Positions 1 to 52,436 of a stretch of DNA of 52,436 bases are shown piece after piece. The DNA comes from Pirellulales bacterium (GTDB lineage: Bacteria; Planctomycetota; Planctomycetia; Pirellulales; DATAWG01). The DNA lies in NCBI GenBank assembly GCA_035939775.1, contig DASZFO010000169.1, positions 1 to 52,436 on the forward strand, in the 5' to 3' direction. Positions within the stretch are counted from its first letter, which is position 1. Every line of letters begins with the position of its first letter. The translations under genes and the position numbers were made by a program. The notes below the pieces were generated by a model that ran no database searches, was not told where the DNA came from, and saw only the letters and a list, made by a program, of their open reading frames with translations.

Positions 1-120
1 CGGCCCGCTCCGCTCCGGCTCGCTGGCGCTCGCCTCCGCTGCGCAGGCCGTCCCACGGCGGTGACAATTTCATTCTCCGTCGTACCCACGGGTACGTCGA
101 TCACTCGCGCCGAAGAAACA

Positions 121-265
121 TACAAGGGTTCCGTCCGCCGCTGGTGGACTGCACCCTGGGCTTGGCTCCGCCGGCCTTTCAGGCCGATGCCTAGCGCTAC
201 GGTTCTTAATCTGGCGCACTACTCGGGGGTTACCTGCCATGACGACGCTCACACGTGAACGGTTC
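121..265 (+). repeat. Long dispersed repeat, copy 1
   Basis: This intergenic block starts with a hairpin that pairs GGTTCCGTCCGCC-like and GGACTGCACCC-like arms, followed by a GGCCTTTCAGGCC palindrome. The reverse complement of 31150-31300 matches it along almost its whole length: CACCCTGGGCTTGGCTCCGC, then the GGCC palindrome, GATGCC, and a GCTCACAC end. The match is diverged but clearly collinear. Short forward ORFs here translate the repeat and are not genes. Bases 1-120 hold nothing else recognisable. Confidence 0.7.
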
Positions 266-484
266 TTAAGCGTTCGGCGCAAGTTGCTCGCGTTGACTCC
301 GCACCATCCGCTGAGCGGCGGCGAGGGCCTCGCTGTCTTCCAAGTCCCAAACGCCGCCGGCGTCGATCCGCCCGGCGAACATGGCCAGATTCCAAAGCAG
401 TTGGCCCAGTCGGCAATCGGAGTGAAGATCTCCTAAATCGGCGATGGCCTTCAGCAGTTCTGAACGTGTCGGATCACCGTTCAT
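266..484 (-). CDS. Small hypothetical protein (72 aa)
   Basis: An acidic 72-residue protein with no signal peptide or membrane segment. It carries LGQLLWNLAMFAGR followed by GGVWDLEDSEALAAA. From memory, small planctomycete proteins with an (F/L)GQLxxNLA...WDxEDxExLxAA pattern are common, but their function is unknown. It lies 64 bases downstream of the DUF1552 gene on the same strand, so it could be the last gene of that transcript. The stop codon sits beside the dispersed repeat. The conserved-looking pattern and its own ATG argue for a real gene; the short length keeps this moderate. Confidence 0.6.
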   Translation of the reverse strand: MNGDPTRSELLKAIADLGDLHSDCRLGQLLWNLAMFAGRIDAGGVWDLEDSEALAAAQRMVRSQREQLAPNA

Positions 485-548
485 CGCAGGTCTCGTCTGT
501 GCAATCTATCACCCACGGAACCCTTACGCAAACATCGGCGCACGGTGC

Positions 549-1865
549 TCAGGTTAACCCCAGCGGCCCCTCGCCGCAGAAATCGGTGTTGCCGAATTTC
601 TTGATCCGATGGTCGAATCCGTGTGCCAGCGCCATCAGCAGCCGATTGTGCGGCACCTTGGAGAATTTCAGCGAGCGGCCCATCTTGAAGTCCAGGCCGT
701 TGCCGACCAGCACAAAGGGGATGTTGTCGAGCGTGTGAGAATTGCCTTTGCCGAGTTCGTTGGTCCAGAGCAGCAGCGTGTTGTCGAGCAGGCTGCCTTG
801 GCCCCCCGGCTCCGGAGTTTCGGCCAGCCGCTTGGCCAAATAGGCAAGCTGCTCGCACCACCATTTGTTGATTCTGGTGAGCTTATCGACGGCCTTTTCG
901 TTCGAATCCGGCTCGTGCGACAATTCGTGGTGCCCCTCGTCCACTCCGATCCAGCGCATCTTTGCCCCGCCCACGGAGTTGGTGAATTGCAGCGTGGCAA
1001 CGCGGGCGAAATCGTTCGTGAAGCTGTTCACCAAGAGATCGATCTGCATCTTGCTGATGTGCGGAATCTGGTCGTTCTCGCGCTTCACGCCCGGATCGAC
1101 CTCGGGCACGGCATGACCCACGTCGGACGTCGCCCGCAGCTCTTGCTCCATCTCGCGGACAAACGTGGCATGTTCGTCGAGGAGCCGGCGGTCGTCGGGG
1201 CTGACCGCGCCGCTGACCTTTTTCAAATCGTCCTTCACGTCGTCGAGCACGCTCACCAGCATCTCACGGTCTTTCACTTTGCCGTAGAGCTTGGCGAACA
1301 TCTGATAGGGATCGTCGATCGGCGTGACCGGCTTGTTCGGCCCGGCGTAGACCATGCGGGTCCAGGTGTCGGCGTGGTCGGGGACCATGACGCCGAATTC
1401 GAGGGTGCCGAACCGAGTGCGCGTGGCGTCGTTCTGTTGCAGGTGCAGCTTGATCTCTTGGTCGATCGAGACGCCGCTGGCCCAGCCCGCGGGCGTGTCG
1501 GAACCCCCTTGGATATTGCCGGGATAAAGTTCCGCTCCGGTCAGCAGGCAGCCGATGCCGCGCATGTGGTTGTCGCCGTCGCCGCGGACCCGATCACACA
1601 CGCCTTTGAGCACGAGCATCCGATCCTGAAACGGCTCGAGCGGCTTGAGGCTCTCCTTGAGCGTGAACTTCGCCCCCTCTTCGTCGGGCCAGAAGGCATC
1701 GGGGATGACGCCGTTCGGGCTGAACATGATCACCATCCGCTGCTTCCGCCCAGCCTGATTGGCGAAGGCAAGGCTCGGCAGATTGAGGATGAACGGCAGC
1801 GAAGCCGAACCGAGACCGAGCGTGCGAAGAAACTCGCGGCGTGTTCGTGACATGGTGGACCTCAT
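549..1865 (-). CDS. DUF1552 domain protein with Tat signal
   Basis: 438 residues. The N-terminus carries a twin-arginine signal ([12 protein letters not shown], then a hydrophobic stretch ending LAFA), so export in folded form is expected. The body matches the DUF1552 family of planctomycetes: [16 protein letters not shown] near residue 45, LVLKGVCD, and a C-terminal [20 protein letters not shown] block. The start ATG overlaps the stop of the upstream DUF1592 gene by 4 bases (ATGA), which indicates translational coupling. An ATG 12 bases further in, just before SRTRREFL, is an alternative start. DUF1552 and DUF1592 genes are found paired in this phylum; the biochemical role is not established, and periplasmic redox or polymer degradation has been suggested from context only. 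Confidence 0.9.
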
Positions 1866-4240
1866 TCTTTTGTCATTCGTGCTTCGCCAGTCGTAACTTT
1901 CCCACCAGCCAGTTTTGCGTCGTGCGGAGTGATCGCCGAAGCGGCCATCGTCGCGACAGCGAGCTTGCGGATATTGTAGTCGTTTTTTGCGAACGAGCGG
2001 CGCAGGTCGTCGAGCGCGGTGGGGCCATAGGCTCGAATCGGTTGTTGCACGAGGTTGTGAAACATCTGCTCGACGAAAGCCGATTGGGCCTCGTCGCTAT
2101 CGACTAGGAAGGCCCCTAGCTCGCGAGCATTGTTCACTGTCACCGCCTTGCCCGAACGCGAGTGATAGACGCCGGTCGAATCAACCGGCTTGCCGTTATC
2201 CTGCTCGCGATAGCGGCCGACCGCGTCGAAATGCTCCAGGGTGAAGCCGAGCGGATTGATGATGCCGTGGCAAGCCATGCAGGTCGAGGCTTGCGTTTGC
2301 AATGACACCCGTTCGCGCGTGGTCAGCGTCGGCTGCAATTCGGGCGAAAGCGGGGCGAACGCCTCCGGCGGCGGACGCAGCGATAGGGCGAGCACGCCGC
2401 GGGCCAGAAACACCCCGCGGAGGATTGGCGACGTTTCGCTGTTATGCGCGAAGCTGGTCATCAGGAACGGATGCGTGAGCACGCCGGCCCGCTGATCCGC
2501 GTCGAGCTTGACTTTGGTGAACCCAGCTTCGGCCGGCAGATCGGCGCCGTAGAACTTTGCCAGCCGGCCATTCAAGAAAAGATAGTCGGCGGAAAGCAGC
2601 TCGCGAAAATCGGATTTCTCCGACCAAACCACGTCGTCGAGAAACAACTCGAGCGACGTTCGCAGATCGGCGATCATGGCCGCATCGAAGCCGGGGAATT
2701 TCTTCGAATCCTTGGCTACGTCGCGGGCTTGGTCGGCCTTGACCCAAGTGAGCAGGAAATCGTGCAGCTTGGACTTCGCCCGCAGATCGCCCAGCATTCG
2801 CTCGGCCTGCCGGGCGACTTCTTCTTTCTTTGACAGCCGGCCGGCCTTGGCCTCGTTGAGCAATTCTTGATCGGGGATCGAGTCCCAGAGGCCGAAGGAC
2901 AACCGCGCGGCGGCATCGTAGCCATCGGCGCGGCCTTCAATTTCGCGGTAAAGGAAGCGCGGCGATTTCAGCGACCGCAGCACGACGCGCTTGACGGCCA
3001 AGTCGGCGTCCTTGGCGGCATCAAACTGCTTATCGACTACGGCTTTCAGCTCATCCTCCGCGAGCGGGCGGCGGAAGGCTCGCTCCGCCAGCGCCCGGCA
3101 AAACGCCCTCAGCTTGTCCGCCCGGTCCTTGGCATCATCGCTGGTACCGGCCAGCTCGTTCGCGTGCGCCGCGACGTAGTCGGTCGTTTCGATGGCCGCC
3201 TCGGTAGTCGCTTCGTCCCATTCCTTCGACACGGTGGTGCCGCGTTCCCAGCCGTAGCTGCGATCGTCGGGCGGGAAGCGGGTCGCGCAGACGAAGAGTT
3301 CTGGCGCAGAGGCCGTCGAAAGCTGCCGCGACGGGATCGGCTCCTCGGCCCCTAGCGGCCGCTTCCACTTGAGCGCGATTGAGGCGGGGGCGGGTGGGGC
3401 CGCCGGCTTATCCTTGTGCTTCTTCGAATCGTCAACCCCTTGCTTCGATTTCGAGAATTCGAGCCGCACGGGATATGCCCGGCCGCCGACGAGGAACAGC
3501 GACCCCTTGTATTCCGTGTCGTTGCCCGACTTCACCCAAGCGTCGATCAGCGGATGGCGATCGTCGTTGACCCACAGCTTCGCCGCATGATCGGTGTGAA
3601 CGACGAAGTCGTACTCGCCCGTCTCCTCGGCCAGCAGCGAGCCGTTCCAGCGGATCGAGAATTCATGCGCGTCGACCTTCTCGGCCACGGGTGAATCGGC
3701 GCCGAAGTCGAAATTCACCTGCGGATCAATTCGCTCCAGCACCCGCGACTTGTCATTGATGTGGCGGCCTTGAAAGTATTCGGCCTTCAGCCCGCGCTCG
3801 TTTCCCCAGTTGGGCATCCAGCGGAAGCTGCCGACCAGGTCGGCGACGGCCTGTCGATATTGGCGGACGGTGAGCCGCGCGAGATCGATCCGCGCGGGCC
3901 GATTTCGATCGCGCGCCGCCGGCGAATACATGGCATTGTAAACGAAGCCGGCAACTTCCTCGGCTTCCTTCTTGGGCAGCGAGCCGGGATCGTCGTCGGG
4001 CATGGTCTCGCCGATCAAATCGACGAGCTGTGCCAAACTCTTGTCCCCCGCGAGCTGCTCGCGGTGCTTTTTCGTTCCCTCGCCCTGTGCGCCATGGCAA
4101 ACGGCGCACTTCGTTTTGAAGATCGCCTCGCCGGTCGGTTCGGCAGCCGCGGCGGCCAAAGGGGCAACGAGTAGCAGAGGCGCCAAGCGCCCCAAGAGCG
4201 AGCGAAAACAGCCGCGCAAGATCGGCGAGTGAAGCTGCAT
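1862..4240 (-). CDS. DUF1592-family multidomain c-type cytochrome protein
   Basis: 792 residues with a signal peptide ending near [10 protein letters not shown] haem motif CAVCH lies at residues 45-49 in an N-terminal cytochrome c domain. Next come a DUF1587-like segment ([20 protein letters not shown]), a PA14-like segment ([13 protein letters not shown] onward), DUF1595 ([11 protein letters not shown]), DUF1592 ([18 protein letters not shown]), DUF1588 ([19 protein letters not shown]) and a DUF1585-like C-terminus. A second CMACH motif sits in the DUF1588 block. The domain order is the standard one for this planctomycete family. PA14 suggests carbohydrate binding. It probably acts in the periplasm together with the coupled DUF1552 protein. 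Substrate and electron partners cannot be told from sequence. Confidence 0.9.
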
Positions 4241-4397
4241 GGATTGTCGATCGCCCCAGACCCAGTCGGGTCGGCATGAGGGGCATTGGCGGGAGTGAAT
4301 GTTTGGTCGCAGCGTCCCTTAGTTTCCCTTCTTGCGCGGCAATTGTCAACATTTCCATGTGCTGGGAACCTGCGATTAAGGCGCCGGCGCGCTCCGA

Positions 4398-4472
4398 ATC
4401 GTTTAACCCGGAGCCAACTGCGACGGCGACCCGGGTCATGGCGCCGTCGCCGATGGCTCCGGGTTAAACGAT
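4398..4472. repeat. 75-bp near-perfect hairpin in divergent intergenic region
   Basis: A 19-base outer arm ATCGTTTAACCCGGAGCCA at 4398-4416 pairs perfectly with 4454-4472. An inner GCGACGGCG at 4420-4428 pairs with 4442-4450. It lies between the divergent DUF1592 and DUF1080 genes (4241-4575 is otherwise empty). There is no T-run on either side. It looks like a member of a palindromic repeat family and not a terminator. Confidence 0.75.
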
Positions 4473-4575
4473 CTGCTGGACAAGCCGGCAGCAGCGCCCG
4501 CATAATTGGTACTGAATTCTGATCGGTCGGGCGTTTCCGACTAAATCCAAACCAACGACACGCAAGGTCAATCCA

Positions 4576-5316
4576 ATGCGTACCCATACCAAGGTGATTT
4601 TTTGGTTGGTGTTTTCACTGTTCGCCATTGCAGCAAACAACTTGACCTTTCTTTTTGCCGACAAGCCGGCAAGCGATGCCGCTCAAGAAAAGCCGGCCGC
4701 GCATGCCGAAGCGAAGAAAGCCGACGCGAACAAGGAAGAGTGGCATTCGATGTTCGACGGCAAATCGCTCGGGGATTGGAAGCCGAGCAAGTTCGCCACT
4801 CAGGGCACGGTCGAGGTGAAAGATGGCCGGATCGTCCTCGGCTTCGGCGACGGCTGCAGCGGCATCACTTGGAGCGGAAAGTTTCCCAAGACCAATTACG
4901 AGATTCGCTTGCAGGCCATGCGCGTCGATGGGAGCGACTTCTTTTGCGGGCTGACGTTCCCCGTCGGCGATGATCCGTGCAGCTTCATTTGCGGCGGCTG
5001 GGGCGGCGCGGTCGTCGGGTTATCTTCGATCGACGGTGAGGACGCCTCCGAAAACGGTACGACAAAAGTTAAGGCCTTTGATGACAACAAATGGTACACG
5101 ATCCGCGTGCGCGTCACGAAGCATCGCATCTCGGCCTGGATCGACGGCGACCAGATGGTCGATCAGGGACTCGTCGATCACAAAATCTCAATCCGCTCCG
5201 AAGTCGAAGACTCGAAGCCGCTCGGGATCGCGTCCTGGAAAACCACCGCCGCCGCGCGCCAAATCGAATGGCGGAAGCTGACGGAGGATGAGGCGAAGGA
5301 GGAGAAGTTGAAGTGA
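4576..5316 (+). CDS. DUF1080 (3-keto-disaccharide hydrolase fold) secreted protein
   Basis: 246 residues. A hydrophobic N-terminus (VIFWLVFSLFAIAANN) is followed by a low-complexity Ala/Lys/Glu linker to about residue 55. The DUF1080 jelly-roll domain then begins with WHSMFDGKSLGDWKP, the usual opening of the family. Other signatures are YEIRLQAMRVDGSDFFCGLTF and WYTIRVRVTKHRISAWIDG. DUF1080 proteins are concanavalin-like folds; some members hydrolyse 3-keto-glycosides, many are uncharacterised. The single-domain architecture fits a periplasmic or surface sugar-active protein. It is divergent from the DUF1592 operon and convergent with the next gene, so it is probably monocistronic. Confidence 0.88.
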   Translation: MRTHTKVIFWLVFSLFAIAANNLTFLFADKPASDAAQEKPAAHAEAKKADANKEEWHSMFDGKSLGDWKPSKFATQGTVEVKDGRIVLGFGDGCSGITWSGKFPKTNYEIRLQAMRVDGSDFFCGLTFPVGDDPCSFICGGWGGAVVGLSSIDGEDASENGTTKVKAFDDNKWYTIRVRVTKHRISAWIDGDQMVDQGLVDHKISIRSEVEDSKPLGIASWKTTAAARQIEWRKLTEDEAKEEKLK

Positions 5317-5330
5317 AGGCCGAACTGCGC

Positions 5331-5615
5331 TCATGGAGCAGGAGCGCCCCCGGCCAATCGCGCTTTCACGGTCGCTTCATCATCATCGGTCAGGTTGGCT
5401 TCGATTTCGTCAAGATGCTCGTGAGCGTAGGCCAGCGCGTCATGCACATCGGCCGGCTTGAGCGGCGGGTATTGCTGAACGATTTCTTCAACGTTCATCC
5501 CATAGCGGTAGCAGGTTAAAACGGTCGCGACCCGAATCCGCGTACCTGCGACAACAGGTTGCCCACCACACCGCGCCGGGTCTTTTTCGATGTTGCGGTA
5601 ATCCAGCTTCGGCAT
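5331..5615 (-). CDS. DUF433 domain protein (antitoxin-like)
   Basis: 94 residues from the ATG at 5615, which has an AGGAG ribosome site about 9 bases upstream; an ATG at 5660 is in frame but overlaps the presumed promoter. The protein shows the DUF433 signature: DPARCGGQPVVAGTRIRVATVL, a helix-turn-helix-like segment, then YPPLKPADVHDALAYAHEH. DUF433 proteins usually act as DNA-binding antitoxins next to a DUF5615 PIN-like nuclease. No such partner follows here: the gene ends 14 bases from the convergent DUF1080 gene. It is therefore an orphan, or a remnant of a former toxin-antitoxin pair. Confidence 0.85.
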   Translation of the reverse strand: MPKLDYRNIEKDPARCGGQPVVAGTRIRVATVLTCYRYGMNVEEIVQQYPPLKPADVHDALAYAHEHLDEIEANLTDDDEATVKARLAGGAPAP

Positions 5616-5658
5616 GGTCGGGTGCTCCTGCACTTTGGTCGAATCTTTACCTATCCCC

Positions 5659-5688
5659 ATTGTAGCGACGGTCGCTCACGGGAACCAA
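5659..5688 (-). promoter_or_regulatory. Candidate sigma70-type promoter for the DUF433 gene
   Basis: On the minus strand a TACAAT -10 box (5659-5664) lies 18 bases from TTGGTT (5683-5688). It sits about 45 bases upstream of the DUF433 start at 5615. This is pattern matching only. Confidence 0.35.
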
Positions 5689-5756
5689 TCCTGCGGCCGT
5701 TACCGGCGCGCCATAGTTTTACCGACTACGGCAGCGGCCCGTATCGACATGGCGGC

Positions 5757-5984
5757 CTACTCCGCAAGACGTTTCATCGCGCGACCGAAGCGCTTGTGAA
5801 CCATCTCTAGCGCGTTCTGAAATTTCTTCTCCTCGCCCTTCTCGCGGACCGGCGAGAGAACGAGGCACTGACCGTCCGTAATGACCTCAAACGGTGTCTC
5901 CGGCGACACCCGCAGAATCTCCAAGATCGGCTTGTCGATGACGAGCGCGTAACTATTGCCATGCTTCGTCAAGGTCTTGATCAT
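5757..5984 (-). CDS. AbrB/MazE-type antitoxin-like DNA-binding protein
   Basis: 75 residues from the ATG at 5984, preceded by a GGAGG site. The first 45 residues (MIKTLTKHGNSYALVIDKPI, then LEILRVSPETPFEVITDGQCL) form the swapped-hairpin SpoVT/AbrB DNA-binding domain seen in MazE-type antitoxins. The charged C-terminal half ends KRFGRAMKRLAE and would be the toxin-neutralising tail. No toxin ORF follows in 5616-5756; the longest downstream minus-strand frame starting with ATG there is about 16 codons. The toxin is either absent or encoded elsewhere. A TACAAT promoter lies just upstream. Confidence 0.82.
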   Translation of the reverse strand: MIKTLTKHGNSYALVIDKPILEILRVSPETPFEVITDGQCLVLSPVREKGEEKKFQNALEMVHKRFGRAMKRLAE

Positions 5985-6019
5985 CCGAAGCCTCCGAGTT
6001 GTTATCACGACATACTAAC

Positions 6020-6048
6020 ATTGTAGCACCCTTTCGGAGTGCAATCAA
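6020..6048 (-). promoter_or_regulatory. Probable sigma70-type promoter of the AbrB-like gene
   Basis: Minus strand: TTGATT (6043-6048), a 17-base spacer, then TACAAT (6020-6025). The start codon at 5984 is about 30 bases below the expected transcription start, with a GGAGG ribosome site in between. Near-consensus spacing and position make this the best promoter in the window. Confidence 0.55.
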
Positions 6049-6065
6049 CATTAGATCGAGCGAAC

Positions 6066-8021
<1,956 letters not shown>

Positions 8022-8038
8022 GAGAATCGCTCCTTGGA

Positions 8039-8135
8039 GCGCCTAACAAATCCGGCGGGGACTGTCCCCCTTTTGCGCAGTCGGCGGAGCAAAACGGGGA
8101 CTGTCCTCTTCTCCCAGCCGGATTTGCTAGGCGCT
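8039..8135. repeat. GGGGACWGTCCCC palindromic element, copy A
   Basis: Outer arms AGCGCCTAACAAATCCGGC (8039-8057) and GCCGGATTTGCTAGGCGCT (8117-8135) pair with one mismatch and enclose two GGGGACTGTCC cores. It separates the ribosome site of acs from any upstream promoter. Bases 8136-8251 show nothing else clear. Confidence 0.85.
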
Positions 8136-8251
8136 CTAAACAGAAATCCGCGAATTGAATTGAACGCGAGTTCGTTCCGCGATTCTAGGGCCGCCGGTCG
8201 AGAGGGTCAACGAATGCCGGTCTGCCGGCTGGATGGCGCCGTTCTGTTATA

Positions 8252-9178
8252 TTGACCTGGGTCGACGACGATTTGATCTACACTGCATATGGCGACGGGG
8301 CGGGCCTCGATCCGAAGGTGCCGGAGAAACTGAGCCTTGGCTTCGCTCGCATCGAGGGCGGGCCAGACGATCCCAAAGGCGCCAATATTCGCTCGACGAC
8401 AGGCGAGCAAAAAGGGAATGGACCTCGCGGACGCAAGGCCAGCGGCTTGCTCATGGTCGACGGTGTGCTGTACATGTGGGTTCGGAACGCCGGCAATTCC
8501 CAGCTCGCCTGGTCCGAAGACCACGGCAAAACGTGGTCTTGGAGCGATTGGAAGTTCACCACCGGTTTTGGCTTTCCGACTTTTCTCAATTCTGGAAAGA
8601 ACTACGCACATGCTCGCGACGAGTATGTCTACATTTATTCCACGGATGCAGACAGCGCCTATACTCCCGCCGATCGGCTCGTCTTGGCGCGGGTTCGCAA
8701 GGATCGAATCAGGGACCGCGCAGCCTACGAATTCTTCGCCGGCATGGACTCGACATCGCAGCCGATGTGGACCAAAGACATCCGCCATTGCGGGGCGGTC
8801 TTTGAACACATGGGGAAATGTTTCCGCTGCATGGTCAGCCTCGACATCGGTTTGAAACGATATCTGATGTGCCAGGCAGGTTCAGCCCGCCCGGTTGAAG
8901 CGGGCTTCGGAGTCTTCGACGCGCCGGAGCCGTGGGGACCTTGGACGACGGTCACCTACACGGCGCACTGGGACGTGAGCCCGGGAGAAACAGCCAGCTT
9001 TCCGACGAAGTGGATGAGCGCCGACGGCAAGACGCTCTATCTGGTGTATTCGGGCGACGACAGTTTCAATGCGCCGAGCGGTGCTCACGACGTTCGCTAC
9101 GCCCGACGGCATGAAATAGTAAAAAAGCACTGGAAGAATTCGCGGATGCTGGACGCGGCGGATAATGCGGATTTATAA
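8252..9178 (+). pseudogene. Decayed DUF4185 domain gene
   Basis: The reading frame is an almost complete DUF4185 domain: TWVDDDLIYTAYGDG, KLSLGFARIEGG, KASGLLMVDGVLYMWVRNA, NSQLAWSEDHGKTWSW, SADGKTLYLVYSGDD. It starts directly in the domain. The only possible start is a TTG at 8252, there is no ATG in frame back to the stop at 8186, and the signal peptide and leading domain residues are missing. Near the end, the frame after SGDDSF is wrong for the family. Shifting one base at 9067-9069 gives MRRAVLTTFATPDGMK with a stop at 9117-9119, the expected C-terminus. Loss of the 5' end plus a 1-base frameshift argue for a pseudogene. A sequencing error could explain the frameshift but not the missing N-terminus. 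Members are predicted secreted beta-propeller-like proteins of unknown substrate. Confidence 0.75.
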
Positions 9179-9330
9179 TCGGCGCTATTGAGGGCTTGGA
9201 TCGACTCCAGGCTCATTCCAAATGCGAAACGTCGATTACAGCGTTTGGATGTGGCAGTAGCGCTCGATTCGCCGACGACAGCGCCCGTGCGCCTTAGCCA
9301 GCCACTTTGGCCGGCAGGTTCAACACTTCG

Positions 9331-9436
9331 CTAGGAGCAGTTTCAAAACCGCCGGGGAGAAGGGGACAGTCCCCATTTTTCTTCGCGGACTGCGCAAAAT
9401 GGGGACCGTCCCCGGCGGTTTTGAATCTGCTTCTAG
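9331..9436. repeat. GGGGACWGTCCCC palindromic element, copy B
   Basis: CTAGGAGCAGTTTCAAAACC at 9331 begins an arm through CGCCGGGGA, which pairs with TCCCCGGCGGTTTTGAA and CTGCTTCTAG ending at 9436. Inside are GGGGACAGTCCCC and GGGGACCGTCCCC. It lies between the decayed DUF4185 gene and the PEP-CTERM gene. Confidence 0.85.
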
Positions 9437-9575
9437 TGAGACTTCGGGCGGCAGACCGGAGAATGAAAGGAGGATTTAATAAATCAGCGTTGGATGGGCT
9501 GTGTCGGAAAGTGCAAATCGAGCACTGGCTAACGTCGTTTTGAGGTCTCATTCATTCATTTCAGGAGAAAAGCTC

Positions 9576-10205
9576 ATGAAACGCATGTATTCCATGATCG
9601 TCGCCATACTGCTGATCGCGGCGGCGCATCCCGCGATGGCGCAGATTCAGGTAAACACCGACGAGAACGGCGGGGGAACTTATACTTATTTCGGGACTCA
9701 CAACTGGGGCGGATTCGTGACCAAGTCGTCACCGCCGGTGTATCATCTAGAAGCCGCTTTAGCAGCAGTCACGCCGCCGGGACCGAATCCGATTGTGACT
9801 CCCGGTGATGTGATCGTCAACGAAGTCGCGACGGCGCAAATCTCCAGCGATCTGCTCCGTTTCGACAACAATGGCAATCTGACGGTGTTTTCCGATATCG
9901 AGGCCAACGAACCTCCACCGCTCGATCTTGCTGACGTTGGCGTCCCCGCGCCGGGAACCAATGTGGTAATTCTTCCCGAGACAAGCCCGTCGGGCGGACC
10001 GCCGGTTGAAGGCGGCGTCAACGGCCTGTTTGGATACCAACCCGGGCCGGGCATGCCCGGTGGGTTTCCGAATGGGGTGGCCGGCACGATCAGCTACAAC
10101 TTCTACAGCGACGGCTCGGTCCCGGAGCCGAGCACGGGAATGATGGCCGTATTGGCATGCGGCTTGGTGTGGTGGAAGCGAAAGTCGTTCAGGCGAATCG
10201 TCTAA
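9576..10205 (+). CDS. PEP-CTERM sorting domain protein
   Basis: 209 residues from the ATG at 9576, which has an AGGAG site 7 bases upstream; an in-frame ATG-less extension to 9501 lacks a ribosome site. A signal peptide (MYSMIVAILLIAAAHPAMA) is followed by a Pro/Gly/Asn-rich body without a recognised domain. The C-terminus is the tripartite PEP-CTERM signal: VPEPS, a hydrophobic helix (GMMAVLACGLVWW), then KRKSFRR. In the family this is cut and sorted by exosortase, giving a surface or matrix protein. No exosortase gene is in the window. A strong hairpin follows the gene, so it is probably expressed alone. Confidence 0.88.
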   Translation: MKRMYSMIVAILLIAAAHPAMAQIQVNTDENGGGTYTYFGTHNWGGFVTKSSPPVYHLEAALAAVTPPGPNPIVTPGDVIVNEVATAQISSDLLRFDNNGNLTVFSDIEANEPPPLDLADVGVPAPGTNVVILPETSPSGGPPVEGGVNGLFGYQPGPGMPGGFPNGVAGTISYNFYSDGSVPEPSTGMMAVLACGLVWWKRKSFRRIV

Positions 10206-10248
10206 TCAACCGCGGCCTCGTCCGCCTCCAGCGCTGCAATGCGCAGAC

Positions 10249-10286
10249 GCCCGTGCCCGTTCGACTCATCTCGCTCGGGCACGGGC
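10249..10286 (+). terminator. Hairpin downstream of the PEP-CTERM gene
   Basis: GCCCGTGCCCG (10249-10259) pairs perfectly with CGGGCACGGGC (10276-10286) across a 16-base loop. It lies about 45 bases past the stop. The following TGTTCGTC is a poor T-tract, so termination would be weak or the hairpin may act as a 3' stabiliser. Confidence 0.5.
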
Positions 10287-10301
10287 TGTTCGTCGGAGAC
10301 T

Positions 10302-10450
10302 AATGGAGCTTCAATGCAGAATTGACGGGTGCCATGGCCACTGCCCTGAGTGGCCATGCCTGGTTCGGCTCATACCCACGTCGACCCGCTGGCGCGGGTG
10401 CCCCGCGTGGGCATGGCACCCAACGTGTCAAAACAGCTTTGACGGTCCAC
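10302..10450. repeat. GTGCCATGCCCACG repeat family, copy 1
   Basis: The block starts with TGGAGCTTCAA, then GGGTGCCATGGCCACTGCCC, AGTGGCCATG, and later CGTGGGCATGGCACCC ending at 10421. Flanks AATTGAC and GTCAAA continue the pairing. The same outer sequence and core recur at 29660-29785. Bases 10206-10564 hold only this repeat and the hairpin at 10249. Confidence 0.75.
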
Positions 10451-10564
10451 TGGTGCGACCCGTGCCAACGGTCTGGCGCGGCGCACGGCCCAGAGATCAA
10501 CGACGAATTGCCGAGAAACGGCAAAAGCTACACGACGTTGTTGGCTGGGTTCCAGACCGGCTGA

Positions 10565-11779
10565 TCAATTAGACGACCCAACGCGCGGCGCCTCTGGAAG
10601 CGGGAGCAGCTTCGGTATGCGCTGCGAGTGTGGCGGCAACGGCGCCCCTTCGCCTTCCGCGCGATCAAGATAGTAATACGCGACGCTTGCGTAGTGGTTC
10701 CGCAACGGCTGGCGATCGTCGTTCGGACCGCTGCGGCCATGCTCGATCGTTACGCGTAGCGATTTCGTGAACGGCACGGGATCGAGGATGTGCCAGCGGT
10801 AACAGGTATTGAGGATGCCCCGCTTTTCGCCTCCCTTCTCCGGGTTGTCGTACAGCGGCACGCCCGAATAAGGATTCGAGAATGCGTGTTGGAAATCCCA
10901 GGCCCCGCAGAAATAGTCCTCGCTGCCGGTTCCTTCGATCGTGGGCTTGCTCGCGCCATCGACGTAGAACTTGTCGTTTCCCTCGCCCCACCAGCCGTCA
11001 CTGTTGGCCATCACGCTCAAGAACGTGCCGACAAAATGCCCGCGGCCAGCGGCGTCGAGGATGAGGTAGTCCTCTCCCTTGGGCGCGGGAAAGGCCTGGC
11101 GATATTGGGTGTGAAAGTAGCGAATATCCGCCGCCGGTTGGTCGTCAAGCCGGTAGTCGATGTTGAAGTAGCAGTTCGCCACCGGCTCACTTCCCTCGTT
11201 GATCATCGTCAGGCGGGCCCCCTTGGCAAACGGCATCGGCCAATAGCAGTTCAGAGCCTTCACGCCTCCGATCGCGACTGGCGCACTCTTGTATTCCACG
11301 TAGCGGCCGAAGCCCAAGCCAAAGAAGTCGCCCAGAGGGCACTCGATTGCCGGCTTGTCGGCGCCGTCCCAAAAAATCCGCAGCACCAGCTCGCGAAGAT
11401 GATCGGCGGACTTGCCATTGATCGTAAACCACATGTGCGTGATCCGGCCGTGACCCTCGATCTGACCCAATTCCAATGTTGCGCCCGGCGCGATCGGCCG
11501 GTAGTCGCCATTTTTCAAATGGGGATCGGTGCTCGATATTCGAAGCGCTCGGAACGCCTTCGGCTGGGCCAAGTCTTCGGGCACCTGAGCGTTCACCGCG
11601 GCCGCGGGCATCAGCAACGACAGAAAACCAACTGCGAAGGATAACCTCAGCCGTGTCATACCGCCTATCCGAAAACCGCCGGGGACTGTCCCCTTTTGTG
11701 GAGCGGGCACCAATGCTAGATGGTCGGGAACAAAAGGGGACTGTCCCCCTCTTCTCAGGCGGTTCTCGGATAGGCTCAT
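10565..11779 (-). CDS. DUF2961 (glycoside hydrolase family 172-like) protein
   Basis: The mature protein matches DUF2961: ATLELGQIEGHGRITHMWFT, FWDGADKPAIECPLGDFFGLG, KPTIEGTGSEDYFCGAWDF, YRWHILDPVPFTKSLRVTIEHG. Characterised relatives act on fructofuranosyl or arabinofuranosyl linkages. A signal peptide (LRLSFAVGFLSLLMPAAAVNA) begins at an ATG at 11659. That ATG has little ribosome site and sits 3 bases from a palindromic repeat. On the far side of the repeat, at 11779, an ATG has a strong AAGGAG 6-7 bases upstream, and the frame stays open through the repeat. Translation from 11779 gives 404 residues, with 40 repeat-derived residues ahead of the signal peptide; from 11659 it gives 364. I chose 11779 on the ribosome site, but a working exported protein would favour 11659. 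Confidence 0.85.
   Translation of the reverse strand: MSLSENRLRRGGQSPFVPDHLALVPAPQKGTVPGGFRIGGMTRLRLSFAVGFLSLLMPAAAVNAQVPEDLAQPKAFRALRISSTDPHLKNGDYRPIAPGATLELGQIEGHGRITHMWFTINGKSADHLRELVLRIFWDGADKPAIECPLGDFFGLGFGRYVEYKSAPVAIGGVKALNCYWPMPFAKGARLTMINEGSEPVANCYFNIDYRLDDQPAADIRYFHTQYRQAFPAPKGEDYLILDAAGRGHFVGTFLSVMANSDGWWGEGNDKFYVDGASKPTIEGTGSEDYFCGAWDFQHAFSNPYSGVPLYDNPEKGGEKRGILNTCYRWHILDPVPFTKSLRVTIEHGRSGPNDDRQPLRNHYASVAYYYLDRAEGEGAPLPPHSQRIPKLLPLPEAPRVGSSN
11663..11775. repeat. GGGGACWGTCCCC palindromic element, copy C
   Basis: GCCTATCCGAAAACCGCC (11663-11680) pairs with GGCGGTTCTCGGATAGGC (ending 11775). GGGGACTGTCCCC occurs in both halves. The centre GCGGGCACCAATGCTAGATG resembles the loops of copies D and E. 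It lies inside the 5' part of the DUF2961 reading frame. Confidence 0.88.
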
Positions 11780-11897
11780 AATGTCTCCTTCTTCATTGAG
11801 CGTTGTACAGACATGTCGCGTCGTAGTTCCTCGCAGTTCCGTACTACAAACGTAGAGTTTCCGCGCGAGCCGCGCGGGTGCCATAGCAGTGAATGGT

Positions 11898-11973
11898 TTC
11901 ACCACGAAGACGCGAAGGCACGAAGAATTTGATTTCGTCGTTGTTCTTCGTGTCTTCGTGCCTTCGTGGTTCA
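11898..11973. repeat. CACGAAG-type inverted repeat
   Basis: TTCACCACGAAGACGCGAAG (from 11898) through GCACGAAGAA pairs with TTCTTCGTGTCTTCGTGCC then TTCGTGGT. The remaining bases of 11780-12360 show no gene. A weak TATATT box at 12295-12300 precedes the next gene but has no good -35. Confidence 0.75.
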
Positions 11974-12360
11974 ACAACGCCGGATTGGTTCCGGCTACGC
12001 CGGACTGTGCAGTTCCGTGCAATACTATCCGATCAACGGCCGTCCAAGCAACGGCTGGCGACGATCCGAGAATCGTCGGGTGGAACATCCGCCGCGGCGT
12101 CGGCCTACCGCCGGCCCGTGAGCCCCGTCGAAAGGCGACCGCCGGCGAAGGGGACGCATCCCTGCAGGATGCTGTCGCGACCGTCGATCATCCGTCGCTG
12201 TCGCGTCGCGAAACGTCGGCGGACAGTGAGCCGTAGACGATCTTCGCGCGTTGGTTTTGACTTGACGCTGCTGGAACGTGCGACTCGACGCGCCTATATT
12301 GGGGGGAATCCCAATTCGGCGTATTGTCGGCGATCGGCAATTCAAAAAGCGGGTGGTTTC

Positions 12361-13023
12361 ATGCCCATGACAAAGGCAGAGATGGAGGCGCATCGAGTTC
12401 AATACCATCTCGAAATCGCAAAGGCACGCGCGGCGGAACAGGCCGGGTTGTACCGAGAAGCAATTGCGGCAGCTTTGGCCTCGTGGGATCACATCGACGG
12501 AATGATGCAGTTTGAGCGGAAGTATGAAGAAGGAACATTCTCAAACATCGATGGCCTCGAATTGGTCCTGAGATACGCTCCCCTTCTGTTCGACTTTGAA
12601 AGCCTCGACAAACTGGAGACGTTGCTGAAGATCCAACGGCGAATCGTCAAGAACTCGGCCGGAGATTTACCGGAAAGGCTTGGATCCGCGCGCGAGTTGA
12701 TGTGGGTCGCCCATCGCATCTGGAACGAGATCGAACGTCGCCCACAGCCATTGCAGCCTCCGACGATTCGAGGTTCGGCGAAAGAGAATGACCGATCGAC
12801 GGCTGTAACCGACGCATGGGAAAAGATGCGGCTGCTGCATTGGTGTTCCGACGGGACTTCTTACCATTTGGCGTTCTCGACGCAGATGGATCGGGCGGCT
12901 TTCGCAAAGTGCCCGGTTTGTGGCGCCGTTGCAAAAGGGCCGAAGAGAGTGTTCTTGGACGAAGTGAAATGCCCGAAGTGCTCCGGAAGCGTCACGTTCG
13001 TAATCCTGGCGCGAGAAAACTAG
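12361..13023 (+). CDS. Unrecognised protein with C-terminal zinc ribbon
   Basis: 220 residues from the ATG at 12361; the longer open frame upstream runs through the CACGAAG repeat and is not credible as coding. Residues 1-130 look all-helical and TPR-like (AKARAAEQAGLYREAIAAALASWDHIDGMM). Residues 155-215 hold two Cys pairs, CPVCG and CPKCSG, spaced 20 residues apart, the layout of a zinc ribbon. There is no signal peptide or membrane segment. The stop is 23 bases before the start of the DUF4041/GIY-YIG gene, so the two are probably co-transcribed. I do not recognise the family. The zinc ribbon suggests nucleic-acid or protein binding; this is inference. Confidence 0.75.
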   Translation: MPMTKAEMEAHRVQYHLEIAKARAAEQAGLYREAIAAALASWDHIDGMMQFERKYEEGTFSNIDGLELVLRYAPLLFDFESLDKLETLLKIQRRIVKNSAGDLPERLGSARELMWVAHRIWNEIERRPQPLQPPTIRGSAKENDRSTAVTDAWEKMRLLHWCSDGTSYHLAFSTQMDRAAFAKCPVCGAVAKGPKRVFLDEVKCPKCSGSVTFVILAREN

Positions 13024-13046
13024 CGACTCATGGGGAGAAGCGATTA

Positions 13047-14285
13047 ATGGATTACATCATTGTTGCCATTCTCGGCATTGCGGGTGGGTGGGGGTGCGCT
13101 TTGATCGCTCTTGCGGTTCAACGTGCCAAGCTGCGCGCGCAGAAGCGCGAGCAAGACCTGATGGCCGAAAGGATCAGTCAATCCTCTCACGCAATCGGCA
13201 CTGCACGGCAACAGATCGAGACGGAGTCGTCGCGGCTGGAGGCGGCAAGGGCGCAGTTCGATATGAGGGCGGTCGCGTACACGGAGCTGCACGACGAGAA
13301 TGCGATTCTGAAGCGCGACCTGCGGAACCTCGACGTGGGCGTCCGCAAACTGCAACTTGATCGCGACCAGCAACGCCAGTCACAAGAGGCTCTCAACCAA
13401 AGGGCAAACGAACTTGGAAGTCGCTATCTAAAGGAAAGCGTGAAATGGATAAGCTCATCGCTCAACCCGAACAATTTTTCTGGCTGCAAACAACGCTTGA
13501 TCGACGTTATTGTACGGTGCCGCGGGATTGGCTTTGAAGTGCCGGCGAGACAGGAAGCAGAGCTGCTCGCGAACTTGAAGTCCGAATATGAAATGGCTGT
13601 GCGTGCCGCGTTCGCACGTGAGGAGCAGACTCGAATCAAGGCGCAAATACGCGAAGAACAGATTCGGGCCAAGGAAATTGACCGGGAATTAAAACGAATC
13701 GACCGAGAGCGCGAGGCTATTAAAGCCGCGCTGGACAAGGCGCTCGCCGAGGCCAACGATCAGTACAGCGCCGTTGTCGAAAACTTGAAAGCCAGGCTCG
13801 CGGAAGCGGAGGAGAAGGCACAGCGAACCATCTCGCAAGCGCAACTCACAAAATCCGGTCACGTATATGTGATATCGAACATCGGGTCGTTCGGTGAAGG
13901 CGTGTTCAAAGTTGGAATGACTCGGCGGCTTGAGCCTCAAGAGCGAATCCACGAACTCAGCAGTGCCTCGGTCCCATTTCCTTTTGATGTGCACATGATG
14001 ATCTCCTCAGACGATGCCCCTACCTTGGAACACGTGCTCCATCAGCACCTGCGGAGAAATCGAATAAACAGAACCAATCCCCGAAAGGAATTCTTCAAGA
14101 CTGATATTGAAACGATTTGCAGAATCGTGAAGGACAACCACGGCGAGGTAAGTTTTGTCGCGGATGCTGAAGCCCTCCAATACCGACAGAGCCTCACCAT
14201 GCCCGAGGAAGATCAAGAATTCGTCGAAAGCGTATATGACGATCTAGATGAAGAGACTGAAGAATCCGTGGTGAGCGATTTGTGA
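13047..14285 (+). CDS. Membrane-anchored DUF4041 / T5orf172 (GIY-YIG) protein
   Basis: 412 residues from the ATG at 13047 (GGGGAG site upstream). An N-terminal membrane helix (IIVAILGIAGGWGCALIALAV) leads to a long coiled coil (about 25-130). A DUF4041-like helical domain follows (SSLNPNNFSGCKQRLIDVIV onward), then a second charged helix rich in Glu/Arg. The C-terminus (from residue 271) is a T5orf172/MUG113 GIY-YIG fold: GHVYVISNIGSFGEGVFKVGM, then RIHELSSASVPFPFDVH and EHVLHQHL. These domains occur together in phage and mobile-element proteins. GIY-YIG domains are nucleases, but activity of this subgroup is not proven. With the upstream zinc-ribbon protein it forms a two-gene cassette. A role in defence or DNA processing at the membrane is a guess. 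Confidence 0.85.
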   Translation: MDYIIVAILGIAGGWGCALIALAVQRAKLRAQKREQDLMAERISQSSHAIGTARQQIETESSRLEAARAQFDMRAVAYTELHDENAILKRDLRNLDVGVRKLQLDRDQQRQSQEALNQRANELGSRYLKESVKWISSSLNPNNFSGCKQRLIDVIVRCRGIGFEVPARQEAELLANLKSEYEMAVRAAFAREEQTRIKAQIREEQIRAKEIDRELKRIDREREAIKAALDKALAEANDQYSAVVENLKARLAEAEEKAQRTISQAQLTKSGHVYVISNIGSFGEGVFKVGMTRRLEPQERIHELSSASVPFPFDVHMMISSDDAPTLEHVLHQHLRRNRINRTNPRKEFFKTDIETICRIVKDNHGEVSFVADAEALQYRQSLTMPEEDQEFVESVYDDLDEETEESVVSDL

Positions 14286-14373
14286 CCGGATCAACGGCTC
14301 GTGAACCGGGCCAGAGGTCTTGCGGAGACGGAGGGATCTGTGAAGCCAACTATTAACCCCGCCTACAACTGCC

Positions 14374-15399
14374 ATGACTGCGCCCATGCCCAAAGAACTC
14401 ATTTCTTCGGCTTTGCTCGCTTTGTTTTGGCTGGCCGGCTCGATTGGCGCTGCCGTTGGCGCCGACTGGCCCGCCAGGGTTTTTGCGCCTTACATGTATC
14501 TTGGCGCCGGCGACAATTTCAAACTCACGGACTGTAACGACGCCTGCGGCCTCAAACACTACACGCTGGCCTTCATCATCGCCCGGCAGGAGGGCCGGGG
14601 CCAAGATACGAAGGTTTACCCAGAGCCATCCTGGTACGGTCGCATTCCCATCGAGCAGAATCTTTACAAGGATCAAATCGATGCCATCCGCAAACGCGGC
14701 GGCGATGTAATCATCTCCTTCGGCGGCGAGGCCGGCAAGGAGCTTGCCAACGTCATTGATGATCCCATTCAGCTTGAGGCCGCCTACCAGAAAGTCATCG
14801 GCCAATACCAATTCTCGTGGCTTGATTTCGACATCGAAGGCGACGGTTTGGCCAAGGGCAAACTTGACAGCCAGCGCCGCAACACGGCCCTCGCCAGCCT
14901 GCAAAAGAAGAATCCCGGCCTCATCATCTCCTACACGCTGCCCGTTGATCCCGATGGCTTGTCGGACGCCTCACGCGACCTTCTCGCCGACGCGGTCAAG
15001 AAGGAAGTCAAAGTCCACTCCGTGGACCTCATGGTCATGTATTTCGGAAAGAGATTCATCAACAAGGGAAAATCCGAAGGCCAGCTCGGCGTCGATTCCG
15101 CCAACAGAGCCAACGAACAGCTCCAGAAAATTGACCCCGCCATTCAGATTGGCCTTTGCCCCTGTCTCGGCAGAAACGGCTCCAAAGACGAAGTGTTCAC
15201 GCTTGACGACGCCAAAACCATCAAGGCCTTTGCCGAAAAAACACCATGGGTCTGCTCCCTGCACTTCTGGTCGATCAACGACGACGCTGGCCGTCGCCGG
15301 CGCCGCGGTTCCACCACCAACGGCGCACAAACCGTCGAAGCCACCCAGCCCCGTCCTTGGGACTTTGCCAACCTCTTCAAGAGTTTTACGACGCCCTGA
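14374..15399 (+). CDS. GH18-type chitinase-like secreted protein
   Basis: 341 residues with a signal peptide (ISSALLALFWLAGSIGAAVGA). The body is a TIM barrel of the GH18 type: VFAPYMYLG at strand 1, GGDVIISFGGEAG at strand 3, and the catalytic signature LDFDIEG at strand 4 with D151, D153 and E155, so the acid/base glutamate is kept. VDLMVMYFG follows at strand 6 and WVCSLHFWSINDD at strand 8. Relatives hydrolyse chitin or related beta-1,4-GlcNAc polymers, or act as ENGases. A second ATG at 14386 is an equally good start. There is no binding module. The strand-8 end is followed by an Arg-rich stretch and a short unrelated tail. It is downstream of the GIY-YIG gene by 88 bases and probably independent. 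Confidence 0.85.
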   Translation: MTAPMPKELISSALLALFWLAGSIGAAVGADWPARVFAPYMYLGAGDNFKLTDCNDACGLKHYTLAFIIARQEGRGQDTKVYPEPSWYGRIPIEQNLYKDQIDAIRKRGGDVIISFGGEAGKELANVIDDPIQLEAAYQKVIGQYQFSWLDFDIEGDGLAKGKLDSQRRNTALASLQKKNPGLIISYTLPVDPDGLSDASRDLLADAVKKEVKVHSVDLMVMYFGKRFINKGKSEGQLGVDSANRANEQLQKIDPAIQIGLCPCLGRNGSKDEVFTLDDAKTIKAFAEKTPWVCSLHFWSINDDAGRRRRRGSTTNGAQTVEATQPRPWDFANLFKSFTTP

Positions 15400-15435
15400 T
15401 TTTCCAGCGCGGCGTTGGGGAAATCTTAAGAGCCT

Positions 15436-15542
15436 TTCCGAGAACCGCCTTGGAGAAGGGGACAGTCCCCAGTTTTTGCTCCGCCGACCATCGCGGCGAT
15501 TGTGCCCGCGCAAAAATGGGGACAGTCCCCGGCGGTTTTGGG
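15436..15542. repeat. GGGGACWGTCCCC palindromic element, copy D
   Basis: TTCCGAGAACCGCC pairs with GGCGGTTTTGG, with GGGGACAGTCCCC near each end and the loop GACCATCGCGGCGATTGTGC shared with copy E. It lies between the GH18 gene and tRNA-Arg. Confidence 0.88.
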
Positions 15543-15589
15543 CGACCAGTTGCCGAGAAGCTGCGGAAGCCGTATTTTAGAACCTGCAG

Positions 15590-15663
15590 GCTCCCGTAGC
15601 TCAATTGGATAGAGTATCGGTCTTCGGAACCGAGGGTTGCAGGTTCGAGCCCTGCCGGGAGTA
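15590..15663 (+). tRNA. tRNA-Arg (anticodon TCG)
   Basis: A full cloverleaf can be drawn. The acceptor GCTCCCG (15590-15596) pairs with CGGGAGT (15656-15662), with one G-T pair at the end. The D stem is GCTC/GAGT. The anticodon stem TCGGT/ACCGA (15617-15621, 15629-15633) holds the loop CTTCGGA, with anticodon TCG at 15624-15626, reading CGA. The T arm is GCAGG-TTCGAGC-CCTGC and the discriminator base is A. The 3' CCA is not encoded. Confidence 0.95.
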
Positions 15664-15739
15664 GTTTTTCCGCGCGCTTATCGCGATCGCCGGACTCGGC
15701 AGTCTCTAAACAACCGGCAAAGTCGTTACTCTCGGAGCG

Positions 15740-15848
15740 GATCCGAGAGCCGCCTGCGGAGAGGGGGACAGTCCCCTTTTGTTCCCGACCATCGCGGCGA
15801 TGGTGCCCGCTCCACAAAAGGGGACAGTCCCCGGCGATTCTCGCATTG
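15740..15848. repeat. GGGGACWGTCCCC palindromic element, copy E
   Basis: GATCCGAGAGCCGCC pairs imperfectly with GGCGATTCTCGCATT; GGGGACAGTCCCC is present in both halves and the loop GACCATCGCGGCGATGGTGC matches copy D. It lies about 75 bases after tRNA-Arg. The rest of 15664-16158 shows no gene. Confidence 0.85.
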
Positions 15849-16158
15849 CGCCGCTCGCCCGCGAAACGAACCACGCGCGTTCGGCGAGCGTACTAGACAT
15901 TCAAGCGGCGGCGCCGTGGATATCTGCTAGGCGCCGGAATCGGGCAATCGTGCGAAAGTCTTTCCGCGGCTTGCGCTTACGTTCGGTAGTATCGTGTCTT
16001 TTTTTGGCTCCGCAGATCGTCTCTTGGCCCCGGTCCCACGAATTAACCTCGACCGAAAAACAACTTCGTTGTTATTCCTGCCCTCTCCCGGACGGCGAGG
16101 GGTTTAGGGACAAAGTTATCCTTCAGTCAATCCTTTGCAGCCAGTTTCAGACCACCGC

Positions 16159-17556
16159 ATGAATCCGCTTGCTTCCAAATCCAGCAAGGCGAAATGGCCG
16201 CTGATTATCGCGGGGGTCGTGATTGTCGTGGCGGCGGTCGTCGTGCCGCGAATGCTGCACGGGCTAAGGGAGAAGGAGGCCGACGCTAGCAGCTTGTCGT
16301 CGGATGCGGCCAGCAAGGTCGAGTTGGTCAAAGGAGAAACGGACACGTTGGACGTGCCCGCCGACGTGGTGAAGACCCTCGGCCTGAAAATGGCAGACGT
16401 TCAACCCGATACAACGCCGCGACAGCTCAAGCTCGATGGCACCCTGTTCGTCGATCCAAGCCATTTGGCCCGCGTGCATACGCGCTTTGCCGGCGAGGTG
16501 GTGGAACTGGGACCGGCCGAGCCGAACACGGCCGAAGGCTCGCCGGCCCGCTTGCGGTTTGGCGATCGCGTGGAGAAGGACCAATTGCTGGCCGTCGTTT
16601 GGAGCAAGGATCTCGGCGAGAAGAAGAGTGAATTGGTCGATGCGATTCTCCATCGCCGCCTCGATGACGAAACGCTCAAGCGGCTGCAAGCGGCGGCCGA
16701 GCGGGGCGCAACATCCGAGCAGAAGCTCCGCGACGCCCAACACAACGTCGAGGCCGACACGATTGCCGAGACCCGCGCCGAACGAACGCTCCGTTCCTGG
16801 CGCATGAGCGACGAGGAAATCGAGCGGATTCGCAAAGAGGCCGACGATCTTCACGAGCACAAGAAATCGCTCGACCCGAAGGCCGAGAGCAATTGGTCGC
16901 GCGTCGAGGTGCTGGCGCCCGTCGCCGGCGTGCTGGTTGAGGTGAATGTCGGGCCGGGCGACATCGTCGATACCACGCTCGATCTGTTCAAAATTGCCGA
17001 TCTGAGCCGGCTGCGCGTGCAATGCCAGGTGTACGAAGAAGACCTGCCGCTGCTCCAGGAGTTGACCGATCAAGAGCGCAAATGGACGGTGCAGCTCGGC
17101 AACGACCGCGACGCCAGGACGCTTGAAGGACGCTTCGATCACTTCGATCAGATCGGGCACATCATCGACCCCAACACGCACACGGCCCAGGTGATGGGCT
17201 GGGTCGAAAACCCGGGAGAACGGCTGTTGATCGGTCAATTCGTCACGGCCATCGTCTCGTTGCCGCCGCCGAAGAACTTGGTGGCGGTGCCGGTGGGCGC
17301 GGTGATCGAGAATGGATCGGGCGCTTCGGTGTTCGTGAAAACGCCCGAAAGCCCCACGGCATCGGGCAGCTATCGAGTCCAGCGTCGGCGCGTGGCGCTC
17401 GTGCGTCAAGGGGACGAGACGGTCGGAGTGCTCGCGTCGCCCTCACACCAGCAACGGCAGCAGGGAATCCGATCTCTCGAACCGCACGAATTTGTCGTCA
17501 CCAGCGGAGCGCTCCAACTCGCCGCCGAGATGGAAGAGCAGCAAACGTCGAAATGA
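16159..17556 (+). CDS. RND efflux periplasmic adaptor (CusB/CzcB type)
   Basis: 465 residues from the ATG at 16159. An N-terminal membrane anchor (WPLIIAGVVIVVAAVVVP) is followed by a beta-barrel/lipoyl region (GTLFVDPSHLARVHTRFAGE), a long alpha-helical hairpin (about 180-250), the second lipoyl half (SRVEVLAPVAGVLVEVNVGP) and a membrane-proximal domain. This is the membrane-fusion protein linking inner-membrane pump and outer-membrane channel. It is first in a three-gene operon with pump and channel in the order expected for heavy-metal (HME) RND systems. There is no extra metal-binding domain or His/Met-rich stretch at the N-terminus, so the substrate (Cu/Ag or Co/Zn/Cd) cannot be decided. 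Confidence 0.92.
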   Translation: MNPLASKSSKAKWPLIIAGVVIVVAAVVVPRMLHGLREKEADASSLSSDAASKVELVKGETDTLDVPADVVKTLGLKMADVQPDTTPRQLKLDGTLFVDPSHLARVHTRFAGEVVELGPAEPNTAEGSPARLRFGDRVEKDQLLAVVWSKDLGEKKSELVDAILHRRLDDETLKRLQAAAERGATSEQKLRDAQHNVEADTIAETRAERTLRSWRMSDEEIERIRKEADDLHEHKKSLDPKAESNWSRVEVLAPVAGVLVEVNVGPGDIVDTTLDLFKIADLSRLRVQCQVYEEDLPLLQELTDQERKWTVQLGNDRDARTLEGRFDHFDQIGHIIDPNTHTAQVMGWVENPGERLLIGQFVTAIVSLPPPKNLVAVPVGAVIENGSGASVFVKTPESPTASGSYRVQRRRVALVRQGDETVGVLASPSHQQRQQGIRSLEPHEFVVTSGALQLAAEMEEQQTSK

Positions 17557-17573
17557 GAAACGCGGAACGCAAG

Positions 17574-17658
17574 TCCGTAGGGTGAGTCAAGGCTTTGCGC
17601 CGACGCACCGCCGCGCGATGTTCCGGTGCGTCCGCGCGGACTTGACGCACCCTACGGA
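17574..17658. repeat. Inverted repeat between adaptor and pump genes
   Basis: TCCGTAGGGTGAGTCAAG (17574-17591) pairs with CTTGACGCACCCTACGGA (17641-17658), with inner CGACGCACCG/CGGTGCGTCC arms. The following stretch is CCAGTCTCCAGTCCCGAG-type low-complexity DNA. The pump frame is open through it, but there is no conserved protein there. Confidence 0.8.
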
Positions 17659-17704
17659 TCTTCGTGCTTTCCCAGTCTCCAGTCCCGAGCCCCCAGTCCC
17701 CGCT

Positions 17705-20700
17705 GTGGTTCACAATCTCATTTCCTGGGCCACGAACAGCCGCGTTGTCGTGCTCCTGCTTGCGGCCGCGCTCATCGGGTTCGGCCTCTATTCGTTTCTC
17801 AATGTGAACGTCGAGGCCTATCCCGATCCGGCGCCGGCGATCGTGGAAGTTGTCGCTCAGTATCCGGGGGCTTCCGCGGAAGAGGTCGAGCGGCTGGTGA
17901 CGATCCCGCTCGAGGATGCGTTGGCCGGGATGCCGGGCTTGACCTACACGCACAGCAGATCGATCTTCCAACTCGGGCATCTCCACAGCCAGTTTGATTA
18001 CGGCATGGATTTCGAGAAGGCGAAGCAAGAGGTGATGAATCGGCTGCGGACGGCGAACCTTCCCGCGGGCGTCATGCCGGTGATTTCTCCCGAAACGCCG
18101 ACCGGCGAAATCTTTCGCTATACGATCGCCAATCCGAAAGACGACGCGAACCGCGGCATTTACAACACCAACGATTTGAAGGCGATGGAGGATTGGGTGC
18201 TCGAGCGGCAATTCCGCCGTGTGCCGCGCATCGGTGACGTCAGCAGCTTCGGCGGCACGGTGAAGCGCTATGAAGTCCGCCCGGACCCCGATCTGATGAA
18301 GCGCTACGGGATCACTCTGCCGCTACTTCAAAACGCCATCGCCGGCAGCAACAACAACGTTGGCGGCGATTATGTTATTCGCGGGCCGAGCGCGCAGGTC
18401 GTCCGCAGCCTGGGGCTACTCGGAGGCGGGCAAGATCCGGTCGAAAAAGTGCTCGGGATGAAAGACCCAATTCATGCGCGCAACTATTTGCGCACCGAGG
18501 AAGAGCGGCGCACTCGGGAGATTCGCGAGATCGGTCTGGCCTCGACCAACAATGTGGCCGTTCACGTCGGCGACGTGGTCGAAGGAGGGCGCGTGTCGCC
18601 GGGATACGACATGGGCAACAAGGGGGTCGTCGTCGGAAATCAAACGCGGCTCGGCAAGGTAACGCTCGATCGCCCGCAAAAGGACGAGAAGGGGCGCGAA
18701 CTGCGCGAAAATGGTGAGCGCGTCTGGGAATCGGACGACGACGTCGTGCAGGGGATTGTGTTATTGCGGAAGGACGAGCATTCGCTCCCTGCCCTGCGCG
18801 CCGTTGAGGCCAAAGTCGAGGAACTGAATAAGCCCGGCGCCGGCCGCCTCTTGCCCGGCACCAAGATCGCGCCGTACTACGACCGCATGGACTTGATGAA
18901 TGTCACGCGGGAGACCGTCAACGAAAACCTGATGCTCGGAATGTTGCTGGTGACCACGATTCTGCTGATGTTCTTGAGCAACGTGCGGCCGGCGTTGATC
19001 GTCGCAATCAATGTCCCCTTGGCGCTTTTGTTCGCGTTTTGCGTGTTGTTTCTCCGGGGCAAGTCGGCGAATCTACTCTCCATCGGCGCGGTGGACTTCG
19101 GGATCATCGTCGATTCGTCGGTCATCATGGTGGAAAACATATTCCGGCATCTAACCTCCGGCGACGACGCCGATTTGCCGATCCGACAGCGAGTGGTTCG
19201 GGCCGCAAGCGAAGTCGAGCGACCGTTGTTCTTCTCGACCTTGATTCTCGTGTGCGCTCTATTGCCGCTGTTTACGATGAAAGGCCCAGAGGGCCAAATC
19301 TTCGGTCCGATGGCCGACACCTATGCTTTCGCGTTGGGGGGCGCGCTGCTCCTGGCGGTGACACTCTCCCCGGTGCTTTGCACCATGTTGCTTCGGCACG
19401 TGAAACCGTCGCGTGAAAACATCCTCGTTCGCCGGCTCAAGGCGGGGGCCGTGTGGCTGGTCGAGCGGTGTTTGCAGCATCGCGCTGCGTTTCTCGGAAT
19501 CGTCGTCGCGATGATCATTGCCACCTGCGCGGCGATCCCATTTCTCGGGCAGGAATTCATGCCCGAATTGGAAGAAGGGAACCTCTGGATTCGCGGCGAA
19601 TTCCCCTTGAGCATCTCGCTCGACGAAGTGACGGAAAAGGTGAAGATCGCTCGGGCCATTATTCGCAAATTCGACGAGACGGAACTGATCGTCTGCCAGA
19701 TCGGTCGGCCGGACGATGGTACAGACCCCGGCGGTTTCTACAACGTCGAGTTCTTCGTCCCGCTCAAACCGTTTGGGGATTGGCCCGCCGCGAAGGAGCA
19801 GGAGGGGTTGCGCTCGTGGTTCCAAGCCAAACGCGTGCGCAGCAAAGATGAACTCATCGCCGAGATGAACGATCAATTGAACCGCAATCTGATCGGCGTC
19901 GATTGGAACTTCTCTCAAAACATCCGCGACAACGTGATGGAGGCGCTCTCCGGCGTCAAAGGGGAAAACTCCGTAAAGATTTTTGGCCCCGATCTGGATG
20001 AACTCGAGCGGCTGGCGGATAAAGTCAAGGAGCGGATGCAGAAGATCAATGGGATCGCGGATGTCGGCGTGTTCCGGATCAAGGGTCAGACGAACCTCGA
20101 ATTCCCGATCGACCGCGAAAAATGTGCCCGCTGGAATGTGAACGTCTCCGACGTGCAGAATGTGCTGCAAACCGCCGTCGGGGGCAAGGCCTTTACGCAA
20201 ATGATCGAAGGGGAAAAAACATTCGACATCGCCCTGCGACTGCCGGAAAAATACCGCTCGAATAAGAGCGCGATCCTCGATATTCCCGTCGAAGTGACGA
20301 ACAACGTCACTGGCGGCGGACCGTCCAGCGTCGGTTCGACGCCGATGACTGGCAGCAGCACGGGACTTTCGCCGCTGGGCACGAGTCAGTCGATGCCCTC
20401 GCTCACCGGAAACATGTTCAATGGCACGCTCAACAATCTCAGCAACTCGCCGCGGCGGCGGGTGGGCGATCTGGTGACGCCGCTCGGTCCCGATGGCCGC
20501 CCCGATCCCAATGGCGATTTCGTCCGCTCGGGAGCATCGACCATTCATCGCGAACAAGGAAACCGGCTGATCGCCGTAAAGTTTGGCGTGCGCGGCCGCG
20601 ATTTGGCCAGCGCGGTCAAGGAGGCCCAAGAAGCGACCGCGGATTTGTTCAAAGCTCCCTATCGGGCCGAATGGAGCGGCGAATTTCAGGAAATGCAAGA

Positions 20701-21223
20701 GGCGCAGATTCGCCTCATCGCCGCGATCGCCCTTTCCATGGCATTGATTACGATGCTGCTCTACATGGCCTTCCGATCGCTGATGGATGCGATTGTCGTG
20801 CTCTCCAACGTCGTCGCGGTGTTGATGGGGGGTGTTTGGGCGCTCTTGATCACGGGAAACAATTTCAACATCTCTGCCGGAGTCGGTTTTATCTCGGTCG
20901 TCGGCGTGGCGATGATGAACGGATTGCTGCTTGTCTCGTCGTTCAACCACAATCGGGCCGACGGAATGCCGTTGCACGAGGCGATTCTGAAAGGCGTTGA
21001 AAAACGAATCCGTCCGTTGACTATGACGGTGCTGACTGCCGTATTCGGCCTCTTGCCCGCCGCCCTCTCGACGCGGATCGGCTCACAGACCCAGCGCCCG
21101 CTGGCCATTGTCGTGATCGGCGGCATGCTCGTCACGCTCTTGCTCACGAACGTGATCCCCGTGCTCTACAGCTTCTACGGCCACCGCGACCCACCTGCTG
21201 GCGCCACGGGCCTCGGGCACTGA
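17705..21223 (+). CDS. Heavy-metal RND efflux pump, permease subunit (CusA/CzcA family)
   Basis: 1172 residues if begun at the GTG at 17705. That start is chosen because family homology begins at HNLISWATNSRVVVLLL and everything upstream is repeat; an in-frame ATG at 17619 lies inside the repeat. The HME signature NLLSIGAVDFGIIVDSSVIM lies near residue 455-475 with the proton-relay aspartates. LGQEFMPELEEGNLWIRG and the porter-domain blocks are typical. It is a proton-driven inner-membrane trimer. It is longer than the usual 1040 or so residues because of two insertions in periplasmic regions: about 253-355, charged, and about 865-950, Gly/Ser/Thr/Asn-rich (TGGGPSSVGSTPMTGSSTG). Neither looks like a repeat-family insertion. 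Confidence 0.93.
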   Translation: MVHNLISWATNSRVVVLLLAAALIGFGLYSFLNVNVEAYPDPAPAIVEVVAQYPGASAEEVERLVTIPLEDALAGMPGLTYTHSRSIFQLGHLHSQFDYGMDFEKAKQEVMNRLRTANLPAGVMPVISPETPTGEIFRYTIANPKDDANRGIYNTNDLKAMEDWVLERQFRRVPRIGDVSSFGGTVKRYEVRPDPDLMKRYGITLPLLQNAIAGSNNNVGGDYVIRGPSAQVVRSLGLLGGGQDPVEKVLGMKDPIHARNYLRTEEERRTREIREIGLASTNNVAVHVGDVVEGGRVSPGYDMGNKGVVVGNQTRLGKVTLDRPQKDEKGRELRENGERVWESDDDVVQGIVLLRKDEHSLPALRAVEAKVEELNKPGAGRLLPGTKIAPYYDRMDLMNVTRETVNENLMLGMLLVTTILLMFLSNVRPALIVAINVPLALLFAFCVLFLRGKSANLLSIGAVDFGIIVDSSVIMVENIFRHLTSGDDADLPIRQRVVRAASEVERPLFFSTLILVCALLPLFTMKGPEGQIFGPMADTYAFALGGALLLAVTLSPVLCTMLLRHVKPSRENILVRRLKAGAVWLVERCLQHRAAFLGIVVAMIIATCAAIPFLGQEFMPELEEGNLWIRGEFPLSISLDEVTEKVKIARAIIRKFDETELIVCQIGRPDDGTDPGGFYNVEFFVPLKPFGDWPAAKEQEGLRSWFQAKRVRSKDELIAEMNDQLNRNLIGVDWNFSQNIRDNVMEALSGVKGENSVKIFGPDLDELERLADKVKERMQKINGIADVGVFRIKGQTNLEFPIDREKCARWNVNVSDVQNVLQTAVGGKAFTQMIEGEKTFDIALRLPEKYRSNKSAILDIPVEVTNNVTGGGPSSVGSTPMTGSSTGLSPLGTSQSMPSLTGNMFNGTLNNLSNSPRRRVGDLVTPLGPDGRPDPNGDFVRSGASTIHREQGNRLIAVKFGVRGRDLASAVKEAQEATADLFKAPYRAEWSGEFQEMQEAQIRLIAAIALSMALITMLLYMAFRSLMDAIVVLSNVVAVLMGGVWALLITGNNFNISAGVGFISVVGVAMMNGLLLVSSFNHNRADGMPLHEAILKGVEKRIRPLTMTVLTAVFGLLPAALSTRIGSQTQRPLAIVVIGGMLVTLLLTNVIPVLYSFYGHRDPPAGATGLGH

Positions 21224-21402
21224 TTGGCAAGCAGCGCTGACTTTGCCGCCTATTCTCAATCTGCTCGGCGAAGCGAACGTATCAATTGGTCCGCGGCTTC
21301 GCACGGCATGGATTGCGCCGGACCGATAGCATTCATTGTGTTTCGCTGCGCGCTGAATGCGGTAGGCACACTCCATGTGCCGTAAAAAACGGGACCAAGC
21401 GG

Positions 21403-23226
21403 ATGATCGCGGCCTGGAAACGTGCGAGTTCGCTGATGCTCTTGGCGAGCATCATTGGCTGCTCGTCGACGGGTGCGCCACCGCGCGACGCTGCAGCCCT
21501 CGAGACGCCAATCGCATCTCCGCCAACGAACTCGTCCGCAAACGCGCCGGGAGGTACATCCGCGCCATTGCCGGTCGCTGCCGGTGCTCCACCCGTCTCC
21601 GAATTCTCTTCGGGCTTGAGTCTCCGAACTGAAGGCCGACCTTTGGCCCGCGGAGCGCAGGAAACCGGGATTCGCGTCGTCGCCGATGAGGAGCCGATCG
21701 CCCCTGGCACGAAGCAGGGCCCCGCTGTGCACCCGCGGCGGGTTGAGGTGCCAAACGATTTGCCCGGGGCCGAAGCGCCGCGCATCCGCCTGCCGCGATT
21801 CGAACAGAACAATCCCGAGCCGCGCGAGCGCGCGGTTGCCAAGCTGTTTCCCGATTTGCCCGCCCTCGGTGCCGATTTTGTCGCCAAGGCGACGCCGAAC
21901 GTTCGGCCGTTGTCGCTGGGCGACCTCGAACAGATTTCCCGCGAACATAGCCCCGCGCTTAGCCAGGCAGTGGCCAGCGTTCGCGCCGCGATGGGGGCCG
22001 CGGTCCAAGCCGGACTTTATCCCAATCCAAATTTCGGTTACGAGGCCGACAACATCAACTCCGGCCGCACAGCCGGCTTCCAAGGCGCATTCTTCGAGCA
22101 ACCGATCAAGACGGCCGGCAAGCTGTCGTTGGCCCAGGCCGCGGCGCAAGTCGGCGTGGAAAATGCCCAGGTCGCCGTGCGCAAGGCGCAGGTCGATTTG
22201 GCCCATCAGGTCCGCGCGGCGTATTTCTCGGTGCTCGTGGCGCAAGAGAACGTTCGCATCAGCCGGTCGCTGGCGAAGTTCTCCGACGACGCCTATCAAG
22301 TACAAGTCGAGATGACCAAGGGAGGCCAGGCGGCCGTCTACGAGCCGATGCAGCTCCGCGTGCTCGCGTTCCAGGCCCGCTCGAATCTCATTCAAGCCCG
22401 CAATCGCTACATTTCCGCTTGGAAGCAACTGGCCGCGGCTGTCGGAGTTCCAGGGCTGCCGCCGGCGCCACTTTCCGGCGGCGTCGACGCCGCGGTGCCG
22501 CTCGTGCGGTTCGACGCGGCGCTAGCTCAAGTGCTGTCGAGCCACACCGACGTCATCACGGCCGAGAACACGATCCGCCAGGCGCGAATCAACGTTCAGT
22601 TAGCCTACGCCAATCGAATTCCCGATGTGGCCACGCACGTGGCCGTGCAAAAAGACAATACTGCGGCCCCGTTCGGCGCGGCGGTCAATATCGCGATCAG
22701 CGCGCCCATTCCGCTTTGGGACCACAATCAAGGCAATATCGCTCAGGCGGAAGCCCAGCTTGCCAGCGCCATCGAAGGCCCGCATGCCACCCGCGACGAT
22801 CTGACCAATCGGCTGGCAGACGCCTTCGAGCGCTACGAAGACAATCGCGTGCTGATCGAGTATTACCGCAAGCAGATTTTGCCCGATCAGGTGCAGGCTT
22901 TCCGCGGGGTTCGGGAGCGATACGACGTCGAACCGGACGCCGTGGCGTTTTCCGACATCGTCAACGCCCAGCAAACCTTGGCCACGACTGTAACATCCTA
23001 CGCTGCGGTGCTAGGCTCGCTCTGGACGGCAGTGGTCGATCTCGGCGCGCTCTTGGAAGCCGACGACCTGTTCCGTATGGGCCAGTTGGAGAACGTGCCG
23101 GCCGTGCCCGACCTCGAGCTAATCGCACCGCTCCCCTGTTGCCACCCGTCGGCACTTTGGCAAGATCCTCAAATGCAGCGCGGCGACGGCCGTTGGCCGT
23201 CGGCGACTCCCGCATCGGCACGCTAA
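21403..23226 (+). CDS. Outer-membrane efflux lipoprotein (TolC/CusC type)
   Basis: 607 residues from the ATG at 21403. A lipoprotein signal (MLLASIIGC, lipobox Cys 20) is followed by about 170 residues of Pro/Ala-rich linker, unusually long for the family. Then come two outer-membrane efflux protein repeats: LGDLEQISREHSPALSQAVA opens the first, with YPNPNFGYEADN typical, and ARINVQLAYANRIPDVATHV lies in the second. It should form the trimeric outer-membrane channel for the adaptor and pump encoded immediately upstream. A small hairpin (GGCACA/TGTGCC at 21365-21381) lies in the 179-base gap, and a longer in-frame ATG at 21286 would read through it; I reject that because the lipobox fits the later start. 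Confidence 0.9.
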   Translation: MIAAWKRASSLMLLASIIGCSSTGAPPRDAAALETPIASPPTNSSANAPGGTSAPLPVAAGAPPVSEFSSGLSLRTEGRPLARGAQETGIRVVADEEPIAPGTKQGPAVHPRRVEVPNDLPGAEAPRIRLPRFEQNNPEPRERAVAKLFPDLPALGADFVAKATPNVRPLSLGDLEQISREHSPALSQAVASVRAAMGAAVQAGLYPNPNFGYEADNINSGRTAGFQGAFFEQPIKTAGKLSLAQAAAQVGVENAQVAVRKAQVDLAHQVRAAYFSVLVAQENVRISRSLAKFSDDAYQVQVEMTKGGQAAVYEPMQLRVLAFQARSNLIQARNRYISAWKQLAAAVGVPGLPPAPLSGGVDAAVPLVRFDAALAQVLSSHTDVITAENTIRQARINVQLAYANRIPDVATHVAVQKDNTAAPFGAAVNIAISAPIPLWDHNQGNIAQAEAQLASAIEGPHATRDDLTNRLADAFERYEDNRVLIEYYRKQILPDQVQAFRGVRERYDVEPDAVAFSDIVNAQQTLATTVTSYAAVLGSLWTAVVDLGALLEADDLFRMGQLENVPAVPDLELIAPLPCCHPSALWQDPQMQRGDGRWPSATPASAR

Positions 23227-23280
23227 GCGATCTTGGCGATTCAACAAGTCCGGTGGCAACGAATTGAAATTGCCGGAGCG

Positions 23281-24366
23281 CTACGATTTCAGCGTCGCGC
23301 GCCATTCGTCGTCCAACTCTTGGAGCGTCTTGCCGGTCGAGGCCTTGAAGTGGTCTTCGCTGTACTTGCCTTGGCGCATGGCAGCGTTGAGCTTGCGGAC
23401 CAGTTCTTTGTCGTATTTCTCGCTGACGTAATTCAGGAACGTCGCGGTCACTCGGTAGCTGCCGTCGTAATGCTTGTCGGCTTTTACGGGTCCGGCTTTG
23501 CCCGGCTCGTATTTGAAGAACCGGATGTAGTCGGCGATTCCCTCGACGAGCCAGCCCGGATTTCGATTGCCGCCGCGACCGTAGCGATAGGCCTGCACGA
23601 CGTGAACCGTTTCATGGACCATCGCGCCGACGTCATCAGGATGCCGCTTGAACCACGCCACGGCGCCCGTGATGCGCGTCCCGCCGGTGGCCGCGACGCC
23701 CCGGTAGTCCTTCTTCAGCGTCATTTTCACCAAGTGGGCCGGCCTGAAGCCTTCGCTGGGGAGTTCCTCGTTAATCATCGGGTACGTCCGCTCGCAAATT
23801 CGGGCACACTTATCGGCCCATTCCTGCATCTCGGGAGCGTCGGAGACATCGACGACGAATTCCACGGGGTACTTGAAGATAGCCACCCGCGGCGTCGATT
23901 CGACTCTGATTTCCTGGATCGCCAGCGGATGTTTCATGTCTTCGGTCGGGCGGATGCGAATCGCGACAACTTTCTGGCCGTCGGCTTCGGCCTTTGCGGC
24001 GCCGTCGGCAAACTTGGCGAGCAGTTTGAACTCTTTGCCGTCGTGGGAGACTTCGAGTTCGCCCGCGTCGAGCTTGTTTTCGCCGCTCGGCGCGCCGGTC
24101 GCGACGGAGATCGATTTCAGCGCGACCGGCTTGTCGAACGTGAGCGAGAAGCTATCCGTCGTGGTGGGGTTCTGCTCCGAGGCGAAGAAGGTGCTCGGAT
24201 CGCCATCGAACGCGAACTGCCGAATGTGGTCGGAGTCGGTCTTGAGCGTGCTCTCAACGATCGCCGCCACCCACCCACCGGTCTCCTTGCTGTCCGAGGC
24301 GGCGAGCGCCACGCTAGGGATCCACAACAGCGAAATCATCCCGGCGACACAACTCGAACGGTGCAT
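23281..24366 (-). CDS. Secreted BSP-type metallopeptidase with discoidin-like domain
   Basis: 361 residues from the ATG at 24366, chosen because it begins a clear signal peptide (CVAGMISLLWIPSVALA). Residues 20-150 resemble an F5/8 type C beta-sandwich (DGDPSTFFASEQNPTTTDSF, then FDKPVALKSISVATG). The rest is a plant-type basic secretory protein (BSP) peptidase domain: VDVSDAPEMQEWADKCARIC, and VHETVHVVQAYRYG with the HExxH zinc motif at residues 251-255, then PGWLVEGIADYIRFF providing the likely third ligand region. BSP proteins are predicted zinc peptidases, mostly uncharacterised. The discoidin-like domain suggests binding to carbohydrate. It stands alone, convergent with the efflux operon. 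Confidence 0.85.
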   Translation of the reverse strand: MHRSSCVAGMISLLWIPSVALAASDSKETGGWVAAIVESTLKTDSDHIRQFAFDGDPSTFFASEQNPTTTDSFSLTFDKPVALKSISVATGAPSGENKLDAGELEVSHDGKEFKLLAKFADGAAKAEADGQKVVAIRIRPTEDMKHPLAIQEIRVESTPRVAIFKYPVEFVVDVSDAPEMQEWADKCARICERTYPMINEELPSEGFRPAHLVKMTLKKDYRGVAATGGTRITGAVAWFKRHPDDVGAMVHETVHVVQAYRYGRGGNRNPGWLVEGIADYIRFFKYEPGKAGPVKADKHYDGSYRVTATFLNYVSEKYDKELVRKLNAAMRQGKYSEDHFKASTGKTLQELDDEWRATLKS

Positions 24367-24496
24367 CAAATTGCTCCTCGGATTGGCGGGCTGCGGTGCA
24401 GAACTATTGTGCCAATCCAACCCACTCGAACGCAAATGGTTCCGGGATTATTTCCGATCATCCCGTCACCCCATCAACTTGTCACCCAGTCATCTC

Positions 24497-25318
24497 TCAT
24501 CCCATGCTCGCCAGGCCAAGCACCTTGCGCAGGGCCGTCATCGCCACCTCGCCCACTTGCCGCGGCGGAATTTGCCAGATTTGCGGGTTCATCAGTTCCA
24601 CGCTGATGGCCCCGGCGTAACCGATCTCCCGGAGCCGGGCGACGAGCGGGGCGATCTGAAAGTCGCCGTCGCCGGGAAGCACGCGATCGGCGTCGGTGGC
24701 CAACTCGCGCAAATTGCCCGCCAGGTCGCAAAGCTGGATGTGGAAAAGATTCTCGGCCGAAAGGCAACCAAGATCCTCCGGCTTGCTCGGGCCGGTGTAA
24801 TAATGGAACAGATCGAGACAGATCCCCAATTGCGGGCTATTGCAATCCTCCACGAGCACGGCGGCCGACTGAAGATTGTTGGGGAAGAACGCCCGCGATT
24901 GAAACTCGAGCGCCAGCCGCACACCGGCCCGCCCGGCCTGTTCCGCGGCCTGACGCAGCGAGACGCGGACACGCTCGAAATCGTGCTGGCCGAGCGGCCC
25001 CTCGACATCACCAGCCACGACCATCGTGCCAATCCCGAGCGCCCGGCACAGTTCGAGCCGATGGGCGAAGAGCGCCCAATGCTCGCGCCGCGCCTCGGCC
25101 TGGCTGGTGAGCAAGCCCCCTTGAAAACTGGCGACTGGCGCGGCCATGCCGGCTTCGGCCAACAGCCGCCGGGCGTCTTCGATCGAGTGGTCCTTGAGAT
25201 ACACATCGAGCTTGCCCCACCAAATCTCAATGGCCGGGCAATGCGACGCCGCGAACTCCTCGACGTCCCGCTCAAATGGAGCGTGCAACGTGCAAACTTG
25301 GCTGAGGGCGGGAAGCAT
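24497..25318 (-). CDS. Sugar phosphate isomerase/epimerase family protein (TIM barrel)
   Basis: 273 residues from the ATG at 25318, which follows the glycyl-tRNA synthetase stop by 11 bases; an earlier start would overlap that gene. It belongs to the xylose isomerase-like/AP endonuclease 2 superfamily. Metal-ligand positions are visible: E in LALEFQSR, D and H in LGICLDLFHYY, H and D in HIQLCDLAG, and E in ISVELMN. DRVLPGDGDFQIAPLV is typical. Such proteins isomerise or epimerise sugars and inositol derivatives; substrate cannot be assigned. Co-transcription with glyS is likely from the spacing, though no functional link is evident. Confidence 0.88.
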   Translation of the reverse strand: MLPALSQVCTLHAPFERDVEEFAASHCPAIEIWWGKLDVYLKDHSIEDARRLLAEAGMAAPVASFQGGLLTSQAEARREHWALFAHRLELCRALGIGTMVVAGDVEGPLGQHDFERVRVSLRQAAEQAGRAGVRLALEFQSRAFFPNNLQSAAVLVEDCNSPQLGICLDLFHYYTGPSKPEDLGCLSAENLFHIQLCDLAGNLRELATDADRVLPGDGDFQIAPLVARLREIGYAGAISVELMNPQIWQIPPRQVGEVAMTALRKVLGLASMG

Positions 25319-25329
25319 GCTGCTAGTTG

Positions 25330-26943
25330 TCACTCTCGCCGAAGCCGCTCTTTGATCTCCGGCAGGCAATCATTCTTATGCACGCGCCATTGTTTGAGCG
25401 TGTCGCGGTCGCGGATCGTGACAGTACCGTCGCTGAGCGTTTGTCCGTCGACGGTGATGCAGAAAGGCGTGCCGGCCTCGTCTTGACGCCGATAGCGGCG
25501 GCCGACGGCCCCCTTCTCGTCGTAGAACACGTTGAATTCGCCCTTCAACTGCCGGTAGATCTCTTGCGCCACCTCCGGCATCCCGTCTTTGCGCACCAGC
25601 GGGAACAATGCCGCCTTCACCGGGGCGAGCCGCGGATGGAACCGCATCACCACCCGAGTTTGCATCTTGCCGTTTTCGTCTGGCGCCTCGTCCTCGGCAT
25701 ACGCCTCGCAAAGGAAGGCCAGCGTCGCCCGATCGGCTCCTGCCGAGGGCTCGATGACGTGCGGGATGAAGCGCTCGTTGGTGATGTCGTCGCGGTAGCT
25801 CAGGTCCTTGCCGCTGCCGCGGTGGCGCGGCTTCCCTTCGGCATCTAGCTCGACGACGAGCGCATCCCCCTGCCGCACGAGCTTGCCCTCCATGTGGCTG
25901 CGAAGATCGAAATCGCCGCGATGCGCGACTCCCTCCAACTCACCGAATTCGCCCGGCGGCAGGAACGGGAAAGCATATTCGATATCGGCCGTGCCGCACG
26001 AATAGTGCGACAGCTCATCCTTCGAATGCTCTCGCAACTGAAGCCGATTGCTCGCCAGCCCGAGCTGCGTGTACCAGCGGAACCGCTTGTCGCGCCAATA
26101 TTGATACCAGGCCGGCGATTGGCTCGGGTGGCAGAAAAACTCGATCTCCATCTGCTCGAACTCGCGCGAGCGGAAGGTGAAATTTCGCGGCGTGATCTCG
26201 TTGCGAAAGCTCTTGCCCATCTGCGCGATGCCAAAGGGCACGCGCACGCGCGTGCTGTCCGTCACGTTCTTGAAATTGACGAAAATGCCTTGGGCCGTCT
26301 CCGGGCGCAGGAACGCGGCGTCTTCTTCGGTCCCCATCGCGCCGATAATCGTCTTGAACATCAAATTGAACTCGCGCGGCGGCGTGAGCGTGCCCAGCTC
26401 CTTCGCGTCTGGCCCGAGCACCACCGAAAAATCGGCGACGGTGGTGAGCGATACCAGCGGGCCTTCCCACGCGAGCGTCCCCGCATCTCTTCCCCGGAGA
26501 TTGAGAAACTTGAGCGCCCGCTGCTCGGTCTCGGCGAGTCCCTCGTCGCCCCCCAATTCGCTGGCGACGAAGATACGCCGGCCCTTCGCCGTGAGCCAGC
26601 GTCCACGGACCTGGTCGTGCCGATAACGCTTCTGCGACTGCCGGCAATCGACCATGAAATCGTGAAACAGATCGTAGTGCCCCGAGCATTTCCAAACCTG
26701 CGGGTGCATGATGATCGAGCAATCCAGCCCGACCATTCCGTAGGCTTCGGGCGCGCCGGGCGGAACGGCCAGATCGTCGTGGCCCGAGACCATGTCGCGC
26801 CACCACGCCTCCTTGACGTTCCGCTTCAGCTCGACACCCAGCGGGCCGTAGTCCCAGAAGCCGTTCAGGCCGCCGTAGATTTCGCTCGATTGAAAGATGA
26901 AGCCTCGCCGTTTGCAGAGCGAGACGAGTTTTTCCATTTCCAT
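25330..26943 (-). CDS. glyS: Glycyl-tRNA synthetase (single-chain type)
   Basis: 537 residues. This is the alpha2, eukaryote/archaea-like class II form and not the bacterial alpha2beta2 enzyme. The opening MEKLVSLCKRRGFIFQSSEI is diagnostic, followed by YGGLNGFWDYGPLGVELK. Motif 2 lies near RNEITPRNFTFRSREFEQME and motif 3 in the C-terminal third (EPSAGADRATLAFLCEAY). The anticodon-binding domain ends the protein (LAPVKAALFPLVRKDGMPEVAQ). It charges tRNA-Gly with glycine in the cytosol. It could start at the third codon, also Met. Upstream is a 167-base gap of GGTCGGAGGTC-like low-complexity DNA; I see no T-box or other leader. Confidence 0.97.
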   Translation of the reverse strand: MEMEKLVSLCKRRGFIFQSSEIYGGLNGFWDYGPLGVELKRNVKEAWWRDMVSGHDDLAVPPGAPEAYGMVGLDCSIIMHPQVWKCSGHYDLFHDFMVDCRQSQKRYRHDQVRGRWLTAKGRRIFVASELGGDEGLAETEQRALKFLNLRGRDAGTLAWEGPLVSLTTVADFSVVLGPDAKELGTLTPPREFNLMFKTIIGAMGTEEDAAFLRPETAQGIFVNFKNVTDSTRVRVPFGIAQMGKSFRNEITPRNFTFRSREFEQMEIEFFCHPSQSPAWYQYWRDKRFRWYTQLGLASNRLQLREHSKDELSHYSCGTADIEYAFPFLPPGEFGELEGVAHRGDFDLRSHMEGKLVRQGDALVVELDAEGKPRHRGSGKDLSYRDDITNERFIPHVIEPSAGADRATLAFLCEAYAEDEAPDENGKMQTRVVMRFHPRLAPVKAALFPLVRKDGMPEVAQEIYRQLKGEFNVFYDEKGAVGRRYRRQDEAGTPFCITVDGQTLSDGTVTIRDRDTLKQWRVHKNDCLPEIKERLRRE

Positions 26944-27110
26944 ATGGGCAGGGGTTGGAGGCCGGAGGTCGGGGGTGAGGGGTCGTTCGTTAGCCGGTTC
27001 GCTTGCGAACCGAAGTCGGAAATTCGGCAGTCGGAGGTCCGAGGTCAGAAGTCGCGGGTCAGTTACGGTCCGGAAATGTTAGTGAGGACTGGCGAGACGA
27101 TGACAATTCG

Positions 27111-27902
27111 TTAGCCGCTCCCCTTGGGGAGTGCCGTCGTGACTCGCCAATTACTAATGTCCAATTCAGGAACGATGCGAAAACGATCCATCTGAGCGGC
27201 GGCGCCGATGTCGCGGTCCAGCTTGAGGGCAATCAAGTTGCGGCCTCCTTGCGAATCGCGCAAGGTGCGGGCCAAGGTTTCGATCGAGCCGGAGTCCGGC
27301 TCGTCGCGTCCATACATTGTCTGCCGCCAGGCGTCGCGGGCAATGCGAGCTTGATCGTTCAGTCCGTTTTCGTCAACAGCGCCCATCACGAGCAGGCGGT
27401 CGGCGATGGCGCCGGCGCAAAGCACGTCCTCGCGCGTGATCCGGTCCTGCGTACCCGCGCAAACCAGATGACGCGCTTCGCTTCCGACGAGTTCCTTGCA
27501 AACCGCCGACAGGTTTACGAACGAGCCGACTAGCACGCGCCGTGCGGTATGGCACTGATTCATCGCGCGGGTGCCGTTGGTCGTTGTGAACACAATGGTT
27601 CGGCCGGCGACGGTCTCTGGACTGTATTCATCCGGCGAATTGCCGAGATCGAATCCTCCAATCCGCACGCCGTCGCGCTCGCCGCCCAGCAGCGGCTGCT
27701 CGCCGCGGGCCGTCAAATCATCCGCGATTTCTCGGGCGTTGACGACCTCCAAACACGGGATCACCTGCCGCGCGCCGGCCGCAAGGGCATGGCAAATCGT
27801 CGTCGATGCCCGAAGCACATCGATAATGACGGCCGTGGCCCCGGAAAGTTCGTCCGGAGCGAATAAAGTCGGTAAAAAATGTACGGCCAAGCCTCCTCGC
27901 AT
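27111..27902 (-). CDS. comB: 2-phosphosulfolactate phosphatase (ComB-like)
   Basis: 263 residues, close to the ComB family length. Family blocks are TAVIIDVLRASTTICHALAAGA near residue 22, GFDLGNSPDEYSPETVAGRT, IVFTTTNGTRAMNQC, VLVGSFVNLSAVCK, and LVCAGTQDRITREDVLCAGAI. The enzyme dephosphorylates 2-phosphosulfolactate to sulfolactate in coenzyme M and sulfolactate routes, with Mg. Bacterial homologues are common where coenzyme M is not made, so the real substrate here is unsure. No comA or comC homologue is nearby. It is divergent from the UbiD gene with 93 bases between. Confidence 0.9.
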   Translation of the reverse strand: MRGGLAVHFLPTLFAPDELSGATAVIIDVLRASTTICHALAAGARQVIPCLEVVNAREIADDLTARGEQPLLGGERDGVRIGGFDLGNSPDEYSPETVAGRTIVFTTTNGTRAMNQCHTARRVLVGSFVNLSAVCKELVGSEARHLVCAGTQDRITREDVLCAGAIADRLLVMGAVDENGLNDQARIARDAWRQTMYGRDEPDSGSIETLARTLRDSQGGRNLIALKLDRDIGAAAQMDRFRIVPELDISNWRVTTALPKGSG

Positions 27903-27995
27903 CGCGGCTGTCGGTCCTATGAGTCCGAGATTTCGTTTCCTGATAATAGGCTTTGAGGTTCAACAACGGTAGGCCGCTGCCGTACAATTTGGCCC

Positions 27996-29573
27996 ATGCC
28001 TTATCGCACCCTTGGGGATTTTTTGGACGAATTGGAAACGGCCGGGGAGTTGGCGCGTATCGGCATCGAGGTGGACACGGATTTGGAGATCGCCGAGATC
28101 ACGCGGCGCGTCGCGGAGACCGGCGGGCCTGGTTTGCTATTCCAAAACGTCAAAGGGGTTCGGGCAGCGGTAGCGACGAACTTGCTCGGCACCGAGCGGC
28201 GAATCTGTCGTGCGCTCGGAGTCCAATCACTTGCGGAGACGACAGAACGAGTCCGCGACAGCCTCGGCGGCGAAGCCACCGGCGGTTGGTTTGATCGACT
28301 GAAGCTGGCCCGCGAATCGGCGAGCGATCGCTGGCAGCCGCGGCCGGTGAAGACTGGAGCTTGTCAGCAAGTGGTGCGACTGGCCAGCGACGTCGATTTG
28401 ACGGCGCTGCCGGCGCTGCGCAACTGGCCGGATGAACCGGGCCGATTCATCCACGCCGGGCTGCTATTGTCCTGCGATCCCGATCGCGGAGAGCGGCATG
28501 TCGATCGATGCGATTTGCAAGTGCTCGATAAGACGCGACTGGCGGTGCTGCTTTCGCCGCGGCAGCCGATCGCGCGGCTCTTGGCGCGTGTCCGAAAACC
28601 GCCCAGGGAAAAGGGGCCCGGGGAAAAGGGGCCCGGGGAAAAGGGGACAGTCCCCTTTTGTTCCGAAGACTCCACAAAAGGGGACAGTCCTCGGCGGCTT
28701 TCTGCGCCGATGCCGGTGGCCGTCGTGCTCGGCGGCGATCCAGCATATCGGCTGATGGCCGGCTCGCCGCTCGCCGCGGCGCTCAGCCCGCTGCCGCTGG
28801 GCGGCTTGCTGCGCGGGCAACCGATCGAGCTGGTCAAATGCCGCGGCATCGATCTGGGAGTTCCGGCCGATGCCGATATGGTTTTGGAGGGCTACATCGA
28901 TCCATCGGCCGCTTGGGTTGATGCCGGGCCGGTCGGCGCGGCCGGGGGCTTTTACAGCGTGCTGCAATCGGCGCCGGTCATGAATGTCGCGGCCGTCACC
29001 GAGCGCACCAGCCCGATTTGCCCGGCGATTATCCCCGGTCATTCGTTCGGCGAGCCGCAGGCGCTAGCTCATGCCGCCGAGCGGATATTCTTGCCGCTCG
29101 TGCAAGCCGTCGTGCCGGAGCTGGTGGATTATTCGCTCTCGGATTGGGGCGGCTCGCAGCGATTCCTCGTCCTCGCGATTCGCAAGACATATCCGCACCA
29201 GGCCCGCCGCGTGGCGGCGGCGATTTGGGGCTGGGAACCGCTGATGACCGCGAAGGTGATCGTGATAGTGGACGGGGACATCGAGGTCCACGATGCGCGG
29301 CAAGTCTGGTCGTGCGTCGGAGCGCACGTGCATCCGGGCCGCGACGTGTTCTTTCACTCCGGCCCCGGCCACTTCGCCGACCACGCCGCGCCGATTGCCG
29401 GCCTGGGGCAAGCGATGGCCATCGACGCGACCGCGAAACTGCCCGACGAACATCCGCGCCCTTGGCCCGCCGCACTGGCGACTCCCGATGCCATCCACGA
29501 TCTGATCCGCACCCGCTGGCGCCAATACGGCCTCCCACCGCTGCCGTCGCCGCGATCGGAGAACGCTGGATGA
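27996..29573 (+). CDS. UbiD-family decarboxylase with repeat-derived insertion
   Basis: 525 residues. UbiD features: RTLGDFLDELETAGELARIG at the N-terminus, GLLFQNVKG, PVAVVLGGDPAYRLMAGSPL, VDAGPVGAAGGFYSVLQSAPVMN, TSPICPAIIPGHSFGEPQAL, and LSDWGGSQRFLVLAIRK. UbiD enzymes are prenylated-FMN-dependent (de)carboxylases; in planctomycetes they are often linked to menaquinone synthesis. No UbiX flavin prenyltransferase is in the window. Between ARLLARVR and MPVAVVLGG, about residues 200-235, the frame carries KPPREKGPGEKGPGEKG followed by TVPF and KGDSPRR. That segment is a translated palindromic repeat (28588-28707) with a tandem GEKGP. Homologues normally have a short link here. The frame is intact, so the protein may still fold with the insert as a surface loop. 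Confidence 0.93.
   Translation: MPYRTLGDFLDELETAGELARIGIEVDTDLEIAEITRRVAETGGPGLLFQNVKGVRAAVATNLLGTERRICRALGVQSLAETTERVRDSLGGEATGGWFDRLKLARESASDRWQPRPVKTGACQQVVRLASDVDLTALPALRNWPDEPGRFIHAGLLLSCDPDRGERHVDRCDLQVLDKTRLAVLLSPRQPIARLLARVRKPPREKGPGEKGPGEKGTVPFCSEDSTKGDSPRRLSAPMPVAVVLGGDPAYRLMAGSPLAAALSPLPLGGLLRGQPIELVKCRGIDLGVPADADMVLEGYIDPSAAWVDAGPVGAAGGFYSVLQSAPVMNVAAVTERTSPICPAIIPGHSFGEPQALAHAAERIFLPLVQAVVPELVDYSLSDWGGSQRFLVLAIRKTYPHQARRVAAAIWGWEPLMTAKVIVIVDGDIEVHDARQVWSCVGAHVHPGRDVFFHSGPGHFADHAAPIAGLGQAMAIDATAKLPDEHPRPWPAALATPDAIHDLIRTRWRQYGLPPLPSPRSENAG
28588..28707. repeat. GGGGACWGTCCCC palindromic element, copy F, inside UbiD gene
   Basis: TGTCCGAAAACCGCC opens the element and GGCGGCTTTCTGCG closes it. 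The internal GGGGACAGTCCCC occurs once intact and once as GGGGACAGTCCTC. The left half is expanded by a GGGGCCCGGGGAAAA unit in tandem. The length keeps the reading frame. Confidence 0.9.
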
Positions 29574-29659
29574 ATCCCTTGCTCCTGCAGGCCGCGGTCG
29601 GGGATAATGCTGGAATGTAACGTCGGAAACGTCGCCCGGCGGCAGTGCTTCCTATAACT

Positions 29660-29785
29660 TATGGAGCTTCAAAGCCGTCTTGATACTTTGGGTGCCATGC
29701 CCACGGCTCTGCGTGGGCATGGACTGTATTGGCGCATGGCCACTCAGAGCAGTGGCCATGGCACCCGTCAAATCAGGTTGGAAGC
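29660..29785. repeat. GTGCCATGCCCACG repeat family, copy 2
   Basis: TATGGAGCTTCAAAGCCGTC opens the block; GGGTGCCATGCCCACG (from 29690) and CGTGGGCATG form one hairpin, and GGCCACTC...AGTGGCCATGGCACCC (ending 29766) forms a second. GTCAAATCAGGTTGGAAGCT follows. The same outer ends occur at 10302. Confidence 0.78.
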
Positions 29786-29828
29786 TCGACTCGGTCATAG
29801 CCCGTATCACAATCCAAAGGAGTCTGTC

Positions 29829-30350
29829 ATGTCTCACTATCGCGGTCTGCCGCTTTCGCTGCTCTCGACTGCGATTCTGGTTAGCGTGATCATTGTTGGC
29901 GGATCATTGGTCCGCGGCGGAGGGGATGAACCGAAGCCAAATCCTTCAATCACGAAAACCGCCGAGTTTCCTTGGATCGAATCGCCGCGCGTTGGCGAGG
30001 AATCAAGGACCGCCGATCCGGTCGCGCTGTTGGTGCGCCGCGTTGAGGCCTTAGAAAATCGTGTTGCGACACTGGAACGAGCGCGGCAATCGCCGATCGC
30101 GCCTTCGTCGATCGGACAACCTGCGACTCCAGAAAACTGGCGATCGTTCGAATTCAACGGCCGGACGATCTACGTCGTGCCAACGTCAGTCCAGCTTCCA
30201 GACGCGCTGCTGGAGCCAATCGTGCTGCCGAGCAATAGTCAATTCCGCATTCCCGACCAGACGCTTCCCGCGACAGATTCCTGGCCGAGCGGCAGTCGGC
30301 TCGATCAGACTCTCCTCAAATACGAGCCGCTTCCGCCAAGCCGCAAGTGA
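29829..30350 (+). CDS. Membrane-anchored hypothetical protein
   Basis: 173 residues from the ATG at 29829, with AAAGGAG 6 bases upstream; the open frame before it is repeat. A single N-terminal membrane segment (LSLLSTAILVSVIIVGGSLV) is followed by an acidic/Pro-rich stretch, a short coiled coil (VALLVRRVEALENRVATLER, about 70-90) and a Pro/Ser-rich tail. There is no known domain and no Cys. It could be a periplasmic or cell-surface coiled-coil protein. Function unknown. Confidence 0.72.
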   Translation: MSHYRGLPLSLLSTAILVSVIIVGGSLVRGGGDEPKPNPSITKTAEFPWIESPRVGEESRTADPVALLVRRVEALENRVATLERARQSPIAPSSIGQPATPENWRSFEFNGRTIYVVPTSVQLPDALLEPIVLPSNSQFRIPDQTLPATDSWPSGSRLDQTLLKYEPLPPSRK

Positions 30351-30458
30351 TTCGAGTTCGCATCAAGCGTCGCGTACGCAGGATCGGTCGCGATATACAC
30401 GATCGAAACCGCGAGGAAGCCGGCGCATTGCTCGTGCGGCGACGGTTATAATGCGGGC

Positions 30459-31145
30459 ATGGACGAGCAGAGAGAATTAGCCCCGCCTTGGGTCGAGTTT
30501 CCGTATATCCCATGGTTGTCTAACGGCTGGGCGATGGGACCAGCGGGATTTTATTGGTGGCGATGGGAAGCGTGGTTTCGCGCTCTCAGCGAATCAGCGC
30601 GAAACGACTACAAGTCAAAATACCCGGAGCCGAAAGGCTGGCCCGGTTTCTACGGATTGAAGGAACCCGGCGAACGGCCCGACATCGTGGAGATTGTAAA
30701 GGAGTACGGCGAGATCGAAGTGATAAACGCGGAGGAGTATTTCGAGACCGCGAGCAACGCGGATTACGTGCTATTCTGTGATGACGAAGCCGCCTTGCGT
30801 GGCCCATTAGGACGATTGGTGATTTTGTTGCTACGCGAGGCAGTGGCGCGACAATTCAAGGAGATTGAAATCGACATCTGCGGCAATGTCTGCCCAATTC
30901 ACCTTGTGCGCGGGGATGAAAGATTCAAGATGGACCCTCTTCCGAAGAGGCTTTATCGCCGGTTCTCACGTCAAGTCGCTCGGATGTGTGGAAACGAGGA
31001 CTGCCAAGGCCAGGGCACCTTCTCGGCGTCACTCGATACGGACGCACCAAACGCGGAGCCCTACGGCGAAGTTAAGGTCTCGGTCGTGTTCGGGGAATCA
31101 AGTCTGCGATTGACGATCATCGAGCGTCAAGGTGCCGCGCCTTAG
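30459..31145 (+). CDS. Hypothetical protein with distant GspE/PilB N-domain resemblance
   Basis: 228 residues, no signal peptide. The first 65 residues (PPWVEFPYIPWLSNGWAMG, then WWRWEAWFRALSES, and YPEPKGWPGFY) match a small module I recall in many uncharacterised bacterial proteins. The rest (LLREAVARQFKEIEIDICGN, then FKMDPLPKRLYRRFSRQVAR) resembles the non-catalytic N2 domain of type II/IV secretion ATPases, where EA...ASDIHIEP and ...PPPKRL... occur. No Walker motifs follow, so it is not an ATPase. The resemblance is by eye and uncertain. It stands alone between repeats; function unknown. Confidence 0.72.
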   Translation: MDEQRELAPPWVEFPYIPWLSNGWAMGPAGFYWWRWEAWFRALSESARNDYKSKYPEPKGWPGFYGLKEPGERPDIVEIVKEYGEIEVINAEEYFETASNADYVLFCDDEAALRGPLGRLVILLLREAVARQFKEIEIDICGNVCPIHLVRGDERFKMDPLPKRLYRRFSRQVARMCGNEDCQGQGTFSASLDTDAPNAEPYGEVKVSVVFGESSLRLTIIERQGAAP

Positions 31146-31149
31146 AATC

Positions 31150-31300
31150 GCGTGATGTGTGAGCATCATGTTTATTTGTAGCCGCGGAGTCCTGCGCCAT
31201 ATCACAAACCGCAGCGCAAGGCATCGGCCTGAAAGGCCGGCGGAGCCAAGCCCAGGGTGGAGTCCGCCGACGGCGGACGGAACCCTGGGTTTCAACGCAA
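31150..31300 (-). repeat. Long dispersed repeat, copy 2
   Basis: The reverse complement matches 121-265: ACCCTGGGCTTGGCTCCGC, the GGCC palindrome, GATGCC, a GCGCAGGACTC-like segment, then GATGCTCACACAT. A GTCCGCCGACGGCGGAC hairpin (31252-31268) heads it. Confidence 0.7.
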
Positions 31301-31437
31301 TTTGAAGCACAACCCCTGAAGGGGCGATGGAGAATTGGGCGCCGCGACAACGTCGGAATACGCGCGCTTAGGGGGAAAGACATTTCTACAATCAAGGCTA
31401 TGTCGCCCTGTCAGGGCTTCGCTGCTCTCATTACATC

Positions 31438-31510
31438 GTAGCCCAGGGTTCCGTCCGCGGCGGACTTCACCCTGGGCTGGGCTCCCCTCGGCCCTTTAGG
31501 CCGGCGCGGG
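31438..31510 (+). repeat. Long dispersed repeat, partial copy 3
   Basis: TAGCCCAGGGTTCCGTCCGC, GGCGGACTTCACCCTGGGCT, then GGGCTCCCCTCGGCCCTTTAGGCCGGCG: the hairpin head and GGCC palindrome of copies 1 and 2, without the tail. With copy 2 it fills most of the gene-free stretch 31146-31725; the rest shows nothing. Confidence 0.65.
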
Positions 31511-31725
31511 TGGCACTTCAACCGGGGCAGTGCTTCGCTATGCCGCGGCCATCCCTCGTCCACTTTGAATAGCGGAAAGACCCTGACTTGCCGTCGAAAT
31601 GGCGTGGAGGAATGTCGAGCGGCAGGTTATGTTATAAGGCAATCTGCCGTCGCGAAACGTGAGGACGAGTACGAGCGGCAACGGAGTTAATGGGTTGGAG
31701 TTCTCAAGATAGAGGAGTATCGGCG

Positions 31726-33591
31726 ATGCGGCGAGATGACGGAATCGGGATTTGGTCGAGCGCGGCGCGACGGTGGTCGAATGTTTGCGGCGCGGCGATG
31801 CTGGTTTGGGTCGCGGTCGTTTGCGGGATCCGCGCGGAGGAAGCGGCGAAGGGACCAGCGGCGGGTCGCGATATTGCGCCTGCAATCGGGCAAACGGCCG
31901 CAAGTGACCGCGCAGCCGCGCGGAATCTTGATCGCCATGTGCCGAACTTTGTCGTGAAGGACTCCGCGGGCGAGACGCGGGCGCTGGCGGAATATGGCGA
32001 CAAGCGGGCAGTCGTGCTTGTGTTTGTCTCGACCGAGTGCCCGATCGCCAATGAGTATCTGCCGATCGTCGATCAACTTGCCAAGAAGTATGCCGATCAG
32101 TCGGTGCAGTTCTTGGCCATCTATTCCAGCCCGAGCGACGATGCGGCGAAGATCGCGGCGCACGTGAAGCAGTTCGAGATCAAGATTCCCGCGCTTTACG
32201 ATCAGGACCAGCAGATTCTGCGAGCGGCCGGTGCGGAGCGCACGGCCGAGGCTCTGGTGCTCGACGCGCGGCGCGTCGTGCGGTATCGCGGCCGAATCGA
32301 CGATCGCTTTGGCTATAACTACCATCGCGACTCGGCCACGCAGAACGATCTGGAAGCCGCGCTCGACGAGTTGCTCGCTCACAGAGAGATTTCCACCGCG
32401 ACGACGCCCGTGCAAGGCTGCTTGATCAGCCTCCGCAAGCCGGACCATCCGCCGACCGATGTAACTTATTCCAATCAGGTCGTGCGCATCTTGCAAGATA
32501 AGTGCCAGAGTTGCCACCGGCCGGGGACCGTAGCGCCGTTCTCATTGCTCGAGCCGGACGACGCGGTGCATTGGGCCGACATGATCAAGCAGGTGGTGCA
32601 GGAGCGCAGGATGCCGCCGTGGCACGCCGATTCGCGCTACGGCAAGTTCGAGAACGACCGCCGCCTTTCGCAAGATCAGATCGACACGCTCGTGTCTTGG
32701 ATCGACGCCGGAACTCCGCTGGGGGACAAGAGCCGGATGCCGCCACCGCGCACGTTTGCCGAAGGCTGGACGATCGGCGAGCCGGATGTGGTGTTCGAGC
32801 TGCCGGAGGAGGTGACGGTGGCGTCGACGGGGACCGTGCCGTATCAGTTCTTCGAGACGCCGACGAATTTCAAGGAAGATGTCTGGATTCAAGCGGCCGA
32901 GGCCCGCCCCGGCAATCGCAAGGCCGTGCATCACATCATCGCCTTCTATCGCGATCCGAAGTTGCCGGAGAAGCAACGGGTTCAGGACCAATGGATCGCC
33001 GGCACCGCGCCGGGCGACATGGCGCTGGTGCTGCCGCCGGGAGTCGGGCGGAGAATTCCCGCCGGTGCGACGATCGTCTGGCAGATGCACTATACGCCGA
33101 CCGGCAAGGAGGAAAAAGACCGCTCGCAATTGGGGCTGATCTTCTACAAGGGAAAGGATCCGCCGGAGCATAACGTCGAATCGCACGGGATCGGCAACCA
33201 TCGCTTTCTGATCCGGGCCGGCGAGCCGAATTACAAAGTGGAAAGCGATTTCACGCTGCCGCGCGACGCCACCGTCCTCTCCTTCATGCCGCACATGCAC
33301 CTCCGCGGCAAGGATTTTCTTTATCGGGCGACCTATCCCGACGGCCGCAGCGAGACGCTGCTCTCCGTGCCGCGGTACGACTTCGCCTGGCAGAGCACGT
33401 ATCGCTGCGCCGAGCCGCTGCAGCTTCCGAAGGGGACGCGGCTGCATTGCACGGCCCATTACGACAACTCGGCCGACAACCCGGCCAATCCCGATCCGAC
33501 TAAGTCGATCCGCTGGGGCGACCAGACCTGGGATGAAATGATGATCGGCTACGTCGACTTTTATTGGAACGACGCCGCGGCAAAGAAGTAA
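31726..33591 (+). CDS. Redoxin - cytochrome c - copper type II monooxygenase fusion
   Basis: 621 residues from the ATG at 31726 (AGAGGAG site upstream). A signal peptide ends near IRAEE. Residues 45-215 are a thioredoxin-fold AhpC/TSA-like domain with a single Cys in FVSTECPIANEYLP. CQSCH at 260-264 binds haem c. The C-terminal half is a peptidylglycine/dopamine monooxygenase-like fold. Its ligand motifs are visible: HH at 402-403 (KAVHHIIAFY), H455 (WQMHYTPTG), HMH at 523-525 (MPHMHLRGKDF), H574 and H578 (HCTAHYD), and WDEMMIGY with the Met ligand. The architecture is common in planctomycetes and related phyla. The likely role is periplasmic O2-dependent oxidation fed by the cytochrome; substrate unknown. 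The DUF1028 gene follows after 30 bases. Confidence 0.9.
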   Translation: MRRDDGIGIWSSAARRWSNVCGAAMLVWVAVVCGIRAEEAAKGPAAGRDIAPAIGQTAASDRAAARNLDRHVPNFVVKDSAGETRALAEYGDKRAVVLVFVSTECPIANEYLPIVDQLAKKYADQSVQFLAIYSSPSDDAAKIAAHVKQFEIKIPALYDQDQQILRAAGAERTAEALVLDARRVVRYRGRIDDRFGYNYHRDSATQNDLEAALDELLAHREISTATTPVQGCLISLRKPDHPPTDVTYSNQVVRILQDKCQSCHRPGTVAPFSLLEPDDAVHWADMIKQVVQERRMPPWHADSRYGKFENDRRLSQDQIDTLVSWIDAGTPLGDKSRMPPPRTFAEGWTIGEPDVVFELPEEVTVASTGTVPYQFFETPTNFKEDVWIQAAEARPGNRKAVHHIIAFYRDPKLPEKQRVQDQWIAGTAPGDMALVLPPGVGRRIPAGATIVWQMHYTPTGKEEKDRSQLGLIFYKGKDPPEHNVESHGIGNHRFLIRAGEPNYKVESDFTLPRDATVLSFMPHMHLRGKDFLYRATYPDGRSETLLSVPRYDFAWQSTYRCAEPLQLPKGTRLHCTAHYDNSADNPANPDPTKSIRWGDQTWDEMMIGYVDFYWNDAAAKK

Positions 33592-33621
33592 CGCGGGCTG
33601 CTCTCGAACCGGAGGCGTTTC

Positions 33622-34440
33622 ATGTTTCATTTCGCCGTTGTCTTGCGAATCGTCGCGGTCGCATTCTGCTTGACGTTGCTCGTCGCGTGGTCGCTTAGGG
33701 CCGCCGACCCCGCGGCCGCGGGAAGCAAATCCACGCCGGCCACTCGTGCCGCCAAAACGGCCCCGTCCGATTGGCACACCATCGCGACCTTTTCGATCCT
33801 TGGCTATGATCCGGAGACGGGAGAGATCGGCGCCGCGGTCCAATCGCGCGTATTCAACGTTGGCAACGGCGTGCTCTGGGCGGAAGCCGACGTCGGCGCC
33901 GTGTCGACTCAAGCCGCGGGAAATGTCGCCTACGGTCCTCAAGCCTTGGAATTGTTGAAAAAGCGGGTCGAACCGGCCGACGTGATCAAGCAGGTTCGCG
34001 ACGCCGATCCCGATCCGCTGCCAAAGGATTGGAGCAAGGAAGCCCGGCAGCTTGCCGTGATGAACGCTAAGGGGGAAACGGCCGTCTACACCGGCCCCAA
34101 ATGCAACGCCTGGGCCGGTAGCAAACAGGGCAAGAACTGCACTGCGCAAGGCAACATCCTCGCCGGCGAAGAAGTTGTCGGCAAGATGGTCGAGGCGTTC
34201 GAGAGCACCGAGGGTCACCTCTCGATGCGCCTGGTGGCCGCACTCGAAGCCGGCCAAGCCGCCGGGGGCGACACGCGCGGCATGCAATCGGCCGCGCTTC
34301 TGGTCGTCAAGAAAAACGGCGGCCCCTGGCTAAATAACGATTCGGTCCTCCGTCTGCAAGTCGACGACAATTCCGAGCCAATCAAAGAACTGCGGCGGCT
34401 CGTCGAAAAGGCCCACCCCCGCCGGCGAACGAAGGGGTAG
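33622..34440 (+). CDS. DUF1028 family secreted protein
   Basis: 272 residues. A signal peptide (VLRIVAVAFCLTLLVAWSLRA) and a low-complexity linker precede a DUF1028 domain with the characteristic TFSILGYDPETGEIGAAVQS, WAEADVGAVSTQAAGN, ALELLKKRVEPADVIKQVRD, QLAVMNAKGETAVYTGPKC and AQGNILAGEEVVGKMVEAFE. The fold is predicted to be NTN-hydrolase-like; activity is unproven. It probably shares a transcript with the fusion protein upstream, since the gap is 30 bases. Confidence 0.9.
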   Translation: MFHFAVVLRIVAVAFCLTLLVAWSLRAADPAAAGSKSTPATRAAKTAPSDWHTIATFSILGYDPETGEIGAAVQSRVFNVGNGVLWAEADVGAVSTQAAGNVAYGPQALELLKKRVEPADVIKQVRDADPDPLPKDWSKEARQLAVMNAKGETAVYTGPKCNAWAGSKQGKNCTAQGNILAGEEVVGKMVEAFESTEGHLSMRLVAALEAGQAAGGDTRGMQSAALLVVKKNGGPWLNNDSVLRLQVDDNSEPIKELRRLVEKAHPRRRTKG

Positions 34441-34462
34441 CCGTTCACTTCGCGGCTTTTTT
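34439..34462 (+). terminator. Candidate Rho-independent terminator after the DUF1028 gene
   Basis: AGCCG (34439-34443) pairs with CGGCT (34453-34457) and is followed by TTTTT. The stem is only 5 bp, so this is tentative, but its position at the stop codon is right. Confidence 0.4.
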
Positions 34463-34624
34463 GTCGGCGCTGCCGGCTGGTCGGGAACTTTTCGGAAGTT
34501 ACCCGCGTCGAATCAATGTCTCTCGCGTCGCGATGCGCGCCGCGCATGGTAGCCTTTCTTGGGCCAATCGGGCGTTTTGGCAGTTCACCGGGCAAGGTCT
34601 TTCTTTCCAACGAATGGTTGTGCT

Positions 34625-37600
34625 ATGAATCGATCTCATCTTCGTCTTGCCGCGGCAGTTTTCGTCATAACAGCGTTTGCTTACCGGACAAACTCGGCTA
34701 GAGCCGGCGAGATCGGTTGGATCGAAGATTATTCGCTCGCCGCGGACCGCTCGGCGCCGCTCAAGCAGCTCATCCCCGGCACGGAAGATTATTACTACTA
34801 TTACTGCCTTTACTACCAATCGACCGAGCAATGGCAGAAGGTCGATGCGACGCTCAAGACCTGGGTCGCCCGCTACAACTACACGCCGCGCGCGATCGAG
34901 ATCGAGAATCGCCAGGCGCTGCTGACTTACGACACGAACCCGCAGCGCGCGTTGGACCTGATCCGCAACCGGCTCAATTTGCAGTTCAACCATCAGCGCG
35001 AAGAGTTGAACCAAAAGCCGAACCTGCCGACGAAGCTCGACCCGGCGATCATCTCGCGCCAGCGGCTGAACCCGCAGGCGTTCAACCAGTTTCCCAACAC
35101 GCTTCAGGGATTCGAAGACTCGGCCCTCGATTGGCTCGCGGCCGCCGAGTTGAATCCCGATCAGCGGCGGCAATTGCTGTCGCGGTTGCAGAGGCCCGAT
35201 GTTCCGAACCTGGTCAAGCGGGTCATCGACGATTTGAATTTCGTGAACAGTGGCGGGTTCGGCCAGTTCGAGATTCATCGCCGACTGTTGTTGGATCAGC
35301 TCGGCGAATGTCTGAAGCTCAAGCCCGAGCTGCGGAATCAGCAGAATTTCGTCGACGTTTATCTGGCTCGATTGCATCCCTCGAACGATCTCAATTGGCG
35401 GCAGGACCCGGCGGCGCTCGCGGCCTACCTCGATCGGCTTTGGGATTTCGCCAAGACGCTCGAATCGGCGCATAACTCGCTCAAGGCCCACATTCTCTAT
35501 CACCGCCTGGTGCTTGACCGCTCGCAGGGAAAGTACGATCCCGAGCGGTTCATGGAGTACATCAAATTGCCGAAACACGTGAGCTACATCGCGCCGAGAT
35601 TTATGGAGCCATTCGAGCGGCAGCAGCACGCCGCCAATCTGCAACAAGACTTCTCTCCGACGACAATGCTCCCGATCATCGGCGACGACGAGCCGCTCGT
35701 GCGGAGCTATCTGCAGCAATTCTTTCTCGAGGCCGACGACTACGCCGCCTATTCGCCCTACATCAACGATCAATACCTCAAGCAGGTCTTCGCCGAGACG
35801 AAGATCGTCAACGGCCTCGGCGATTCAGAGAAGCTCTACTCGATGTTGCCGCCGGAGGCCTACAAGCAGCTCAAGGAGCGGATCGACCTCGATTTTGCCT
35901 ACACGAACAGGACCGAACTGGCCCCCGACGATCCGGTGGGGCTTGATCTTTTCGTGAAGAATGTCGACACGCTGATCGTCAAGGTCTTCGAGGTGAACAC
36001 GCAGAACTTCTATCGCGAGAATCTCAAAGAGATCGGCCCGGACATCAATCTCGACGGCTTGGTGGCGAACGAGGAGAAGACCTACGCGTACAAAGAGCCG
36101 GCGCTGCGGCGAGTGCGGCGGCATTTCGAGTTTCCTTCGCTCAATCATCGCGGAGTGTACGTCGTCGATTTCATCGGCAACGGCAAGGCCAGCCGGGCGC
36201 TGATTCATAAGGGCAAGCTGCAATTTCTCGTCCGCACGAGCGTGGCGGGACAAATCTTCACCGTGCTCGACGAGCGGAACAAGCCGGCCCCCGAGGCCAC
36301 GCTGTGGCTGGCCGGCACGCTTTACATGCCGGACAAGGACGGCACGATCGCCGTGCCCTTCTCGAATCAGCCGGCTCGCCAGCCGATCGTGCTCTCGCTC
36401 GGCGGCTTTTCGTCGCTCGAATACTTCCAGCAGGAGCCGGAGAACTATCAACTCGCGGCAGGCATTTACGTCGATCGCGAGGAACTGATCGCCCGCCGCA
36501 AGGCCCAGTTGATCGTGCGCCCGCAGCTTTCGCTTAACGGCACACCGGTCTCGCGCAAAGCGCTGGAGGAAGTGCGGCTCGTAATCACTTCGACCGACCT
36601 CGATGGCGTGGCCAGCACGAAGGAGGCGGCCGATTTCAAGCTCTTCGAGGACCGCGAGACGGTCTACGAATTTCAGGTTCCGCAGCGGCTGGCGAAAATC
36701 CAGTTCCTCCTCAAGGCCAAGGTTCAGAATCAGAGCCGCAATCAGAAAATCGACCTGGCGGCCGAACAGTCGTTTTCGGTCGACGAAATCGACCGGACGG
36801 ACAAGACCGAGGACCTGCATTTCTGCCGCATCGAAAACGACTATGTGATCGACCTTTTAGGGAAGACGGGCGAAGCGAAGGCCGATCGACCCCTGCAAAT
36901 CACCCTCAAGATGCGCGACTATACGCAGCCGGTCTATACGTCGCTGCAAACGGACACGCGCGGGCGAGCGGTACTCGGGCCGCTGCCGGGCGTCGTCAGC
37001 GTGACGGCGACCGATCCGCAGGGCGTTTCTCACACGTGGAATCTGCGCCGCGATGAACACACTTATGCCCAAACGATCCAAGGCGAAGCGGGCAAACCGA
37101 TCGAAGTCCCTTACATGGGCGCGAAGGACAAGCCGGATCGCGCCGAGTTGTCGCTGTTGGAGCTGCGCAGCGACCGATTCGCCATCGATCGCTTCGAGAA
37201 CCTGTCGATCGAAGATGGCATGCTTGTGATCGATAAATTGCCGCCGGGCGATTATTCGCTGTTGTTCAAGGAAACGGGACGGCAGATCAATCTGCGGCTC
37301 ACCAAAGGGACGCGGCGCGACGGTTATGTGCTGGGCGATTATCGCAAGCTCGAAGCGAAAAACGGCCATCCGTTGCAAATCAAGTCGGTCCAGGTGACGG
37401 ACGCCGCGGTGCGATTGCGGATCGACAATGCCACGAAGTTCACGCGCGTGCACATCTTCGCGACGCGCTTCCAACCGGCGTTCTCGGCATACGACGAGCT
37501 GTCATACATCGCCGCGCCCGAGCCGTATTCCATAACCACGCCGCGCGCCGAATCCCGATACGTCGCCGGCCGGAACATCGGCGATGAATATCGGTATATC

Positions 37601-40600
37601 ATCGATCGCAAGTTCGCCAAGAAGTATCCCGGCAATATGCTGGAGCGGCCGAGCCTGCTGTTGAACCCGTGGGCGATCCGCAGCACGGAGACCGGCCAGC
37701 AAGAGGCGCAGGCCGGAGAAGACTTCAAGGGCGCGGGTGGGACGGGCAGCATCGCGCCGTTTCCAACGAACTTAACCCTCCAAGTTCCGAAAGAAGGCGA
37801 CTTCGCCGATCTCGATTTCCTGGCTTCCAGTTCGCTCGTCGTCGCCAATGTCGTGCCGGACAAGAACGGCGTGATCGAATTGAAGCGAGCCGATTTGGGC
37901 CCGCATCAAGAATTGCTGTTCGTGGCCGTCGATCCGGAAAACACCGTGAGCCGGATCGTCAGCCTCCCCGATCCCAAGGCTGACTTTCTCGATCTGCGGC
38001 TGGCGAAGGGGCTCGACCCGAAGCAGCATTTCACCCAGCAAAAGCGGATCAGCATCCTGCCAGCGAAGGGAACGCTGGTGATCCCCGACATCACGAGCAC
38101 GCACTTCGAGTCTTACGACAATCTGGCCCGCGTGTACGCGCTTTATGCCGCGCTGAACAACGATCCGAAGCTCGTGGAATTCGGCTTTGTCCGCGATTGG
38201 CCGTCGCTGAAGCTCGAAGAAAAGCGGGCGCTCTATCTCAAGTATGCAAGCCACGAACTGCACCTATTTCTCTATAGGAAGGACCCCGAGTTTTTCAAGT
38301 CGGCGATCCGGCCCTATCTGGCGAACAAAAAGGAGAAGCAATTCCTCGATCATTGGTTGTTGGAAGACGATTTGGGCGAGTACCTCAAGCCGTGGAACTT
38401 CGAGCAGCTCAACGCGCTCGAGCGGATTCTGCTGGCACAACGCGTCGAGGGGCAGCGACGCGTTGTGGTCCGGCTGGTGACGGACCAATTCAATCTGTTG
38501 CCACCCGACCCGGAGCGGTTCAATCACCTGTTCGAGACGGCGCTCAAGGGAAGCGAGCTCGAAACCAGCGATGCCCTCGGACTTCGCGAGGCCCTTGAGA
38601 AAGAGGACAAGGCGCCGGTTCTCGGCGATAAGGTCGCACTCGGTGGAGTGCAGGCCCGGATCCTGGCTGATAGCCCAGAAACACCCCCGATTGCCGCCGC
38701 CATGCCTCCCGCCGCGCCCGAGGCGGGCGCGAGTAAACCTGCAAACATGGCCTACGGTTTTGCCAAAAAATCGTTGGCCGAGAATCTCCGCCGCAGCGGC
38801 GCGCTGAAAGACGGATTCCGCGGCGTGGATGCATTCAACGACCGCGACGACGTCGCCTCCCTCGCCGACGATCGCGCCAAACTCGGCCGTATGTTGCAAT
38901 ACTATCGCAAGCTCGACAAAACCATGGAATGGGTGGAAAGTAGCTACTACAAGCTGCCCCTCGATCAGCAAACGGCCGCGCTCATTGCGACCAATGCCTT
39001 CTGGCGCGACTACGCCGCCCACGATCCCGATCAGCCGTTCTTCTCGACCAACATGGCTGAGGCGACGCACAATTTCCCAGAGATGCTGGCGGCGTTGTCG
39101 CTCGTGGACCTGCCGTTCAAGGCTGCGGAGCACAAGACCGAGTTCAAGGGAACTCGGATGACGCTCACGGCCGGCAGCCCGATGATCGTCTATCACGAAG
39201 AGATTCAACCGGCCGAGAAAGTGGCCGAGCACACGCCGATCCTCGTCAGCCAGAATTTCTTTCGCAACGGCGACCGCTTCCGTCAGGAGGGGGCCGAGCA
39301 AGTGGACAAGTTCGTCACCGACGAATTCCTCATCGACGTGGTCTATGGCTGCCAAATCGTCGTGACCAATCCCACGTCGTCGAAGAAAAAGGTGGATGTG
39401 CTGCTGCAGATTCCCGCCGGGGCGCTGCCCGTCGCAAACGGCCAATACACCCGGAGCGTACATCTCGATCTCGATCCCTATCACACGCAAACGCTCGAAT
39501 ACTATTTCTACTTTCCGGCGCCCGGCAAATTCCCGCACTATCCGGTGCAAGTGGCCGGCAACGGCGAGGTGTTGGCCTTCGCATCCCCGTTCACATTCAA
39601 CGTCGTCCGCGAACTTACCAACATCGACAAACAGTCTTGGGACTACATCTCGCAACACGGCAGCGAACAAGACGTGCTCGGTTTCCTCAATTCGGAAAAC
39701 GTGCTCCGAGTGAACCTTGACCGCATCGCCTGGCGGATGAAGGACAAGGCGTTCTTCGAGAATGTGATCGGCTTGCTCGCCGCGCGGCATATCTACAACC
39801 ACACGCTCTGGTCCTACGGAGTGAAGCACAACGACGTGCCGGCGATCCGCCAATTCCTGCAATTCGCGGGAGATTTCGTTCCTCAATGCGGTGACTGGAT
39901 CGACAGTCCGCTGGTGACGATCGATCCGGTCGTCCACCACGCTTACGAGCACATGGACTACAAGCCGCTGGTGAACGCGCGGGTTGGCCAACTCGGGCGA
40001 AAGCGCGAGATTCTCAATGATCGCTTCCTCGCCCAATACGAGCGGTTGCTCAAGATCCTCAGCTATCGCCGGCAGCTCGATAGCGCCGAGATGATGTCGA
40101 TCGTGTATTACCTGCTGCTTCAGGATCGCGTGGACGAGGCGCTGGAATTCTTCGGCCGAGTGAACGTCGAGCAACTTGCCACGCGGCTTCAGTACGATTA
40201 CTTCGCCGCCTACCTGGATTTCTGCAAGTCGGAGCCAAAGCTGGCCCGGCAGATTGCCGCCAAATACGCCGATTATCCCCTCGATCGCTGGCGATTGGCG
40301 TTTGCGAACATCGTCAATCAGGCCGATGAGATCGGCAAAGCCGAGATCAAAGTGGCCGACAAGGAAGATCGGACTCAGACGCAAACCAAGGAAGCCGCCG
40401 CGACGCCGTCGTTCGATTTCACCGTCGAGGCCAAGAAAGTGAAGCTCAATTTCCAGAGCCTCAAGCAAGTGCGGGTGAACTACTACCAGATGGACATTGA
40501 GCTGCTCTTCAGTCGCAATCCATTCGTGCAGGGAGAGGCGAAGCAGTTCTCGAACATCCTGCCGAACCAATCGGAAACGATCGACTTGCCGGCCGACGCC

Positions 40601-40978
40601 GCGAGCTTCGAGTTCCGGCTGCCCGACAAGCTCGTCAACAGCAACCTGCTGGTCGAGATCGCGGGCGCGGGCCAAACGCAGTCCCAGGCCTACTACTCGA
40701 ACGCCCTGCACGTGAAAACGATTGAGAATTACGGCGAAGTCCGCGTAACGCTCGACAAGGATTCAACCCCGCTCTCGAAGGTCTATGTCAAGGTCTACGC
40801 CCGCATGAAGGACGGCGCCGTGCGGTTCTACAAAGACGGCTACACCGACCTTCGCGGCCTGTTCGACTACACGTCGCTCAGCACGAACGAGCTGGACTTC
40901 GTGGATAAGTTCTCGATTCTGATCTTGAGCGAAGACCACGGCGCCGTGGTCCGCGAAGCCAGTCCGCCGAAGCGGTAG
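34625..40978 (+). CDS. Giant secreted protein, 2117 aa, macroglobulin-like features
   Basis: The ATG at 34625 starts a signal peptide (LRLAAAVFVITAFAYRTNSARA). The N-terminal 400 residues are helical and rich in Tyr/Gln. From about 430, beta-sandwich-like stretches follow: DPVGLDLFVKNVDTLIVKVF, YVVDFIGNGKASRALIHKG, VRTSVAGQIFTVLDERNKPA. These recall the MG domains of alpha-2-macroglobulins and large planctomycete surface proteins. The second half has helical blocks (KEKQFLDHWLLEDDLGEYL) and more beta segments near the C-terminus. I see no thioester CGEQ and no membrane anchor. I recognise no exact family. Long shadow ORFs on the opposite strand (one of 815 residues) are not genes. Confidence 0.9.
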   Translation: MNRSHLRLAAAVFVITAFAYRTNSARAGEIGWIEDYSLAADRSAPLKQLIPGTEDYYYYYCLYYQSTEQWQKVDATLKTWVARYNYTPRAIEIENRQALLTYDTNPQRALDLIRNRLNLQFNHQREELNQKPNLPTKLDPAIISRQRLNPQAFNQFPNTLQGFEDSALDWLAAAELNPDQRRQLLSRLQRPDVPNLVKRVIDDLNFVNSGGFGQFEIHRRLLLDQLGECLKLKPELRNQQNFVDVYLARLHPSNDLNWRQDPAALAAYLDRLWDFAKTLESAHNSLKAHILYHRLVLDRSQGKYDPERFMEYIKLPKHVSYIAPRFMEPFERQQHAANLQQDFSPTTMLPIIGDDEPLVRSYLQQFFLEADDYAAYSPYINDQYLKQVFAETKIVNGLGDSEKLYSMLPPEAYKQLKERIDLDFAYTNRTELAPDDPVGLDLFVKNVDTLIVKVFEVNTQNFYRENLKEIGPDINLDGLVANEEKTYAYKEPALRRVRRHFEFPSLNHRGVYVVDFIGNGKASRALIHKGKLQFLVRTSVAGQIFTVLDERNKPAPEATLWLAGTLYMPDKDGTIAVPFSNQPARQPIVLSLGGFSSLEYFQQEPENYQLAAGIYVDREELIARRKAQLIVRPQLSLNGTPVSRKALEEVRLVITSTDLDGVASTKEAADFKLFEDRETVYEFQVPQRLAKIQFLLKAKVQNQSRNQKIDLAAEQSFSVDEIDRTDKTEDLHFCRIENDYVIDLLGKTGEAKADRPLQITLKMRDYTQPVYTSLQTDTRGRAVLGPLPGVVSVTATDPQGVSHTWNLRRDEHTYAQTIQGEAGKPIEVPYMGAKDKPDRAELSLLELRSDRFAIDRFENLSIEDGMLVIDKLPPGDYSLLFKETGRQINLRLTKGTRRDGYVLGDYRKLEAKNGHPLQIKSVQVTDAAVRLRIDNATKFTRVHIFATRFQPAFSAYDELSYIAAPEPYSITTPRAESRYVAGRNIGDEYRYIIDRKFAKKYPGNMLERPSLLLNPWAIRSTETGQQEAQAGEDFKGAGGTGSIAPFPTNLTLQVPKEGDFADLDFLASSSLVVANVVPDKNGVIELKRADLGPHQELLFVAVDPENTVSRIVSLPDPKADFLDLRLAKGLDPKQHFTQQKRISILPAKGTLVIPDITSTHFESYDNLARVYALYAALNNDPKLVEFGFVRDWPSLKLEEKRALYLKYASHELHLFLYRKDPEFFKSAIRPYLANKKEKQFLDHWLLEDDLGEYLKPWNFEQLNALERILLAQRVEGQRRVVVRLVTDQFNLLPPDPERFNHLFETALKGSELETSDALGLREALEKEDKAPVLGDKVALGGVQARILADSPETPPIAAAMPPAAPEAGASKPANMAYGFAKKSLAENLRRSGALKDGFRGVDAFNDRDDVASLADDRAKLGRMLQYYRKLDKTMEWVESSYYKLPLDQQTAALIATNAFWRDYAAHDPDQPFFSTNMAEATHNFPEMLAALSLVDLPFKAAEHKTEFKGTRMTLTAGSPMIVYHEEIQPAEKVAEHTPILVSQNFFRNGDRFRQEGAEQVDKFVTDEFLIDVVYGCQIVVTNPTSSKKKVDVLLQIPAGALPVANGQYTRSVHLDLDPYHTQTLEYYFYFPAPGKFPHYPVQVAGNGEVLAFASPFTFNVVRELTNIDKQSWDYISQHGSEQDVLGFLNSENVLRVNLDRIAWRMKDKAFFENVIGLLAARHIYNHTLWSYGVKHNDVPAIRQFLQFAGDFVPQCGDWIDSPLVTIDPVVHHAYEHMDYKPLVNARVGQLGRKREILNDRFLAQYERLLKILSYRRQLDSAEMMSIVYYLLLQDRVDEALEFFGRVNVEQLATRLQYDYFAAYLDFCKSEPKLARQIAAKYADYPLDRWRLAFANIVNQADEIGKAEIKVADKEDRTQTQTKEAAATPSFDFTVEAKKVKLNFQSLKQVRVNYYQMDIELLFSRNPFVQGEAKQFSNILPNQSETIDLPADAASFEFRLPDKLVNSNLLVEIAGAGQTQSQAYYSNALHVKTIENYGEVRVTLDKDSTPLSKVYVKVYARMKDGAVRFYKDGYTDLRGLFDYTSLSTNELDFVDKFSILILSEDHGAVVREASPPKR

Positions 40979-40990
40979 GGCGACGCGGAA

Positions 40991-42313
40991 TCAGAACAGG
41001 ACGGAAATGCCCGTATAGAGAAGATCAGCCGATGTCGAATCCGTGACGGAGCTGCCGGGTATCGCGCCGAGCTGCGTTTCGATCGGGCCGGTGACGCGGT
41101 TCTGAAAGGCGTGGCTATAGCTGATCGAGAGCATGCAGCAGGGAGTGAACTTGTACGACGTGCCAACCGACAGCACGTGTTGGGTTATCAGCGGAGAGGA
41201 CATGTTGAAAAAGGCGACGTCGTTGCCGATCGGATTCTGGTTATAGGCGTAGCCCATCCGCAGGAACCAGCAGTCGGTGACCTGGTATTGCACTCCGGTG
41301 GCCATGCCGAAGATGCTCTTCCAGCCCAGGCCGGTCACCGATCCATCGGCGTTGAAGCCGGCCGTGCGGAAGCCGTTTGTATTGCGATTGTCGAAGTAGC
41401 GGAAATCAGAGGCGACGATCCAACGCTCGAACCCCGTGTAGGCGACGCCCACGGAGGCGATCATCGGAAAATCAAACTCCGACTTCACGGTTCGGGGCTG
41501 ACCGATTTCATTGCTCGAATTGGCGCGGAAATCGTCGAACCACTGCGGGCTCTTGAGCGAGAACCCGAGGTTCCAATTCTGCGCCTTGTAAAAGAGGCCC
41601 AGTTGCGCGCCGATCCCCCAGGTGTAGCTTGTGGCCGTGCCCGATGGATAGGTGGCGAATCCATCGCCGTTCGCGTCGTCGGGCGCGGAGAAAAAGGCCG
41701 GATCGACCGCCAACCGCGCCAAGTCGAATGTCGGCGAAACGCCGATCGAAAGCCGATCCGTCAATTGGTAGGAAACGGTCGGCACGACTTGCAGGATTTC
41801 GACGTCGGCATAAACGTGGCCGACTCCGAGTCCGGCGGGGGGCGGCGGCATCAGAACCGGATTCGTCGCGCTGGCCGGGTAATTGGTCGAAAAACCGCCG
41901 ATCCCGAAAACGCCGATGCCATACGTCCAATCCGACTCGTCCAGCTTCTTTACGAAAGCCATCGTCGGCAGGGGCGTCACGCCCGCATTGCTGTGATTGC
42001 TTCCTTGCAACGCCACGGGGGGAACGCCTGGGAAAATCGAGTTCGCCGGCAACGAAGAGGAGAGGCTCGTCGTCGGCAGCATCAGTCCCAGCCCAAAGCT
42101 GATCTCGGAAGAGTTTAGCCCGCTAATGGTGGCGGGGTTCCAGAACAGGGCTCCCGTGGCGTCGAGCGGAGCGGCCACGGCAGCGCCCCCCATCGACTGA
42201 TTGATGGGTCCCGCTCCGGGCAGCGCGATTCCCTGGCCGGCAGCCTCGCGCGAGGCCAGCACGCCCACGAGCGCGCTCAACAAGACGAGCCGTAGGGCGA
42301 ATCCGCGCATCAT
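40991..42313 (-). CDS. FadL/OmpP1/TodX family outer-membrane porin
   Basis: 440 residues with a signal peptide (LVLLSALVGVLASREAAG). The FadL hatch region follows directly: GAGPINQSMGGAAVAAPLDA with TGALFWNPATIS. Alternating beta strands ending in aromatic residues fill the rest (WTYGIGVFGIGGFSTNYP, WNLGFSLKSPQWFDDF). The C-terminus ends YTGISVLF, a typical outer-membrane insertion signal with final Phe. Members form 14-strand barrels that take up hydrophobic compounds such as long-chain fatty acids or aromatics. Convergent with the giant protein gene. A GAGGGGGG site precedes the ATG. Confidence 0.92.
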   Translation of the reverse strand: MMRGFALRLVLLSALVGVLASREAAGQGIALPGAGPINQSMGGAAVAAPLDATGALFWNPATISGLNSSEISFGLGLMLPTTSLSSSLPANSIFPGVPPVALQGSNHSNAGVTPLPTMAFVKKLDESDWTYGIGVFGIGGFSTNYPASATNPVLMPPPPAGLGVGHVYADVEILQVVPTVSYQLTDRLSIGVSPTFDLARLAVDPAFFSAPDDANGDGFATYPSGTATSYTWGIGAQLGLFYKAQNWNLGFSLKSPQWFDDFRANSSNEIGQPRTVKSEFDFPMIASVGVAYTGFERWIVASDFRYFDNRNTNGFRTAGFNADGSVTGLGWKSIFGMATGVQYQVTDCWFLRMGYAYNQNPIGNDVAFFNMSSPLITQHVLSVGTSYKFTPCCMLSISYSHAFQNRVTGPIETQLGAIPGSSVTDSTSADLLYTGISVLF

Positions 42314-42713
42314 GAGCCGCCCCCCTCAAAAAACGTCGGAGATGGCCGCAAATCCGGCCCGATCGAGACGATCGCTATCAAAATCAATATCGGACCCGGA
42401 CAAACGCCAAAAACAGTTTCTTTCGAGGTTTTTGCCTCTCGACCGGCACGTGCAAAAAGGACTCGCCGCCACGATAACCGACCTGAAAGCGCTACGCATC
42501 CATCACGACCGCTCTCCCCCACGGCCGCGTGCCCCACTCTTTGCCCGGCCAGTTACGGTGGCGTAAAGTTTAGCGGGTCTCGTTTGCCCCATGGATGCAG
42601 TCAGGCGCGGGCGCCTGTGAAGCGTCATGACGCCGCCCGTTAGGTGCGTGCGGCGGTGCCCTTTTGGCTTGGTCCCAGAGGCACTTCTCAATCGTCTGGG
42701 GAGCAACTATCTC
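42314..42713. other. Divergent intergenic region, no gene seen
   Basis: 400 bases between the porin gene and the Hpt gene. I find no ORF with coding character and no member of the repeat families. It contains a 12-base perfect palindrome GCGTCATGACGC at 42622-42633, about 80 bases before the Hpt start, which could be an operator. No convincing -35/-10 pair is visible on either strand. Confidence 0.5.
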
Positions 42714-43208
42714 ATGAACAGGGCGCGCGACCGAAGCAATTATCCCACCTCTCTTGCGCCGGCTCTCGATCAAAGAGAGTTTGAGGCCGGCCGGAGTTTG
42801 GATCGGTCGGGTCTAGAAACGATTCGCACCGCGGAAGGCCCGATCGTCGATTCAACTGACCCGGTTCCACTGGACCTTGCTGAATTGCGGCGGCGTTGCA
42901 TGGGGCGATTGGATTTCGCCGATCGGCTGCTGGCTAGCTTCGACAAGCGATTTCCGGTCGAGGTGCTGGAGATCGTGCAGAGCCTCGATGCGAACGACAT
43001 GTCGCGACTGGCACGCCTCGTGCATCAATTGAAGGGAACGACGGCAAACATCTGCGCTCCGATCTTGCACCAGATCGTTCAGCGGATCGAAGAAACGGTG
43101 AAAGCCGGCGAATTGGCGGAAACGCGCCGCGCGCTGGAACAGCTCGAGCATGAATGGGAGAGATTTACAGAATTCAAAGAGTCGATGGGCGGGGCGGGCA
43201 CGAGCTGA
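42714..43208 (+). CDS. Histidine phosphotransfer (Hpt) protein
   Basis: 164 residues from the ATG at 42714, which has a GGGGAG site upstream. Residues 60-160 form a four-helix Hpt domain: LRRRCMGRLDFADRLLASFD, then LARLVHQLKGTTANICAPIL with phospho-accepting His 104 in the HxLKG motif, then LAETRRALEQLEHEWERF. The first 55 residues look disordered. Hpt proteins pass phosphate between REC domains in multi-step relays. The next genes encode a REC-HD-GYP protein and a hybrid kinase with two RECs, so this protein probably connects them. Gap to the next start: 59 bases. Confidence 0.88.
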   Translation: MNRARDRSNYPTSLAPALDQREFEAGRSLDRSGLETIRTAEGPIVDSTDPVPLDLAELRRRCMGRLDFADRLLASFDKRFPVEVLEIVQSLDANDMSRLARLVHQLKGTTANICAPILHQIVQRIEETVKAGELAETRRALEQLEHEWERFTEFKESMGGAGTS

Positions 43209-43267
43209 GTTGAAGTGTCGGCCATTCTACGCTCTCCACTTTGGGCAGGTTTGGGGAGAATCCTGAG

Positions 43268-44332
43268 ATGCGAGTTCTTGTCGTGGAAGATGATCCAGAT
43301 GCGCTGGCGATGCTCGAAAATGCGCTGGTCTATTTCGAGTATGAAGTCTCAACGGCCCGCGACGGCCTCGAAGCGCAGGAAATGGTCCGCAACGGCAATT
43401 TTCGCGTGATCATTTCCGATTGGGTCATGCCCGGAATGAGCGGCGTGGAACTCTGTCGCTACATTCGCGAGCGGACGTCGAGCGAGTACACTTATTTCAT
43501 CCTGCTGACCGCGCGCGGCGGACGTCACAACATCATCGACGGCCTGCGCGCCGGCGCCGACGAGTTCCTCACCAAGCCGTTCGATCCCGCCGAGCTGGAA
43601 ATGCGGCTTCACGTGGCCGAGCGCATTCTGTCGCTCGAAAGCCGCGACGTGGTGATCTTCAGTTTGGCCAAGTTGGCCGAAGCCCGCGATACCGACACCG
43701 GGGCCCACTTGGAGCGGATGCGCGAGTATTGCCTGGTCCTCGCTCAGCATCTCGCGCGGATGAGCAAATTCAAAGACGTCCTCGACGGCGACTACATTCA
43801 ATTGCTCTATCTGACGAGCCCGCTGCACGATATCGGCAAGGTCGGCATTCCGGACAACGTGCTGTTGAAGCCGGGCCGGCTCACTCCCGAAGAGTTCGAG
43901 GTCATGAAGCAGCACGTCGCGATTGGAGGGCAGACGCTGAACGCGGCCGTGCAGGCGCACCCGCGCGCGAAATACCTGCAAGTCGCGCGCGACATTGCGT
44001 TCACTCATCACGAGAAGTTCGACGGAAGCGGCTATCCGTATCAGCTCCGCGGCGAGGAAATCCCGCTTTGCGGTCGAATCGTGGCATTGAGCGACGTCTA
44101 CGACGCGCTGACAACCCGGCGCGTTTACAAGCCGGCGTTTTCCCACCATATGGCCAAACAAATCATTCTCGACGGCCGTGGCAAGCACTTCGACCCCGAC
44201 GTCGTCGATGCCTTTGAGGCCAACGAGGAGCGCTTCATCGCGATCAAAGAGCAACTCGACGACGGCGAAGCGGGGGCCAATTACCAGCCCCCTTTCGCAA
44301 GCCTCATGCGAACCGGCGCCGCTGCCAATTGA
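43268..44332 (+). CDS. Response regulator with HD-GYP c-di-GMP phosphodiesterase domain
   Basis: 354 residues from the ATG at 43268 (GGGGAG site 9 bases upstream). REC domain, residues 1-120: VVEDDPDALAM acidic pair, D51 in ISDWVMPGMSG, and LTKPF lysine. HD-GYP domain, about 150-330: ARDTDTGAHLERM, LHDIGKVGIPD with H187 and D188, HHEKFDGSGYP (H247, H248, E249, GYP at 255-257) and VALSDVYDALTTRRVY. All metal and GYP residues are present, so c-di-GMP hydrolysis is expected, switched by phosphorylation of D51. It lies between Hpt and the hybrid kinase in one operon, the obvious output of the relay. Confidence 0.95.
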   Translation: MRVLVVEDDPDALAMLENALVYFEYEVSTARDGLEAQEMVRNGNFRVIISDWVMPGMSGVELCRYIRERTSSEYTYFILLTARGGRHNIIDGLRAGADEFLTKPFDPAELEMRLHVAERILSLESRDVVIFSLAKLAEARDTDTGAHLERMREYCLVLAQHLARMSKFKDVLDGDYIQLLYLTSPLHDIGKVGIPDNVLLKPGRLTPEEFEVMKQHVAIGGQTLNAAVQAHPRAKYLQVARDIAFTHHEKFDGSGYPYQLRGEEIPLCGRIVALSDVYDALTTRRVYKPAFSHHMAKQIILDGRGKHFDPDVVDAFEANEERFIAIKEQLDDGEAGANYQPPFASLMRTGAAAN

Positions 44333-44359
44333 GCCAACCCATTCAGTCCGTGATCTGCC

Positions 44360-47300
44360 ATGGCAGCAGCAGGAAACGACCCCACGACCAGCGCCGCTGT
44401 TCGCCTGTCGCTCGGGGCGGCGGGCGCATCGCCCATCGGTGGCCGCTATTACCTGGAACGGCTCCTGAGCGCAGCGGGCGGCTACGAGACGTTTCTGGCC
44501 GTGGATTCGACAACGGGCGGAAAAGTCGTCGTCCGCACCGCTTCCGCCGCGATCGCGGAGACCGTCCAAGCTCGGCTCGAATATGAAGCGGCAGTGATCC
44601 GCGGCATCGAGAGCCCTTGGCTTGCCCCGCTGCTCGACTTCGGCCGTCAGGACGATCTGTTCTTTTGGGTTCGGCCATTTCTCGCCGGAACTCCGCTGCC
44701 GACGTGGTTGGCGAGCAAGCCCGCCCTCGAGCAGGTGCTTCGGATCAGCCGGGCGTTGTTTGCCGCACTACAAGAACTGCACGGCCGCGGCGTGCTCTGT
44801 CGCAACATCCGGCCTAACAATCTCATTATCCCCGACGATGCATCCCTAGCGGCGGCCGTGATGACCGATTTCGGTTTGGGGGGCCGCAGCGTGCTGAGCG
44901 CAGACGCCCGCCGCCAATCGGTGGACGACGCGCTCTACTTGTCGCCGGAACAGGCCGGCTCGCTCGACTACGACGTCGGCGAACCGGCCGACCTGTATTC
45001 GGCCGGCGCGCTGTTGTTCGAGATGCTCGCCGGGAGTTCGCCGTTCCACGGCGCGACCGTCGGCGCCGTGCTGCTGCAGCACATGACCGCGCGGGTCCCC
45101 GAGTTGCGGAGCCTGGGACTAGAGGTGCCGCGCGTGCTGGACGAGATCGTTCAGCGATTGCTCCGCAAGGACCCGCGAGACCGTTACCAGTCGGCCGCGG
45201 CGGTTCTGGCCGATTTGGCGATGATCGAAAGCGCGTTCGCGCAGGGTCAGCGTGAGCCGGATTTCGTGGTCGGCCTCCGCGACCAGCGCGGCACCATCAC
45301 GGAAGCCGCCTTCGTCGGCAGGTCGCGCGAGTTGGAGCAGCTCGGCGAACAGATCACCCGCGTCTGCCAGCGAGAGTCGTCCCTGGTCGTCATCGAAACG
45401 GAGTCGGGCGGCGGAAAGTCGCGCTTGCTGGACGAATTGGCGCACCGCGGTCGTCGCCAAGGGCTATGGGTCCTGGGGGGGCAAGCGCGGAATCAAGTGG
45501 GACAGCACCCCTTCCAACTCCTCGACGGCATCGTCCACGAGATCGTTTCGACGGCGCGGTCGGAGCCTGGGCTCGTCGACGCGATTCGCGGGGGCCTTGG
45601 CGACCAATGCGACGCCGTCGGTGCCGCGCTGCCGCACCTCGCCGAGGCCTTGAATTGGAAAGCGTCGTCAAGTCTCGGGCCGGAAGCTTTCGGCGAATTG
45701 CGGAGTATTCAGGCGCTGGCAGCCTTCGTGGATGCGCTGGGCGCCGCCGGACGCCCCGCGATGATCATTCTCGACGATTGTCAATGGTCCGACGAATTGG
45801 CCGTCAAGCTCATCTCCGCTTGGGCACAGTCCTATAACGAGCGGCGGCGTCCAGATTCGCAAGTGCTCCTCGTCATCGCGTTCCGCAGCGAGGAAGTTCC
45901 CGCGGAGCATCCTTTGCGACGGCTCGCGCCCGCCGTCCATTTGCGGCTGGCGAAATTCAGTCCAGAGGATATCCGACAACTGATCGAGTCGATGGCCGGC
46001 CCCGTGCCCGCCGAAGTCATCGAGATCGTCACCAAGTCGTCGGACGGGAGCCCCTTCATGGCGTCCGCGGTTCTGCGCGGGCTGGTTGAATCGGGGGGAT
46101 TGGTGGCTGAACCGGATGGTTGGCGGGTCGAGCCGCTGGCGATTGCCGGGTTGCAGTCGTCGGACCAAGCAGCGTCGTTTCTGTCGCGGCGCATCAATCT
46201 GTTGCCGCCGCCGGTCGTGGAGTTTCTCTCCGTCGGAGCCGTGCTGGGCAAAGAGTTCGGGCTGCAAACCGCCATCGCGCTTTGCGGGCAAGGACCGAGG
46301 GAGGCGCTTGCGGCGATGGACCTCGCGCGGCAACGTCACCTGGTTTGGGTCGGTCCAAATGCCGCAAGCTGCGAGTTCGTCCACGACAAAATTCGCGGAG
46401 CGTTGCTCGAGCGGCTGACTGCCGACGAACTGCGGAAGCTGCACCGTCGCGCCGCCTTGCACCTTGAATCGCAGCCGGACCGCAACGCATTCGAACTGGC
46501 CTACCACTTCGACGCGGCCGACGAAAGCGGTCTGGCGCTCGACTTCGCGTTGGAAGCGGCGGAACAGGCGCGTTCGCAACACGCGCTCGAAATCGCCGAG
46601 CAGCAATACCGAATCGCCGAGCGCGGCTGCGCCGCCGCCGACACGAAGACCCGCTATCAGATTTGCGAAGGGCTCGGCGACGTGCTCATGTTGCGCGGCC
46701 GCTATGCGGCTGCCGCGGAACTCTTCGAACGAGCCGCGGCACTGGCGGAAGGTCGGTTTGCCCTCGCCCAAATCAAGGGCAAGCTGGGCGAACTCGCCTT
46801 CAAGCGCGGCGACATGGAAATTGCCACGCAATCGTTCGAGCAGGCCCTGCGCCATTTGGGCCGTTATGTGCCGCGCAGCTCGTTTGTCGTCGCGATCCTC
46901 TTTCTTTGGGAAGCGCTCGTGCAGACGCTGCACAGCCTTTGGCCCTCGCGACTCGTCGCTCGGCGGACGAAATCTCCGTCGCCGGCCGAGTTGCTCAGTT
47001 GGCGGCTCTTCAGCCGGCTGGCCCACGGATATTGGTTTGTCCGCAGCAAGGTCCACGTGCTATGGACGCATTTGCGCGGCATGAATCTCGCGGAACGCTA
47101 TCCGCCGACGCTCGAGTTGGCGCAGGCTTACTCCGAACATGCGCCGGCTATGTCGCTGCTTCCCTGGTATCAACGCGGCGTGATCTATGCACAGAAGTCG
47201 TTCGATATTCGCAGCTCGTTTCGCGACTTGTGGGGACAAGGTCAGTCGTTGGGCTACTACGCTATCGTGCTCTATGCCGGCTCTCGATTTTCGGAATGCG

Positions 47301-50257
47301 TGGAGAAGGGGCGCGAAGCGATTCGCCTGCTCGAACGGACTGGCGATTTCTGGGAGATGCACATCGCGCGTTATCAGGTTGCGGCGGCCCTCTATCGCCT
47401 GGGCGATCTGCCGGGGGCGATCGAGCTAGCGCGGCGGAATTACGAGTCGGGAATCCAACTCGGCGACGAACAGGCCTCGGGAATCAGCCTCGATGTTTGG
47501 TCGCGGGCGGCGCTCGGCAAGATCCCGGAAGAAATCCTTGCCGTGGAAATGAAACGGACTCGCCCCGATGCGCAGGGCACCGCCCAGACGATGCTCGGCG
47601 AGGGAGTGCGCTTGCTGGCGAGCGGTCGGTCCGAAGACGCGGCGAACGCCTTTGAATCCGCCTTGAGAGTCGCCAGGCAGGCCGGAGTGATGAACGCCTA
47701 CGTCGCTCCCAACTTGGCCTGGCTGGCAACCGCGCGGCGCGTGCAAATCGAGCGGTATAATGGTCATCTCGCGAGCCGGCGTCGCGAGTTGCTCCGCAGC
47801 GCCGAGAAGGCGGCGCGGCGGGCTTTGCTCATCGCGCGCCGCTTCCAGAACGATCTCCCTCATGCGCTCCGGGAACGAGGCATTTTGTTGTGCTTGCGGG
47901 GCAATAGCCGCAAAGGACTCCGGCTTCTGTCCAAGAGCCTGGCAGTGGCCGAACGTCAGGGAGCCGCATACGAATCCGCTTTGTCGTCGCTTTTGGCCGG
48001 CCAGGTGCGTGCGGAACTCGGATGGACGGATGCCCAACGGATGGTCGCCGCGGCCGAAGCCGCCCTTCGATCTTTGGCCATGTCGCATCTACCCGGCAAG
48101 ACCGGGCCCGAGGCGACGACGGGAGCGGCGACGTTGTCATTGGCGGATCGGTTCGACACGGTACTCGACTCGGGACGGCGAATCGCCTCAGCGCTATCGC
48201 CCGAAACGATCTTCGCCGAAGCCCATCGGGCCGCACTTCAACTCTTGCGAGCGGAGAAATGCCTGGTTTGGCAGGTCGAGCAAGCAGCCGAAGAACAACA
48301 TCTTATCCCGATCGTCGGCCAGTCGGAGAGCGAAGCCGGTCAGTCGTTGGTGGAACGCTCGCTCCGGGCCGGATGTGCCCTCTCCGATCAGGATGAGTTG
48401 GCCGCGGAGGCCGGCATCGGCTCGTTGGACGCCACTCAAGGTTCCGCACTGAGCGTGCCCGTCTTGGCGCGCGGACAGGCGGTCGCGTGCCTTTCGGTCG
48501 TCCACGAGCAAGTGCGAAATCTATTCGGCGAAGACGAGAAACGGCTCGCCGATTTCGTGGCGACGATCGCCGGCGCCGCGTTCGAAAATGCCCAGGGCTT
48601 CCAGCAGCTTCAGCAACTCAATGCAACGCTGGAACAGCGGGTTGCCGAACGCACCGCAGCCGCGGAGGCTGCCACCAAAGCCAAGAGCCAATTCCTGGCG
48701 ATGGTCAGCCACGAGATTCGCACCCCAATGAACGGCATCATTGGAATGACCGAACTGACGCTCACCACTGCACTCAACTCGCAACAAAAGAGCTATCTCA
48801 ACATCGTCCGGCAGTCCGCCGATTCACTTCTCCGCCTGTTGAACGACATTCTCGATTTTTCAAAGGTCGAAGCAGGCCGCCTCGAACTGGAACGAACCGA
48901 CTTTGACGTCCGCGAAGTGGTGGGAAACGCGCTGCAGGTCCGCGCGCGCGACGCCTCGCAGAAAGGTCTGGAACTCATTCAGACGATCTGTCGCGAGGTC
49001 CCTTGCCAGCTCGTCGGGGATCCCAATCGATTGCGGCAAGTCATCGTCAATCTGGTCGGAAACGCGGTGAAGTTCACCGACTGCGGCGAAGTTCTCGTCG
49101 ATGTCGCAATCGAACACCAGACCGCGGACGGAATTCGACTCCATTTTTTCGTGCGCGACACCGGAATCGGCATCCCCGCGGACAAGCACCAATGCATCTT
49201 CGAGTCGTTCCGTCAGGCCGATAACTCGACCACTCGGCGATATGGAGGCACCGGCCTCGGCTTGGCAATCTCCGCTCAATTGGTCCAGCTCATGGGAGGA
49301 CGGATCTGGGTTGAGAGCGAGCCGGGCAGCGGAAGCACGTTTCACTTTACCGCGGAGTTCGAGCGAAGCGCGAGCAGCGAAGCTCCGCAGATCGCGACTG
49401 CCGCGACCTTGCGGAGTCTCCGTGCGTTGGTCGTCGATGACAATGCCACGCAGCGGTCGGCTCTCGGTCGATTCCTGGCCGACCTGGGAATGCTGCCAAC
49501 GCTCGCCGATGGCGCCAGTTCGGCAATGACCGAATGTCGCGCCGCCGTTGCCGAAAATCACGGATTTGACGTCCTAATAATCGACGGCGACCCGGCGACG
49601 CACGACGGCTCGGCGCTCGTCGAACACATTCGCGAACTGCCGCGGCTCAAAGCCTGCCCGGCGATTGTTCTGATGCCCGCGATCGAGCATTCGGATTCGG
49701 CCGGTTGCGAGCGCCTGAGCAATGTCCAATGCCTGACCAAGCCGGCGAAACATTCCGAATTGCTCGAGGCCTTGGTTGCCGCCGGCGCGTCGCGCGACGG
49801 AACGCGAAACCACGTCCGCGGCGATCAAGCCGACGCGGATCGGTCATTGCGCATTCTCCTGGTGGAAGACGGTGCGATCAATCGCGAAGTAGCGCTCGGA
49901 CTGCTTGAACTGAAAGGCCACGAGGTGCAAGTTGCCGAGAACGGCTTGGAAGCGCTCGCGGTGCTTGAAAGCCACTTGTTTGACCTCGTGCTAATGGACC
50001 TGGAAATGCCGGAAATGGACGGCATGGAAGCCACCAAAGCCATCCGCGGCAACGAGGCGGTCACCGGAGGGAGAGTGCCGATCATCGCCATGACTGCGCA
50101 CGCTGTCCATGGCTATCGCGAGCAATGTCTTGCCGCGGGAATGGATGGCTATGTCACCAAACCGATCTGGCCGGACGAGCTATTTGCCGCGCTGGCTGCC
50201 GCCGTCGGAGCGGCAAGCAACACGCCAGCCGGTTCGACGGAACTCTTGCTCCGCTGA
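44360..50257 (+). CDS. Giant hybrid histidine kinase with N-terminal pseudokinase, AAA ATPase and TPR
   Basis: 1965 residues. A Ser/Thr kinase fold (about 28-290) has lost key residues: the VAxK lysine is Arg (KVVVRTAS) and HRD is C147-R148-N149, while DFG is kept (170-172). It is probably a pseudokinase. An AAA/NACHT-like ATPase (about 318-610) follows, with ESGGGKS at 348-354 and Walker [12 protein letters not shown]. Then come TPR-like helices (about 680-1240), a GAF domain (about 1258-1410), a coiled coil, HisKA with H1451 ([12 protein letters not shown]), HATPase_c ([24 protein letters not shown]), REC1 (D1742) and REC2 (D1880, [12 protein letters not shown]). It has no membrane segment, so cytosolic sensing is likely. 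The kinase-AAA-TPR-GAF-HK plan resembles large cyanobacterial and myxobacterial sensor kinases. 27 bases after the HD-GYP gene. Confidence 0.95.
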
Positions 50258-50268
50258 ACGAACCGGCG

Positions 50269-51282
50269 TCAGTTTCGCGTCAGTTGCAGAAAGACGATGT
50301 TCTTGCATTCCTCGGACACCAGGTTGATTGCCTGGACCTCGGCCTCGGGAATATCCATCGTCAAATCGATCATATCGTGCCGCGATCGATAGACCAGGTT
50401 CCAATCCATGAAGGCTTCCATGTAACCGATGTCGCGGATGCCGGGCAAAAAATTGGCGACGACGAGGCTTCCGCCGGGGCGCAGCATCTGGAACATCGAG
50501 GTAACGAGGCGGCGGCCCGTGCGCTGGTTCAAATAGTCGAATAGGCCCGTCGAATATACGAGATCGAATTCGGCCTGGTGACTTTGCCGCCCGAGCAATC
50601 TTGTAAATGACCCGGTGACCGTTTCGACGCCATAGCAAGCGTAGCAGCGCTGCACCTCGGCGGCGCTTTCCGGATCGGCGTCCAGGGCCAGAAACCGGCC
50701 GGTCCGGCGGCGCCGCACGGCGATCGAAACGCTGGCCTCGCGCAAGTGCCCGGCCGCAATCGAGAGGATGTGTGGTCGTCGGCGCTCTTCCGCCAACCGA
50801 TCGATCTGGGCAGACATGAACGCGCGGCGCGCGCGAACTCCTTCCGACGCGGGCGCTAGGGTCGTATAGTCGAAAACTTGGCGCCCGATGGGCTCGGCCG
50901 GCGGCGGCACACGCTGGTCCTCGCGGCCGTAAATGAAATCCATCATTTCGGCGTCGCCGGCATAGCCGCGCGGTTTCGAAAACGCGCGGTAGGTAAACGG
51001 ATCTTGATGGAGGGCCTGAAGGAGAGGATGTTGTCGGCATTTCGCGACGAACGCCTTCCAATCAGGAGCGGACGAACTCATCACGCGTTCGTGTAGCGCG
51101 AGAAAGAGTTCGTCGAGCGCCTGATGAACGCATTGTGGGTCGCATGATTCGGCGAGCCTTCGTTGCACGTCATCAAACAACCGCCAGTAGATTTGGTCCT
51201 CTTGTCGCTGGATTTCTTGCTGACGCAAGGCGTGACCATTCAACTCCGGCACGTGGGCCGCGTCAAAAGCGTGGTTCAACAT
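50269..51282 (-). CDS. Class I SAM-dependent methyltransferase, possibly PhcB-like
   Basis: 337 residues, cytosolic. An N-terminal helical part carries the block FSKPRGYAGDAEMMDFIYGR, which I associate with proteins annotated as extracellular-factor (3-hydroxypalmitate methyl ester) biosynthesis proteins. The Rossmann part has ILSIAAGHLREA (motif I), FLALDADPESAAEVQRCY (motif II acidic residue), FDLVYSTGLFDYLNQ and QMLRPGGSLVVANF. In Ralstonia, PhcB makes a quorum signal read by a kinase encoded beside it; here the gene ends 12 bases from the giant kinase gene in convergent orientation. The link is inference. It may equally methylate an unrelated small molecule. Confidence 0.82.
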   Translation of the reverse strand: MLNHAFDAAHVPELNGHALRQQEIQRQEDQIYWRLFDDVQRRLAESCDPQCVHQALDELFLALHERVMSSSAPDWKAFVAKCRQHPLLQALHQDPFTYRAFSKPRGYAGDAEMMDFIYGREDQRVPPPAEPIGRQVFDYTTLAPASEGVRARRAFMSAQIDRLAEERRRPHILSIAAGHLREASVSIAVRRRRTGRFLALDADPESAAEVQRCYACYGVETVTGSFTRLLGRQSHQAEFDLVYSTGLFDYLNQRTGRRLVTSMFQMLRPGGSLVVANFLPGIRDIGYMEAFMDWNLVYRSRHDMIDLTMDIPEAEVQAINLVSEECKNIVFLQLTRN

Positions 51283-51544
51283 GGTCGTTTAGGGTGTGCG
51301 GTTCCCTACCCCCTACACGTGGGCATCGAACGCCTCCGTCTCGCCAAGCATCGCGGCTCTTGGAGTAACGCGAGTGGAGAAACGTTCGAACCAAGGTGAG
51401 AATCCACCCTAGTCGCTCGCGCACGCGATTCCAATTGCGGTTTGCCGCAATTGAAGGAAAAAAATGAGAAGGCCGCCGCTAAGCGCGGAGCCATCAGAGA
51501 TGCTTCGCCAACCGGAAAGGTTCGCCAAGCGCGCCACTATGCAG
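51283..51544. other. Intergenic region with small hairpin
   Basis: 262 bases without a gene. CAATTGCGG (51432-51440) pairs with CCGCAATTG (51445-51453) over a 4-base loop. On the plus strand GAAGGAAAAAAA follows, not a T-run; on the minus strand the T-run precedes the hairpin. It is therefore not a terminator of the HEPN gene. Confidence 0.4.
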
Positions 51545-51946
51545 TCACGGGCCGCTTCGCCTCTTCGTTGCGATACGAAGCAGGCCTCGCGTTTCCGCGC
51601 GAACCTTCTCAGCCCATCGCACCGCCGAAGCCGCCTGGCGCTTAGTGGCGTTTTCACCGGGATACCGCGTTGCCACCGCAAACCGCGTCAGGAATTTGGC
51701 TCCGAGTCGAAGCGAATGTAAGCTGGGATGCGAGGGAATGAGCAAGACGACAAGCTCTTCGAGAATGTGGGTGCGTGGTACCGGCTGACCGAGTTCCTCC
51801 AAGAGAGCTTTTAGGTATTTTTCTGCAGACTGTTCTGCGTGAAAGCAAACTTCATCGTGGTGAGGATCGCTTCCCCGCGCGATTTTCTTGGCCACTACGA
51901 AATCGGACTCCGCTTTTCGCACCCATTGGGCCGTGAGCCTTTTCAT
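51545..51946 (-). CDS. HEPN domain toxin-like protein
   Basis: 133 residues. HEPN signatures: WVRKAESDFVVAKKIA, CFHAEQSAEKYLKALLEELG, PRTHILEEL, and LTRFAVATRYPGENATKRQA. The R-T-H in PRTHILEEL is the usual site of the catalytic or modified segment in MNT-linked HEPN proteins. HEPN proteins are RNases or RNA-binding subunits. The start lies 95 bases inside the upstream nucleotidyltransferase gene, in another frame on the same strand, the classic overlap of HEPN/MNT toxin-antitoxin pairs. In these pairs the MNT subunit inactivates HEPN by AMPylation. Confidence 0.88.
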   Translation of the reverse strand: MKRLTAQWVRKAESDFVVAKKIARGSDPHHDEVCFHAEQSAEKYLKALLEELGQPVPRTHILEELVVLLIPSHPSLHSLRLGAKFLTRFAVATRYPGENATKRQAASAVRWAEKVRAETRGLLRIATKRRSGP

Positions 51947-52286
51947 AGAGCACTTTGCCCCTGTTCATCACTTCATGCAAGAAAGTGTCGCCTTCCTTAA
52001 GTCTCCACGCAATGTTCTTCGGGCTACAGACGATGAGGTCGAGCGGAAACATCGGATCGGTTACTCGATCGATCCGAACCGCCTGGTCGATCTCGTTCCG
52101 CGTCGGAACTACGACAAGAATATCCACATCGCTGTCGGCATGTGGCTTACCGTAGGCGTGCGATCCGAACAGGATGATTTTCTCCGGCTTGAAGCGCTCC
52201 GCGACGTCGCGGGCGAATCGTCGAATCACCGCCATCGGGACATCCCGTCCGCGATACCAGCGAGGCAGCTTCATGCTCGCGGACAT
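51852..52286 (-). CDS. MNT-type nucleotidyltransferase (HEPN partner, antitoxin)
   Basis: 144 residues; a second Met at codon 5 is also a possible start. The polymerase-beta-like signature GSHAYGKPHADSDVDILVVV is complete (GSxxxG...SDxDxxV), with a later acidic position in FPLDLIVC. This defines the minimal nucleotidyltransferase that AMPylates HEPN toxins. The C-terminal 25 residues (GAKSGVRFRSGQENRAGKR) are basic and read within the overlap with the HEPN gene. The start codon is only about 14 bases from the apparent end of an insertion sequence, which must have replaced or moved the native promoter. Confidence 0.88.
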   Translation of the reverse strand: MSASMKLPRWYRGRDVPMAVIRRFARDVAERFKPEKIILFGSHAYGKPHADSDVDILVVVPTRNEIDQAVRIDRVTDPMFPLDLIVCSPKNIAWRLKEGDTFLHEVMNRGKVLYEKAHGPMGAKSGVRFRSGQENRAGKRSSPR

Positions 52287-52299
52287 AGAGGCTCTCTTA

Positions 52300-52436
52300 G
52301 AACGTGTTTGAAAAGGTCTTGATCGTCGCGGAAATAAGCAGTATTTACACGCAGCGTTTGAAACTGGAGGAACTTTTCTCGCTTCGGAGCACCTGGCATG
52401 GAAGCCGTCTATCCCACGGATTTGAGCGATGAGCAG
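52300..52436 (+). mobile_element. Left end of an IS5-type insertion sequence (truncated by window)
   Basis: GAACGTGTTTGAAAAGG at 52300 reads like the terminal repeat of IS5/IS427-type elements, and the TTA before it (52297-52299) fits the short TNA target duplication of that group. A transposase start lies about 98 bases inside. The right end is outside the window, so the terminal repeat match cannot be confirmed. Confidence 0.6.
52398..52436 (+). CDS. IS5-family transposase, N-terminal fragment
   Basis: The ATG at 52398 begins MEAVYPTDLSDEQ, which runs off the window. YPTDLSDEQ(W) is the conserved opening of IS5-family DDE transposases of the IS427/IS1031 type. An AGGAACTTTTC ribosome-like site lies upstream. 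Confidence 0.75.
   Translation, partial: MEAVYPTDLSDEQ

What the first reader, a model, noticed from the sequence alone, without database searches (positions are those of the whole stretch)
42714..50257. Self-contained phosphorelay: Hpt, REC-HD-GYP and a 1965-residue hybrid kinase
The operon encodes a kinase with two REC domains (H1451, D1742, D1880), an Hpt protein (H104) and a REC-linked c-di-GMP phosphodiesterase with all HD-GYP residues. This forms a full His-Asp-His-Asp relay. The kinase starts with a Ser/Thr kinase fold fused to an AAA/TPR module, a plan suggesting control by a cytosolic ligand or protein.
Basis: partly seen in the sequence, partly recalled or inferred. Interest (0 to 1): 0.7.

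Follow-up and report, generated by a model that had tools for sequence, protein, structure and literature searches.

The report
Planctomycete signal-relay cassette with methyltransferase

Summary
The three genes and all named residues are confirmed. Two details change. The Ser/Thr kinase domain is a pseudokinase (beta-3 Lys to Arg59, HRD Asp to Asn149; degenerate in nearly every relative). REC1 (D1742) is a degraded receiver in most relatives. The likely path is H1451, D1880 (REC2), Hpt H104, REC-HD-GYP. Support: in the same genomes a sister form fuses HK-REC-REC-Hpt in one protein directly before a REC-HD-GYP gene.

The three genes belong to a conserved planctomycete cassette that also holds a FadL-type outer-membrane channel (window 40991-42313) and a methyltransferase (50269-51282). 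In 57 genomes of the order all parts occur together (19) or not at all (38). The methyltransferase is homologous (33%, E 4e-21) to the one that begins phcBSRQ-type quorum-sensing operons. In other lineages its slot holds an unrelated hotdog-LCM carboxyl-methyltransferase, or a hydrolase-like protein plus methyltransferase pair.

Best reading: a fatty-acyl (methyl-ester?) signalling circuit: methyltransferase makes the ligand, FadL moves it, the soluble kinase senses it, the relay controls a c-di-GMP phosphodiesterase. The relay is near-certain in anatomy; the ligand model is inference (about 0.5). Membership in Phc is not claimed.

The parts
40991..42313 (-). FadL/OMPP1/TodX-type outer-membrane hydrophobic channel (440 aa), divergent from the operon
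   Evidence: Pfam PF03349 E 5.6e-28. Strong family members occur in 19/19 kinase-bearing genomes and 0/38 others at >=390 bits or as two contig-end halves. Near the kinase in most loci.
42714..43208 (+). Stand-alone Hpt phosphotransfer protein (possible earlier start at 42627); phospho-acceptor H104 counted from 42714
   Evidence: PF01627 E 1.5e-12. HxxKG-type motif; acceptor His kept in all operon Hpts.
43268..44332 (+). REC-HD-GYP response regulator, predicted c-di-GMP phosphodiesterase (ATG at 43268; ORF from TTG 43241)
   Evidence: PF00072 and HD_5. Nearest solved structures are HD-GYP phosphodiesterases 4r8z and 4mcw. HD-GYP motif columns invariant in 23 relatives. Monophyletic 'split' clade, SH-aLRT 99.
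44360..50257 (+). 1965-aa soluble hybrid sensor: pseudo-STPK (about 25-300), AAA/STAND-like ATPase with LDDxQW Walker B (about 318-491), TPR-like region (to about 1270), GAF (1279-1409), HisKA/HATPase (1441-1667), REC1 (degenerate type), REC2 (intact)
   Evidence: Domains. Residue statistics over about 27 planctomycete relatives.
44360..45260 (+). Pseudokinase domain inside the sensor: R59 for the beta-3 Lys, N149 for the HRD Asp; DFG (170-172) and APE-type motif kept
   Evidence: only 1 relative keeps Lys, Asp, Asn and Asp together.
49413..49781 (+). REC1 (about residues 1685-1807); D1742 present, Thr/Ser switch position is Met1772
   Evidence: fully intact in only 2 of 27 rows.
49853..50194 (+). 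REC2 (about residues 1832-1945): E1836, D1837, D1880, T1912, K1934, the likely relay aspartate domain
   Evidence: Acidic pair, phospho-acceptor D, T/S and K1934 kept in all 27 rows.
50269..51282 (-). Class I SAM-dependent methyltransferase (337 aa) of the family that contains the first gene of phcBSRQ-type operons; candidate signal synthase
   Evidence: blastp 33% identity, E 3.6e-21 to L215; hhalign probability 99.2. The only member in its genome; strong members (>=300 bits) only in kinase-bearing genomes. AlphaFold model pLDDT 81.8 with a class I MTase fold.

Best explanation
A conserved planctomycete cassette for sensing a hydrophobic, probably self-made, fatty-acyl signal and converting it into a change of cyclic-di-GMP. 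Proposed working: (1) the methyltransferase makes the signal, most likely by methylating the carboxyl group of a (hydroxy) fatty acid (inferred). (2) The FadL-type channel moves the hydrophobic molecule across the outer membrane (inferred). (3) The soluble pseudokinase-AAA-TPR-GAF module detects it and sets the activity of the histidine kinase (inferred). (4) Phosphate goes H1451 to D1880 of REC2, to the His of the separate Hpt, to the Asp of the REC-HD-GYP protein (strongly supported by anatomy, not measured). (5) Phosphorylation sets the c-di-GMP phosphodiesterase and hence, probably, the sessile/motile state (inferred). The pseudokinase and REC1 are regulatory or docking domains rather than catalytic steps. 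Steps 1-3 form the weaker half of the claim.
For: Relay: all key residues present and REC2 intact in every relative. The operon recurs across the order. A paralogous form fuses HK-REC-REC-Hpt and is followed by the same kind of REC-HD-GYP gene, in this genome (C336) and in ten other sampled loci. The HD-GYP proteins of the two forms separate on the tree, SH-aLRT 99. Cassette: kinase, split-clade HD-GYP, FadL and a putative carboxyl-methyltransferase are all present in 19 genomes and all absent, at the scores used, in 38; six families contain both states. Eleven fused-form loci have neither FadL nor methyltransferase nearby. Signal synthase: the family profile, run over 300 genomes of a betaproteobacterial order, hit 10 genomes; five of the hits sit directly before a histidine kinase, and in the layout read in full (L217) REC-HK and REC genes follow, as in phcBSRQ (operon content per PMC8578825). 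Window MTase against these: up to 33%, E 4e-21. Slot replacement: four kinase genomes without a PhcB-like gene carry a hotdog-LCM carboxyl-methyltransferase there, and no other genome has it; a third clade carries a hydrolase-like protein plus Methyltransf_20. Rhizobial homologues lie divergent to GGDEF or GGDEF/EAL genes. FadL uptake of long-chain acyl signals has precedent (PMC9938287).
Against: No biochemistry is known to me for any member, and homology to PhcB does not fix the substrate. Methyltransferase and FadL are transcribed opposite to the operon here, so co-expression is not shown. In two genomes (G015, G031) methyltransferase and FadL lie on other contigs, and in G043 and G049 the Hpt/HD-GYP pair does. 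Deinococcus and Aureimonas homologues of the methyltransferase show no signalling gene nearby. The 57 genomes are related, so co-occurrence counts are not independent. L052 has no recognised methyltransferase on its short contig.
Confidence: 0.55

Rival explanations
1. Plain phosphorelay: the relay controls c-di-GMP in response to an internal cue (redox, nucleotide, protein partner). FadL and methyltransferase are neighbours or regulated outputs, not part of the input.
For: The relay alone explains the three-gene operon. FadL and methyltransferase are on the opposite strand, and a few genomes have them unlinked.
Against: Strict co-occurrence 19/19 against 0/38 and repeated filling of the same slot by unrelated methyltransferases. 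The fused-form relays, which also drive HD-GYP, lack these neighbours.
Confidence: 0.25
2. Sensor of environmental lipids: FadL imports exogenous fatty compounds from algae or detritus, and the methyltransferase modifies or detoxifies them so that the kinase can sense them. No self-made signal.
For: FadL proteins commonly import exogenous hydrophobics (general knowledge). A fatty acid desaturase lies next to FadL in L050 and near the MTase homologue in Deinococcus.
Against: Family link to the PhcB autoinducer synthase, and a methyltransferase rather than catabolic genes conserved at the locus.
Confidence: 0.15
3. Dual-specificity kinase: the N-terminal Ser/Thr domain phosphorylates the histidine kinase or other proteins and sets relay output.
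For: Protein-kinase fold with DFG and APE-type motifs kept. Dual STPK-HK proteins exist in cyanobacteria (PMC2176072).
Against: Window protein lacks the beta-3 Lys (R59) and the catalytic Asp (N149); only 1 relative has the full set.
Confidence: 0.04

Closest known systems
phcBSRQ quorum-sensing system (Ralstonia, Cupriavidus and relatives)
   Same: Homologous methyltransferase as candidate signal synthase; two-component relay next to it; hydrophobic methyl-ester signal proposed.
   Different: Sensor is a 1965-aa soluble pseudokinase-AAA-TPR-GAF hybrid kinase, not a PhcS-type kinase; output is an HD-GYP phosphodiesterase, not PhcR/PhcQ/PhcA; adds FadL and an Hpt; methyltransferase can be replaced by unrelated types; at 337 aa it is shorter than the 463-aa PhcB-type proteins.
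BarA/ArcB/TorS-type hybrid kinases (HK-REC-REC-Hpt or HK-REC-Hpt)
   Same: HK and receiver module matches BarA and TorS models best; same four-step relay logic.
   Different: Hpt is a separate gene; REC1 degraded in most relatives; input module wholly different; output c-di-GMP phosphodiesterase encoded in the operon.
HstK / cbSTKIII dual kinases of cyanobacteria (and STPK-ATPase-GAF-HK fungal hybrids)
   Same: N-terminal STPK fold, GAF and histidine kinase in one soluble protein.
   Different: STPK degenerate here; two receivers added; embedded in a relay with Hpt, HD-GYP, FadL and methyltransferase.
RpfG/PA4781/PmGH-type HD-GYP phosphodiesterases
   Same: HD-GYP domain with all motif residues, REC-linked; closest solved structures 4r8z and 4mcw.
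   Different: Fed through an Hpt rather than directly by a kinase, by inference.

Membership tests
His-Asp-His-Asp phosphorelay | HK His, receiver Asp, Hpt His and terminal receiver Asp all present | tested here: met
His-Asp-His-Asp phosphorelay | Components encoded together and conserved as a set | tested here: met
His-Asp-His-Asp phosphorelay | Phosphotransfer between the proteins | not testable with these tools
   Needs purified proteins
HD-GYP c-di-GMP phosphodiesterase | HD, HHE and GYP motif residues | tested here: met
   nearest PDB chains 4r8z, 4mcw
HD-GYP c-di-GMP phosphodiesterase | Hydrolysis of c-di-GMP | not testable with these tools
   Needs an enzyme assay
HstK/cbSTKIII dual kinase | STPK fold with GAF and HisKA in one protein | tested here: met
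   class described in PMC2176072
HstK/cbSTKIII dual kinase | Catalytically complete Ser/Thr kinase domain | tested here: not met
   R59, N149; 1 relative intact
Phc quorum sensing | PhcB-family methyltransferase | tested here: met
   33% id, E 4e-21; profile finds phcBSRQ-type loci. The reference loci were identified by gene layout, not by name.
Phc quorum sensing | PhcS-PhcR-PhcQ partners next to PhcB | tested here: not met
   Different sensor and output
Phc quorum sensing | 3-hydroxy fatty acid methyl ester as signal | not testable with these tools
   Needs chemistry
FadL/OMPP1 channel | PF03349 profile over its cut-off | tested here: met
   98 bits, cut-off 29.7
BarA-type tripartite kinase | Hpt fused to the kinase | tested here: not met
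   Separate gene here; fused in paralogue C336

The most novel reading that the evidence does not exclude
A previously undescribed planctomycete quorum-sensing-like system in which carboxyl-methylated fatty acyl signals are made by interchangeable methyltransferases, taken up by a dedicated FadL channel and read by a soluble pseudokinase-STAND hybrid histidine kinase that controls c-di-GMP through a split phosphorelay.
Probability: 0.45. Interest if true: 0.88.

Novelty: new variant of a known kind. Interest (0 to 1): 0.7.

Why it matters
Cell-cell signalling in planctomycetes is almost unexplored: the paper found here only hypothesises it (PMC9028447, on stieleriacines), and no held paper names both PhcB and Planctomycetes. 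If the reading is right, one locus supplies the synthase, channel, receptor, relay and output of a new signalling circuit and links it to the sessile/motile decision through c-di-GMP. It would also extend methyl-ester signalling beyond betaproteobacteria and give the soluble STPK-AAA-TPR-GAF histidine kinases a testable ligand class. The three kinds of methyltransferase in one slot make the chemistry a testable prediction: the same kind of product from unrelated enzymes.

Tried and rejected
Active Ser/Thr kinase: rejected from residues. REC1 as a relay step: unlikely, although D1742 is present in this protein. NCBIfam names for the methyltransferase: none useful. PDB sequence search with the methyltransferase: only weak generic matches; fold search gives generic class I methyltransferases, best 3ocj. 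The model of the hydrolase-like partner (L066) has low confidence (pLDDT 50.8), so its alpha/beta-hydrolase matches are only a hint. Literature on STPK-HK proteins covers cyanobacteria and fungi, not this cassette. Promoter scan uninformative.

Full report
WHAT IS THERE. The window is one contig (C169) of a 6.4-Mb draft genome. A genome of the same order holds a contig that matches a record named Pirellulales (L134 and L051 show the same locus on contigs of equal length), so the host is a planctomycete. The three reported genes are real. The Hpt (42714-43208, or from 42627), the REC-HD-GYP protein (43268-44332) and the 1965-aa kinase (44360-50257) are separated by 59 and 27 bp. Pfam confirms each domain.

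TWO CORRECTIONS INSIDE THE KINASE. First, the N-terminal Ser/Thr kinase fold has lost catalytic residues: the beta-3 Lys is R59, the HRD aspartate is N149, the catalytic-loop Lys is R151. Over about 27 planctomycete rows only one keeps Lys, Asp, Asn and Asp together, while the AAA/STAND-like ATPase keeps the Walker A Lys and the DDxxW of Walker B nearly throughout. It is a pseudokinase. Second, REC1 is degraded: acid pair, Thr/Ser or acceptor is lost in most relatives, and only 2 of 27 are fully intact. This protein keeps D1742 but has Met1772 at the switch position. REC2 is complete in all. The likely path is therefore H1451, D1880, Hpt, HD-GYP receiver. The core HD-GYP motif columns are invariant in 23 relatives, and the nearest solved structures are HD-GYP phosphodiesterases.

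WHY THE RELAY IS CREDIBLE. The same three genes recur in many families of the order. In one case (L139) the order is rearranged but the genes stay together. Elsewhere in the same genome (C336) and in ten other sampled loci the Hpt is fused to an HK-REC-REC protein, and the neighbouring gene is a REC-HD-GYP protein. The fused form spells out the partners. On a tree of 38 REC-HD-GYP proteins the 23 from the split form are one side of a branch (SH-aLRT 99). The genome has seven Hpt domains.

THE UNIT IS LARGER. In relatives the space between or beside these genes holds two further gene families. One is a FadL/OMPP1 channel, here at 40991-42313 on the minus strand (PF03349, 98 bits). The other is a class I methyltransferase, here at 50269-51282 on the minus strand, ending 11 bp from the kinase stop. 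The co-occurrence test used 57 genomes of the order. Nineteen have the kinase. The same 19, and no others, have split-clade HD-GYP, a strong FadL (at least 390 bits, or two halves on contig ends) and either a strong PhcB-like methyltransferase (15) or a hotdog-LCM protein (4). Five kinase-negative genomes have a weaker FadL (337-362 bits), and eleven have a weaker methyltransferase of another subfamily (130-161 bits). Six families contain both states, so the parts come and go together. Relatedness makes the nominal Fisher values (1e-10 to 1e-15) too strong, but the pattern is exact. Physical linkage is common but not complete. G043 and G049 have Hpt/HD-GYP on another contig, and G015 and G031 have methyltransferase and FadL elsewhere. 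G034 and G050 are broken by contig ends.

WHAT THE METHYLTRANSFERASE IS. A profile of the cassette methyltransferases, run over 300 genomes of a betaproteobacterial order, hit 10 genomes. Five hits of 462-469 aa lie directly before a histidine kinase; in L217 the next genes are REC-HK and REC proteins, and L218 and L219 show the same spacing. That is the published phcB-phcS-phcR-phcQ layout (PMC8578825). PhcB makes methyl 3-hydroxymyristate, a quorum-sensing signal (PMC8578825). The window protein matches these at up to 33% identity, E 3.6e-21. In four lineages the slot is filled instead by a fusion of a thioesterase-like hotdog domain (PF09500 28.5 bits in L141, weaker or below threshold in others) and a leucine-carboxyl-methyltransferase domain (PF04072, E 5e-25 to 2e-29). 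A third kinase clade (L048, L057, L066, L067) has a ~330-aa hydrolase-like protein plus a PF12147 methyltransferase; the hydrolase reading rests on a low-confidence model. Different enzymes in one slot point to an equivalent product. Acyl release plus carboxyl methylation, that is a fatty acid methyl ester, is the simplest common product; this is inference. Rhizobial plasmid homologues of the window methyltransferase stand divergent to GGDEF or GGDEF/EAL genes in four records, and a cyanobacterial homologue stands next to a histidine kinase and a response regulator. An Aureimonas and a Deinococcus homologue do not.

MECHANISM. Shown by sequence: parts, residues, conservation, co-occurrence, family relations. 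Inferred: signal synthesis, FadL transport, sensing by the soluble N-terminal module, phosphate flow, c-di-GMP output. FadL uptake of long-chain acyl-homoserine lactones in Sinorhizobium (PMC9938287) shows that such a channel can serve signalling. A soluble sensor for a hydrophobic signal would need import, which fits.

NOVELTY. Each part belongs to a known family. The STPK-GAF-HK plan is known from cyanobacteria (PMC2176072). The combination, its strict co-occurrence and the interchangeable methyltransferases were not found in the literature searched, which covers open-licence papers only. I therefore call it a new variant of a known kind, with a novel reading (a planctomycete acyl-ester signalling system) that the evidence does not exclude.

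Noticed in passing
L145 (G000:C336:7414-11299, minus strand): Sister locus in the same genome: fused HK-REC-REC-Hpt followed directly by REC-HD-GYP, without FadL or methyltransferase nearby.
   Followed up: yes
L066:3545-5544, L048:694-2690, L057:3611-5585, L067:600-2596: Pair of a ~330-aa hydrolase-like protein with no Pfam match and a Methyltransf_20-type methyltransferase directly before the kinase; a third variant of the methyltransferase slot.
   Followed up: partly
L129:3328-5061, L138:9769-11334, L139:11969-13696, L141:11879-13405: Hotdog (thioesterase-like) plus leucine carboxyl methyltransferase fusion, found only in the four kinase genomes that lack the PhcB-like gene.
   Followed up: yes
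L200, L228, L230, L231 (Rhizobium plasmids): Homologues of the window methyltransferase stand divergent to a GGDEF or GGDEF/EAL gene in four rhizobial plasmids: a possible independent link between this methyltransferase and c-di-GMP.
   Followed up: partly
Enterobacter ludwigii plasmids NZ_CP134637 and NZ_CP134634 (hits H32, H33): A homologue of the L132-type methyltransferase lies inside a gene annotated as type I polyketide synthase.
   Followed up: no
L050:6268-7341: Fatty acid desaturase gene between the kinase and FadL in this relative; the Deinococcus homologue of the methyltransferase (L201) also has a desaturase nearby.
   Followed up: no
window 34559-40978: 2139-aa plus-strand ORF with coding-like codon-position GC and a possible signal peptide but no Pfam or NCBIfam match; an 815-aa ORF lies opposite it.
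   Followed up: partly
L217:3208-4143: The receiver of the PhcQ-like protein scores best against the NosR-type c-di-GMP phosphodiesterase regulator model (first 129 of 422 positions), the model that also tops the search with the window's REC-HD-GYP protein.
   Followed up: no
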